A DNA stretch of 64,000 nucleotides, taken from NCBI GenBank assembly GCA_030062745.1, contig CP099841.1, positions 17,921,398-17,985,397 of the forward strand. Reading direction: 5' to 3'. A program made the position numbers and the translations under genes. Of the stretch, positions 1 to 64,000 are shown one piece after another. Position 1 is the first letter of the stretch; each line of letters opens with the position of its first letter. Origin of the DNA: Capitulum mitella. Taxonomy: Eukaryota; Arthropoda; Thecostraca; Pollicipedomorpha; Pollicipedidae. The notes beneath the pieces were generated by a model. That model saw only the letters and a program-made list of their open reading frames with translations, was not told the origin of the DNA and did not search any database.

Positions 1-2315
1 TTGTGGTTCTATGGGGGCATGATTTGTCTGTAGCAGGTACCAGGTCATTCAAGATCAACTTCATATCAGGCCAGGTTCCCGAATTCGTCTGTAGTGATGA
101 AATTTGATCTTTTACCATGCAAAAAAAAAACTGTTGTGGCACAGTGCAAGGCCGGTTCAATGTTATTCGAGGTTAAGGTCGATTTTGCATGGTATGACCT
201 CACGTAACCTTCACTGCACGTTTTGGCGCCATTATAGTCTACGTGGAACTTATAAATTGTTGCCCTGTGAATGCATGAAAAAATCATGCAAATCACGTAA
301 AAGCTGGATTTGACTTCGTTTGACGTAATCCGATATGCCAGTCGTAAGAGATAAGTCAGGGATATGTACGGTTTTTTCCTAGCACATCAGGTAAGGAAAT
401 GTTTTGGCAGGGGGTTCGCACTCACCTCACCCTGGACTGGAGCAGGTGGCAAAAACCAGAAAGCTGGCGAGGGCTACATCGCTACTTACATAATTCATCA
501 GTCACGATACTCACTTCACATGTGCTAAGCACCTTACCTCAGTGCCCAGGCTCTTCAATCATTTCAGCTCACTGCGCTGAGAACATTGACTTATGAGGGC
601 CCCGCTATACTCTCGGAGAATCTTGGTCATAGCCGCGTACCCGGAGTTTTGCAAACGGAGGGTAAATTCGGTCAAGTGTCTAAATTAAAAACGTCTTTCA
701 CGATAAAATGCCCACTGAAGTACATGATGTGCGAAAAGCTGGCAGTGCAGAATCCAAATCCGTTTCCGAAAATGACAAAACAATCATACAAAAAGGCTTC
801 AATAGATCTATTAAGTACTGCCCGAATCAAACGGCCTGCAAGTACTCATCTTAACCTATTGATGCCGTCACGGATTGAGCACGGCCGACGCCATGGCGGA
901 ACAACAGTTTGATATAAGTGATATGATAGATATTTTATTCTGAAGATTTAATCGGAGGTGCTTTGTCCCAGTGCTGAGCAAGTTTCGTCACTCGTGCCTG
1001 CGCGCCGTGAGCAGGCGGAGGAGCCAGAGACTGCGTGAAAGGAAACGGCTACGGTCCAAATAGGTACATGTGAAATGCATGAGGTCGCCGTAGTGCCGAA
1101 AGCGGCTGGAAACAATACAACGCCGCCCAGCAAGCGTTGGACCGGGACCGCGGAAACCGTCACAATGAGCAGACGACCACAAAACACCGATATATGGCGC
1201 GAAACGGCCGGCCGCCAACGAAGCCCGCCGGCGCCTGGGGGTTTCGTAACGTCACTTAGTCTCGGGCGCGTTTCAGGGCCAGTCTGCCTTCTAGCGCGAA
1301 TATCTCGTGAACTAAACGTCGCACAGCAGTTCGAACGGTACCTTTTAAATCGGCGTCTGCAACTTTGTCGGACTAGCACGACAAAAAATCGGCCACTACT
1401 TTGTTCGGCATTCTTATGATCCAGGGATATCTTTCAGGGTGAACCAACTGAATTGTCGGAATTGCGGGAAACAATGATGCTGGATGTGCCAAATTGTGTG
1501 ATGGGCTGCAGAGTCGCAAACGCTATTCCGGGCACCAACGGTGGAAAGACGCCACTCATGTAAGCCTGCTTCTTGTTGGACTTTGGTTCCTCTGATTGCG
1601 GGACGGTGCACAGTCCATTTTTCTTCCTGCGTGACAACGAAGCAGTTACGTAGGCGTAAACAGTCTCTTTCAGAAACAGACGCGATGTAACAGACAACAG
1701 AAAACGAAATGCATGGGACTTCGATTTCGGCCCCAAACCAGCCGAGTAGCGCGTTGGTTTGCCTCTAGTAAGAAGCAAAAATAACACCTTTCTGACTGTT
1801 TGCCCCCTTTGTCCACCCTTTCAAAAGGCGTTCACTTTTTGTAAAAATGCAGCTCACGTTATGGCGAATCGATTTCCGTTTTTTTCTGTTGAAATCGGAC
1901 GGATAGTTCTCGAGATTTTAAGAGGGCCAAATAAATTCCCCTGCCTCATACAGGACCGCGTTCATGCGTTATGGGTACGGGAATGGGATTCAGGTAGAAA
2001 ACTACTTTAAGACGTTCGTGCGAAAGGCGTTTCACACGTGTAAAAGGGTGTGCTTACAAAGCAGACAGATGTTGTCATTAGTGTCAAATGTCATGATTTG
2101 CAACCATCCGAGCGAGGAGTGACCATCAGACATGATACAGTGAAGACACAGCGTCAACCCCTCGGGCAACAAAGACTCAGCGAGCCAATTCATTTCCAGT
2201 GCGTACCAGAAAGCCACTACGCTAATTCGTCTGTTGAAGGAAGAATGCTAGCAAAGGACAACATTCTGCAGGACCTGATGTGGGATTGAGACACCAAAAG
2301 TACACCCGGACCGAT
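1..2315. other. Gene-free stretch
   Basis: I see no supportable gene here. The patch at about 950-1400 is richer in G+C and has open frames on both strands, but none resembles a known protein and the frames shadow each other. It may be decayed transposon DNA. Confidence 0.5.
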
Positions 2316-3533
2316 TTAACCTTATTCCCGGCGGGGGGGGGGCTGAATTGCCCCCCCTCGGGTTTCTTGCTTGCCAATTTCAGGGTTTTTGGCGCAGCTT
2401 TACCAAAGTTGGTGACTGTTCCTTACTATTTATTTCTACGTGCCGTGACAAAATTTCAAAATTCTAGTTGGTCAGGGACGGAGCCAAGCAACGTTTTTGG
2501 AAGGCACTTCAGGCTATTTCTGGCCCTGTTGAGGGTAAAAGGAAAATGACTGCCAAAAATTGCGCTTTTAAGGTAGAACTTAAAACTTTACTTGGACGTA
2601 TAGCAAAATAGTTGGGTAACGTGCGGATACAATTTTGTTCATGTGTGATCACTTCGAAAGGTCAGGCCAAGGTCAAAAGTCAAAATTTGGTTTTATAGCA
2701 ATAATTTTGGCGTTACTTTTTCAAATGCCAAACCTGGAATATATATGCCGTAATAGAGTACCCCCTACATGTGTATCAAGTTTCAGCTTGATATCAGGTC
2801 GGGTCACGGAGCTTTGACCTAAAATGTCAGTGAGCGTACCCTATATCACAATAGCTGTAAAATGGAATTTTTGAGATAGAGTGAATTCAAGCGATTGAAA
2901 ACGTTTACAGATAATATTAAATGAACACGAGATCATTTCAAGTGACTCCAAGGCCATTGGAGGTCATTTAAGGGTCAAAGGTCACAAGTTGATCTGAAGA
3001 ACGTGTGATCATGACATTTCCCTCGTTTTCATGTTCCTGGCACCACCTATGCTAGCATTATACAAATATTGTAATGCGATTTGCACTTCTTTAGCATAAC
3101 ATGACTAGCATAGCCAAAAAAAAGGTTTTTGCTGTTTTATTCATTCAGTTTGTGAAAAACTAATCGTCCTGTTTTTGAGAACCTGTGAACGCCTATGAAT
3201 TTTCTCAAAATTTTAAATGTGTGTACCAATGGTAAACGTCCCATCCATAATCTCTCGATTCATGCCAGTTTCATCGAAATCGGTCTATAAACAACGGAGT
3301 TATAAGAAGTCCAAAAGTACCCCTAATTTTGACATTTTTGCCCCCTGTATCCACCGCTTTCAAAATTTTGGAAATTGCTGTTTATAAAAGTGTAGTTTAC
3401 GTCATGGCAAATCGATTGCCGTTTGTTGCGATGAAATCGGATGTGTAGTTCTCGAGATCTCAAGGGGGGGGGGGCGAATCCGCCCCCCTGCCGGGAATCG
3501 CCATACCGTCTAGCCCTCCAGGAATAGGGTTAA
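2316..3533 (+). mobile_element. T1 non-autonomous TTAA element, copy 1
   Basis: The copy is bounded by TTAA at 2316-2319 and 3530-3533. Inside these are inverted ends of the form CCCTATTCCCGG (here CCTTATTCCCGG on the left). A G-run/C-run near-palindrome follows the left end, and a similar one sits about 40 bases inside the right end. There is no coding capacity. Three other copies lie at about 9.1, 35.9 and 51.3 kb. The TTAA target and CCC...GGG ends are the hallmark of the piggyBac superfamily; that assignment is inference because no transposase is present. The copy contains a near-perfect DR1 nuclear-receptor-type site at 2972-2984. Confidence 0.85.
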
Positions 3534-3609
3534 ACCACGCTAGTGAAGCGCTGGTGCTAAGTACAAGAAGAAAGTAGAAGTACATGGAATGACCCAGTGG
3601 CCTTTGTCG

Positions 3610-3733
3610 GAGTTCCGTCGGAGTGGCTGGTGTGGGGGCTGTCCTGTCAGAGTGGCTGGTACCGGGGCTGTCCCGTCAGAGTGGCTGCTGTCGGAGCTCT
3701 CCTGTCAGAGCGACTGATGCCAGAGCTCTGTTG
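3610..3733 (+). repeat. 29-bp tandem repeat, about 4 units
   Basis: Four successive units share GTCAGAGTGGCTG or a close variant, with starts spaced exactly 29 bases apart (3617, 3646, 3675, 3704). Units drift by a few bases. Short open frames across it are a product of the repeat. Confidence 0.8.
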
Positions 3734-4839
3734 TTGGTTGGCAGTGGTCATGTACCTCGAGGTCAGACATATCAACATCCGGTGGTCGGATCAGCCACTC
3801 TTGTCCTTTCGTAGCCTCACCATTATGCATCGGGTCGATAGAGTGGATCATCAGCTGGAGCAGTCCCTGCCGGAACTTGGAGCCTGAGTGTATGATAGGA
3901 GTAGACGGTCGCCTAGGGAGGCTTCCTTGTTGACTTCCCGTCTGAAACGAGCCAACGGCCTTTGTTAGGACACGGACACCACCACCTGCTCAGACACGTC
4001 AACTCAAATTCTTGGTAGCTGAAACCACATTTGTACGTCACATCTGTTTACTCTGGTTTCTTTGAGAACGTTGCAACTTCCGAAGTGCACTCTGGAACTT
4101 TCGCGTGATTACCGATCTACAGTTACATTGCATGAACAGAAACAAAGCTCGGTAAGATATGTACAAGCGAACAAAATGATGGATGAAAAGGACAAGCCGA
4201 TGGAAAATTGCAAACTGACATCGACGGATTTTAGATACCGATCTGTTTACGGCGCAACCCACCGGCACAATGCAGCTGGCAGCAGGGTCCGACTTTGTTT
4301 CCATATTGGGACCAGTGGGATACACAGAAACGCTTGTCTGCAAACGGAAGGGGTGTAAGACTAGATACTCTTGGTGGTGTGTGCTTTTCACCGTATTTAG
4401 GTTAGGTTGTCTGTTTTTGCCTCACATCGCATCTCGCCTGAAGGCCGCATTCAAAGCTGACGGAAGCCATTCAATGAAACAGGTACGGGTCATGCAGAAA
4501 TGCGCTCGCGGGAGGATTGCTAGTGAATGCGTACATTTGCGTGATGAGGTGTAGAAATGAACGTGTCAGAATGCCATCACGGATGAGTGTCCGACAAATA
4601 CTAGTGAAACAAAGTTTTTATTATTCTGGGATGCCGTGTAACTTCGGCGTAATGGTGATGCCCGGCCTGGATTTCTCCTCGGCTGCTTGGCAGTGAAAAT
4701 CTTACATCCTTCCCACAGTTCGCCACAGAACGATACCAATATTCAGTTTAGTTTTGAATCACTAGTGAAAAAAAACAAGGAAACATTTTACAACGGCCGT
4801 TGGACATGTTTTTGTTAGGTTCGTGCTTGATATTGGCGG
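3734..4839. other. Gene-free stretch
   Basis: Only short overlapping open frames on both strands, with no recognisable domain or splice-bounded exon. Confidence 0.5.
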
Positions 4840-5165
4840 AAGCAAAAACGACTACAGAATCGACTCCGTTCCGGCCAGAGTCAGAATCGGGATTGATTCC
4901 ACTGATAAGTGCCGGAATCAGGGTTGGAGTTGAATCGCACTGGTGTCTACGGAATCGGAATTGAATCGATTCCAATGGCTTAATCCATTCCAAGGGATCT
5001 TAGTGGAATCGAGTCCAGCATCGACTCATTCCATTTTGAGTTGGGATCGAAATGGATTCGATTTTCGAAAACCGTGCTGACCCAGAATTAAAATCGATTG
5101 AGCATCAGAATTCGATGAGTCGAATTCGGAATCGACTCTCCCGAAGTGGAATCAAGCACAAGTCT
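4840..5165. repeat. Low-complexity GAATCG/CGATTC-rich tract
   Basis: The motifs GAATCG, GAATCGA and their complements recur many times in irregular spacing and both orientations over about 300 bases. This looks like cryptic simple sequence, probably the inside of a decayed transposon. Related GATTCG-rich patches occur near 24.3 and 28.6 kb. Confidence 0.6.
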
Positions 5166-7104
5166 GGTTTTCATTTGTTTTTGCTGCATCGAGGTAGAGC
5201 ATAACGTTGACCAGATATCCGTAGAGATATCCAAACGGATTGGATAAAGGAGCGGATTGGATAAATTCGTAGCGAACTTCACGAATGCTGATCGAATGTT
5301 AATCACCCATAAAGGCGTTTTATGGCAGATATTGTATGGGAGGTATAAAAATTAGGGCATGCATGTAAAAAAAGCTTTCTATTACTGCGGCTGAGAGTGA
5401 GAGTAGTTAAACTCTTCGATGGAACCAAATTTCAGAACTGAAGGAGAAAGTAAATGTGACACGTGATATTCGTTCAACCACTACCAGTAATGTTAATGAA
5501 GAAGTAAATTATGGTGGAATGGACGCAGCATTGGTTAATCTGAAATGTGTGATCAGAACTGATGAGATATCATTAGAAGCGCTATGAAATAGCGATTGAT
5601 CATGCTCAAAATAAAGTTCATTATATTTCCGGTATAGGTGAAGTGGCGTAAAAAATGAATCTTTTGTCCACTACAACGATCAGCCGATCTCAGCCTTGAT
5701 GGAAATCAAGGTCGTATATGTACACATGCGAAACGACATAACAAATAACTATGTGTCTCCCGTCATCGTGCACAACACTTTTGGCATTTTTGCATGAGTC
5801 TTTGAATAGTTTCCTCGTGTCACTAATCCTCAGTGGTGCTCCATCTGCTGAGAGTCTCTACATCTGTTCTCAGACTTAGCTGACAGGATTTATATTCATG
5901 AAGCAAAGACCGAACAGATCATTCGGCAAAAACGCAAAATTCTCATATTACCGTACAGTTTTGCCACCGTCGCCCATTATCACTAGACTCTGGGTGCAGG
6001 AATCAAAACAGCGTAAAAAGAAATCACTTCCGAGACTGCTGAGCTTCGCCTACGCACGCTGCCGTTATCACAGCCACGTACTCGAACGTCTTCTCGATAT
6101 CGATATGCCAATTAAGAAGCCTTTGACATCATCGTGCGCATGCGTAAGTGCCTAGTTCACTCGATGAGGCGACGGCCACCTGAATAAGATCGCTTCCATG
6201 AGATGATGACGGCAGGTGGCTCATGTGGGCCTTAATGCATGTAAAGACGGCTGAAGCCTGCTCGAAGGAGTGGGACAGGAAATGGGACGAGAGGGGGCAG
6301 GGGCAGGGGCAGGAGAGAGTAGTCGCATCTGGCGGTGCCGACTGCCGTCGTTTGTCACAAACTGGTACTGTCCTCCCAGCTCAGCAGCCAAAAGAACCCA
6401 GTTCCTCGCTGTGCAAATGGTTTACCACAATCTGTTGCTTTCAAGTCACAGGCGTAAGAGACCGGAGCGCTCATTTGCTGTATGCAAGGCTATATGCGGT
6501 TTGCTGTATGCAAGGTGCCGGTGGTGTAGGAGCGCGACGAAAAGTGTGTTTGTGGGGGGGGGGGGGGAGTGTAGACCATTCGTACAGCTGGGGCACTAAC
6601 CTCTTCGTTGTCACCAATCTCCCGGAGGGCTGCAATCTACATGGAATGAGACTGGTTACAGATAACGGACATATTTTTATCCGTGTGCGCCATTTTAAAC
6701 CAGTTGTTTTTTCATCTTTTTACATTCGAAAATGAAAAAGCTACAACCACTGCAATTTTGAACGAGCTTCGTAATGCCTTTTCCTTGGAGAGGACAACCA
6801 GTTTACACTGGTGGAATTTAACTTGTTTTTAATAAACCTATAGTTTACTGCTATCACCTTATATTTTATTTTAACGATTTTTTTCTATATAAATTTGATC
6901 CGAGTGGTTTGATATGGCGATGTTAGGGACTGGAGCCCGTGCTAAACGGACCTTGCTCCATAGACTTCGACTATTGCGTCCAGTCACGCATATCCAGGTA
7001 ACGGCTGATCTTGTAGCGAAAGTTACCATGCCGCCAAGGGTGCGACACGACCGCGTGGTAGTCAACTTGACCCAATGTCGGTCAGTTGCCAGCTGAGCCG
7101 CGGG
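5166..7104. other. Gene-free stretch with G-run
   Basis: No gene recognised. The frames at 6223-6735 overlap one another around a poly-G run (about 6556-6567) and show no family resemblance. Confidence 0.45.
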
Positions 7105-7190
7105 CCAGATACCGAACACAGAAGCGACTCGAACCCGTCTCGCGAGGACGGAGAGACTGGCGCTGTACCAGCTGAGATACTGATCGTGGT
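7105..7190 (-). repeat. tRNA-derived SINE head
   Basis: On the minus strand a box A-like TATCTCAGCTGGTACAG is followed, at tRNA-like spacing, by a box B GGTTCGAGTCG (plus-strand 7125-7135), with a short stem-like segment between. The acceptor arm does not pair cleanly, so this is a tRNA-derived repeat or tRNA pseudogene, not a functional tRNA gene. Confidence 0.55.
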
Positions 7191-7420
7191 ACTTACTACG
7201 TAGTTACTTACTAATCCCCTTGCCGCAATGCACTTCTGGTTTATTACAGGTGCATTTATTTGCAGGTGCCTTTGGTGGTGCAAGAGCTGATTTGGGTTTT
7301 AGGGAACTTCGAATGCGTGTTACGTGGCGTCTAGAGGGCGCCAAATCTCCAAATCCAAATCCGCCAAATGCAGGAACGTCTGACCTGTCAAGGGTGTTGG
7401 TCCGCGAGGGGCGCATGATC

Positions 7421-7452
7421 TGTGCGGTGTGTGTGTGTGTGGGGGGGGGGGC
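7421..7452 (+). repeat. (GT)n followed by G-run
   Basis: Short GT dinucleotide repeat running into about ten consecutive G residues. Confidence 0.85.
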
Positions 7453-9126
7453 AGGGTGCCTGATTTACAAGCAACGTTTGTGTCGCCTGCCTGGTAAGAC
7501 ACGCCTGGTCCTCTTCCCCGCACGAAGACATGGCCGCCGGCCGTGCACACTCGGCCGTGGTGTAGGGAGAAACGTCTCGCCGAACTATCTCCGGAATGGT
7601 TCGACACCTTTTAAAAATTCGAACGGCAACCGATAGTTTTGTGCCTTGCGACGACATAACATATATTGCTTTCTGATCCACGATTAGGCCATATCTCAAG
7701 GCCATATGCCAAATTCCGGCAGCTTATATACCTAATGTCAGTCATACGACACCACATTTGATGCAAGTTCGATGGAATTTTATCTGAGTAACACACAAAT
7801 TACACATAAACCAAATTTATGGTGTAAGAAGTCGGCCTAATAATTAAGAGTTGAAAGTCAAGGTCAAAAACCTGTCTGTCAATGCCGGTGATATGCCTTA
7901 GCCTTCACATGGCTTTGGCTTCTAAGGCACTGCATGTGCGACTGGTGTGATTTAAGGACCAGTCTGTCATGTTTGGTTTTGTTACCCAAACAAGTGAACA
8001 GTGATTATACTTTGGGCATGAGAGGTCATAGCCAAATGGGCTCGAGTCACAGCGTTAAACATCTCAGAAACTAGTCCTCCGATTATACGATGATTCACAC
8101 ATCAAACGGTAGTGTTTGGCCAAGTAGACCTGTTTCTTGCATAATGACCCGCTTGTAGGTAAAATGGCACCTTAACGTAGGCTATAGCTTGTCACAAACT
8201 TGCCCATTTTTCGTGACTGAAACACTGGTCGGTAGCGCTTACGTATATGACTGAGACAGTTTTCTCTCTATTTTCGTCGTTTTTTCCGCTCAAGGTAGTG
8301 TTCTAAGTCAGGGCACACGATGCATATTGTTACGGTGGTCATGGCCTGTGGTGGGAAACTATAACACCAACATTCACGTCTGTATATTTAATCTCGTTGA
8401 TGTTATAGACTTTTCATAGACCCATACAGTATACGAACGCCATTTTTGACGATCGCATGAGACTTTTCGAAGGCTGTAACGCGACTACTTCGCGAGATGA
8501 CGCCTTGAAACGTAAAGGCATGTTCACAACACTATCTCCCAACACGTTGCCTGGCTGTTCCAGGAAGTCCCATTTTTTAATTTTGGCCAAGAAATATTCT
8601 CTACATTCGTAAAATTCTGAGTAGGTTGCCGACGCAACAGATCAAAATTCTGAAGCAACAGAGCAACAGAGCAAATTTTGCACCAAGTTTTCATCGTATT
8701 TGTCTTTGAAATCCGCTGTTTTACTTTTTTAGCTTTGTTCGGAATATTCCTGTCTTCAGCCAAAAGTACCCAGATGTTACGTCGCCAGAGGGGCGTAGGG
8801 GAAGTGCAGTGTGGAAGTAGGGATCGTGGCCGTGATGTCCAATGACAGTTAAAATTTAACGTTTCTTTACGCACCAAAATAAAAATGGATAATATTTCAG
8901 ACAGTATAAAAAGATTCGGAATTTTTCAGAAAATCCCGACTACGCACAAGCGTCACTATGGTGTTGCTACTGGTGGACTAAGAGACACTAACATTTTCTT
9001 TTACTAGAATTTTTAAAAATAATGCAAAAAAAATGCAGAAAATATCATAAGATTTCGACTAGCAGTTTTCTCTATGTTACGTCGCTGTGTAGTTCATTTT
9101 TATACTTTCGGGATTTCCTAAGTGAT
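7453..9126. other. Gene-free stretch
   Basis: Apart from the G+C-rich patch at about 7500-7600 this is A+T-rich sequence with no exon that I can support on either strand. Confidence 0.5.
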
Positions 9127-10340
9127 TTAACCCTATTCCCAGCAGGGGGGCTGAATCCGCCCCCCCTCGGGTTTTTTGCTTGCTGATTCCCGGCTTTTTA
9201 ACGCAGCTTTACGAAACTTGGTGACTTTTCCTAGCTTTTTTTTCTACGAGATGTGACAAAATTTTAAAGTTTTACTTTGCTCAGGAGCGGAGCCAGGCAA
9301 CGTTTTTGGGAGGCACCTCGGGCTATTTTTGGCCATGTTGAGGGTAAAAGGAAAATGCCTGCCAAAAACAGAGTTTTTAGAATAAAACTTAAAACTTTAT
9401 ATGGATGTATAGCTAAATAGTTGGGCAATGTGCACACAATTTGTTTTTTTGTCTGAGGTTACTTTGCAAGGTCAGGTCAAGGTGAAAAGTCAAAATTTGC
9501 TTTTTCGCAACAATTTCGGCGCCAATGCTTGAATGTCAAACCCAGAATATATATGACGTAGAAGGGTGCCCTCTACCTGTGTACCAAGTTTCAACGTGAT
9601 ATCAGGTCGGGTCACGGAGCTATGATCTAAAATGTCAGTGCGCGTACCCTATATCGCAATAGCCATAAAATGAATTTTTTGGAATAGAGTGAATTCAAAT
9701 GATTGAAAACGCTTACAGGTAATATCAAATGCACACGAGATCATTCCAGGTGACCCCAAAGTCACTGGAGGTCATTTAAGGTCAAAGGTCACAAGTTGAT
9801 CTGAACAATGTGTGACCATGACAGTTCCCCCTTTTTCATGTCCCTGGCACCGCCTATGCTAGCATTATACAAACACTGTGGTGCGATTTGTACTCTTTTA
9901 GCATAGCATGACTAGCAGAAGCCAAAAAAAGTGTTTTTACCTTTTTTGTTCATTCATTTGTTAGAAAACTAATCCCCCTATTTTTGAAACCCTGTGAACG
10001 CCCATGAATTTTCTCAAAATTCCAGATTTGTGCACCTATGGTAAAAGTCCTATCCATAATCTCTCGATTCATTCCAGTTTCATTGAAATCGGTTGATAAA
10101 CAACGGAGTTATAAGAAGTCCAAAAGTACCCACCCATTTTGACATTTTTGCCCCCTGTATCCACAAACTTCGAAATTTTGAAAACTTCTTTTTATAAAAA
10201 TGTAGTTCACGTCACGGCAAATCGATTGCCGTTTGTTGCGATGAGATCGGACAAGTAGTTCTCGAGATCTCAGGGGGGGCCGAATCCGCCCCCCTGCCGG
10301 GAATCGACCATACCGTCTAGCCCTCCGGGAATAGGGTTAA
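9127..10340 (+). mobile_element. T1 non-autonomous TTAA element, copy 2
   Basis: Flanked by TTAA at 9127-9130 and 10337-10340, with terminal CCCTATTCCC and GGGAATAGGG. It aligns along its whole length with the copies at 2.3 and 51.3 kb, including the stepwise G-rich near-palindromes at both ends. It carries no ORF. A perfect DR1 motif (two AGGTCA separated by one A) lies at 9779-9791, at the same place as in the other copies. Confidence 0.9.
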
Positions 10341-11099
10341 GAACTTGGCAAAGGTTTGACACCTGATTTTTAGATAGGCGGTGTCTGGAAAATCGTTAAG
10401 ACATTTTTGTCTTCATAGTAGGACAATATAAAAGTCAGTTGTTATGCTTCTTCACGTTTTCATCTCATTTACAATCTTATCCTGCATATCTGGCAATTTT
10501 TTCAATAAGCCTTGTAGTTGGACACAGTACCATATCACATGACGCCACTGTGACGCCATTTTTACCTGACTCATGTTCTGAAGCTTGTCCTTCGCTTTAC
10601 GATAAAACACGTGATGGGGAAAAAGGTACTGAAAGGTTCGTATGGATATATGCACGTATGTCCCACGTTTTCAGATTATAGCGCTTGTTAATTATACCAA
10701 AGTTGTTATCTTGCATGCGATTTGGACAGCCAAATTTAACATTTCACGATTATTTTTGTTTGTTAACTGTAAGGGATATCTCATTTACTAAGTGCGATTT
10801 GGCGAATTTCGAAATATACTCTGGTTTAATAACAGCAGCAACTTTCGTGCAATTTTTCGTCAAAATCCACGTGGCGCTAGTGGCTAGCATGGGAGTAGGA
10901 ACTGGGAAGGAAGGGGAGGGTGATACGGAGATGACGTGTCCTTTCACCTTTTGGGCGGTTGTGCGGATGTTCCGCTTATGCCACAGCAAGCAAAAAACTT
11001 GACTGATAAAGAAAACTGAGAAAAACACACTTATTTGACCTAAACGAAAGACTGGCCGAAATCCGTTTGGGGGGGACATGTTTTACATGGTAAGCAGTC
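10341..11099. other. Gene-free stretch
   Basis: Frames on both strands overlap each other and none is recognisable. No repeats were noticed. Confidence 0.45.
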
Positions 11100-12060
11100 A
11101 ACATGCAGGCGCCCCCATGTAGAGCTCAAGCATTTCTCGTGGACTCCGCATCCCTTATAGGCCAGGCGCCCTATTTCTCGTACCGATCAGGTAGCCTTCA
11201 CATGCTTGGCGCTCTATCGAGGTCAGGCGCCCCTTGCCGTGTGGGTCAGGTAACCCTCGCATACTTTGCGCCTCATACAGGTCATGCGCCCCACCCCTGA
11301 TAGAGTTGGGACGCCTCTCAAGAATTTGCCGTTCCTTACTGACCAGGCGCGTGTATGAGATAGTTATCCCTTACAGGCCAGGAGGCCGCGAACAGATCAG
11401 GTGCCCCTCAGGGGCTCGGGGCCCCTTGCAAGCGGGGTGCCCCGGTACAAATCAGGCACCCCTTACATACGTGGCGCGCCTGTACAGACCAGGAGCCCTT
11501 GCGGGACTTCGCGTTTCACGCAGACCAAGCACACCTTAGATGACAGGAGTTCCTGGTGCCCACCGTCGCCCCTCTGGAAGCCATGCGACTTTGCAGTTCA
11601 TTCTCCCTTTAACCCCGAACCACCATCAGCTGGCGCCCTTTACTGCGCCGCTTCCTAACCAGGCGCCCCGAACGGATCAAATACCCCACATCTCCACATC
11701 TATGCGACATTCCATACAGATCGGACCCTTACCCCGTACAGATCAGTCGCCCTTCAAAAACAGGGTGCCCGTTACAGACCAGGCTTGTCTTAAAAGGCAG
11801 GCGCCGCGTACAGACCAGGGGCCTGCCGTACGCATCAGGTGCCTCTCTAGGCGACGCCGTGATCATGCAGTGGGAACGCCCTGAACCTGGAATCATAATC
11901 CCCTTGCACACGCGGTGCCCCTTTCAAACCAGGCGTCCTCGAACGGAAGGGATGCCTCACATATATGCGGTGCCCCGCACAGGTCAGGAGTCCTCCCCCT
12001 TCCCCGCCCATATTACGTACAAAGCGCCTTCAAGGACTAGACGTCCTTTGACCCAAGGTT
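11100..12060 (+). repeat. Degenerate minisatellite, about 58-bp spacing
   Basis: The core CAGGCGCCCC and variants recur at roughly 54-61 base intervals (about 11164, 11222, 11281, 11342, 11395, 11452), with shorter half-units between them. Units become irregular after about 11550. The open frames across it follow the repeat and are not taken as genes. Confidence 0.7.
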
Positions 12061-13149
12061 GTTCTCGGTGGGCCGTTTTTCGCCCCACGTGGCGAAATTT
12101 TGTAATGATAATAATCTCAGGGTGTTTCAAGAGATGCCTTAGTCAGAAAATGTAGCACATATGTCATTATGGAGCTTCCAGTACCTTTTCTCCATCATTT
12201 TCCTTTTTTACCGTATCGCAAAGGACAAGATTTAGGACATGAATCCGGTAAAAATGGCGTCGCAGTGACGTCACGTGCTATAGCATTCTGTCTAGCTACA
12301 AGGCTTATTGGAAAAATCGTCAGAATTACTGCGAGAAGACTGTAAATGGACGTGGTGTGAGGAAAACATCAAAAAAGCAAATGTAGGGTACCAATAGACT
12401 TATATTATTCTATTCTGAAGAAAAAAATCGTCTTTAGGACTTTCCCAAAACCGTATGTTTAAAAATAACGTGTGAAATCTTTGTTAAGCTCTTAAATTCC
12501 TAAGGAAACCTCGAAATTTGGAATAAATCTACTCAAAAAACAATTTGATGCAAGTTACAAGTCTTGCACGCATTGCAAAGTAACGACTTTGATAGTAATA
12601 CAATGTTATATTTCTTTTTTGGAGTCCATAGGATTATCCTAGGGATCTACCGCCAGTCGCACAAAAGACAACAAGTTATTGATTAAAAACATAACTATAA
12701 CAAGGATCACCCGGATGCATCACCCATAAGATCGAAATGGGTTCCACCAACTAGAATAAAATGTGACTGATGTACCAGACGAAAAGGCCGCAACATGCAC
12801 TTTTTATTCCACTCATGATTGCTCACGTCGGGGTGAATTTGGAGTTTCGGAACGATTTTCAGGTGAACTACTGGACAGTTGCGAATAAAACGCTATGAAT
12901 GGAAAGCCAAAGGAATTCTGTTTTATATAAGATGATTTTCGTCATTCGCCGATGGCAGTGTCTTTGATAGTCGAACAACATTGTCATGGCGTTGGGATAT
13001 TTTCTCAATCCCTCACGATTAACCAGTCTTATCCCATTACGACTGGCCAAGACGTCCTATCGCCTTCTGCGATGTCATGGCATCTACAGTTTTTCATGGG
13101 TCGTCAGTCACAGTCAGCGATAAGCGCCTCAGCTCGCATGTCATTCCGT
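12061..13149. other. Gene-free A+T-rich stretch
   Basis: No gene seen. It contains a CRE-like TGACGTCA at about 12267 that runs into an E-box-like CACGTG, which could equally be chance. Confidence 0.45.
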
Positions 13150-13450
13150 TACCGTCACTCGTAGTACATCGCATTGCGCCACGTCGCCGTCAGTCATAGT
13201 CTGCCACAGTCCGTCGCGTTACTGTCAGTCATAGTGCACCACAGTCCGTCACGCTGCCGTCAAAGTCCGCCACAATTCCTCGCGTTACCGTCTGTCATAG
13301 TCCACCACGATTCGCCACGTTATCGTCAATCGTAGTCCTCCACAGTCCGTCATATTACCATCAGTCATAGTCCGCCACAGACCGTCATTTTACCGTCAGT
13401 TATAGTCCGCCATAGTCCAACATGTTACTGTCAGTTTAGTCGGTCATAGT
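13150..13450 (+). repeat. 35-bp tandem repeat, about 8-9 units
   Basis: Units with the core GTCAGTCATAGTCC and a second half like GCCACAGTCCGTC repeat about every 35 bases (13189, 13224, then near 13258, 13290, 13323, 13358, 13393, 13428). Substitutions are frequent, so the array is old. Confidence 0.8.
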
Positions 13451-14189
13451 CTTATCTTAGATCCCAGTTTCTTATAGGGAAGACCGTATTGCATGTATTG
13501 TATGCATAACATCTCGCAGACGCTCCTCGCTAGGTAGCTGTTACTGTCTCCATCAGTTCACACGCATACCATTGCAACTGGCATATTGTGAGGGTCGCAT
13601 GACACTCAATAAAAGGCATATACAATCGCACAGCCTCAGCATACAGTAGCGCACATCTGTGCTATCAGCTACATATTTACGATATCCAAACAATGCCTGA
13701 CGGACGCTTGCCTCAACATGGAATCATGCAGAGTGTGAAGTAATGTCTAATAGCATTCGAATACGTAGCGCGAGTATGTATACTTATACGTACAAACATA
13801 CATACGTACGTAGGTAGTCTTTAAAGAGAGTTTCTGGTGAATTTGTGGGCTTTAGACAATGCGACATGCTTCCATGAGACAAAAAAAATCGTATCGCAAA
13901 CATCCCTTAGAACTAGTTAAGTGTTATCTAAAGTGCGCGTAATGAAGCGTGTTTGTTGTATCCAGGCCTCGTTTGACGGGGCCCGCCGGTCCAGTTTTTA
14001 TAAAGGTCGGAACCTAAGAATCTAGGCAAATACGACGACGAAGAATTCATTCCGAACATTGTGTTACATCACATCACCATAAAGAAGACCACAGACCAAC
14101 AATGCGATAAATACAAATAAAAATGGTATCGTTAAAGCTAACGCGCCGTTTCAGCGCCCTTGGTGTGAAGTCCCTTGCATGAAACCCGA
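13451..14189. other. Gene-free stretch
   Basis: No gene recognised; only short tetranucleotide-like stretches (TACG-rich near 13790) were noticed. Confidence 0.4.
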
Positions 14190-14460
14190 ACCATTGGCCC
14201 ACAGCGTGGCCGAGAGGCGATCAGCAAAAGGAGTTTAGGCACACAGCGACGGGATGTGACGAGCATGCCGTCGCTGGGCCGGCTCCCAATGGTGGGAGCT
14301 AAGGCCGCGTGTCGACCAGGTCATCCCTCCCGACACGCGGTGAGAACTTCTCAGCCGCGCCGCGTCCCGTCATCGCACTCATCCGGCGGGCACGAACCAG
14401 GCAATGCCGCCGCGACACGCCATAACACCCTCTTTGGCCTTATCGCCGTAATTCTGGTAT
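14190..14460. other. G+C/CpG-rich island with nested hairpins
   Basis: This segment is far richer in CpG than its surroundings. It holds a GCTCCC/GGGAGC hairpin near 14285-14302 and a ten-base stem CCGCGTGTCG/CGACACGCGG near 14306-14341. A 95-codon plus-strand frame crosses it but matches nothing I know. It could be a decayed exon, a promoter-type CpG island, or the inside of a transposon. Confidence 0.4.
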
Positions 14461-14818
14461 GAATACGTGGCACAGTCAAGGAGCCGAGGAAAATTCAGTT
14501 TCATAAAGGGCCAAAAGCTGGGAAATGGAACACTAACCTACGCATCATCTCGGGGAATGAAGCTCGGCGGACGGTCGTGACAATGTTCCCTTAGAGCTGA
14601 GGAGTCCATTTCCGGAGAGAAACTTTGCACTTTCACGCTTTGCTGTATACACCGAGTGTCCATTGCAGAAGGAACAGGGAGCTTCTATGCAATGCATTCT
14701 TGGCAGGGGCGAGGTCAGGCTTCAGTTTTGGAGGGTACGCGTAGGCACTGAAATGGTTCTATCTGCGTATTATGTGCTGCTTATTTTATTCATCCTTTTC
14801 ATAAGTAATACCTTGTTA

Positions 14819-14854
<36 letters not shown>
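14819..14854. repeat. (TA)n microsatellite
   Basis: Uninterrupted alternating AT over about 36 bases. Confidence 0.95.
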
Positions 14855-14856
<2 letters not shown>

Positions 14857-15433
14857 ATACATATATGATATCTTACGCGCATGTAATATATATAACTTGT
14901 AATTTTTGGTAATAAATGTAGTTTGTTCCTGTTGGGAAGTGTCTTGAAAAATGAAACTGGGAAAAGGTGAGGCAGATACTTACCCAGAACTTCGGGGCGG
15001 AGGAGATGGTGGAAGCTAGTTATCCAACCAGTCTTTCACCCGACTGCAGGCTGAACCAGTGCTAACTCTGGAGAAAGGAATGGTGTAGTTGTCATCTCCC
15101 CACCCCGTTTCCGCCCATAGGTACAATGGCAGCCCATTTATCCAGGGCACCAGGGCCAAACGGTTTTTCGAATCATTTATTTCCCGCAGCGCCATGGGGA
15201 CAATGTTAAATTTTGCTGGGCCAGGGGACAGAGTACCGCCACTACTCCGTAACCTCCATTAGCACTTCTCCCTCATCCCCGCTGGCGCTGCCACTGCCTG
15301 AAACAGAGTGAGAGAAGGTCTTGTTTTTTGGCGCTGAGGGCCATCAGAAAATGTGTGCCCCAGAGTGTGTGCCCCTTTTATATTCCAAACGCCTGATTTT
15401 GCGCCTCCATCAAAGAGCTACATTATAACCACG

Positions 15434-15792
15434 TTGGCAGATCCAGGGGGTGGCCATCTCGGCCTTGGCCTCCAACCAGGGGGCCAAATAGCCATTTGCC
15501 CGCCCCTCAAAGACATGGTCATTACTACACAGGCAGAATTTCAAGTCGTTGGTTACTCCGAACCCAAGTAACGGCCAGCGTGTTCCACGCTACCCCCCCC
15601 CCACCGGTCGTTGAGGTACCATTCATACCCAGTCGCTGAGGTACATTCCGAACCCATGGCCAGTGTCTACCTTCCCCCGCCCCCGCCCCCGTTCGACGAT
15701 TCGCTGATCTACCATCCGCACCCAGGAACCTCTGGTTTACCCCCCCAGAAAAGCAAAAAAAATGTAGCCGCTGGATCCGCCCCTCCCTAGCC
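15434..15792. mobile_element. Possible hAT-like MITE remnant
   Basis: The left edge GGCAGATCCAGGGGGTGG and the reverse complement of the right edge GGGGCGGATCCAGCGG are similar inverted termini of the GGCGGATCCAG type common in hAT elements. The interior is C-rich and non-coding. No target duplication was made out, so the call is tentative. Confidence 0.3.
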
Positions 15793-15920
15793 ATGTGGAA
15801 CAGATTTCTTAATCTGAAAGGAAAGGACTGTCTCCATTCAGCAACGAGCCGGTATGATGCCATACATGCGTTAAGTAGGTATGCTATCGTCCCTGACTGA
15901 CATACACCATGAACGCCAGT

Positions 15921-17300
15921 TTAACCCGCGCCCGACTGGCAGTCGGTGCCATGCACGCCCAACTGGGTAGGAGACGGTTGACTGCCCCCACTTTAACTCA
16001 CGAACGGTTAGACGCACAATGAAAATAACCATACTGTCGGAAACCTCGTGACAAGTAGAACTCAAAACCGACCTCATTTTCATTTTTGGACAATTTGTCA
16101 GTCATTCACGCCTTCTGCACGTTTCCTCATAGCCGACTACATGAAACCGAGAAACGGCCTACATCCCTAGGCGCATCCAAGGGGAGGGGGCCGGGGGTCC
16201 GGGCTCCCCCTTAGGCTTGTATTTCTTGTGAAAGTCATTGCACATCGTCTTCCCCAGAGGCGGTTTTCGTATGATTTGAGTTAACTCTGAGCTCTGGCTC
16301 CCCCTGAAGAAAATCCTTGCTGTGCCCCTACCTATATCTCAATGGCTGTAATCAGCAGTGCGTAGGTAACGGCACCATCGAGTACGTATAAGTCCGCAGA
16401 TGCCGATACACGCCTAATTTCTGTCATTTATTTAATATAAACAAGCGAACTTTGAGTTAAAGACACGGCACTGTTGTCCCACTACACCGTGGGCGCCGTT
16501 GCCGAACGCGGGGCGGAATTAGCGGGAACTCATTTTAGGGTTCCTTTTATTTTGGCGACACATGCGTTGTGAAGTGTTGTGTCTTGATGCTATTGGTTCA
16601 TGTGGTGATTTTCCATGCTTAAATTTGGAAAAAAAATCAGAAGCTATCAATCTACGCAGTTGGCAGAGTTTTATTCCCCGAACCCTGTTTTCTCAATTTT
16701 CAAAGTTTTTGAGCTTTTTGTTTTGCTCGCAACTGTGAGGGGCAATTCTAATATTGTCTTTCCGTTCCAAATCGTCTGTCACCGATTTTGACGGAGCTAC
16801 ATTTTGGCTGAACACGGTTATTGGTGACATGACCTCAGGTCGATGGTTGAAGGTCACTGATACTTTCTCAAATGACGGTCATTGGATATCAGCATCACCT
16901 CACACTCAAAATGTTTCAAAAAATTTCGTCAGTTTCCGAAAAAACGACATGTCTTGAAAATGGGGTTGACCCGAGGTCAATGGCTTGTACGATTCTGAAA
17001 AATCTGAGATAACAGATTTGCTGCATCTGTCAAGACCTCCAATGCCTGAAAGGTTTATTGCGATACCACGCTTTCCAAAAAAGTTACAGGAGGCCAAACT
17101 TTTTTGGACGTTGGTCCACTTTACCTAAGCCAGGTCAGACGCCTTACTTGACGTGAGGTCAAACCTTTTGACACAAGTTGTAAAAATGATCGGGCAAAAG
17201 ACTGATAAAATTTCTTGGCACTGCGTTCGTTCGTGCTCTCACAATTTCAGAAAAAACCTTGGGGGTCGCGGGCGGTCAACCAACGTCGGGAGCGGGTTAA
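15921..17300 (-). mobile_element. T2 TTAA-flanked element, reversed copy
   Basis: TTAA flanks both ends (15921-15924 and 17297-17300). The left edge TTAACCCGCGCCCGACTGG is the reverse complement of the right end of the copy at 31.5-32.8 kb, and the right edge matches that copy's left end. Non-coding. Like its relatives it carries everted AGGTCA pairs, for example near 16829-16842. A 165-bp MITE is inserted in it at 16166-16330. TTAA targets suggest the piggyBac superfamily (inference). Confidence 0.8.
16166..16330. mobile_element. 165-bp hAT-like MITE nested in T2
   Basis: Comparison with the uninterrupted T2 copy at 31.5-32.8 kb shows extra DNA here. It is flanked by CCTACATC (16158-16165) and CCTATATC (16331-16338), an 8-base duplication with one difference. 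Ends are imperfectly inverted (TAGGCGCATCCAAGG against TAGGGGCACAGCAAGG). An 8-bp duplication is typical of hAT transposons. Confidence 0.7.
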
Positions 17301-18014
17301 ACCAGTGTCACTGTTTCCAAAATGCTGCCCTCGGAAACAAAATTATACTCCGACAGCAAGAACGAAGTCCAGATTTCCAACCCTGGCTTGGAGGCTAGAC
17401 ACGGGCTGATTGTGAACCACTTCTTGTCACGCAACAACGTGATACTAAAGATACTAAAAATAAGAAGGATAGGCTGGATGCTAAAGGTAAGAAGAGGTCA
17501 TGGATCCCTTGCACTCTCTCCACTTCCTACGCCTGTGGCATAGAATAACGACCGTTTGTGGTATCAGGTGGTGTCGTGAATTCATGTCTTTGATCTGAGC
17601 ACTACGACATTTGCACCGTTGAGAATCTTTTTTGAAATGAGTGGAAATGGCGAAAAAGATTTTGTCAGTCCTGTGCAGAGATGCTTTCATTATATATTCA
17701 ACACGGAACATACGACTTCCGTACAAACCACGAGCAGTCGGGAATATTAGGACCTTTACAAAACAAAACCGGGTTGATAACGCTCTGTACTTTTGCGCGG
17801 GGTGTTCCTTAGGCTTGAACGTTTTTAGGTTTCCAGTAATTCACCGACTTTCTCTAAGTTCGCAGGGCAGAAGCATCGATGGTACAGTGACAGTCGGCAT
17901 ATCTGGCAGTTTTGTCACAAACTAAGTATAATCTAAACATCGAAAAGTTTGTTTTTCCGGAAAAGAACTGCATTCATCACTTATACCATGGGTCAGTGCA
18001 TTCGTTGTCTCCCA
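17301..18014. other. Gene-free stretch
   Basis: No gene recognised on either strand. Confidence 0.45.
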
Positions 18015-18190
18015 TCACTCGTGTCGTCGCGATGGTGTTTTGGCTAAATCGGACGACAAATGAGTCGGGAGCTGCGCTGTGATTGGTGTGAGTCCCGGAG
18101 GAGTTTGCCGCATCTTTCCCGAGACTGATCGACTTATTTGTGTTTTCAACTTTGAATTCAAAAAATAACATTTTCGACAATCATTAGACA
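18015..18190 (+). repeat. tRNA-derived SINE, older copy
   Basis: Alignable over its length with the copy at 18500-18690: a shared GTCGTCG start, a box A-like GGCTAAAT, a weakened box B (GGTGTGAGTCCC), then a matching tail. It is more decayed than its neighbour. Confidence 0.6.
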
Positions 18191-18499
18191 CCCATGTCAA
18201 CATTTTACAAACATACATTTATCTTCGCAATATACGGCTGAATCGCCGTAATCTAGCGGTTATTTTTTTTATGAAACTGGCTGTCTAAGACTTCGCACTT
18301 TTGCACGCTGGTTCTCCAAGGTTGTTACAATCTTAGGTCTCTTGCGGGTCGTATGCTGTCGCTGAAATTGCAGCACAAACGTGTGAAGCGCGCTGGAAAT
18401 CTGGCTACGTCTGGCAGTCTTAAACAAACGTTTTATTTCAATACTGCAAAGTGTTTCTGAAAGACTTATGAGATGAATGTACAATGAGTCGATAACCCA

Positions 18500-18690
18500 C
18501 GGCGCCTGCAGTGCCGTCGTCGCCTTCTGGTTAAATGGAATGACAAGGGAGTCGGAATGGTATAGGTGAGTGGTTCGAATCCCGGGACAATTTGCAACAT
18601 TTCCCTCAGACCGATGGCTTTGTACCATATGCATGGGTTTAAGCGTTTCAAATTGGAGGAAACAGCGTTTCCAACAATTACTAGGAGTTG
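18500..18690 (+). repeat. tRNA-derived SINE with intact box B
   Basis: A consensus box B GGTTCGAATCC at 18572-18582 lies downstream of a box A-like TTCTGGTTAAATGG, giving a tRNA-like head. The 100-base non-tRNA tail is shared with the copy at 18.0 kb. RNA polymerase III would use these boxes in an active SINE; activity here is not shown. Confidence 0.7.
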
Positions 18691-18867
18691 AAAAACAAAT
18701 TGCAACGTCAAACCGAAGTCTGCAGGCTTCGTAACAATGGGAGTTATATTTGTGTAACAACAACAGCCTTATCGCGCTGTATCACTATGCATCTTCGGGA
18801 AGGGGGACCTAAAATTCACGCCGAAGCAGCTCATCATTTAAGACTTCGGCGACACGATCTCGTGGAT

Positions 18868-18950
18868 AGCACTTCTGTAGCGTAGTGGCTAAGCACTGCA
18901 CAGAAACCAGAAGTCTGATGATTTTTGAGGTCATGTTCATTAGCGACCAA
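18868..18950 (+). repeat. tRNA-derived SINE head, different subtype
   Basis: A good box A (TAGCGTAGTGGCTAAG, 18878-18893) is followed by a degraded box B (TTTTTGAGGTC). The sequence beyond does not match the two copies upstream, so it is another SINE type or a tRNA pseudogene. Confidence 0.5.
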
Positions 18951-19275
18951 AACCCGAATCTAAATCGACAGCAATATTCTTTGGCCGTTTTGAAACTTTT
19001 GCCTGATGCACATTTCCTGTTCATCCTTCATAACGCAAGTTACAACTCTTCTCTAATCATATGCATGTATCGCCTGGTATTATTTTTTTCCAGCGCATGC
19101 TTGCTTGTCCTTTTGACATTCTTATTGTGAAGATGGACTGTGATCTCCGAAAGTTAAACAATGATATATGTCTATAGGCCAGTTGATTTACTATTTACCT
19201 GATCATCCGGAAACTCGAACACTATTCCAAGGAACTGGTGACAGCGAAATACTCCTTGGTCTTTAACATAACATG

Positions 19276-19320
<45 letters not shown>

Positions 19321-20669
19321 ATATTATCCATGACAATAATGGATCAAGGTGATAAGCAAAATTCAAATTATGCCAGATGTATTGCATACGTTTCGACAGC
19401 ACGGTATCATGATCAGTGCATGGTGCAGAGCACGCATCCTTGGGTCAACTGTTGATCTTTCAGGCCTTAGCTCGTAGGTCAACGACCCGAAATGGGTAAA
19501 GAACCACGGAACAAAACGTTTTACAGTTCGAGGAATCGAAATGAAAGCCTAGGACGTACTGAAGTCTTGCAAATCTAATGGTACCCGTTATTGGTAATTT
19601 CGGCCAACGACACAGGTCAGGTCAGGTCAAATTCTGTGATCGCTTGGAACGGCATGGAATGTTAAGTCCTTTCCAGCCACTCGATGAACATGAATGGGTC
19701 GGAATGGTTTAAAATGGATACCAAATTCAAAATCAGCACCTAAAAAATCCTAGTCGATTTGAGGTCAAAAGGTCATTTTAGGCCGTCCGAGGTAACTGAC
19801 TTCGGGTAACCTTAAAAAGCTTACGAGCCTGTTTACACGTAGCTTGATCCTAGCTTGTCTTTCGAATGTCATTTGCTTTGGAAAATGTGTGAATTCTCGA
19901 CATTTCGGACAAAACTGACCTTGCACAGGTCCCGAAATGACGCCATGGGTCAGTGATCTGACTTGTTCCAAAACGTCCCACTAGAGTAGTACAGTATTTG
20001 GTGCGCCACCCCGTTCCGTTTGTCTGTGGTGCGGGAAAAATTCGAGGGGGTTGGAGGTGCAACCCCTCCCGCTATACCGGCCAAGGTTAACAAAGATGAA
20101 CATCCCCTATCCATTGCCTGTTCTGTAGATAGTCTCAGACATCTCACCACCCGGATCATGTAGCGCTCCGTATCAGTATTTGGCATAAATTTCAACTGCC
20201 TATTCTTGGTATGTAGGTGTACGGCATCGACTATGAATACAAGTAAAAGTTGCTTCAACAACCTTTCAAATGTAAAAATAATGTCATGAATGTATTTCAG
20301 ATACATTGCTTGTTGAACACGACGGCAAATCGAACATTTATCAGTTTCTTATTCGTTTGTTCCAAGTTTCGTATTATTCTTTTGTTGCGATGAGAATGTT
20401 TACGCAAAACGTTTTCAAAACTCATTTATTTGTTGACTTTTCGAACTATTTAAGTTCATTCTGAAGACAAAGGACAATGTTACATGCATGGCATATACAA
20501 AAGAGACCAAAATTAGCACATTTACTTCACAGGAAAAATTGGAATGATAGTGCATGGCGTATGACGCGTTTTCATGCACACTTTCAGGATTGCAAAACCT
20601 CTGCAGTTACCCTACTCATTGATCATCACTCATGACCCTGCCTTGCTAATGGTTTGTCATACAGAGTTA
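18951..20669. other. Gene-free stretch with (TA)n and repeat debris
   Basis: Contains a (TA)n run at 19278-19316. Around 19600-20060 there is AGGTCA-containing sequence resembling the style of the T-type elements, but no ends could be placed. No gene seen. Confidence 0.5.
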
Positions 20670-20891
20670 GCTGTATTGTTCTGTACGTTGATGACCTGAT
20701 AAAATGGTCTCGAGTGTTGTGAGCCGCCTGCGGTCTTTACTGTGTGCAAGTATGGGCGTGTTTGATGTGAGCATGTTCCTAATAAGGATGGTGTCGTGGT
20801 GTTCGCTTGTGTGTGTCTTCGGGGCCTCTTCTAGCAAGTCTGTGGTTAAGCGCCGACTGAAAGTTGTCAAACCGATGTAGTGCACCTGGCA
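20667..20891 (-). pseudogene. GIY-YIG endonuclease relic of a retroelement
   Basis: The minus-strand frame reads CQVHYIGLTT...SRRLTTDL, then a His-containing stretch and DRRRLTTLE near its end. This is the arrangement of the GIY-YIG-type nuclease domain found at the C-terminus of certain retroelement reverse transcriptases (Penelope-like and related types). About 75 codons remain open. A stop lies just upstream of the Cys, and no reverse transcriptase motifs follow further upstream, so this is a truncated relic. The exact retroelement class is inferred and not firm. Confidence 0.5.
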
Positions 20892-21274
20892 GGTCGCTTA
20901 GTCCCCGGCTAAACATGTATAACGTTATAGGGAATTGGTCTGACGAAGGAGTGACTGAGTCTGGCTAATGCGGTTCTTCATGACTAGTGAGGATGTTTTT
21001 GGGTTCCTAAAGTAAATTATAAGTCTAAGTTTTTGGTTGATGTTGGTTGGCGTGCAATGGCGTCGCAATATGTTGCGGGTGATCTTCTCATCCGCTCCCT
21101 AGGCAGCGGGAAGGATACTTTTTGTCGTACACCTTTGTATCATGATGCCGCCGGCGCGGAGAACCTTCGTGTTGCAGAGCATTGCCTAAGAGTGACTGTA
21201 CGGCGGAGTCGAAACCGGAATTCCTGTACCCATTATTTATGAATATTCGTCCCACTCTATCGACCTGTCGGTCC

Positions 21275-21389
21275 ACGAGATGCCACAACGAGCAGTTCTT
21301 AACCGTGACTGCGCCGATTCCTATAAAATGGGTGTCATCCACGCCTGTGTAAGGAGTGCCGTTAAGAACTGCTCGTCGTGGCATCTCGT
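21275..21389. repeat. 29-bp inverted repeat with 57-base loop
   Basis: Arms 21275-21303 and 21361-21389 are complementary except for one position. Weaker similarity continues outside the arms. It lies 0.4 kb from the GIY-YIG relic and may belong to the same retroelement debris. Confidence 0.9.
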
Positions 21390-24300
21390 AAACCGAGAGC
21401 TTGATGGAGTCGGTGCGGAAGTCACTGATGCATTTGCATAAAATCGTGTTGGCCTTAACACCGCAAAAGGGTGGCACAATTGATGTGACTTAACAAACGA
21501 CTGTCGCCTGATCTTTTTTCCGTGACATATTTACGAAGATTCCGTACTAACAAGTGCAAATGAATTCAGACCGTTACAGCGCTCATGGCAAATGAAGGGC
21601 AGTATACTGATCAGGGTAATTCCGACTTTGAATTACCTGAAGTGCCTGAAAACTCCGCCCAGCCACATTCCTTCCAAATTTACAAATTTCCTGAGAATTT
21701 CTTATTTGTGGAAGCATGTATTTCTGCGAGTTACAATCATGGTTTGTTAAAAAGTACACGCATAAATAGAGGGAGATCGATAAAACAGCATCGCAGGGAC
21801 TAAATTTTGCAACGCAGTATGACGGGGTTTTACCTCAACTATTTTCAGCAACGAAGACCGCTAGTTAAACTCCGGGTTTTATGAAAAGCTGATTGCAGAA
21901 TTTTAGTCCGCCGAAATGACAGTATTTTAGATAGTGGACCGTTAACGTTGCAGATACAAATCGAAGTGCCTAATGGCTATACATAATATAAAGGGCCGTG
22001 GTATATCATAACAAAGGATACAGCAAGGCTTATCACCGTCGCCAGTAAAATGCAGCATTCTTACAGCGTTCTTACGGTTTTCAGCCGAGGCACTTCTACT
22101 CTCTGTCACGTTTCGAGACAGTTCGATTTAACACCTAATAAGGTTTGTCTTCTGATTGGAGAACTTACTTTGGCGAACACAGTCATATTCCACACCTTTA
22201 TATAATGTAACAGTTTCATTTGTTTGAATGCCATATTGTGCCATTATCTTTATACTACTGGCTTAAACTCTTTTCCCGCCAATATTTGCACAGGCCAAAA
22301 AGCTGTCAAAAGCTAGAATGCTCATGCCAGAATGCAAAGTAATTTTCTTAAAACTAGCTAACCTTTCCTTACCTTCAAAAAGCAACCAAACTGTTGTGAT
22401 TATGACTTAGGGTGGAAGCGCACGCAGCAAACAGTTAAACTGCACTTCTCGTATGCCGGTTTCATACCCAATAAGTGAACACTGCCATTAGTAAATGATG
22501 TGGATGCGGTGCGCACACCGCTTCACGGTCGCGGCAACACTGTCACACCACACTCACTGGCACTCATTCATGATCGGAGAACTTCGGTGCTCTCCACTCG
22601 GTCTGCCAATACTTTTCAGTACACAAGGATGAATGTTTCTTGAAGCACTCGGATATCCGAATGTTTCTTGAAGCACTCTTATATCCGAAAGATCATGTGG
22701 TGCGGAAATCTAGAAGAGGCTCTTCTGTTTGCTGCAAGTCATATTCTCTCTCTTCTCATTGTTGTCGTATTTACGTCAGGCATCGTACACGGTTATAAAA
22801 TACCCTTGCACATTAGAAGCGTACATAAATTAGGACTAAGTAAATACTGTCGATGTTAGGTATCGCCAAACCGCAGAACGTTTCGCAAGTACACGGTAAA
22901 AGCGACTGTTCTCGCTTTGGTTGACTTCATTGCCGGGCTGCAGTCCGATTTTGCGCTTTTTGCAACACAGAAGTGCCCGACTCCCTTGACCTCCATTTAG
23001 GCCATTAGAGGTCAAAGGAATGCATTCGTATATGTATGAGTGAACGATATTGACATCATTTAACATTGACATTCGACTTTATTTTCGACGAAACACGTAC
23101 TGCTTGAGACGGTAAAATCCCGGCTTTCATTTGACGTTTGATTTCATCAGATCACTGCAGTAGTTCCCGAGGTCGTACAACATAAGATATTCATCTCATT
23201 CGTCTTGGTTTGTGACCAAAACCTTAACAGTTATTGGCAAAGCTAATTCCTATCACGCCCTTCAGTATCTATACAACTCTGGAATGGGTGTGAATGAAAT
23301 CTGACAGCATTAATATTTCCCCCGATGATTATTAAAAATGCAATAACTGGATTTTACCTTGATCTATGGCCGTACTGTATAAAATGCGTTTTCCAAAGAC
23401 TCCGAGATCGCACGATGTAAACTTTCCGATTGGCGTTTGAATCATTCAGGTCCGTCCAGTAGTTATAAATATTTGGTGAGGGAGATTTCAGGATACGTCG
23501 TTCATTGCTTAACACACATTGCCAAATACCAAGGATCAAAACCAACTGCAGCGAAAAGGAAACGCAATAAGAAATGCACGCGGGTTAAGATATTGTTCGC
23601 ATTTGATTGTCATCGGCGTTACGCCGTACACCAAGGCCAAGGTCGGTTTAAGTCCACCTGATGGAGGTAAGCATTAATTCGAATAGCCAGGCTTAATTTT
23701 GGATTCAATAATACCCGCCGCGTACAGGGGTGTTGATTTGTGTAAATGATTGAGGGACCGAGACGAAGGCCCGTCAACTTAACCTTCCCTAAATGTGGGT
23801 TTCTCAACGGATTTAGCCCACTGTATTTTGACCAGCGGAAAATTATAAGTTTTCGTTACTATTTACCAAATAAAACTGCGTTTATCCCCATGTATATAGG
23901 TATACATATGGGGAGAAGATAGACAGATAGATACATCGCTTTAGACTTTATTCTTTACTTTCCGCCTATCTCTTATCTATTGCAGCCGTTATTTTAGTTC
24001 TTATCACTCATTTCCCTTTAAAACCTGCAGAAAATAGAAGGGGAGCCAACCCAACGTTGTGGGGACGGGCAAATCAACATTGGGTGGGTCAGGGCCCTAA
24101 AAAATACAAATCGACAGCCCTGGCCGCGTAATATAATGAAGTAGGAAACGCCACGTGATGTCCGCAGGTTACCGCAAGTTGTTTGTCATATTTTTTTTTG
24201 AAATATTTCTCCATTGTTTTCTCCCATCCCTTCTCCAGCTACTGTCACGGACACATGCACAAAACATGCATCGCACATTTTCATAATTTGCACCAATCGT

Positions 24301-25196
24301 CGCACTATGAATGTACTCGGATGCACACCAGAGGTGAGAATCCGTATAGATCTTTGGATTCGCACGTTCGGATAGATAAATTCGAATTTAAACATTCGGA
24401 TTGAGTGTCTGAACCTTTGAAATTAGTGTCTTGTCATTCGAAAAGGTGCAATCGGAATAACATGTAAAAATCAGATTGATTCAGAATTGCATGAACAATT
24501 AAAAAGTTTTAACCTTGGTCCTGGTCACGGCTCCTGCCCTCGACGCGGTAGCTGCGGCCAGTGAAGCCCCGCCCCTCGGCATGCATGTACGTCAAAGAGG
24601 ATTCGTGCCCTGAACCGCCGTGAACACTTGCGGTTGTCAAAGCGTACAAAGCAGACACATACAACGATCAGTTCTGGACATGGATTTTGGTATGTTGTAG
24701 TGATTCCTCTACTTCAATGGATACAGACTTTGATGAAAGAGTAGTGTGTATTTAGTGATAGTAGAAAGGAAGTGTGCGAACAGACATTTTACCATGAACA
24801 AACGATTATCCCAGAACATAGTTGGGCGTTATAACCGGAAGAGGAGTCACGTCCAAAGGACGCGGGGGGGGGGGGGCAGCACCCGCAAGTTTCTGAGGTG
24901 TAACATTGATCCTATGGTCGTTGACTGGAAAGAATTGACCCAATATGTTTCTTTGCCTATCCCCTCACCTCAACTGTGGAGGAGTTTCCGCGCCCCTGGT
25001 CGCATCTTATCCTGATTTCATCCAAACAGCTTATTCCAATAATGATCAGATTCCTGGCAAGTCAGACTCAGTACAGTCTCAGGACAAATTCAAAGGAAGC
25101 AGATTTGTAAATATCTATGTGCGCCGCTTTGCGGACAGCATCTTTTGCGGTAACTGCGGTTGCTAGCTCACAAGTACGGGGAAGCAGAAGTTTAGC
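21390..25196. other. Gene-free stretch with minor repeats
   Basis: No exon supported. A perfect-period 28-bp duplication lies at 22631-22686. A dispersed repeat at about 24010-24125, with AACCAACATTG-like motifs, has a relative at about 43083-43215. A GATTCG-rich patch lies at 24330-24410. Confidence 0.5.
22631..22686 (+). repeat. 28-bp tandem duplication
   Basis: Two adjacent units beginning GAATGTTTCTTGAAGCACTC differ at two positions near their 3' ends. The duplication is recent. Confidence 0.9.
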
Positions 25197-25737
25197 CAGG
25201 GGCGAATTCAGAATTTCGTCAAAGGAGGGGGCACGCAACATTGTTGTGCCTCCTGGCATTTGGTCCTACTCCTTCCGCCTGGTAAAAACGTCCTCGGATT
25301 TTGGCCACTTAATTCTCGGATTCCTATTTTTCTTTCTTTCTTTTTATCCTGGAAGCTTCCTGAGCGCAGCCCTGGACTGATGGACATACTAGGTGCATAT
25401 ATGAAGCGCGTTTAGTTGCTCCGAAGATTGGTGGATGCTGCCATTTTCTGGTATAGTATTTCGGAGAATATATGACAAAATGTGTTAAAAGTCGCCTGCT
25501 AAATACGATCAAAGTCGGGCACCATTATTGACCCCAAGGACAAGCAGCCAACATTATGTGCGACAAAACTGCAAGAAAAGATCGCATTTTGTAGGTCGTT
25601 GATCATACAGTGAATGGTTCAAAATGAAAAGAGTGACTTTTACACAGATTCTAAATCGTAACGACTGAAGTAACATCACATGCAGCGAATATTGAAATGT
25701 TACTAGTATCAAAATGTAACTAAGTATACTAGTACAG

Positions 25738-25739
<2 letters not shown>

Positions 25740-25774
<35 letters not shown>
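25740..25774. repeat. (TA)n microsatellite
   Basis: Alternating AT of about 35 bases inside the hAT-like element. The inverted copy near 30.9 kb lacks it, so it expanded after the copies separated. Confidence 0.9.
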
Positions 25775-26169
25775 CTAAATGTAAACTAGTACAGAAATGT
25801 TTCTAGTACCAAAGCGGCGAAGCCAGTGAAATTCTGAGACTTCCGATACGGTATATTTTCTGGCAGTGAAAAATAGCGTCAGTTCCGTGGAATGTGTGAG
25901 AATGTTTTATTTATGTGTTGTTAAATCAGAATAAACAAATCTTATGGTGGGTGTTTTGATTATAACGGAGTACGAAATTCCCTTACATTCAACCTGTGTT
26001 AAGAATGTGACTCCAGCCATGCGTAAGTAATATGGGTGTCACAGATTCAACAACCGAGGGAAATTAAATATACCGCGCCGCCTGGCCGCCGTGCAAAATC
26101 ACTTTAGGCATTCCGACGCCAAAATTAATCGGACTGGGTGCCGCGGCAGGTCAGCACACCGACCCCCTT

Positions 26170-26960
26170 CGCCTCCACCCACCCTCCCGCCAACAGCGCA
26201 GGATCCTCCGAGCAAACGAGAAGGACCCAAGGCCAGTTTGGTAGGTCCTTGAACGGTCGGGCGTGCTCCGGTAGGCTAACATATTGGGCCCCAGGTAAAA
26301 GCGCAAGGCTGTCCGAGAAAAGAGGAAGAGACCAAGACCAATGTGGCGGGCTCCTGAACGTTCGGAGTGCCTTGGCAGATGTACATATAGGTCCCCTGGC
26401 AACAGCGTAAGGTCCACCGTGCAAATAGGAAACATTCGAGACCAATGTGGTGGGCCCTGTGCGGTCGAGAGTGCCCGGGCAGATCAACAGATAGGGCCCC
26501 GATAAGAAAGTAGTCCCCTCCGCAAAGGGGAGCAAGTGAGATGCGCCCCAGACCAATGCAGAGAACTCCTGAACATAGAGAGTCTCTCGGCAGGTTAACT
26601 TATAGGGAGCCCGGCAACAACGCAGGGCCCTCTGAGCAAATAGGAAGAACCCGAGACCAATGTCAAGGACCCCTCAGCTATCGAGAAGGCCCTGGCAGGT
26701 TAAAACATAGGACCCATGGCAACGCGTAGGACGTTCCTAGCAAATGTGAAAACCCAAGACCAGTGTGGAGGGTCCTGAACGATCGACGGTACCCGGCTGG
26801 TTAACATATTGGGCCCACGACAACAGCGTAGGGCCCTCCAACCAATTAAGATCCGGTGGGAAGAACCCATGACCAATGTGAAGTTCCCTGAACGATTAAG
26901 TCCCGGCAAGTCAAGATATAGGCCACCCTGCACCAGCGTAGGTCCCCTGAACCAGATGAA
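26170..26960 (-). repeat. 105-bp minisatellite, about 8 units
   Basis: The motif AACAGCGTAGGGCCC and variants recur about every 105 bases (26193, 26297, 26401, about 26505, 26616, 26720, 26822, 26933). Each unit also contains a GACCAATGTGG-like segment and a GGCAGGTTAACATA-like segment. The same unit, reverse-complemented, forms the array at 29.9-30.6 kb. The long frames on both strands follow the repeat and are not genes. Confidence 0.85.
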
Positions 26961-27159
26961 CCAACAAGTCGTAATGAACCAAAGTTTTTTTTTGTCAACT
27001 TATGAGCCCTTCATCTTCGCTTGGGCCATGTCGCCTTGAGTCTTGAAGACATCCAATTTCTTGCGCTTTGTGTTAAAAACCTGCATCCGTTCAGCCGGTT
27101 ACAGGCCCCTCTGAGCCCAACGGGTCATGGTCCTGTGACCCCCTCTGGATACGCCACTG

Positions 27160-29655
27160 AGAATGACGCAGTCTATGACACCGTCGTGTTGCTATGACGT
27201 CATGTCATCGTTATGGTGTCAGATCGACACTGAACGGTGGTTGGTGTGACTGCTCCGACAAGCGATCCCAGGAGCCATGAACAGGGCCCTTGCGGCTGGA
27301 GCCGAGTACCGGGTGAAGACGATCGGGCGCTGCCGAGGCGAGGGAGGGGTATGACGTCAGCGGCAGAGAGCGCTCTGATTGGCTGGCGTGCTGCTGTCCA
27401 GCCATACTGAAACCTCACTGCAAACATGGAATCATACTGACCCTTAACGCTGGCTGTTCTTCAAAACAATTAAAGCGAGAAGAATACGCAAAATCAGATC
27501 AATCGAAGATGGACAAGGTTCCACAGCAGGCATGAAATTAGCAGGAATGTTCTTTGTTAATCCCGGCCATCGTATTCATAATTAATATGAAGACTAGGAT
27601 TTCATCGCGTTCGGTCTTCGATATTGCTCGTTACTTTAAAGCAAGTTAATTGTTAGTTATATACTGGCCTTGGGGACCACATTGGCCATAGCGAGAACCG
27701 TGTCGTTCCTGTCGGCACGTTAAATCTTTGCTGCAAAATTATGCCGTTTGTCTGGAATTGGCTAATCTGGTGTAGGGAATGGGATCAGGGTTCGTTCAAG
27801 AAGTTCTGCTTAGCTCACGCTCAAAACAGCTTGTCACAGCGTTTGGACCAAGTCATAGAAAAATAAATATCCATCCAAAATGGTTTTACTGACATTCACC
27901 ATTGGATTGGTATTAATCGTAATGATGGACGAGGTGCTCCCCAAATTGGTGTTCATGCCCTCCTCAAATCAGGCTCAATATGAGTTCATGAGTACTTAAA
28001 GTTAGCGTCTAGGAGCGCTACCGAGGTTGGAATGCAATCTACCCTTCCTCCTTAAACATAATACTTCACTGTCACGGTGAGAACAGTATATTCCGCGATA
28101 TGTTTGCCATGCAAAATCGTTTAGCAGGATAAATCAGGATGGTGGTAAAACTAAACTGCAGCCTTCATGCCTATCAGTGCACTGAGAGACTGGCCGTGCC
28201 ATTTCCTACGGCCTGCATTTGTCCCAGTACACAACAACAAAAAAGGCATTGTAAACGGGGTGATATTTACATTGCCACAGCATGCAGCTTCATTCACCGA
28301 CTACTCCCGACCTTGCTTTTTTGCCAGTCGTGGCCATACACTGAACAAACAATAGATTACTCGTGGGGTTACGTATCACGCAGCGAAACTCGAGCCGCGG
28401 ATCAGTATCACACTGGGAGGATATCTTCAGTCAATACTACAGGCCGAGGATATCTCGGTGGCACTTCCGCGCTTTGTTCTCAGCTGCACTGGCGTACAGA
28501 AGCCAGAAAAAACGCTAGTCCATGTCCTGATTAGTTTTCTGCATGAATGTGTATGATATAATACTCAAATAGCTTCAGATTCCGCGATGAAATACAGAAG
28601 AATATCTGGATGTTCCGTTGGTGTTTATATATTCAGATGCAAAAATGGCAAACCGAATATTCGGCTAACATTGGGGCATTAAGATCAAGATTCGAATATT
28701 CGGCGAAGATTCGAATGATCCGAGCCCGAATTCTCAGCCCTAACTTGTAAACTATACTCTAACACATTGTCAGATCGAGCATGGGCGTATATATGTATAT
28801 TTGTATGCTTTCCATCTTACACGTATCACCGTAAGTGTCCGTAATTTAGACAACTTTTTGAAAATTTTTGGAGAAAAATGAACTTTGTCGAAATTCATCT
28901 GAACGTTGTATTCATTATCAAGAAAATGTCTGTGTTTCTCGACAACTCCAGAACAGGTGTTCGAGGATTTCTTGTTCTATCATGCAAAAGTATCATGGAA
29001 CTTTCCACGCAGTTCCATACAGTCGACGATCGACGAAACATCTTCAAATTCCATCCCTTTACAAAGACACGATGGTTTGGGCCAGAGAGATAAATCTGAC
29101 CAAACAGCCCGTTACTGCGGAAGAGATAAGAAACAGCATTTCTTGAATAATATAGACATTATCTTATGGGCAAGGCACTCTCTCTCAGAATGCATTGAAG
29201 AAGGAGTTATTGATGGACTTTCTAGATAATGCGAGACGAATGTTAATGTACTAAACCTCTTTCTGAAATGGCACAAAGAGCTGCACATTAATGTTACTAC
29301 GTAAGTGATGGTGGTGCACAGCTATGCCGCAGCGGTGAAGATGCGTTGTGTTTTAGTTCACCTCTTGCGGAACAAAAAAGGCCGACGTCCACCTCCATTA
29401 AAGGCTGGATTTGCTTACTCTCCAGTATTGCCAGGCATTGAACCGATGCCACAGCAACGATGGGAAAACGGCGTGAAATTTTCGAATAAAGCAGTATAAA
29501 AGTCATTCTGTACTGTTTGCGGTGTCCTCGTCGACAATACTACAGAATCTGCAATGCAGCATTGTTCACCGTTATTTTCCGACAAGGCGATTCCTGTGTG
29601 TTCGTCAGATAGTTCACTCAAAGCACCTTTTGTGATGATAACGGAGAGGTTCATA
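27160..29655. other. Spacer between the two inverted hAT-like copies
   Basis: About 2.5 kb with no recognised gene. If the two flanking copies act as the arms of one composite foldback element, this would be its interior, but no transposase motifs were seen. A GATTCG/GAATATTCG-rich patch lies at 28600-28740. Confidence 0.4.
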
Positions 29656-31495
29656 CAATAGCGGGCCCATGTCCCCCCCCCCCCGTCTGGGCTCCGAAGG
29701 GGCCCATAACTGACTGAGCGGATGCAATTTTTTAACAAAACGCAAAAAACTGGACGTCTTTGGGCCTCCAGGCGACCAGGAGGGACCCCAAACGAAGATG
29801 GTGGGTCCATAAACAGACAGAAAGAATACTTGGTTCATTGGGAGGGCCATGGTTGTAGACGTTCTGGGGCCCATTACACTGTCCAGGGGCCCTACGCTGT
29901 TGCCGGGGTCCCTATGTGTTACTTGCCGGCACACTCTTGATCGCTCAGGGGCCCTTCACATTGGTCTTGAGTTCTTCCCATTTTGGCTGGAGGGACCTAC
30001 GCTGTTGTGGGCCCTATGTGTTACCCAGCCAGGGCACTGTCGATCGATCAGGGGCCCTCCACATTCGTCTTGGGTTTTCCGATGTTCTCGGAAGGATCTG
30101 CGCTGTTGCCGGGGGCCCTATGTGTTAACCTACCGGGGCACTCTCGATCACTCAGGGGCCTTTCACATTGGTCATGGGTCCTTCCCACTTGCTCAGGGGA
30201 CCCTACGTTGTTGCCGTGGGCCCCATGAGTTAATTCGCCGAGACACTCTGGATGCTCAGGGGTCCTCTGCATTGGTTTAGGGCTAATCTCATTTTCTCCC
30301 ACCTGCGGAGGGCACTACATTATCGTCGGGTCCCAGTCTGTTAACCTGCCGGAGCACTCTGGACCGCACAGGGCCCGCCACATTGGTCTCGGGTGTTTCC
30401 TGTTTGCTCGGGGGACCCTAGGCCGTTGTCGGGGACCCTCCATGTTCATCTGCCAAGGCAATCCGATCGTCCCCTGTTGTCTCGGAGAGCCTTGCGCTGT
30501 TACCGGGGGCCCACTGTGCTAACCTGCCGGGGCGCGCCCGATCGTTCAGCAGCCTACCGAATCGGTCTTGGATCCTTCTCGTTTATTCGGAGGATCCTAC
30601 TCTGTTGGCTGGAGGGGGGAGGGGCCTTCTGTGTTAGCTTGTCATTCCACCCTGTCCGGTGAGTTTTATTTCGGAATGCAAGAGATGATTTTACGCGGTG
30701 GGGCGGCGGCTTGCAATATTGAATTCCCTCGTTTGTGGAATCCGAGACACCCATTTTACTTATGCATGCCTGGAGTCACATTCTTAACACAGTTCGAATA
30801 TGGGAAGCTTCTTATTCATTCGTTGTAGTCAAAACATGCAGCCTAAGATTTGATTATTCCCATTCCAACAACACATAAAGAAAACATTTTTGCACATTCC
30901 ATGGAATCGACCCTATGTTTCACTGCAAGAAAATATATGATATAGGAAGTCTCAAAATTACACTGGCTTCGCCGCTTTGGTAAATCACTTGTAACATTTC
31001 AATATTTGCACCATGCGATGTCGCTTCAGTTGTTACGACTTAAAATTTGTGTAAAATTCACTGCTTTCGCTTTGAACCATTCACTGTATGATCAGCGACC
31101 TACAAAATGGGATCTTTTCTTGCAGTTTTATCGCACATAACGATAGCTTGTCATTGGGATCAATAATGGTGCATGATTTTGATGGTATTTAACAGGCGAC
31201 TTTTAACTCGTTTCGCCATATATTTTCCGAAATACTATGCCTCGAAATGGCAGGCCCACCAGTCTCCGGAGTCATTGAACGCGCTTCATGTATGTACCTA
31301 CTACGCCTAGCGGTCCAGGGTTGCGCCCAGGAAGATAGGTACCAGTTTTAAAAATGAAGATAAAAAAGTAGGAATCTGAAAATTAAAGGGCAGGAATCCG
31401 AGGAATTTTTTGTCGGGGGCGGGGGAGCACCAAGTGCCAGTGGCACCACACCGTCGCGTGCCCGCTCCCCTTGGTGAAATTGTTCAAAAAAGTTG
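29656..31495 (-). mobile_element. hAT-like element with internal minisatellite, copy 2
   Basis: Reverse-complement relative of 25197-27159 in the same order: end CAATAGCGGGCCC, unique segment, 105-bp array, then a segment ending in the homologue of the left end of copy 1. The outer end near 31495 is decayed, and a T2 element starts at 31511. No ORF of its own. The two copies differ throughout, so they are not a very recent duplication. Confidence 0.6.
29870..30650 (+). repeat. 105-bp minisatellite, about 8 units
   Basis: Units starting near CCTACGCTGTTG recur at about 29891, 29996, 30097, 30202, 30314, 30417, 30491 and 30596. The spacing is 101-112 bases, with one shortened unit of about 74. 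The unit is homologous and inverted relative to the array at 26.2-26.9 kb. Confidence 0.85.
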
Positions 31496-31510
31496 GTCAG
31501 AGGGTGTGAA

Positions 31511-32755
31511 TTAACCCGTCCCCGACTGGGGGAGAGCGGTCGACCGCCCCCTGAGGTTTTCCTAAGATTGCAAGATAACGAACAAAAGCATCGCCACGAA
31601 ACTACGTGTACCTTTCGCTTCATCATTTTCACACCTTGTATCAAATTTTTGACCTCAGGTCATGTAAGGTGTCTGACGTAGGTCAGGCCAAGTGGAGGTA
31701 TGTGCAAAAAGTGCCTTGTAACTTTTTCGCAAAACGTGGTTTCACAATAAAAGTTTCAAGGGCTAGAGATTTTCATAAATGCAAAAAATCTGTCGTCTTG
31801 GATTTCTCGGGAATATCCGGGTCATTGACCTAAGGTCAAGCACGTTTTCAACATACGTTGTCTTTTTTTTCGAAAACTGACGGGATTTTTTAAAACAATT
31901 TGAGTGTGGGGAGAATCAGGCATCCAGTTTCCGTCAACGGGTGAAGTTTCATTGATCTCCGACCACTGACCTGAGGTCAGATCACGAATAACTGTTATGA
32001 GTCAAAGTGCACTGCCATCAAATTGACGATGAATAACTTAGATCGGGTTGAAAATGGCAGAACTGGCTCGCGCGGTTGCGACTAATATGAAGAAGTTCAA
32101 AAGTTTCAAAAAATGCATATTTTGAGAATAAACGGACTTCCGCGAATAGAGCTCCGCCAATGGTGTAGATTCATAAGTACTGAGTTTTTTCCAAAATTTA
32201 AGCATGAGAAATCATCCCCATGATCCAATAGGATGAAGAAACAAGCACTTGGAGTGGCATATTTCGTGAAAATAAAAGCACGTTAAAATTAGCTCCCGAT
32301 AACTTCATGTCGTCTTCGTCGGCGGTGCCCACCTTGCACCGTTGTGAAAATCACCGTGTCTTTAACTCAACGTTTCCGTGTACATAATAAAGAAATCGGA
32401 AACATTAGACGTGTATCGGCATCTGTGGACTTTTACCTGTCCGCTGGTGCCTTCATATAGACATTATGGATCACAGCCCTTGAATTTCAGGCCGTCTCTC
32501 GGTTTCATGCAGACTGCTATGATAAAATATGTATAGGACGTAGGTGACTTACATATTATCCAAAATAAAAAATTAGACCAGTTCCGAGCTTTACTCGTCA
32601 CGAGTTTTCCAACGGTGCGCCTATTTTTATCGTGCGACGAACCGTTCGTGAGTCAGGGGGGGTGGTCAACCGCCCCCCCCGTCGAGCGTGCATGGCCCCG
32701 ACTCAAAGTCGGGGCCATGCACGCCGCGCCCGACTCACAGTCGGGCGCGGATTAA
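31511..32755 (+). mobile_element. T2 TTAA-flanked element, uninterrupted copy
   Basis: TTAA lies at 31511-31514 and 32752-32755. The left end is TTAACCCGTCCCCGACTGG, and the right end closes with CCGACTCACAGTCGGGCGCG before TTAA. It has G-rich ends, no coding frame, and two everted AGGTCA pairs, including TGACCTGAGGTCA near 31968-31980. It serves as the reference for the two interrupted T2 copies. The piggyBac-like assignment is inferred from TTAA. Confidence 0.8.
32686..32750. repeat. Two adjacent perfect hairpins at the T2 right end
   Basis: An 18-bp perfect stem (32686-32703 with 32707-32724, loop CAA) is followed at once by a 12-bp perfect stem (loop CAC, 32724-32750). Both contain CCCGACT/AGTCGGG around their loops, so one probably arose from the other. 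They lie just inside the right TTAA end of the T2 copy. Confidence 0.95.
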
Positions 32756-34179
32756 CATGTTTTGTTACGTGCTTCGCATGGCTGGACATGGCCGTTTTTA
32801 CTGTTATTTGTATTGTTTGTAGTATGATTGTAATTTTTCGTGTGGTAAACAATATAACTGAAAGTATACGCGTATACATGGGCTCGGATTCCTAACGCAG
32901 ACGGGGGACACGGCCCTGTGGCCCCCGATGGCTTGGGCAGTGATATCCTACCACGAAGTGACGCAAACCAATATGCCCTGCTAGTGTTGTCAAATATTGT
33001 TCTTTTGATCGCTGTGTGTGCACACATTGATAAAGAGGTAAGTCAAATGCACAGTCTGCTTCCAGCTCTCACCCTGGGGGGAGGGAAGAAAGAACGATTC
33101 GTTCCCCTACGCCATTTCCCTCACAGCTCTGGAAAGGATACGAAGTAAGTTCGTGAGGTTTTAAGTTGCTGACTGATATTTAGTTTCGCGTGTCATAGAT
33201 TTTTCAGGTCTGGAACCATGTCAAGTCATTTGGAAGATCCTTACCAGAGGCAATTTCTGTGATTTCGCAATTTGTCGTGTAAACTAACGTATTGTTTATT
33301 AAACATGAAGTGCAAGTTTACACCCATCCCTCCTAGAGGAGTTCTTGAATGCTTGATGCCCTCTGCTAGCCTTCCGAAGGTTATGTGAAGTCATTGACAT
33401 GGTTTGATCATTACAGGGATTCCCAACATTTCAAACGTGATGGAGATAATGCAAACAATATTGCTTGCCTGTTGGATGTTGAATATCAATAAGAAGTTGC
33501 ATAGGATCAGGTCACTGAAACCTGATGTAATCCTTGTGGATTTGCTGCCGATCTGACAGCTAGTCGAAAGTCAAAGCAAAATCCGAACTAATATATCCAT
33601 TTAACCTGACCGAGGTCATATGCTTCAAAATGGTTGATATCCAGAAGTATGATAAAGGAATTTCACGACAGTGATTCATGAGCAATGCTCAGATGTTGTT
33701 GTTTTACCCAAGAAGCGAAAATTCAACCTTTTCACTGTGTTATCGTACCATCGTAGCATCACGTAGAGTATAAGGTCAGCGGTACGAACTGTATTAAACT
33801 ATTTCGACTATCGCCGCGGAAAAAAGAAAGAGTTGCCACACAACATTCATTCACACGATTCGTCACTCTTGTTTTTTCGAACGGGTAAGGAACCGAATCG
33901 GTTCGACCCTTGTTGAAATAGTCCGTGCGGCGATGGTTTGCGTCTGCGGCTGTACAGAATGTTGTGCTGCATGCGCGGAGTTTTACCGCGTCTTGGTAAA
34001 AGATGTTGTTGGTTCCATGTGCATTGCATCGTAACCATGCATTCCATGATTGCCGGCAGGGTTTTTCAGAAACTGCATCACGTCGGCAAAATTGGGCGCC
34101 AGCATGTGTTGGCGCAGTTTTCCTGCTAAGTTCGCAGTCTCGTTCGTCGGCGCCCTCCGGCTATGATCCCTGTTCACGT
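32756..34179. other. Gene-free stretch
   Basis: No exon that I can support. Confidence 0.45.
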
Positions 34180-34560
34180 CTTGGGGAATATCAACCTGTC
34201 ACACCGTATCGGCCATGACACTGTCATTCACGCTCGCGTACTTGTCCAACTTAGAGTGCGGTCGCATAGCGCCGACCGTCGGCCGTCCGCACGGGAATGA
34301 TATGCGGACAGAACGCCAGGCGAGCCGGTCTGTGTCGCCGGCTCTCAGCTGGGGACGCCGGCAGCCGTCCGGATCTCCGCGCAACGGGCTACCAGCAAAA
34401 TCCAATCACCGCCGCCAGACCGTCGCCCGGCGCAATAACCCACGAGACGCGCCGAGGGCGGTGGCGGCCCCCGCGCAGACACGGACAGTGCGGAGGTAAT
34501 AATATGTGGCGGCCAGCCGCCCCCTCCTCCGGTAGTGGCACTCAAGAGACGCTAGACTAG
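34180..34560. other. CpG-rich island without recognised gene
   Basis: Base composition and CpG density jump here relative to the flanks. All three plus-strand frames and the minus strand have moderately long open stretches, as expected from high G+C. None resembles a known protein. It could be a CpG-island promoter or decayed first exon of an unseen gene, or transposon DNA. Confidence 0.35.
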
Positions 34561-34931
34561 TAACGTGCTCGGCAGCTCAGCTGACGCGACGCTGGTCTTT
34601 CCAGCCCGGAGAGAACGGTTCCAGTGGCCTTCGCAAACGGCCAGAGGGTCAGCTTGCATCTGGTCCAGCAGGTTAACTGAGAGGGGAGGGGGTGTTCAGC
34701 CCCACAGTGGAGTTGCCAGCCCCTCCTCGCAGTCAAGGTAAAGCCGAATAACTGGGAGCGGAGACCAATTGGAATGCTTGAAATCATAAAATCTGATGTA
34801 AGTTTTTCTGTGCAGTCGTAATATTTTATCGAATGCGAAGTTCCTAGAAAATGTCTCTCCATCCATTTTTCAGCGACGCTTGTATTGCTAGTGGTAGTGA
34901 TAGTGATAAAAACTCTGGGTTACGTATGCTT

Positions 34932-37307
34932 ATAATCCGGCCCCGACGGGGGGATCGGTTGACCTCCCCTCGTAAGGTTTTTCGGAGACTGCGAGAGAAC
35001 GAACGAACGAACGAACGCAGCGCCACGAAATTTTGCGCAACTTTTTCTTGGCCATTTAAAATCTTGTATCAAAGTTTTGGCCCCAGTTCGAATAAATTGT
35101 TTGACCTAGGTCAGGTCAGGTGGACGTATGTCCAAAAGATTTTAGCCCCCCAGTAACTGTTTCGGAGAACATGATATTGCTATAAAACTCTCAGGGCTTA
35201 GAAAACTTGATGATGCAACAAATGCGCTTTATCGGATTTTTCGGAAACTTCCGGGTCATTGACCTCAGGTCAACCTCATTTTTAAGACGTATGGACATTT
35301 TTTCGGCAGCTGACGGATTTTCCCTAACGTTTTCAGTGTTGGGTGATGCAGACATCAAATGGCCATCATTTGCCAAGTATCAATGACCTTCAACTACAGA
35401 CCTGAGGTCAGATCATCAATAACCGTGATGAGTTGAAATGTACAGCCATCAAAATCGGCGATTGATCACTTAGAAGGGATACAAAACCCAGATTGGCTCT
35501 TACAATTGCGAGTAATAGCAAGATGCTCAAAATGTTTAAAAAAATGCTTATTTTGGAATAAACAGGTTTCCGCGAATAAAGCTCTGCCGATTGTGTAAAC
35601 TGATACCTGCTGTTTTTTTTTAAATTTAATCATGGAAAACTGTTACGAAAACCACTACCAATAAGACAGCGCCTAGTAAAGCATATGTTGCCAAAATAAA
35701 GGAACACAAAATTGGCTCCCGTTCACTTAGTCCCGTGTTCGGCACCGTCGATCCCGGTGCAGTGGCGCGAATATTGCTGTATCTTTTAATCAACGCTTCC
35801 GTAAAAATTAAACAAAAGAGAGAAGTTAGACGTGTATCGGCATCTGCGGACTTTAATCCTATTCCCGGAGGGCTAGACTGTATGGCTGATTCCCGGCAGG
35901 GGGGCGGATTCGGCCCCCCTGAGATCTCAGGAACTACACACCCGATTTCATCGCAGTAAACGGAAATCGACTTACCATGATGTGAACTACATTTCTGAAA
36001 AAAGAAACTTTCAAAATTATGAAAGGGGTGGATACAGGGGGCAAAAATATCGAAATGGGGGATACTTTTGGACTTCTTATAACGCAGTTGTTTATGGACC
36101 GATTTCAATGAAATTGACATGAATCGAGAGATTATGGATAGGACTTTTACCACTGATACACACATTGGAGATTTTGGGAAAATTCATAGGGTATCAAAAA
36201 CAGGATAATTAGTTTTCTAAAAAACCTTAATGAAGAAAAAGGTAAAAACACTTTTTTGGCTTCTGCTAGTCCTGTCATGCTAAACAAGTACAAATCGTAT
36301 TACAATGTTTGCATAATGTTAGCATAGGCGGTGCCAGGGACATGAAAAAGGGGGAACAGTCATGGTCATATGCTCTTCAGATCAACTTGTGACCTTTGAC
36401 CTTAAATGATCTTCAATGATCTTGGAGTCACTTGGAATGAACTCGTGTGCATTTAGTATTGTCTGTAAACGTTTTCAATCATTTGAATTCACGCTATTTC
36501 AAAAATTCAGTTTTTATGGCTATTGTGATATAAGGTACGTGCACTGACATTTTAGGTCATAGCTTCGTGACCCGACCTGATATGAAGACCTGATGCATGT
36601 CGGGTTTGGCATTTCAGAAAATACCGCCGAAGTTATTACTATAAACATGAACATTGACTTTTTACCTTTACCTGACCTTGTAAAGTTACCTCAGATGAAC
36701 AAAATTGTATTTACACGTTGTCCAACTATTTAGCTATACATCCATATAAAGTTTTAAGTTCTATCTAAAAAACGCACTTTTTGGCAGCCATTTTTCTTTT
36801 ATCAACAGGGCCAAATTGGCTTGATGTGCCTCCCAAAAACGTCGCCAGGCTCCGCCCCTGAGCAAAACAGATTTCCGAAATTTTGTCATAGTACGTAGAA
36901 AGAATAGCTAGAAAAAGTCACCAAGTTCCGTGAAGCTGTGTTAAAAACCTTGAAATTGGCAAGCAAAAACCCGAGGGGGACGGATTCAGCCCACCTGCCG
37001 GGAATAGGGTTACCCTATTCGTTGCTGCCTGTACTTCGGTTTTTTTGATCACAGCCCTCGAGATGCAGGCTATTTCTCGGTCTCATGCAGTCGGCTATGA
37101 GAAAACATATATAGGGCGTAAATTGGCTTACATATTATCTAAAACTAAAAATGAGATCAGTTTCGAGCTCTACTCGTCACAAGTTTTCCAAGGGTATGCT
37201 TATTTTTATTGTGCGACCAACCGTTCGTGAGTAAGAGGGGGGCAGTCAACTGCCCCCCCCCCCAGTCACCCATGTTCGAGACGGACCGATGGTCGTGCGC
37301 GGGTTAA
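34932..37307 (+). mobile_element. T2 element split by a nested T1 copy
   Basis: The left end (ATAATCCGGCCCCGACGGGG) and right end (closing with TTAA at 37304-37307) match T2. The two halves, 34932-35852 and 37014-37307, align with the uninterrupted copy at 31.5-32.8 kb on either side of a complete T1 insertion. The nesting gives the order: T2 landed first, T1 later. Confidence 0.75.
35853..37013 (-). mobile_element. T1 TTAA element, copy 3, reversed and nested
   Basis: Bounded by TTAA (35853-35856) and TTAC (37010-37013), with the T1 end structure in reverse order. The extra CGGTATGG/GTCTAGCC stretch that marks the T1 right end lies on the left here. The body aligns antiparallel with the other three copies. 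It keeps the perfect DR1 motif as TGACCTTTGACCT at 36390-36402. Confidence 0.85.
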
Positions 37308-38079
37308 GTTATATAATTATTATGTTAAGGTAACTTGAGTAAGGATCGATGCAAGAAACGATTGAGCTGCATCTAGAAAAGTGCTAGAAAATTCCCCACT
37401 GAATCCATTTGACGCGGGAGATTTCCCTCCTTTCATGCCATTCAGAGCTGCGAACAGCCCTTCTTTAGTTGATTGGACTGTCTAACGTCTCCTTTTGGTC
37501 CAACCTATGTTGAACAGGGCCCCGCAAATTGAGCTCAATTGTTCCGGTGGTGCCTCTGGTTACGTAGTATTGCGCTTGTAAATGGGATGAAAATACCTCA
37601 AGAATATTCTTAATTGCAGTGACGATGTCGTTAGCTTTCTCAGGATAAATGAACGATTTGGGATTGTAATTTTGCCTCTCAAGCGATAAAAACAGCTGGG
37701 AGCACTGTTCGCCAAATCAGCCATTTTCTTAGAAATGGAACCAAATTCGTTGGCTTGCGTCGTTCCATTACAAAACGTAATACCGCATGGAATCAGATGA
37801 AAAAGTTTAAGGCAAGCCAACAAACACAACTCATCGAAGAGGTGAATGGGGACGAAATTTCCCAGTGGTCTTTTGAGGGTAAGTCGTGTGTTCATTTGCC
37901 AAGAATCTCCCAACTGGTAATCACGGCTGGTAACAACGCATGGCGGAGGGCTAGATACTACCTTTTCCTAATCCTAGATCCCGGACAGGTCATCAGGTCA
38001 CTGAGGAACCATAGAGGTCACGTGGCATGATGTCAGCGTCAGTTCACAAGCGTGCAACGCATTGTAATCGGCATCAAGC
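37308..38079. other. Gene-free stretch
   Basis: Overlapping frames on both strands (37560-38030) without recognised domains. Confidence 0.4.
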
Positions 38080-38720
38080 GATTACAACTCGGGACCGCAG
38101 GAGCCGGCAGTCAGAGGTGGCCACCACAAACCCCACCACTTCAAAACCGGGAGCGGCGTCCTCTCTTCTCCATCCAGCTTGAAGGCTGGCGGCGTCGCTC
38201 CCCAACTTCGGGACTGAGGACCCCCCAACTTATGGTAGGCAGCAAAAATCACTCAAGAAGCATCCAACCGGCACAGGGCCTCTGGCAGACAAAGGAGGCT
38301 TTCTGATCGACACAGTCTCCTTGCTGACGCAGGGAGCTCTAAAACCGACGCAAGAGGCCCTACAAATCGACTCAAGAGGCGCCAGAATCGACGCAGGAAG
38401 TCCCCGGTCCGACGCAGCCCGCATAACCGACGTAGGACTCCCCCAAATTTTCGTAGGATGTCCCCTGACCAATGCGAGAGGTCCCCTGACCGACGCAAGA
38501 GGTTTCCAGAACTGACCAAGGAGGACGAAGGAGGCTCCATTTGTATCGGGAGGTCTCTTTCTGTGCAAGAGGCCTCCATTGTCAAAAATGAGACATCCTG
38601 AAACAAATATGGCCACGTCCCTGCACAGACGGCCCTCTAATCGGCGTAGAAGGCCCCATGACTGACGCTGGAAGCCCGTGATCGACACATGGGCCCCGTC
38701 GCCAACACAGGAGGCCAGCA
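38080..38720 (+). repeat. Degenerate minisatellite of about 28-30 bp
   Basis: Units like GACCGACGCAAGAGGTCCCC recur across the tract with many substitutions (clearest between about 38330 and 38510). The long minus-strand frame across 38230-38751 follows the repeat and is not taken as a gene. Confidence 0.7.
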
Positions 38721-41700
38721 TTTGGCACAGGTCATCATGAAAGATGACCATCAGTCATTTATTAGATCGCCCCCCCTCAAAAAAGCAACTCACGAAATCC
38801 GGGGAGACAATTTTGGCGAAGACAACTGTCTTCATTTCGCAGCCTTGTGACATTTTGCAGCCTGGGCTGATCTAATTTGACTTGACATGGCTTTTTAATG
38901 ACGTTGACCCAAGTGTAACTTATGATCGCCCATCCGATGTGGAAAACCAGACGAATCGTTTGGTGCCGGTTCCTGATCCATCCGAGTAAAATTGCGGTCT
39001 TTAGAGCGACACGAAGCAATCTTTGCTAAGTGGCAGTAACTTTTTGGCATACTTTGCTCTCCCCTGTGACGTCACAGGTCACTGAAATGGAACCAATCGG
39101 TGTGTTTTTAGAAGAACCGGACCCAGGCTGACGAATAGAGTTTGAATTTTTCTGGTCCTACGATTGGTTCGGAAATACCAGGGGATTAAAAGTCTCCCCA
39201 CGCGGTCGTGGGCACAGAAATACCGCAGGCGGTACAGGGTTAGCCCCAGGTGAAGCTTTAACCTACAGTGGCATATAGTACCTCCAGCATCCTTCCATCA
39301 TTTTCTTATGTCGTACCAGGTCACTGGCCTATGTGGACCTTAACCATACCAAGACCAAGTCATTGTCTAAAGTTCTCAACGATAGTCCAGTATATTGACA
39401 TGAAAAATGAAAAACTGTGCGCCTGGAACATAAAAATTGTCCAGCAAGACCAACTCATGCATTATTTTGCTTTGACATTGTCTGCTTGGGGTTTGGTTTC
39501 TTTCCAAAAGATTGCTTCAAACGGCAATTTTCATCGAAATAAAATGCATCAGACCATCAGGTTGACAAATGGTCTGATTCACGGGCAACTTGTCCTTGAA
39601 TGCCCCGAATGCCTTTTCAAGTGTTACATCGTCAACTGTAACCTAACTAAATGGCTAACTGTGTGGCCAAAACGATATGCAATGTGAGCCTACACGTGGG
39701 TTATTCGTCATACCAATGAATTATCGCAGCCAAATCGGATTTCTCAGAAATCAGTATTGAAGTTGTATCTTCTGCCTCCATAGTCATGAGGATGCAACCA
39801 CTGTTGATGAATGATTATGTGAAGTTGACCCTCGCTGGACAAGACGGATTTTCACTCGCACCGAAGACGATGGGCGGTAGGCCCCCCCGCCTTTTGCCCG
39901 CTAATTGAGCTAGCACTTCGGGACGAAAAGCAATCGCTAGCTCTGTGCCCAACGAATCTAAAAGTAGCTGGTGTGACCCCGCCAGGTCAACCAGTGACCT
40001 GTTAGGCTAGGTCAAACCGTATGCTTGGGAACAGTAAATTTATTTTTCTGAGTAAAAACGATTCTTTTGGAACCAAATAGGTCTAAGATGGTGTCCTTTA
40101 TCATATTAAGTGCTAAAAAATTGTTTAGTGACGTTCTAAGGTCAAACCAAGTCATCTTAAGTCACTAACCTCGTTTGACCTTTAAAAAGATCATTGACTA
40201 TCTAAAGTGACCCGTTCGCGTGTGGACTGCCATTCTGAATAGATTCCAAACCCGTCATCCGCCGTTTATGCATTTCTGTTGCTCCAAAACAGTAAAAACT
40301 GACATTTGGCGCAAAAATCGTTCTGAAGCCTTTAGTAACGACTTGTTGGTCGGTGACCTGAGATGATCTGGGATTATTTTTTCAAAACGTGCTCGATGAA
40401 TGTATCATCAGCTATGCAAAATTTCACGTCGCTGTTGTGCGCACTTTTTGCCGTGGTCCCAGATGCACTGTTTGGGGGGTATCCATTCCTCTTGGCCGGC
40501 CGCGGTAAAGGAATTCCCAATTTCCTTAAAATTATACACTATGCTTATCGGAAACATCCTGCACCAGCTGAAACCATGCAGCATGTCCGGATAATAGCTA
40601 GCCGGTAGTTTCCAAAATTTTGCTCATTTTTCATGACGCCTGATATGGATCGTAATGAGAACAATTAGGTTCAGTGGCTGGAGCTTTCGAATGGAAAAGG
40701 AATCCACAATGAGAGATGAAAAATGAATCGAGCCACAAATGATCAAAACATGAACAATTGTGCGTACACATAAAAATATCCTGAAGAAAACAATGCACAA
40801 ATATCACGACACGGCCTTTGTAATCTTTTTTTGTTTCTATGATAAACAGTCGTTTTACATGCATTTTTAATCAAAATGAACATCTCTTCTGCACTGCAGA
40901 TTGTCAGTTACCTAAACGCCAACCACTTTTGACCCCACTGACATTGATTACTACCTCGTACCAATGTCATAATGGATATGAAGAACCATAACATTTTTTT
41001 TTAAAGAACCATAGCAGCTCTTTTCACAGGTAAGTACCTAAATGAGAGAATCTTCTCCAAAGTTACTGGATTTATCGTTCATCTCTGAAAAGCATTCTAG
41101 GTAGGTATGGAGTGTTTCACTATTATGTATCTACCACATATATGTCTTTAATGAAAGTGGTTTCCTGTCATAAATAATTTCTTGTTATTTTGTCTGATAT
41201 GTGGTATGTCGCTCTGAATTACGGATTCGAATCAAAGAATCATGGTTGTTCAATTCTGCTTAGACACCAAATTGATGACTCAGATGCAGCAATAATTTTG
41301 AAAAATCAACCCAGACTGCTCTGGTGTGAAAAAATCAACTAAGCAGAAGCTCCTTTCTCAAGGATCAGTTTGGGACCAGCACAGGAGTTTGCAGGACAGA
41401 TATACATCTTGGACGAATCAGGCTGTAAAAAATTGGAAGCCCTAGTCCTGCAGACACCCAAAACTGTAGTCCTGTGCTCTTGTTTTCCGTTACTGGCTTT
41501 TAACGTGTTATATATAACTGTGGGACACCTTTTACCTACCTACCTGGTACCAACGTGGGTGTAGTCTCGACGGGGAGGACATGACCCCTACAGTTCTCCA
41601 GATTTCGTGATTTGCCCTCCCTAATTTTTAGTTATCAGAAAGGTATCAGGAAGGTATTTCCCAATGGTGACACAATTTCTTGAACTTTCCAACCTTACAA

Positions 41701-43837
41701 TAGGGATTTTACCATACTTCGCCATGCAACACCCGAAAAATGATTTTAATCCCCGCCCCAGCCTCCTATTCTTGGATTGTAGTAAGCTTGTCCCCCAATT
41801 TCTACACCGTGGGTACACCCGTGCTGTCGTGTATCACGTGATAGCGTCTGCTGTTTCTTGTAATCATTTGCTACCTACCTACCAGTTCAGCAATTTGCAA
41901 GGGTTTACCATAAAGCAGTCTGGATGGGCCGCTCGCCTCTTTTACCACCGAACAAAATGACACCATTTGTTTGAAATTTGGACAATATTCAGGATTTATT
42001 CTTGGGGGGTTTTCAGTCTTCCCAATCACGCATAAAGATATGAACTAATCCCCTATACATAATTTGTTGACTCCTCCGTTTCGACGATCTGGGAATAAAA
42101 TCACCATGCTACTGAGTCACGAGAAAAAAAACAAACTGAAAAGTCGAAAAACTGTTGCTTATCACTATTCCACATTTGCTTCCTTTGGCTAGTCCAATAA
42201 ATCACCCATGGGTTTAATTCACACCCGTAAGTACCTCCTGCTACCTTGTTACCCCTGACAGCATCTCCTTGCAAACATACAATTCTACATATTTACTTTG
42301 TTGTAACGCCTTAAATGATAAAAACTACTAAATCTCATTTCAGTTAGCTGCGATCGGGGGCGCGTTCTTGGCAACAGTCTGTAGTTCTCAAATCCAAGGT
42401 GGCACAAATCACCCTGTCGTGGTATATTCATGCCGTTTGGACCACACTGGTAGTGCATTTTAGCATCCATGCGATTTATGTATTGAAAACGGATATAAGC
42501 TTCCCGCTTGCATGTCCGGCCCACGGACACAACCAAGCTCCAAATTCCATGTTACTGCAAACATGACACGTGATAGGTCCTACAGCACGCTGAAGCATGA
42601 AAAGTCTTCGTTTGGTTACAAGTGTAGAGCTCTTGGAACAAAACAAATGAAGCGCTCTCGAAGCAAAAGAGCACTGCATATTCATTCAGCTCTACTTATC
42701 TAAAAAATCTGCGGGGCCGCGTTCAGAACTAACTTGGTCACTTACAAGGTTACTTTAGTGCGTCAAAACATCGTTGGGAAGCAAGATCAGTTTTTCAATA
42801 GATAAAAAAGGAAATGCAGCCTTATTGCAAATCGCAACAAGGAAGCACACGTTAACCTTGTAACTGATATTGGTAAGTTTATGAACGCAACTCTGGTGAA
42901 AGTGTAACCGATGACGTCACCGCTCTGTATTTCTGGTACTGTCACGGAGTCCTGACTTACTTTTGTGTCTAAATGTATCCATGACTGGCCAAGTTTTATA
43001 TTCTCGATCATCCGATTGTAAAGTTTCTGTTAGTTATTTGCGTTATGTTATCTTACCTATTTTAGTCACTCTTTTCATTACTAATGCCCATTTCCTGTGT
43101 TAAAACTGGCGAAAAATATTTGATGGGCCCAAACCAACATTGGAGGGTGGGGAGTCGGAAAAATCAGCATTGAAAGGGCCAAGGTTCTCATAAAAGAACA
43201 CAGTTCAACACCCCTGACAATAATTCAATGTGCTATATTGTGAACAAATGGTCACTCCCTTTGGCACCAGCAACATCCAATGAAACTTGAATGCTTTATA
43301 CCAAGTCTGTTGATGATGATTTCTGAGTTTGGTAACTGACAAGAAGATAAGGAGATATTTTTGCGCGAATTAGGTTAATTATTCATTTATTCTCTATTAT
43401 TTTATTGTCATTATTTCATTTTTGTTTTTGATTTCATCATCGTTATTTTATTATTTTATTTCGTTACATTTCATTTATTTTTAACATTTTCACTATTTTT
43501 TATTATATTTGTGTGTGAACAAGGCTGAATTTTGTTATGTTACCCCTACGTAGAGCTTGGTAGGTAGCACAAAAGTTCCAGCATTTGGAGTATGTAATTG
43601 GCAAACTAAGAAGACTTCCCTGCAGTGAACAAGGCACATGTCTGACATAGTTATTTCTCTCCACCAGGATGTAGATGCCTAGTTATCAAGTGCCATTTGA
43701 CATCAACTTTGTTGCTGTAATTATAATTTACGTAATACAGTAAGGTAAGGAAGTAACACAATATGGAGACAACATCCAGTAGGTATCATTAATGAAAAGC
43801 ATTGTATCATTGACAAAATAAAAACCTCGTAGTACAA
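38721..43837. other. Gene-free stretch with repeat debris
   Basis: No exon supported. At 39203-39243 there is a sequence closely like the right terminus of T3 (at 52.5 kb), closing in TTAG, so a T3 relic probably ends here. A 16-base palindrome CCTGTGACGTCACAGG (39063-39078) contains a perfect CRE core TGACGTCA. The 139-codon open frame at 39268-39687 is unrecognised and lies in AGGTCA-containing repeat-like sequence. Several CTACCTACC stretches occur at 41.5-41.9 kb. Confidence 0.45.
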
Positions 43838-43846
43838 GTATAACAA
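43838..43846. repeat. 9-bp target site duplication, left
   Basis: GTATAACAA immediately before the left end of the foldback element; an identical copy lies at 47220-47228. Confidence 0.95.
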
Positions 43847-43971
43847 ATGTAACGGAAGACAGCCCACATTCAGCCCAGATTCGGCCCAGCCCAGATTCGG
43901 TAGGGAATTCCCTTCACGGGACGATAACTCCCACAGAACTTGAGAAACCTGGCTTTGCCACATATCACATG

Positions 43972-44815
43972 AAAGCACTCGTTAAACCAAACACAACTGT
44001 GCAAAGAAAAATCACCTGCCTTCTCTATGGGGAAAGCTATAGACGATCGAAAAAATCATGTCAATGGGGCGGCCCCTACGATTTTCTCCAAAACTGACAC
44101 ATTAAACCACCGACACAAGCCCATCAATCTGGCTGAAGAAACCCTATGGGCCATTGAAATCTAAGGCGTCAAAACCTCCGAGGAAAATTAAAAACGCGTT
44201 TTACACCTTAAACAACGCCACGCATAGTCCGAATGACACATCAAAGGAAAGCACTAGTTAACCCAAACACAACTGTGCAAAGAAAAATCACCTATCTTGT
44301 CTATGGGGAAAATTATAGACGATCGAAAAAATCATGTCAGTGTGGCGGCCCCTACGATTTTCTCCAAAACTGACACATTCAACCACCGATACAAGCCCAT
44401 CAATCTGGCTGAAGAAACCCTATGGGCCATTGAAATCTAAGGGGTCAAAACCCCCTAGGAAAATTAAAAACGGGTTTCATAGCTTAAACAACGTCACGCA
44501 TAGACCGGATGGCACATGAAATGAAAGCACTCGTTAACCCAAACACAACTGTGCAAAGAAAACTCACCTACCTTGCCTATGGGGAAATTTGCAGACGATC
44601 GAAAAAATCATGGCAATGGGGCGGCCCCTGCGATTTCCTCCAAAATTGGCACATTAAACCACCGACACAAGTCCATCAATCTGGCTGAAGAAACCCTGTG
44701 GGCCATTGAAATCTAAGGGGTCAAAACCCCCTAGGAAAATGAAAAACGCGTTTTACAGCTTAAATAACGACACGCATAGGCCGAATGACACATCAAATAA
44801 AAACACTCGTTAACC
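43972..44815 (+). repeat. 276-bp satellite units, left arm
   Basis: Units beginning near GAAAGCACTCGTTAACCCAA start at 43972, 44247, 44523 and 44800, giving three full units and the start of a fourth. They differ by scattered substitutions only. Confidence 0.9.
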
Positions 44816-45505
44816 CAAATACGTATATAGTTTGCTGGTTTCGTGCTCTATTGGCTGCGCTCTTGATCTCCACCACTGTAAGTAAGGTATCTATTGTTTA
44901 CATGTCACTGCCAGATCCCTACATCCATTTCTATGCACTTAATTAAATGATGCAGATTCTGGTGTCGCAGGAGACTAATCTTGTCGGGTTTCTTGCTGTT
45001 TAAGCTATAGCTCCACAGCTTTAACGTACCCGCTGTTTTTATCAAAGCCCATCCACAATATCTCGCTTTGAGATGACTAACTAGTGTCTGTCTTACTATG
45101 CTACTGTCTTGACTTCCAAAGTATAATTGCCCAGCCTGGTTACGAGACGACATGTCACCTGGTGCCAATTAATGCACGGAACGGCAGTAAGAAAGACGAT
45201 ACTGTGCTGTCTCGTATTCACGTTGTTATCATATCAGTAACTGCGAACCGAATTACATACCTGAAATGAAACAAAGATCGACCATGTAATCTGGGGGCTG
45301 CACCAGTGAGCATTCTTGAATATATTCAATACTTGAGCACACAAGACGACTGGCTACTTAATTTGTGTAAGCCTAATCAAAGACATGCACATGCGCACTA
45401 CACAGCCGGTGGCACCACCAGCGACACCCGAGGCAACAGTCACTAATCACACTAGTATCGCTGTTCATCAACATCAATCTAGCGCTTGAGGAGCGAAAAT
45501 TTTCA

Positions 45506-45890
45506 TCACTCTTCGGTCGCGATTTCGGTCGATACGCCGCCTCTCTGCAGGGCATCCTCGATTCACACTGACAGCTCGGTGGCAGCCGGGTCCAGGCCGG
45601 CCAGCGGCAGAAGGCGCGGGTGCAGGTACGGCACCGAACGGCATACCGGCAGCGAGGACACCAGGTACATGTGGTACATTTGGCCTGGTCATCCGCAATC
45701 ACTTGGATCGGCGAGGGCATCTGGCCGACGTCCAGTCTGCGCGGTTTGCCATACGTCCGCCCAGCGCCGTATGCGGTCCCGGGGGCGTCTGGCTGAACAC
45801 GCTCAGCGGTGGGGGATAAGCATTTCCCGGCCCAGGCGGCGCCACCATCCCCGGCATCGATGATGGAGGTGTAACGGGTTGCATTTTGGC
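45506..45890 (-). pseudogene. Sec24: Rearranged Sec24 (C/D-type) gene fragment
   Basis: On the minus strand a proline-rich piece (SSMPGMVAPPGPG, near 45845-45871) is followed in the next frame by PRRLD...QMPSPIQVIADDQ (45682-45747). This motif is characteristic of the start of the Sec24 core in COPII cargo-adaptor subunits, closest to the C/D type. A third frame (45563-45670) reads ...PYLHPRLLPLAGLDP, resembling a segment much nearer the Sec24 C-terminus, and IEDALQRGGV follows after a stop. At least three frame changes and a large internal deletion make it non-functional. The first motif is a confident match; the C-terminal match is probable. It lies wholly inside the foldback element, so it is most likely a captured gene fragment. 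Confidence 0.65.
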
Positions 45891-46613
45891 TCTTTATTGC
45901 AGGCATACGAGAATTCAAAATCTTTTACATCCCGGCTTCTGAGACGACGCTGGCTTAGCATCGATGCAGCTGTAGCTCGTTTCTAGGGGCAACATCGATC
46001 AGAGGTCCCACAGGCTGTTTTTGTGTGACTGAAAAACAACCGGTTAAGATTCCAAATTCAGACCGGCCGAACGCCAAACCCAGATACGCCGGCGTCAGTG
46101 GGTCACAAAGCCACGAGGGGGCCGCAAGGACGGCGCCGGGGCCCGAATGCCTGACCCAGAAACGCAGCCCTTTTTTCCAAGGCCGACTGGATACGTCACA
46201 AGCTGACGTAAACCAACTGATCAATCACACTGTGCCATGTCGAAGCCACGTGAAGTCTCAGAAGCGGAGGAGAACAAGGTGAAAAAAGATTTGAAATAGT
46301 TCAGCCCGGGAAGAGTTCGTGGAAGGTCTCCATACAACAGAGTTCGGGAGGAGTTCGTGGGAAATTTGACTGAGAGTGGTTGCCAGTCATGGGTGCAAGT
46401 TCGAGAGGAAAGTCCAGCCAGCCCAGAACATCATCCGTGAGTTGAATGTTATACGGCGCTCAAAATGTTCTGCCTGCACCACGTTTTTTTGGTTATACGG
46501 TCACGCAAAATCCCAGTCGTAATGACAACCGTCCATCCCACGGAGAGAGGACAGGAACAGGGGGACACCAGGGGCAGTGAGGGCTTGGGATGCATCCCGG
46601 GATGGGAAATTGA

Positions 46614-47090
46614 TTTTTTCGATCGTCTATAACTTTCCCCATAGACAAGGTAGGTGATTTTTCTTTGCACAGTTCTGTTTGGGTTATCGAGTGTTTTCAT
46701 TTGATGTGTCTTTCAGCCTGTGCGTGGCGTTGTTTAAGCTATGAAACCCGTTTTTTGTTTTTACTAGGGGGTTTTGACCCCTAGATTTCAATGCCCCATA
46801 AGGTTTCTTCAGCCAGATTGATGGGCTTGTGTCAGTGTTTTAATGTGTCAGTTTTGGAGAAAATCGTAGAGGCCGCCCCATAGCCATGATTTTTTCGATC
46901 GTTTATAACATTCCCCATAGACAAGGTAGGTGATTTTTCTTTGCACAGTTGTGTTTGGGTTAACGAATGCTTTCATTAGAGGTGTCATTCGGCCTATGCG
47001 TGGCGTTATTTAAGCTGTAAAACCCGTTTTTAATTTTCCTAGGGGGTTTTGGCCCCTTATTTGATTTTGGTGTTTGGGTGTTAACAAGTG
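46614..47090 (-). repeat. 276-bp satellite units, right arm
   Basis: Reverse-complement units of the left-arm array, with unit boundaries near 46695, 46962 and 47083. The outermost unit is internally shortened. Similarity to the left arm is very high. Confidence 0.9.
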
Positions 47091-47219
47091 CTTTCATTTG
47101 ATGTGTGGCAAAGGCAGGTTTCTCAAGTTCTGTGGGAGTTATCGGCCCGTAAAGGGAATTCCCTACCGAATCTGGGCTGGGCCGAATCTGGGCTGAATGT
47201 GGGCTGTCTTCCGTTACAT

Positions 47220-47228
47220 GTATAACAA
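47220..47228. repeat. 9-bp target site duplication, right
   Basis: GTATAACAA directly after the right end of the foldback element, identical to 43838-43846. Confidence 0.95.
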
Positions 47229-47369
47229 CCTGATAGTACATCCAATGCTCAAAAATGATATTGGACATATATATTATCTACTTGTGGGCTACGACTTGAT
47301 TGCCAGTGAAGTGACAGATGTCAATAAGGAATGGAGAGGCATGGCATCTAGACCTGTGTCGGAATCCCT

Positions 47370-47585
47370 GGGGTCTTCTTGTCTTTGTCTGGGATCTCGC
47401 GAAAGATCCATCCCAGAAGATCCTTCACCGAAAGGTAAACAAATATATCAGGTCTCACAAGATCCCTCGACAGAATTTAAGAAAAGATCCCAGATCCCAG
47501 AAGATCCTTCGTCAAAGTTTCCTAAAGTTCCAAACCCTAGAAGCTCGCATCTGGATCTTAGGGATCTGATTCCAAGATCTTTTTG
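47370..47585 (+). repeat. AGATCC-rich short repeat tract
   Basis: AGATCC or GATCC-containing segments such as AGAAGATCCTTC recur many times within about 200 bases. The 222-codon frame that crosses it gains its length from this tract and is not recognised as a gene. Confidence 0.6.
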
Positions 47586-50048
47586 GCACAAGTGTGGTCT
47601 TGGTCACGTCACCGTTGCGTTCATGTCCCGGCATAATCTTCACGCTTTGAGACATTCAGCTGTTTCATATTGTCCCATTTTATATTCTGTGCTGTGCGAA
47701 AGTTGGCCATTCTCCACATACCCATGTACGACGCCCGTCCATGGTACGATGGTTCTAGTACAGCATATGACCTCGAGGTATTTTGTCATTCGGCATTTTA
47801 CCGTTACAATGTTACTTGAAGTCCACGTTTTACCATTTCTGTATCTTGCGTGGGTTTTTTGTTGATTCAATATTTTGCCAACAATGTTTTTCCATTTCGA
47901 TGAACATGACTGTTCGATATTTATTTGTATTCCGTATTTTGTCCGTCATTGTTTTCCCGTTTGATGTTCATCTCTGTCGCTATTTTTCCTGTGCAATACT
48001 GTGCTTTGGACATTTTGTTCTCATCATTTTCACATTGGATATTCCGCCATACGGCATTGTTCAGTAACCGTGTCGTCCCTAGTTCCGGAGACAAGCACGA
48101 ACTAGAAACCAATCATGCGTGACCGTCTTGTGATATTTCCGTCTCGTCGCATGCATTAATTGCATGCGACCAGACGGAAATATGGTCAGTTTGCATATTG
48201 TCTTATCTAGCCATTACCGATGTTTCCTTGTATTGCTCTAATGCTGCGCGTGTAAGTTTCTTGGTCATGACGCGGAGTGTAGATGTCACAGTGTTTTTCA
48301 TGCAAGTACTTTTCGATCGTTCATTGTCTCATCCCTAAAACTGTTTATTATTCCTGCGATTATTCTAATGCTGCATATGTACGTTTATTGGTCATGACAA
48401 GGAGTTAGATGTCTATAGACTCTTACCTGTCAGTGACAGTGTTTCGTATTCCATTGCATCTCACAGTGACATCATTTAAGACATCCCAATCCCTCACGAA
48501 ACCGCTTCTGCCCTCGTAACCATTCACATATTCCTTTGTAGACCCTAGTGACTTGGGAAACTAGGAAGACCTATAGGAGTATTGTCTTTTCTCCACGCCC
48601 GCCGACGAATGCAGATCCACCACAGGAAAAGTGGTGGGTTTCGTGTTACGTGCTGAAGAATTCTATGACGACACTGTCCGGAAAATCTCAAGCCCTGTTC
48701 GAAACGTGGTCACCGCGCACCACACCGGTCGCAGAGCTCATAGACTGGAGAAAATAAATACTGTAAGATCCCTTGTGTAACGTAGGAATGACACCGGAAC
48801 ACCTAAAATTGTATCTAAAAATCATTCAGGTGTTCTTAGCGTCCCAATGAACACAGGCAGTCAAGCACCGCAGCAGTATGTTGACATATGTCGTTGGCTT
48901 AGCAAGACGGGATGCATCCCTCTGACTTTTGCGGAAGTCAGCTCCATGACTATAGCATTGCACGAAAAAAGGAAAAGACTCGATAAAGTCGTGCATAGTT
49001 ATTCGGTCTGGTTTTGTGAAGAAATTATATGATGTTAAATGATGTTATTGTGCAATATCCGTCGCTTCATGTCGCATGCGATTATCATATGCATTACATA
49101 GCAGCACATTGTGATCTAGTCCGTGTTTAGCTTTCGAACTGTGCATTAACGCATACTCTAAACGCGTCTATAAAACGTTTTCCTTGGTACATCTGTGACC
49201 CGAAAACAGCATCTGAAAGTCAATGAGGCTATATGGGACAAAATGCAAGGCCACGTTTCAACTGGCGGTGTCAAAACATAGGGTCGTTGAGGTTTAAGCG
49301 AAGTTATGGTTGATGTGAATGTAAGCAGTTGGTAAAAATGGTCATTTTCAAGGCAGAAATGCATCGTTTGAAAAAGGCCAGTGCAGCGTGGCCAACCACG
49401 CTACAGAAGGAAAAGATCTTGCTCTAGGCACTCGACTGTATATAAGTATACGGCACACTATGCATAGATATGTAGAACGCTACGCATACCACGAAATAAT
49501 GTGGGTTACTGTGGCTGTCATGGACCTATGCAATAAAGCACGTTATCAAGTAGGTTAACCTCGACATTCGTGTGTCTCGGACGGCATTCCTACAAGGTAT
49601 AACCAGAACAATTGGAACCCATAACTTTCCGAAGTCCTCAGGTCGCACCGTTCTTTTTTTTTGTTACCTCGTTCTGTATGTCACAACTGCGGCGAACAAT
49701 ATCATAAAATGCTTCAATGCATGGCCAGTCTCCCAATTTTGAGCAGCACCAGATATAATGTTTGACATGAAGGATAATTAAGTTCTGCAATGTTGCGCCT
49801 TAGTCAGCACCATGTTTTGCAAGATGATGTTTTTTTTTGCATTGATACGAATCAGTTTAGATGTTGTCGCGATGCTTTTCCACAGACTCTTAATGATAAC
49901 AAATTACGCAGTACAGTGTTTAATATAATATTTAATGACATTTAAATAATATTTAATAGCTTCATCAAAAGCGCCTCAACATAACACGTGTCTTCGCTGC
50001 TTAGGTTGTAAAGTTGAAGACTTTTAGTCGTGAGAATTTTATTAAGGA
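47586..50048. other. Gene-free stretch with hairpin and two-copy repeat
   Basis: No recognised gene. A 52-base segment starting TCTAATGCTGC is present twice (48238-48289 and 48363-48413). A frame at 48548-48757 ends at AGAAAATAAATAC, so a poly(A)-signal-like AATAAA overlaps its end, but its product is unknown and no splice sites were evident. Confidence 0.45.
48133..48183. repeat. 23-bp-stem hairpin
   Basis: Arms 48133-48155 and 48161-48183 pair with one mismatch around a 5-base loop, TTAAT. The inner part is GCATGCA/TGCATGC. Confidence 0.95.
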
Positions 50049-52540
50049 TTAACCCGGCACGGCCTGGAGTTGTCAAATAGGGCACCCTCTCTTTCTCTTA
50101 AATAGCTTCTAAAACTGGGGTCAACCCAACCAAGCTTTCAGCACCTGTTCATTGATCAATTTTACATAAAATAAATCAATAAAAACCATTCCCGTGACTG
50201 GTCAGGTTATGGGGATATGACGTCTTAAGTAAACTCATGCATGCATGTTTTCGCCTCTTCGGGCGGTGGCGCGGACGTGCTTGTTTTTTTTTTTTGATAA
50301 TATTCACGAATAAAATGCATGAATTATTTGGATTTACAAAGGACACTGTCCCCAAAGAGATATACAACCAAGTCAGCATTAAAGGTCATGCTAGGTCACA
50401 TGCATAATGACAGCTGGACTGACTTGCATTGTGGTTAACAGAAGTGGTTGCCGCTGACCTTCTCCATCGTTCAGGGTAGACAAGCAAAGCTAAATGCGCT
50501 CATTAGCAACGTTCACTAAATGCAACGTGAGGTCATGTTAGGCCACGCCATAGGTAGATGTCAAAACGAAATAAAATGCAACATTGTTTGTGGAAGATCC
50601 TTCAGTTGCAGCCAAAAGCAGCTATTGTTCCTAATGGGAAAAAGAAAAAACGACCATCTGTCCTGACCTGGCTTGACCTTGACCCGACAAAGAGCAGACA
50701 GAACAGATTTAGTTCTCACGAGACGTCATTTCTGTTCTGCACTTGATGCAGTTAAGAATCCCAGCGAGCAATTATTGCTCTTTGTCAGGAAGGGTAAAGC
50801 AACCTTTTCTAACATGACCTAGACTGACCTTGGCCTGATGAGAAGCAGGTAGTGTAAAACTGATCATCAGCAGGTTTCACTTCCATCCTTTTTGGCACGT
50901 GGATCAAGAAGGCTGCGAGTAAGTATCGATCTTTGGCAGGTAAAGTAAGATCAGTATTTCACATGACCTAGGTTGGCTTTGTCCCGACATTTTTAAATAT
51001 TTTGACATGTTTCTAATGCAAAAGATTGTGACCTTCCGTTTAATACCCAGTTGAAGGCTCTAAGGCTAGTATTGCCGATGATATGATGTACAAACCGATG
51101 TCAGTTTTTCCGACGCCGTGTTATGCGTTTTACGTGACCTGCGACGTCATCAGTCATGTGATCAGGGCTAACTAAGATGGTTTTTCTGAATCGCAAGACT
51201 CAGAGCGATCGATTGGTGGTATACCGAATCAAATCCGACGGTTAGATCCTGAGATAGTAGGGGTGCCCTTTTTGACACCCCTAACCCTATTCCCGGCAGG
51301 GGGGGCGGAATCCGCCCCCCCTCGGGTTTTTTGCTTGCCAATTCCAGGTTTTTTAACGCAGCTTCACCAAACTTGGTCACTTTTCCTAGATATTCCTTCT
51401 ACGCGCCGTGACAAAATTTCGAAATTCTATTTTGCTCAGGGGCGGAGCCAGGCAACGTTTTTGGGAGGCACCTCAGGTCATTTTTGGCCGTGTTGAGGGT
51501 AAAAGGAAAATGTCTGCCAAAAATAGAGATTTTAAGATAGAACTTAAAACTTTATATGAATATATAGCTAAATAGTTGGGCAATGTTCATATGTAATTTT
51601 GTTTATCTGAGGTCACTTTACAAGGTCAGGTCAAGGTCAAAAGTCAAAATTTGTTTTTTCGCAATAATTTCGGCGCCGTTTTTTCAAATGCCAAACCCAG
51701 AATATATATAACGTATAAAGATGCCATCTACTTGTGTACCAAGTTTCAGCTTGATATCAGGTCGGGTCACGGAGCTATGACCTAAAATGTCAGTGCACGT
51801 ACCCTATATAGCAAAAGCCGAAAAATGAATTTTTTGGAATAGAGTGAATTTAACCGATTAAAAACGTTTACAGATAATATTGAATGCACACGACATCATT
51901 CCAGGTGACCCCAAGGCCACTGGAGGTCATTTAAGGTCAAAGGTCACAAGTTGATCTGAAGAACGTGTGACCATGACAGTTCCCCCTTTTTTATGTCCCT
52001 GGCGCCGCCTATGCTAACATTATACAAACATTGTAATGCGATTTATACTTCTTTAGCATAACATGACTAGCAGAAGCTAAAAAAGTGTTTTGGCCTCTTT
52101 TGTTCATTCCGTTATTAGAAAACTTATCCCCCTATTTTTGAAACCCTGTGAACGCCCATGAATTTTCTCAAAATTTCAAATTTGCATACCCATGGTAAAA
52201 GCCCTATCCATAATCTCTCGATTGATGCCAGGTTCATCGAAATCGGTCCATAAACAACGGAGTTATAAGAAGTAAAAAAGTACCCCCCATTTTGACATTT
52301 TTGCCCCCCTGTATCCACAAATTTCAAAATTTTTAAAAATTTCTTTTTATAAAAATGTAGTTCACGTCATGGCAAATCGATTGCCGTTTGTTGCGATGAA
52401 ATCGGATAAGTAGTTCTCGAGATCTCAGGGGGGGGCCGAATCCGCCCCCCCCTGCCGGGAATCGGCCATACCGTCTAGCCCTCCGGGAATAGGGCTAAGC
52501 AGTCGCGAGTACAGAAAGCCGCCAGGCGGTGCCGGATTAA
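50049..52540 (+). mobile_element. T3 TTAA-flanked element with internal repeats
   Basis: The left end TTAACCCGGCACGGCCTGG and the reverse complement of the right end TTAATCCGGCACCGCCTGG form inverted ends outside which TTAA is present on both sides (50049-50052, 52537-52540). The interior has loosely repeated blocks about 150 bases apart, beginning TGACCT...TGACCTTG (near 50662, 50815, 50963). The element is interrupted by a complete T1 copy. A second T3 terminus occurs at 39.2 kb. Non-coding; possibly piggyBac-like. Confidence 0.55.
51281..52498 (+). mobile_element. T1 TTAA element, copy 4, with CTAA target duplication
   Basis: Complete T1 copy with terminal CCCTATTCCCGGCAGGGG and CCGGGAATAGGG. 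It is flanked on both sides by CTAA (51281-51284 and 52495-52498) in place of TTAA. It carries the perfect DR1 site at 51934-51946 and the half-site cluster near 51623-51640. It lies inside the T3 element. Confidence 0.9.
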
Positions 52541-54701
52541 TTGAGCCCACTTAACGCTGTTATCTCAATGTTTTCCATTCGCCGCCTTATCAACGTCTTT
52601 CGAAGCAAATCCTGCAGCTAAGGATAATTCCGTGCTCCATTTTTTGTTGCCACGAATCGGAAACCTGTCTAGATGTTCTAACTAACAAATGGTATGCCCA
52701 CTGCGTTACATTTGTCGTTTGTATCATCTTGGCTAAAGCTAGTTCGCATTCGTTGTCATGTGGAGGGCTACTACGTAACAATATTTCCCATTCCGACGGA
52801 ACAACTATTATCAAGGTAAACTAGGTTAGGAAATCGCATCTGGGAAATGTTTGTCTGCATTCAGCTAAATTCATAAATCGTCATCTAGCATTCTGTGTGA
52901 CAGCATCTTTTATTGTCTTCATTCCTTGACAATATAGCACCCACCATATTCTGTTCTCTATCAATGCGTTCACCTCATTGTCTTCGTTAAACCATAAGAA
53001 ATTATTAATATCATCCGCACTAGAAACTGGCTCTTAATATGCAGCTTTGGCCCTAGCGTTGAGCACCTCTTTCCAAAAAACGGTTTTAATTAGGACTTGT
53101 GTTATGCTGTTTGAGCCAATGTTTGCGTGACATATTGTAAACTGCTAGTGCTTAATTTGTGTCGAACAAAAAGTTTCCATATTGATGTAGGCTCCATAAA
53201 TCGTCTTACTCGTCCCATCTTTAAACTACCTATTTTCGTGTTGTACTGTACACGTGTGTCGCGTATGTGCGTTTTTTTCTTTTCTTATGTGTGTGCATAC
53301 CTGGTGGTGTTAAATTGCAAATGATAGGTCGTGGTGTGAGAAAATCTTGCTCCGAAGGGCCGCCTTAAGATATGTGTGGATTTCTCATTTTATTTTCAGC
53401 CGCCGTAGTGGATAGGTGCTACTGGAATGCCAGGTTAGAAGACCTGCCCCTTTTTCCACATCCGCGTCAAAATTTCTTAGACGAGGTCATGTGGTCAGGA
53501 CAGTGTCAGGCTTACTACCACAAGGCACAATTTTCCCGTATTCTGACCTCTGCTACGATCAACCTGTCCCCTGAAACACAGATGTTTTCCTGACCATATA
53601 GAAATTTAAAACCCTTCACAGTAACTGATCACCAGAACTGGTCAACTGGTCATTCGATTAAAGATCGAATCAATGGGCGTTCGAGACCACTTGTCATTGG
53701 AGGGGTGAAGAAATTTGCTCTTCCGATAGCCATATGTTTGTAAGTCTTGGAATGCCATAAAGTAACGTTTTTGCATCAAATTGCTATGAATTTCAGCATG
53801 AAAATGGCCATCAAAACACAATATATGGACCGAAACTGACCATCAGGCTCTTTAATCTTACTTATTCACCGTTGTAAAAACGACCGCACTGAGCCTGGTA
53901 TGGAAACTATCCAGATCAGTGAGCCAACGCAGTATCTATTGCTCTCCATTGGTATGTGCGTGCGACCATGCTTGTGTGTCCACATCTGTGTTGTGAATAA
54001 CTGAGATGCCATTTAACCACGTTTCAATATTTTAAGCGACACAGCAATGACCATGTTATGCTTGTAATCGTGGTTGCCAATGCATATATACATAAATACC
54101 ACACAAAAAGGGTTCGAAGATGCGGTCTCCGGCATGTACATCAGGCTAACCCAAAGAAAAACCACTTTTCTCTGAGATACAATCAGCAAAGGTGTGTACA
54201 CCTTACCTAAGCCTCCTGATGATAGAGGTTCATGACCATATTTCAAGGAAGTCAAAGACTGATCAAAAACAAGCGGAGTCGGTAGTCACGTTTTGGCGAA
54301 CGTGCGATATTTTTGTCATATATTGCACACTTGTCCAAAAAGTAGAAACTTTCCATCATTTCGGTGAACACGCGCCACTTTAGTCTTTATTTCTATTTGC
54401 AACGACACCTCGTATTGCGAAATTTTAAATGGGTCAGTGCCGTTCAGTGCGGATCAAAAGGATTACCGCAAAAGGTCACACGGGAAGCTGCCGCCCAGAC
54501 TGTTTTTCTTTGCGTTGTGGGGCAAGAGGGGATGCTGAATTCGTCTGTGGGGGAAAACAATAACATGATTTTAAAGATTAGGAGAAAAACTTGTTCATGG
54601 CCAGCCCAGGTCATCTAGTGTCATAGACTCTGGTAGCCTGAGGACGTATGCTACACGCCAGTAGTTTCGTTGTTATGTGCTTACAGTATTTACATCATGT
54701 A
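52541..54701. other. Gene-free stretch
   Basis: No gene recognised. A 75-codon minus-strand frame at 52590-52814 has an amino-acid composition that could be coding, but it shows no family resemblance. Confidence 0.4.
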
Positions 54702-54808
54702 CAGAAAAGTAGTCAGACCTGCAGTTTATATCATACCATGCATCAGAAAGTAAATACTGCATCACATCGCTTGAAATAATCCATGGTATTGGGTCCCATC
54801 ACCTCACA

Positions 54809-55526
54809 TCAGTGACCTCTCAGAGAGCCGATGATGCACGTTGTGATGATGGATTGTATGAGATCCTGCACCTCTCTCTCATCTGTTGCTACATCCGAGC
54901 AGTCTCCCATGAGCTTGATGAACCTCTCGGCCGGATCGTTCGCACACTGTACACTGGAAGCAAAGCTCTTCATCTCGCGATCAGAGCTGCTGGTCTCCTA
55001 CTCCTCGGGGTCTCTGCAGCGCCACTGTTCGTCAGCATCTAGTATGTGGAAGATGCACCACGACTGAGGTCGTATAAACCATCGGAGTGTAGTTCGTTCT
55101 TCCAGCTTCGGGAAAGCCGGTTTTCCCATCTCAGACAGGGCGGCTAGCGCGGCACAGCTTTTGGGCCATGGCGACCTTTTCCTCGTGCGATACGCGATCG
55201 CTGAAGAGTGATGAAGGCACGACGTCTTCCGCCAGGTACCAAAAATGACGATACAGAACCTGCTGGCCTGCTTCGGTTATGCCAGCATCTCTGAGTGTTA
55301 TTGCTTAATGCAGAGTTTGATACAGCTGGAGGCCCTGCAGTGGCGCGTCTGCAATGCAGTAACCCACCTGAAGCCAATACGGCACGTAAATCGGAGCTGC
55401 GAACCTGCAGGACGATTGCAATTTCTGAACAGTGTCATCGTATCCCATTTTCTCACTCAGAGTGAGTCGCTTGAAGGCATAGAGCAAATTGGGGAGCGAA
55501 TCATTATGCGCGTTGGATGGCATCAT
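54809..55526 (-). pseudogene. Relic of a multicopy arthropod protein family, left arm
   Basis: Reading outward on the minus strand, the frame covers LLYAFKRL..., then YVPYWLQ...ADAPLQGLQLYQTLH and a stop. A further open part contains WYLAEDVVPSSLFSDRVSHEEK. It is then broken by a 5-base deletion after the ASRP codons, relative to the right arm. The order ADAPxxDL...HLWYL...ALFSxxV...VNDxAER is a layout I know from a highly multicopy family of uncharacterised proteins in arthropods and Hydra. Their function is unknown to me. Confidence 0.55.
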
Positions 55527-56205
55527 TGCTCTATGCCTTCAAGCGACTGGCGTGGCCACAAGTGTCCGGATGGGATGCGTTCAGAAACTGCAAGCGTTGT
55601 GCAGTTTTTCAGCTCTGATCCACGTGTCGTTTGGACTTCAGTTGGATTGTTAAACTGCAGACGCGTTAGTGAAGGACCTCCGACTGCGTCAAACCCTGCA
55701 TTAAGTACTAACACCCAGAGATGCTGGCATAACCGAAGCAGGCCAGCAGGTTCTGTATCGTCATTTTTGGTACCTGGCGGAAGACGTCGTGCCTTCATCA
55801 CTCTTCAGCGATCGTGTATCGCACGAGGAAAAGGTCGCCATGGCCCAAAAGCTGTGCCGCGCTAGCCGCCCTGCTTCTTCTGAGATGGGAAAACCGGCTT
55901 TCCCGAAGCTGGAAGAACGAACGACACTCCGATGGTTTATACGACCTCAGTCGTGGTGCATCTTCCACATACTAGATGCTGACGAACAGTGGCGCTGCAG
56001 AGACCCCGAGGAGTGGGAGACCAGCAGCTCTGACCGCGAGATGAAGAGCTTTGCTTCCAGTGTACAGTGTGCGAACGATCCGGCCGAGAGGTTCATCAAG
56101 CTCATGGGAGACTGCTTGGATGTAGCAACAGATGAGGGAGAGGTGCAGGATCTCATGCAATCCATCACCACAACGTGCATCATCGGTTCTCTGATAGGTC
56201 ACTGA
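55526..56205 (+). pseudogene. Relic of a multicopy arthropod protein family, right arm
   Basis: Plus-strand counterpart of the left arm. From 55705 to the TGA at 56203-56205 the frame is open for 166 codons and contains WYLAEDVVPSSLFSDRVSHEEK, QSWCIFHILDADEQW and CANDPAERFIKLMGDC. The last is the ND-x-AER signature that closes this family before a short tail. Upstream, the ADAL...QTLH part has an extra in-frame stop that the left arm lacks, and both arms share the stop after QTLH. The two arms thus carry different lesions, and neither encodes a full protein unless an intron is hidden at the shared stop. Confidence 0.55.
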
Positions 56206-56310
56206 TGTGAGGTGATGAGACCCAATGCCATGGATTATTTCATGCGATGAGGTATAGTATTTACTATCTGACGCATGATATGAAATGTACTGCAGATCTG
56301 ACTACTTTTT

Positions 56311-57418
56311 CGCAAATTATTTCAGCACTTCAAAGCAAGTAATTTGGGATTACAGCAAAGAAAAAATAACTGGCATAGAACATATGTCTTCAGGCTACTA
56401 GGGTCAATGACACTAGCTGACTTGGATTGGCCATGAATGACTGTTTTCTTCTAGGATCTAAAATTATGTTATTATCATTCCTATAGACAAATTTGTCGTC
56501 CCTCGTTGTCGAATAACGCAAAGAAAAGCAATGTCTGGGCGACAGTCTCCGCTTGTGACCTTTTGGGATGCTAACTTTGACTAGCACTGACCCATGATTC
56601 ATGCATCAAATTTTTACATTTCGAGATGTGTTGCAAGTAGAAATGAGGACGACATTACCGTCAATCCATCGAAACGATGGAAAGTTTCTACCTTTCGTAC
56701 AAGTGTGCAATATATGTGAAAAACAGCGTTTTTGTCAAATTGTGACCCCGACCCCTTGTTTTTCACCAGTTTTCACTTTTCGAAAAATGGTCATCAGCCT
56801 CCTTAATTAGAAGGCTCACATTATGGGCAAACACCTGTCCTAATTATCTCAGAGATTTTTTTTGGGTCGACCTAATGAACATTAAGCGAACGCAGTACCT
56901 AATTATGTGCGTAGGCATCAGATGCGCATAAAGTATGAACAGACGGTTGCACAAGCATGCAGAAACATAACCCCCGAACAGCTGGACCAGTTTTGGAACG
57001 TGCGATAGGCGAGAGATGTTTACATTTTTGTTACTGGATTAAAACTGCATGAAACTGAAACAACCTTTCTCTCCTTAACTCGCAACTTTACGTCTACGAT
57101 CCGTTATAGTTACACATTTACTGTGTCTCAGGATGCTTTAAAAGAGGAAATGAAGTTAAGTCGGGCGTCGCGAATCGTATATTTTTTTCATTCTTTAGCA
57201 ACTTGGCTAGTGAAAATAGTCATAGAAAGCGACCATCCACGTATCTTAAATGTGTGATTGCCTATTTGTGATGTTGTCTCACAATATTTGGAGAGCTGGC
57301 TGGCTGCACTCAGACGGAGTATCGTTCATAAACTAGTCGTGCTGCTCGGGGTACCACAAAGTATCACAGAGTTCGCTTACTTCCGTGGGGAAGGAAGACT
57401 TTTGTCGACCAGGTGTGA
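56311..57418. other. Gene-free stretch
   Basis: A+T-rich sequence with no supported exon. Confidence 0.45.
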
Positions 57419-57676
57419 ACAGTCGATTCTCCTGGCAACGAACAGAACAGGGCATCGGCTACGGAGCGACAAAAGCGGCATGGGGAAAACCGGGTGGCGA
57501 AAACCGTCTATCTACGTCAGAGCAGGCTCACTGTCACCACAACATCAAGCACACATCACACTAGCGGTACGGTCAGCAGCGATGGTCCAGTGCGGACCAG
57601 CCTGCCCCCACTCAGTCAGCTCTCCGGTCCCATGCAAAGCGGCTGGTCCCGGCCGCCGATCGGCGGCATTATCTAG
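57419..57676 (+). CDS. Possible terminal exon, protein unknown
   Basis: An 86-codon frame is open from just after a TGA to a TAG at 57674-57676. From about 57446 its codons favour C or G at the third position, unlike the A+T-rich flanks. The product is Arg/Gln-rich, then Ser/Thr-rich, then ends SRPPIGGII. Candidate splice acceptors are AACAG at 57418-57422 and 57441-57445; the second follows a modest pyrimidine tract. Overlapping frames are also open, as expected in G+C-rich DNA. I do not recognise the protein. It may be the last exon of a plus-strand gene or a chance frame. Confidence 0.3.
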   Translation, partial: TVDSPGNEQNRASATERQKRHGENRVAKTVYLRQSRLTVTTTSSTHHTSGTVSSDGPVRTSLPPLSQLSGPMQSGWSRPPIGGII

Positions 57677-60600
57677 ACCCTACAGCTGTGACTACGATCA
57701 GCCCACACTCATCAAATGATGACTGCGTGCTTGACCAGGGAGTTGCTGGCGCATTTATCCCCCCCTCCCTATTTTGGTTTTTCTGGCACAATTTTGTGAA
57801 CGTGAAGCTCGAAAATTAAGCTATCGGCCCAAAAGTTTCAGTACTCCTACCCGAACAAAAGCAGCTAGATCTCGTAAAAAATAGTTGATTACGTCACCAT
57901 AAATAATGTCATACGACAACTAGGATTACATCATTAACGCTGTTTTCATATAACATTAAGACCCCTGTATCTGTATTTCCCTTTTTGTGGATTGCAAGAA
58001 GCTCACCAGGGATAACACAAAGGTAAAGTATCAGGTCATGCAAGTTATGAATGACCTCAGGTGAGGTCAGCGACGGTTACTTGCTAGCTTCTCTCAGGCC
58101 GTCGTAGTGTCCTTACTGATACAAATACTCTGATACGCTGCTTGGAACGGACTCCGATTCTTAACATCACGCTGTTATACCACTCGGATCAATTTTGTTG
58201 CAGATCTAGGTCTAGAAACTAAAAGATTGCAGATACGGAGAAACGAGTACCATTCCGGGGCTTGTCATCAAATTACGCGCCAGTAAAACGTCTAAGGTCA
58301 GGTCGTGATCTAAATTAACATTCTAAGGTGACCACCGGTCCCTTTGTGAAAGATGTGGTTTGTCGTGATAAAATGAGTTTCTATTTTACATATTGCCAGT
58401 CCCGACCATTGTTGCCCTCTTAAGGTATTCACTGAAGCGTTGGGCAAATCACCGTGAAATGTAAGGCGTTTACCTGAATTGTGATGTCATCATTGACACT
58501 GAGATCAACAAAATGGGGATGCTTAGCGCCTCAGAGTGGCAGAGTCGACTATATCTAATGGTTTCCAAACGTTCGGAAGCTGCCCATGGTGGATACAGGA
58601 AACTTTATGGCGGCAGTGCAGTGCCACGTGTAAATTAGCTTTACGTACTGAAAACATGGTAAGGTAAGATAGCCTGACGATTTTACATGTCATTACGTTG
58701 CTACGTGGGATAGAGATTGTGTGAAAAGATAAATAAATCTCAAGGGTGGAGCCAGTTACAGAAAGCTGTGAGCCGCAACGCGCAGTCACAAATATACAAT
58801 ATCAGACTGCGAGGTTGATTTATGATATTATAAATGAAACATGCCACTGTCACTAGAATCTGATATATAAAAAATATCCCAAGTGCGGATCAAGGTTATT
58901 TTCCTCGCACCTGGATAAAATGTCGATTCACGTTCTGTGACTTGGACGGCCTTTCACTAGTCCTTGTTATCAGTGTTGGATTGTTGCTGGATTGGATCAG
59001 CGCTGGATTATCACAATGGATTTACTAGTGCGCAAATTTGACGTCAGCAAGATGCTCCCTTAGCATCACCTTTTTTATCTCCCACTTAATCCATGCAGTT
59101 GGTACCACACGAACAAGCTATGGAACAAGCTAACTACACGAACAATATATCTTATCAATGTTGCTCTTTAGGTTGTACACAAGTGAAGGATTTTTGGCTT
59201 TCATTAGGTGATTTAGCAGATAAGTGGACTGAGGTGAGTGGGAGGCCAAGCTGATGGAATATGTTGCAGACGTCAGAGTCCACGGCACTTATCGAGCCTG
59301 TTGCCTTCATGTCTGATTCCTTACGCCCACTGTTCATTCGTGAATCTGTTCCAACCGGATATTCTGTTTTTTATGATTTTTGCCCGATGGCCGCTATCAA
59401 CGCCAAAGTGAATTGGCCAGTTTAAAAAATGGCGCCGATCACTACGTTCCGTTCTCTCGGGCATAAATGTCCAGTCATCGCACACATGCTGGTCGTTGTT
59501 GCCCGTCAGTGATCACGCAGTCAGGAAGTCCAAGGTCAACGAGCGGTCACGAGGAATGCCAGATGGATTTGCTTTATGTTACATATACTAAATATATACA
59601 TATGTTATGAGAATTAAATTAACTGCGACTCAAAATAATTTATTATTATTCAACGCTTCGAAAAACTACGTCCTTTAACAATCGTAGAAAAGCCAGGTTT
59701 GACGCTGACAGATATCCCACGCATGAGTGCCATTGGCTGATCAAGCGCTGCCTTACCCAGTGCAACATGATAGCTGTTGCACTGGGTAAGGCAACTACTA
59801 CAACTACAACTACTCACTGTTGCCGGTTTTATGAGCTAAAAATAAGTAGAGGGAACAGTGATATCAGTGAAGCTTGTGAAAAGTGCAAGCGTGATTGCCG
59901 ACAAAAGACGTAAAATTTATTAGCATTTCACACGATTACATGTCGTCATGTTGAAAAAATAAATCGCAGCACACACGATGCACAAATATACTTATACCTG
60001 CAAAATGAAAAACACGCGAACTATTCTACTGAAATTAGGCTATTTCCAAACATCCGGCACTAAACATTTTGCGACGTTTTCTACGAGAATGTAAGCAAAA
60101 GCCGAAAGAAAGTTTCCAAAACCATTTAGCTTTTGTATGTACACTTACTACAAAGAAGACAAAATATTAGATACTTCATCTATCAGTCAGGTCAAACCCA
60201 AAACTCACGGTAATATGTCGACCGTACTAAAAGCGCATTAACTATGCAAGAAGTCGGAATTTGCAATACCGAGCATTAATTTGCTAGTCATAATACCTTA
60301 TTTTCGCAACGAATGACTCGAGGTGAACCTAAACCATGGAGTAGAATGTATCCATGACCTGACCTTTGGTCTTTTGGATGCGTTTGCCACGCAGCTTCAT
60401 TAAAACCCATTTTTTATTTTACCCTCCACCCATAATCAGGTGACCAGGATTGCTCCCACCCGAAATGGTTTTGTTTCGTTGCATCTGCAATATCCTGGTC
60501 GATCGAGTCACATTTTACTTAGAACAGAAGCTAAACCAGCACAGTGCGCAGCCAAAAAAAGACTGGTGCTGACCTTACTTTTGGTTATGTTTGACTTTCA

Positions 60601-61820
60601 GAACCTTAAATTTGGCCTCTGTGCCATCCCTGATGAGCTTCTTTCAAACCATGTCCCAAGGAAACGACGGATACCGTAATGCAACTAGTGCCAGAAACCG
60701 CATCTGTTATGGATATTGTGACGTTGCATAGCCTGGCCTGTGATGGCCTCGCTAACTGTTTCTTGTCGAAAGATAGCTGTTTTGTTCACGTCGAGATCAT
60801 TGATTTGGCATGTTTTGGAAGTGATACCAAAAAACCATGAGATACCAGAAATACGCACAGAGGTACTTCTCAGGGCACCAAGAAATTTGACATGATTTGG
60901 AACTTATATCGGAAAACCACTAGATGGCAAAAACACGCACATAAGTCCTTCTCTGGGCATTAGAAAAGTCTACATTTTTTCTACTTCCGAAACCCAGTGC
61001 AACCAAGATCTTTCCATTTAGTTCATGCAATCAACTCGATGGCATGACACATGATGAAGAAAAATGCAAAAGCTAAGAGAAAAAAGACGTCAGAAGTATA
61101 TAGCCGATAGAGAGTGATAACTTTAAATAGCAGTGAGGAAAGAACAAAGATAGAGTAATCTGAGTAGATATACAGATAGGAGAAAGATGAAATTATGGAA
61201 GCAAGGAAGACATACGATCTATCGCTCTGAAGCACAAAGGTCAACAAGAGTTTGAAGAAACTGGCCACCATTCTGTAAACTGTCGCTTGTGCATATCCAC
61301 TTGCAGGCATCTGGTGCTTGGAAAGCTAGCATGCAGAAATACCAAAATTACAGGAGTTTCCATGTTTGTTCTTATTTATTACTAGGTCATCATCTTCAGC
61401 TGCGGTTCACTGGACGGCTAACGATTCAATGAATTGTACTTTCAAGACAAATTTGTATCCTTGCTTCGTCTTTGGAAAACGAAATTTATTTTCTGCTTTT
61501 TGGTCCGATATGCATCATGGTGCCACCTACGCATTTCTGATCCCCGATCAATGGAAGACGAGCAATGCAAAAATAAAAAAATGGGAAAGGTCTGGCCAAT
61601 TCCAGACCTAAGGTTGTAGACTGTTTCCAGGACCGGCGGCTTAAAATACAAGTACGGTCTGGGGCTGAACTGCACGTTTAAAAAAATAATCGACTACAGC
61701 GGGTACCGAAAATGACTTTTGAACCAGCTTGGTGGGTAAATCAGCTTGCAGAGCAAGCAGCTGCAACCAAGGGCTGACTGGCTGAGCATTCACGGATGCA
61801 TTCAACAAACGGCAAAGCAG
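57677..61820. other. Probable NCKX intron/intergenic stretch
   Basis: No further NCKX exon was found on the minus strand: I saw no second alpha repeat (GTSIPD-type motif) and no linking transmembrane segments. Only scattered short frames occur. The 18-bp-stem hairpin at 59749-59793 is the one clear structure. Confidence 0.45.
59749..59793. repeat. Perfect 18-bp hairpin
   Basis: TGCCTTACCCAGTGCAAC (59749-59766) is exactly complementary to 59776-59793 around the 9-base loop ATGATAGCT. The stem is shorter than a usual animal pre-microRNA and does not extend beyond 18 pairs. Confidence 0.95.
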
Positions 61821-61830
61821 AGATACTCAC
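61821..61830 (-). promoter_or_regulatory. 5' splice site of the NCKX exon
   Basis: On the minus strand the coding sequence ...GTGACAAAC is followed by GTGAGTATCT, a strong donor. It lies after a complete codon (phase 0), and the conserved protein sequence loses its family character beyond it. Confidence 0.85.
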
Positions 61831-62592
61831 GTTTGTCACCAGGTGGTCGGTGCTTCTCACACGGCTAACTCGCTTCCCGACGATGTGTGTCTTCACCCAG
61901 CGCTCAACACTCGCGTTGATTTTCATAAAGAGGCAGTAGGCCACGTACCACATGAAAAGGATAAGCGCCTCCCACCATATGACACCTCCGTCTTCCAAAA
62001 ACGTCATGAGTAGGAGTAAGGCTATGCTGTAAAAGGTCACATCCCGGAAGAGTGGCCACCAGGTCAGCTCCAGGACTGTCCGACTAAAGATCACGCACAT
62101 GGCGATCACAAACAGGATGTTGAATACGGCTGATCCGACGATGGTGCCGACGCCGACGTCGTTCTTGGCGATGAAGACGCCGATGATGCTGGTGAACAGT
62201 TCGGGCGCCGATCCGCCAGCGGCCATGAACGTGGCGCCGGCCACGTCTGTACTGATGTTCAGCTTCTCTGTGATAACGTCCAGTGACGGCACGAAGAACT
62301 CGTCGCACACGATGGCCAGGGCAACGAACATGTAGATCATGCCCAGCACGTGCAGGGCGACAGCTCCGTTGCGGCGCTGCTGAGGCGTGAACAGGTCTTC
62401 CGGGAACAGGTCCTTCTTCTCTTCTTTGGGCGACGCGGAGGGCGTGGGCTCCTGTTCTGCCAGCAGCTGGCGGCTGCCCGGGCTGGACAGCAGCTGGGGT
62501 GTGCTGTTGAGAACCACCAGCACCAGCAGGGCGCTGAGCAGCGCCAGCGGGCCCAGCGGCCGGCGTCGGCCGGCCAGCAGACGCAACGACAT
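61831..62592 (-). CDS. NCKX: K+-dependent Na+/Ca2+ exchanger (SLC24/NCKX), first coding exon
   Basis: 254 codons from ATG at 62592 to the donor. Residues 10-31 are a hydrophobic leader ([17 protein letters not shown]) of the cleavable-signal type. A Ser/Glu/Lys-rich stretch with [20 protein letters not shown] follows, then the alpha-1 repeat. [10 protein letters not shown] (96-105), [17 protein letters not shown] (119-135, with the ion-binding Glu131) and [14 protein letters not shown] (148-161) are diagnostic of NCKX. Two more membrane segments (about 183-197 and 203-222) and a basic start of the cytosolic loop close the exon. Family members exchange Na+ for Ca2+ plus K+ at membranes, mostly the plasma membrane. 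They need a second alpha repeat, which is not in this exon. No ATG lies upstream in frame. A -3 G favours this start. Confidence 0.93.
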
Positions 62593-62880
62593 GACGCCGG
62601 TCAGTGAGCGGCGCGGCGGCCGCTCATGTCGACTGGAAGGACGGGCGTCGACTGGCGCCGACCTGCTATCGATCGGCAGGTGGGCCGTCGGTCCAGACGC
62701 CGGCGCACCACCTGCGCCGACGCGCCGCCCGGCGGCCGGCCCAGAAACCACCGTCCGACCCCGGCCAGCACAGCGACACCGGCAGCCGAATCTGCGCCGA
62801 CGCGCCGCCCGGCGGCCGGCCCAGTAACCATCGTCCGGCCGCGGCCAGCACTACGGCAACGGCAGCCGAAAGGCGATGTG
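62060..62880 (-). promoter_or_regulatory. CpG-rich 5' region of the NCKX gene
   Basis: C+G and CpG rise sharply from within the NCKX exon to about 290 bases upstream of its ATG, then fall back to the A+T-rich background. This is the profile of a CpG-rich promoter/5'UTR, though coding bias explains the part inside the exon. No TATA box or initiator could be singled out. Confidence 0.5.
62711..62869 (-). repeat. 80-bp tandem duplication in the NCKX 5' region
   Basis: Two adjacent units (62711-62790 and 62791-62869) share CTGCGCCGACGCGCCGCCCG and most of the rest, with a one-base length difference. The duplication sits about 120 bases upstream of the NCKX ATG, so it would fall in the 5'UTR or core promoter. 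Confidence 0.9.
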
Positions 62881-63642
62881 AACAGTTTCATCAACATACA
62901 GCCACAATGAAGTTTTCACATGAGACCCCAGCCACCACATTGCTCTGTGCCTGGTGGCTTCTGGGTGTCACAGCCTTAAAATCCTTTGGACAGGGAAGGG
63001 AATATATTGCATAACGATCCAAATTTTATGATGGTATTTAATTTTCCATTTCGTGGCTTAAAGTTTCATGTTATCATATATCTATGCCAAATACCCGGTT
63101 ATTATGCATACGTTTGGGCCTAGACTTCAGCGGCTGCGCGAGCGCAGGCTAAATGCTACTTGTCAGGACATTCGCTAATGCCACTTCAGCGCATGCCAGT
63201 GTCAATCGGTTCTCGTTGTTTTTTGGCTCCGAAAACCGCTTTGCTCACTTCGATGGTCGGGTCCAGGAAAGCAGTTCGATGGCGTTGCTGAAATCGGCTG
63301 CAAATTTTGAAACAGACTCTTTTTCCATGTTATTTTCCACTTTCTTGACGTGTTGGGCCAAATGTTGGACGCCAAAAACAGATCATCGACGTGTCGACAT
63401 TGGACTGATGGTTTAGGTCAGAGAACTTCAAGCGTTTCGTTTTCCAGTTTGCACGCCCACATGCCCGCAGATGCCTCAAAGGTAAGCCCATGGCCACTCC
63501 ATCTTTTTGACTGCAGAGAATACTTTTGGGACAACTGAAGAGACGCCGGACGTGCAGACATGTAACATTTCCTCCAAGATGGGCTTGGACGATTCCAACG
63601 GTGGGAAAGATAGATAGTTGTACTCTAAGGTTAAAACAAGGT
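62870..63642. other. Gene-free stretch
   Basis: Sequence between the NCKX 5' region and the ORF at the window edge. No supported exon; frames at 63153-63538 overlap and are unrecognised. Confidence 0.4.
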
Positions 63643-64000
63643 TTAGAACACAGTTCTACCCTTGTTTTCCCTCTTAGGTTTCAAGATATCTCGGTGGGGT
63701 AGCTTAAGATCAGCTTTCTTTTCCATTCTGTCAAACTTTGTCAGAACACGACAGTTTAAATCAAAGTTGAGCAGCTCTTTTTGGATTTTCGGTGACTGGA
63801 GTGAGGATAGTTTTGGGTATCCATCACGGGACTCGGGTAGGATTAGAGATCCGCTGTAAAGGCTGGGTAATTTCTTGATTGTTCTCATCTTAATAGCGTG
63901 CTCACTTTCACTGGTGATGTTTTCCAAGTATTGGTGTATGCTTTTAAGAGACTGCTCAACGTCACCACTAAGCAGCTGAGTAAGTGCTCGGTAAGAAACT
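63643..64000 (-). CDS. 3' part of an unidentified ORF, running off the window
   Basis: The minus-strand frame is open from the window edge for 118 codons to TAA at 63643-63645. It begins VSYRALTQLLSGDVEQSLKS and is Lys/Ser/Leu-rich, hydrophilic and probably helical. It has no membrane segment, no metal-binding Cys/His pattern and no catalytic motif that I recognise. It is open in otherwise A+T-rich DNA, where stops are frequent, which supports it being or having been coding. It lies in the same orientation as NCKX, about 1 kb upstream, so it would be the last exon of a neighbouring gene or the tail of a transposon ORF. No AATAAA was seen just downstream. Confidence 0.45.
   Translation of the reverse strand, partial: VSYRALTQLLSGDVEQSLKSIHQYLENITSESEHAIKMRTIKKLPSLYSGSLILPESRDGYPKLSSLQSPKIQKELLNFDLNCRVLTKFDRMEKKADLKLPHRDILKPKRENKGRTVF

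Follow-up and report, generated by a model that had tools for sequence, protein, structure and literature searches.

The foldback element in the analyzed stretch very probably belongs to a MULE-like family of foldback DNA transposons, as a non-autonomous copy with internal deletions, and longer copies with the same ends likely carry the transposase of that family. The window, by which we mean the whole 64-kb stretch (C3:17921398–17985397), was compared with the 477-Mb genome of 16 contigs, a eukaryotic genome whose genes point to a probable animal. The family shows long inverted arms built of tandem repeats, a variable middle, target site duplications, dispersed copies and empty sites, all of which are features of foldback elements.

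Structure of the window element

Sequence inspection placed the element at 43847–47219, with the ends ATGTAACGG...CCGTTACAT at 43847 and 47219. It is flanked by a perfect 9-bp target site duplication, GTATAACAA, at 43838–43846 on the left and 47220–47228 on the right, as an earlier sequence-only reading of this DNA had stated. Each end begins with a 113-bp terminal domain, or tip (43847–43959 on the plus strand, 47107–47219 on the minus strand). The left tip contains the 14-nt motif CAGCCCAGATTCGG three times, two of the copies being identical and the third 86% alike. Inside the tips lie the satellite arms, which, in agreement with the earlier reading, consist of 276-bp tandem units in opposite orientation: the left arm (43960–44819, plus strand) holds 3.1 units in direct orientation, and the right arm (46611–47106, minus strand) is inverted, partly deleted and without a complete unit. 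The 1791-bp interior between them (44820–46610) is an internally deleted form of the interior of approximately 2670 bp found in what we call family A. It includes an uninterrupted TTAA site (44995–45029, with TTAA at 45000–45003), at which family B carries a nested 1.2-kb element, and a putative Sec24 module at 45480–45910 on the minus strand. Neither Rfam families nor tRNA genes were found in the 64-kb window.

The two arms had been described as near-identical, which was taken to suggest a young insertion or arm homogenization, and neither the near-identity nor the young age fits the comparison. Complementarity is 96% over the outer inverted repeat of 139 nt and 86–91% over the longer satellite pairings, so the arms are 86–96% alike rather than near-identical; in addition, the left arm has three complete units and the right arm none, part of a unit being missing there. 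The interior is 93.1% identical to that of the copy L045 and 94.3% identical to that of L046. We rejected a young insertion because this value of 93–94% to near copies contrasts with 99.4–99.8% among some family B copies. Judged from its sequence, the window copy is an old, shortened, non-autonomous and internally deleted member of the family.

A dispersed family with 9-bp duplications and empty sites

A 30-bp tip pattern, allowing up to three mismatches, occurs at 149 places in the genome (72 forward and 77 reverse), and the reversed control pattern at none. The first 100 of these places were listed, all of them exact, and were paired by hand into about 38 pairs; since all the listed tips are exact, this sample favors copies with two exact ends. 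From these, 33 distinct pairs were taken: 20 copies read whole (L045–L064), 11 more (nine read by their ends and two short ones whole), the copy at C1:8744252 (L009/L010) and the window copy. L052 and C3:18002131 are one copy and were counted once, and the set leaves out three pairs on C15 and two on C16.

Of the 33 pairs, 28 are flanked by a perfect 9-bp duplication, namely 27 directly and L087 outside its duplicated tip; three have a duplication with one mismatch, and two have none (C16:17808981 and C11:198376, the latter with two inverted ends that abut each other). The 30 distinct duplications compared show no strong preference for particular bases. A length of 9 bp falls within the 8–11 bp that mark Mutator/MULE elements. 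The mobile foldback/MULE-like family with 9-bp duplications that had been proposed from the window alone was thus borne out by 149 tip places and by duplications at 31 of 33 pairs, and further copies with different interiors, which the same reading had advised looking for, were recovered (21 copies compared in full, 33 pairs for the duplications).

To look for empty sites, the flanks of the 21 copies were joined with one copy of the duplication and compared with the window and the collected loci. For L050, L051 and L052, the joined flanks align across the junction to element-free copies of the same dispersed repeat. The target stands in a single copy at such sites, for example GGTTCACAA in L057 and L050; in the L050 alignments, a small gap falls at the imperfect duplication of that copy. 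L054 is a weaker case, at 73.8%. The window and the collected loci contained no empty site for the window copy or 16 others, so that the expectation of empty sites held for three other members of the family and not for the window copy itself.

Candidate transposase in longer copies

The interior of L062 holds an 848-aa open frame. The MULE transposase family PF10551 matches this frame weakly (E=0.019), and over the DDE stretch its scores of 14.2–16.4 bits stay below the cut-off of 27.6 bits (E=0.012–0.061); in the divergent relatives L091 and L092, PF10551 was absent and no Pfam family matched. The residues D, D, CxxH and E are shared without exception by all three aligned sequences, among them two relatives with identities of 45% and 37%. 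A D..D..CxxH..E pattern marks MULEs and a few other superfamilies. When the transposase profile was compared by hhalign with three clear MULEs from the same genome, the match was weak (probability 1.7%, E 0.03). No relative was found among PDB sequences with the L062 sequence, and the profile gave only chance matches there; NCBIfam likewise returned only a chance match for the transposase, and the search for relatives of it in viral contigs gave no pattern match. Pfam scans of the transposase detected no zinc finger family (SWIM, FLYWCH or similar), no PHD finger and no THAP family. The missing zinc finger is not decisive, since several MULE groups in Table 1 of PMC6446971 are listed with none.

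A genome search with the transposase yielded at least 88 matches, 78 of 113 candidates having been scored. All eight loci of 97–100% identity lie at most about 7 kb from an exact family terminus, on the expected side, and one of them, on C11, directly abuts the tip. A 93% fragment at C13:5711634 and several loci of at most 84% identity have no nearby terminus among those listed (100 of 149).

A longer frame comes from the element at C1:8744252–8756479, which spans 12.2 kb, is flanked by the perfect duplication CGCCATTTC and was read except for about 4.5 kb at C1:8745782–8749234 and 8753897–8754949. In its 1110-aa frame (L067), the DDE part precedes a stretch rich in repeats and an Ulp1-type protease domain. 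The C-terminal part alone matches PF02902 above the cut-off (E=3e-5), and the whole frame scores just below it (20.1 against 20.7 bits, E=0.0006). The same part matches SENP1 chains with E=1.1e-5, with aligned H, D, Q and C columns, which we take to be the catalytic residues of the protease. Among the copies read, this in-frame fusion of DDE and Ulp1 parts occurs only in L067, and the L070 piece matches no Pfam family. None of the copies read has a single unbroken frame with N-terminal repeats, transposase and protease: the transposase frame is broken in L068, L069 and L070, the C-terminal part is lost in L066 and L062, and the N-terminal repeats of L067 are out of frame. Synonymous and nonsynonymous codon differences from L062 number 2 and 3 in L066, 4 and 7 in L067, 6 and 6 in both L068 and L069, and 11 and 10 in L070, these being small and non-independent counts.

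The autonomous MULE copy anticipated from the window was recovered in part: DDE-bearing copies with the same ends exist, whereas the expected SWIM zinc finger was not found in the Pfam scans and the MULE match falls below the Pfam cut-off. That low score would also suit a different explanation, in which a transposase of another superfamily (e.g., P/Galileo, hAT or Zisupton-like) moves the family and the DDE–Ulp1 gene is a passenger or belongs to another class. P, hAT and Galileo elements make target duplications of 7–8 bp, whereas 31 of the 33 pairs here have one of 9 bp, either perfect or with a single mismatch, and all eight near-identical transposase loci lie at termini of the foldback family. 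Galileo, as described in PMC3573991, does have the same kind of arm, with tandem repeats of about 210 bp that are unequal on the two sides; its transposase is of the P superfamily, unlike the present family with its 9-bp duplications and no THAP match. Ulp1 domains are, moreover, reported in Mutators of animals (PMC2836005). On balance, mobilization by another superfamily appears quite improbable, and a MULE-like transposase encoded by the family itself is the reading that we retain.

Satellite arms of variable length

The arms follow a common plan, a 113-bp tip followed by 0–10 complete 276-bp units. At least one complete unit is present in an arm of 20 of the 21 copies, and the remaining copy, the 410-bp L060, has merely a fragment. 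Where TRF reported an array in the 21 copies, it comprised 1.9 to 10.9 units. By extraction, 17 of the 20 copies with complete units have different numbers of them in the two arms, a few counts being low because extraction stops at nested insertions. The proposal that the satellite arms vary in length therefore stands.

Units are on average 96% identical, both within one element and between elements of the same group, and 92% identical when units of family A are set against all others, with family B, deletion forms and L062 pooled. For 35 of 107 units, a nearest neighbor comes from the same element; 200 shuffles of the labels gave 10 on average and never more than 21. Similarly, when the outer 389 bp of the arms of 19 copies were compared (leaving out L052 and L060, whose arms could not be aligned), 13 of 38 arms had their partner arm as a nearest neighbor, compared with a mean of 1.8 and a maximum of 8 in 1000 shuffles. 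The excess of same-element units and partner arms over the shuffles supports a modest homogenization of arms within elements.

We also considered the arms as arrays of the tip motif, which the motif and tip scores did not support. The 14-nt motif is not above chance in the 276-bp unit (its score was reached in 1426 of 2000 shuffles and that of the tip in 356 of 1000), and a role of the arms as extra binding sites is thus unsupported.

A clean 276-bp tandem unit in arrays of unequal size might suggest that the arms are ordinary satellite arrays in or between which unrelated DNA was placed, the inverted layout being a chance rearrangement, and a few clusters of the unit, such as C6:2578498–2579046, indeed have no terminus beside them among those listed. 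Most of the listed matches to the unit elsewhere, judged by eye, nevertheless adjoin family termini, and the tips, together with the 9-bp duplications and the empty sites, are the signs of a unit that moves. We regard ordinary satellite arrays as an extremely improbable account, and treat the arms as parts of the transposon.

Interior families and nested TTAA elements

The listed alignments of the 21 copies grouped their interiors as follows. Family A comprises the window copy, L045, L046, L049, L050, L056 and, in part, L052; family B comprises L048, L051, L053, L055, L057, L059, L063 and L064. L047, L054, L058 and L061 are deletion forms, L060 is the 410-bp form, and L062 stands apart.

A 1.2-kb module, present usually twice per family B copy, is a distinct element with TTAA on both sides and the ends CCCTATTCCCGG / CCGGGAATAGGG. 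The window holds four solo TTAA-flanked copies of it, at 2317–3535, 9128–10340, 35852–37012 (minus strand) and 51282–52498. This nested TTAA transposon is evidently unrelated to the foldback family. A wholly captured interior was therefore partly ruled out as a candidate, the 1.2-kb module of family B being a separate TTAA element with CCCTATTCCCGG ends and four solo copies in the window. A further TTAA-flanked insert is present in L052.

The Sec24-like module

The earlier reading had recognized a rearranged piece of Sec24 in the interior. The module itself is real: it is present in 15 of the 21 copies, the other 14 being 92.7–96.8% identical to that of the window. Its identity as Sec24 was not confirmed. 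No single frame runs through 45480–45910, and two short peptides within it resemble Sec24C/D. Pfam scans of the module detected no Sec24-type family. One of the peptides, compared with 177,635 PDB sequences, had a single match under E=10, which was a Sec24 (E=0.65, weak) and which was lost with the longer reading from L049; the other Sec24-like peptide matched nothing in PDB. Of the further searches with the module, one gave nothing and another only chance matches.

A Sec24 origin of the module is possible. The competing explanation is that the module is ancestral non-coding DNA of the element rather than a captured piece of a host gene, its likeness to Sec24 being accidental. The empty Pfam scans, the weak and reading-dependent PDB match and the occurrence of the module in most copies all suit such an accident, whereas the resemblance of two peptides to Sec24C/D, together with the fact that the only PDB sequence matched under E=10 by one of them was a Sec24, speaks against it. 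We give the accidental likeness slightly less than an even chance. As for its spread, the presence of the module in 15 of the 21 copies is most simply explained by a single acquisition followed by amplification along with the element, and not by independent captures in individual copies.

Relationship to known elements

Among foldback and MULE elements, the family appears by analogy to resemble Tetris and Tm1 in particular. Tetris, a foldback element of Drosophila virilis, is described in PMC4079207 as having an outer flanking domain followed by a variable number of tandem repeats of approximately 220 bp in both arms, a variable middle, and duplications of 8–9 bp around complete copies; satellite arrays also arise from its repeats. 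The likeness is one of description rather than of sequence, with units of approximately 220 bp against 276 bp, and the Tetris account reports no transposase found, whereas gene-bearing copies with the same ends exist here. Tm1, a Mutator/Foldback element of root-knot nematodes, shares the 9-bp duplications, the composite foldback-like termini and the coexistence of non-autonomous copies with a copy encoding a MULE-type transposase (PMC3169594). It differs in arms of approximately 14-bp repeats and in a transposase with FLYWCH and a clear MULE domain, for which that description mentions no Ulp1.

With respect to domain content, the nearest counterparts are the Mutator-type elements of hydra and lancelet, cited in PMC2836005, which have an Ulp1 protease domain and an animal host; the likeness concerns domains, as that source, where it cites them, gives no arm structure. 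Ulp1 domains also occur in plant MULEs (PMC13317346). The chordate MULE record is contested, since the account in PMC6446971 detected no MULE transposases in the earlier-reported lancelet sequences. Rehavkus, according to the same source, has 9-bp duplications, long termini and an associated minisatellite, as here, and differs in its PHD finger, none being found in the present transposase; the minisatellites of the present family, unlike those of Rehavkus, lie inside the transposase frame. Terminal repeats of arthropod MULEs are given as 13–1193 bp in the text of PMC13359780, with one table row of 1527.

A non-transposon module carried in many copies by an element with terminal inverted repeats is known from Ssk-FB4 (the element being FB4), one of the animal Pack-TIRs already in print (PMC8277862). 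Its parental gene is known from that work, whereas the parent of the present module was not located.

Proposed mechanism and significance

We hypothesize that the DDE–Ulp1 protein would recognize the tips, perhaps through the three 14-nt repeats in each, cut there and mobilize the deleted copies in trans through a cut-and-paste route, each insertion producing a 9-bp target duplication. The satellite arms may lengthen and shorten through unequal exchange or replication slippage, while the two arms of one element would become partly homogenized. The interior module, possibly derived from Sec24, would have been acquired once and amplified with the element. In its fullest form, this would be a MULE/Ulp1 family in which a transposase-bearing master and module-carrying derivatives share an expandable satellite arm, thereby spreading both the 276-bp satellite (in arms of up to about 11 units) and a host-derived Sec24 module, with arms homogenized within the element. 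We put this fullest version forward only tentatively and consider it rather unlikely to hold as a whole.

Each of the features is known on its own, from Tetris, Tm1, the Ulp1 Mutators and animal Pack-TIRs. Their combination was not met among the best matches listed in the open-licence literature, a scope that excludes Repbase. Here, copies bearing a transposase occur in a single genome together with empty sites and with numerous deleted derivatives whose arms each contain 0 to 10 complete units. With the likely transposase encoded by longer members in that genome, a satellite-armed foldback family becomes studiable together with its probable engine. The effect of arm length on transposition, the homogenization of arms and the seeding of satellite DNA by transposons are thereby opened to experimental test.

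Irregular Ends and Surroundings of Foldback-Family Copies

The outermost ~14–16 bp of the tip were found duplicated at one end in three foldback-family elements, namely the right end of L045, the right end of L078 and the left end of L087. In L045 and L087, the extra tip is enclosed by the 9-bp target duplication, which sits outside it. Matching duplications were absent at two terminus pairs, C11:198376 (L077–L078) and C16:17808981 (L089–L090). At C11:198376, two inverted ends adjoin with six bases missing, which suggests a rearrangement between foldback-family copies. In the flanks, members of one dispersed repeat host or adjoin four of the elements (L050, L051, L052 and L057), whose positions relative to this repeat differ.

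TTAA-Flanked Elements and an Open Frame in the Window

The window contains four copies of a ~1.2-kb element that is bounded by TTAA and has inverted ends of the CCCTATTCCCGG type (2317–3535, 9128–10340, 51282–52498 and, on the minus strand, 35852–37012); this element is also found nested inside foldback-family copies, in arms as well as interiors. A second TTAA-flanked insert, carried by the foldback copy L052, shows 72–75% identity to three window stretches (31547–32661, 16784–17280 and 35102–35640). The window further contains an open frame on the minus strand (61741–62850), which may resemble a sodium/calcium exchanger exon.

Transposase Relatives and MULE Lineages

In six copies carrying the likely transposase (L062, L066–L070), its frame holds two coding minisatellites that differ among the copies: an N-terminal, Ser/Pro-rich one with a 27-bp repeat, and a C-terminal one whose repeat is Ala/Pro/Gln-rich. 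A genome search with this transposase revealed, among the matches listed, related families at 30–46% identity (e.g., C3:26147087–26148763 and C12:988082–989758), and two of these have 1181-aa open frames. Elsewhere in the genome, six matches to PF10551 (L039–L044) score above the cut-off; these loci represent MULE lineages separate from, and clearer than, the foldback family.
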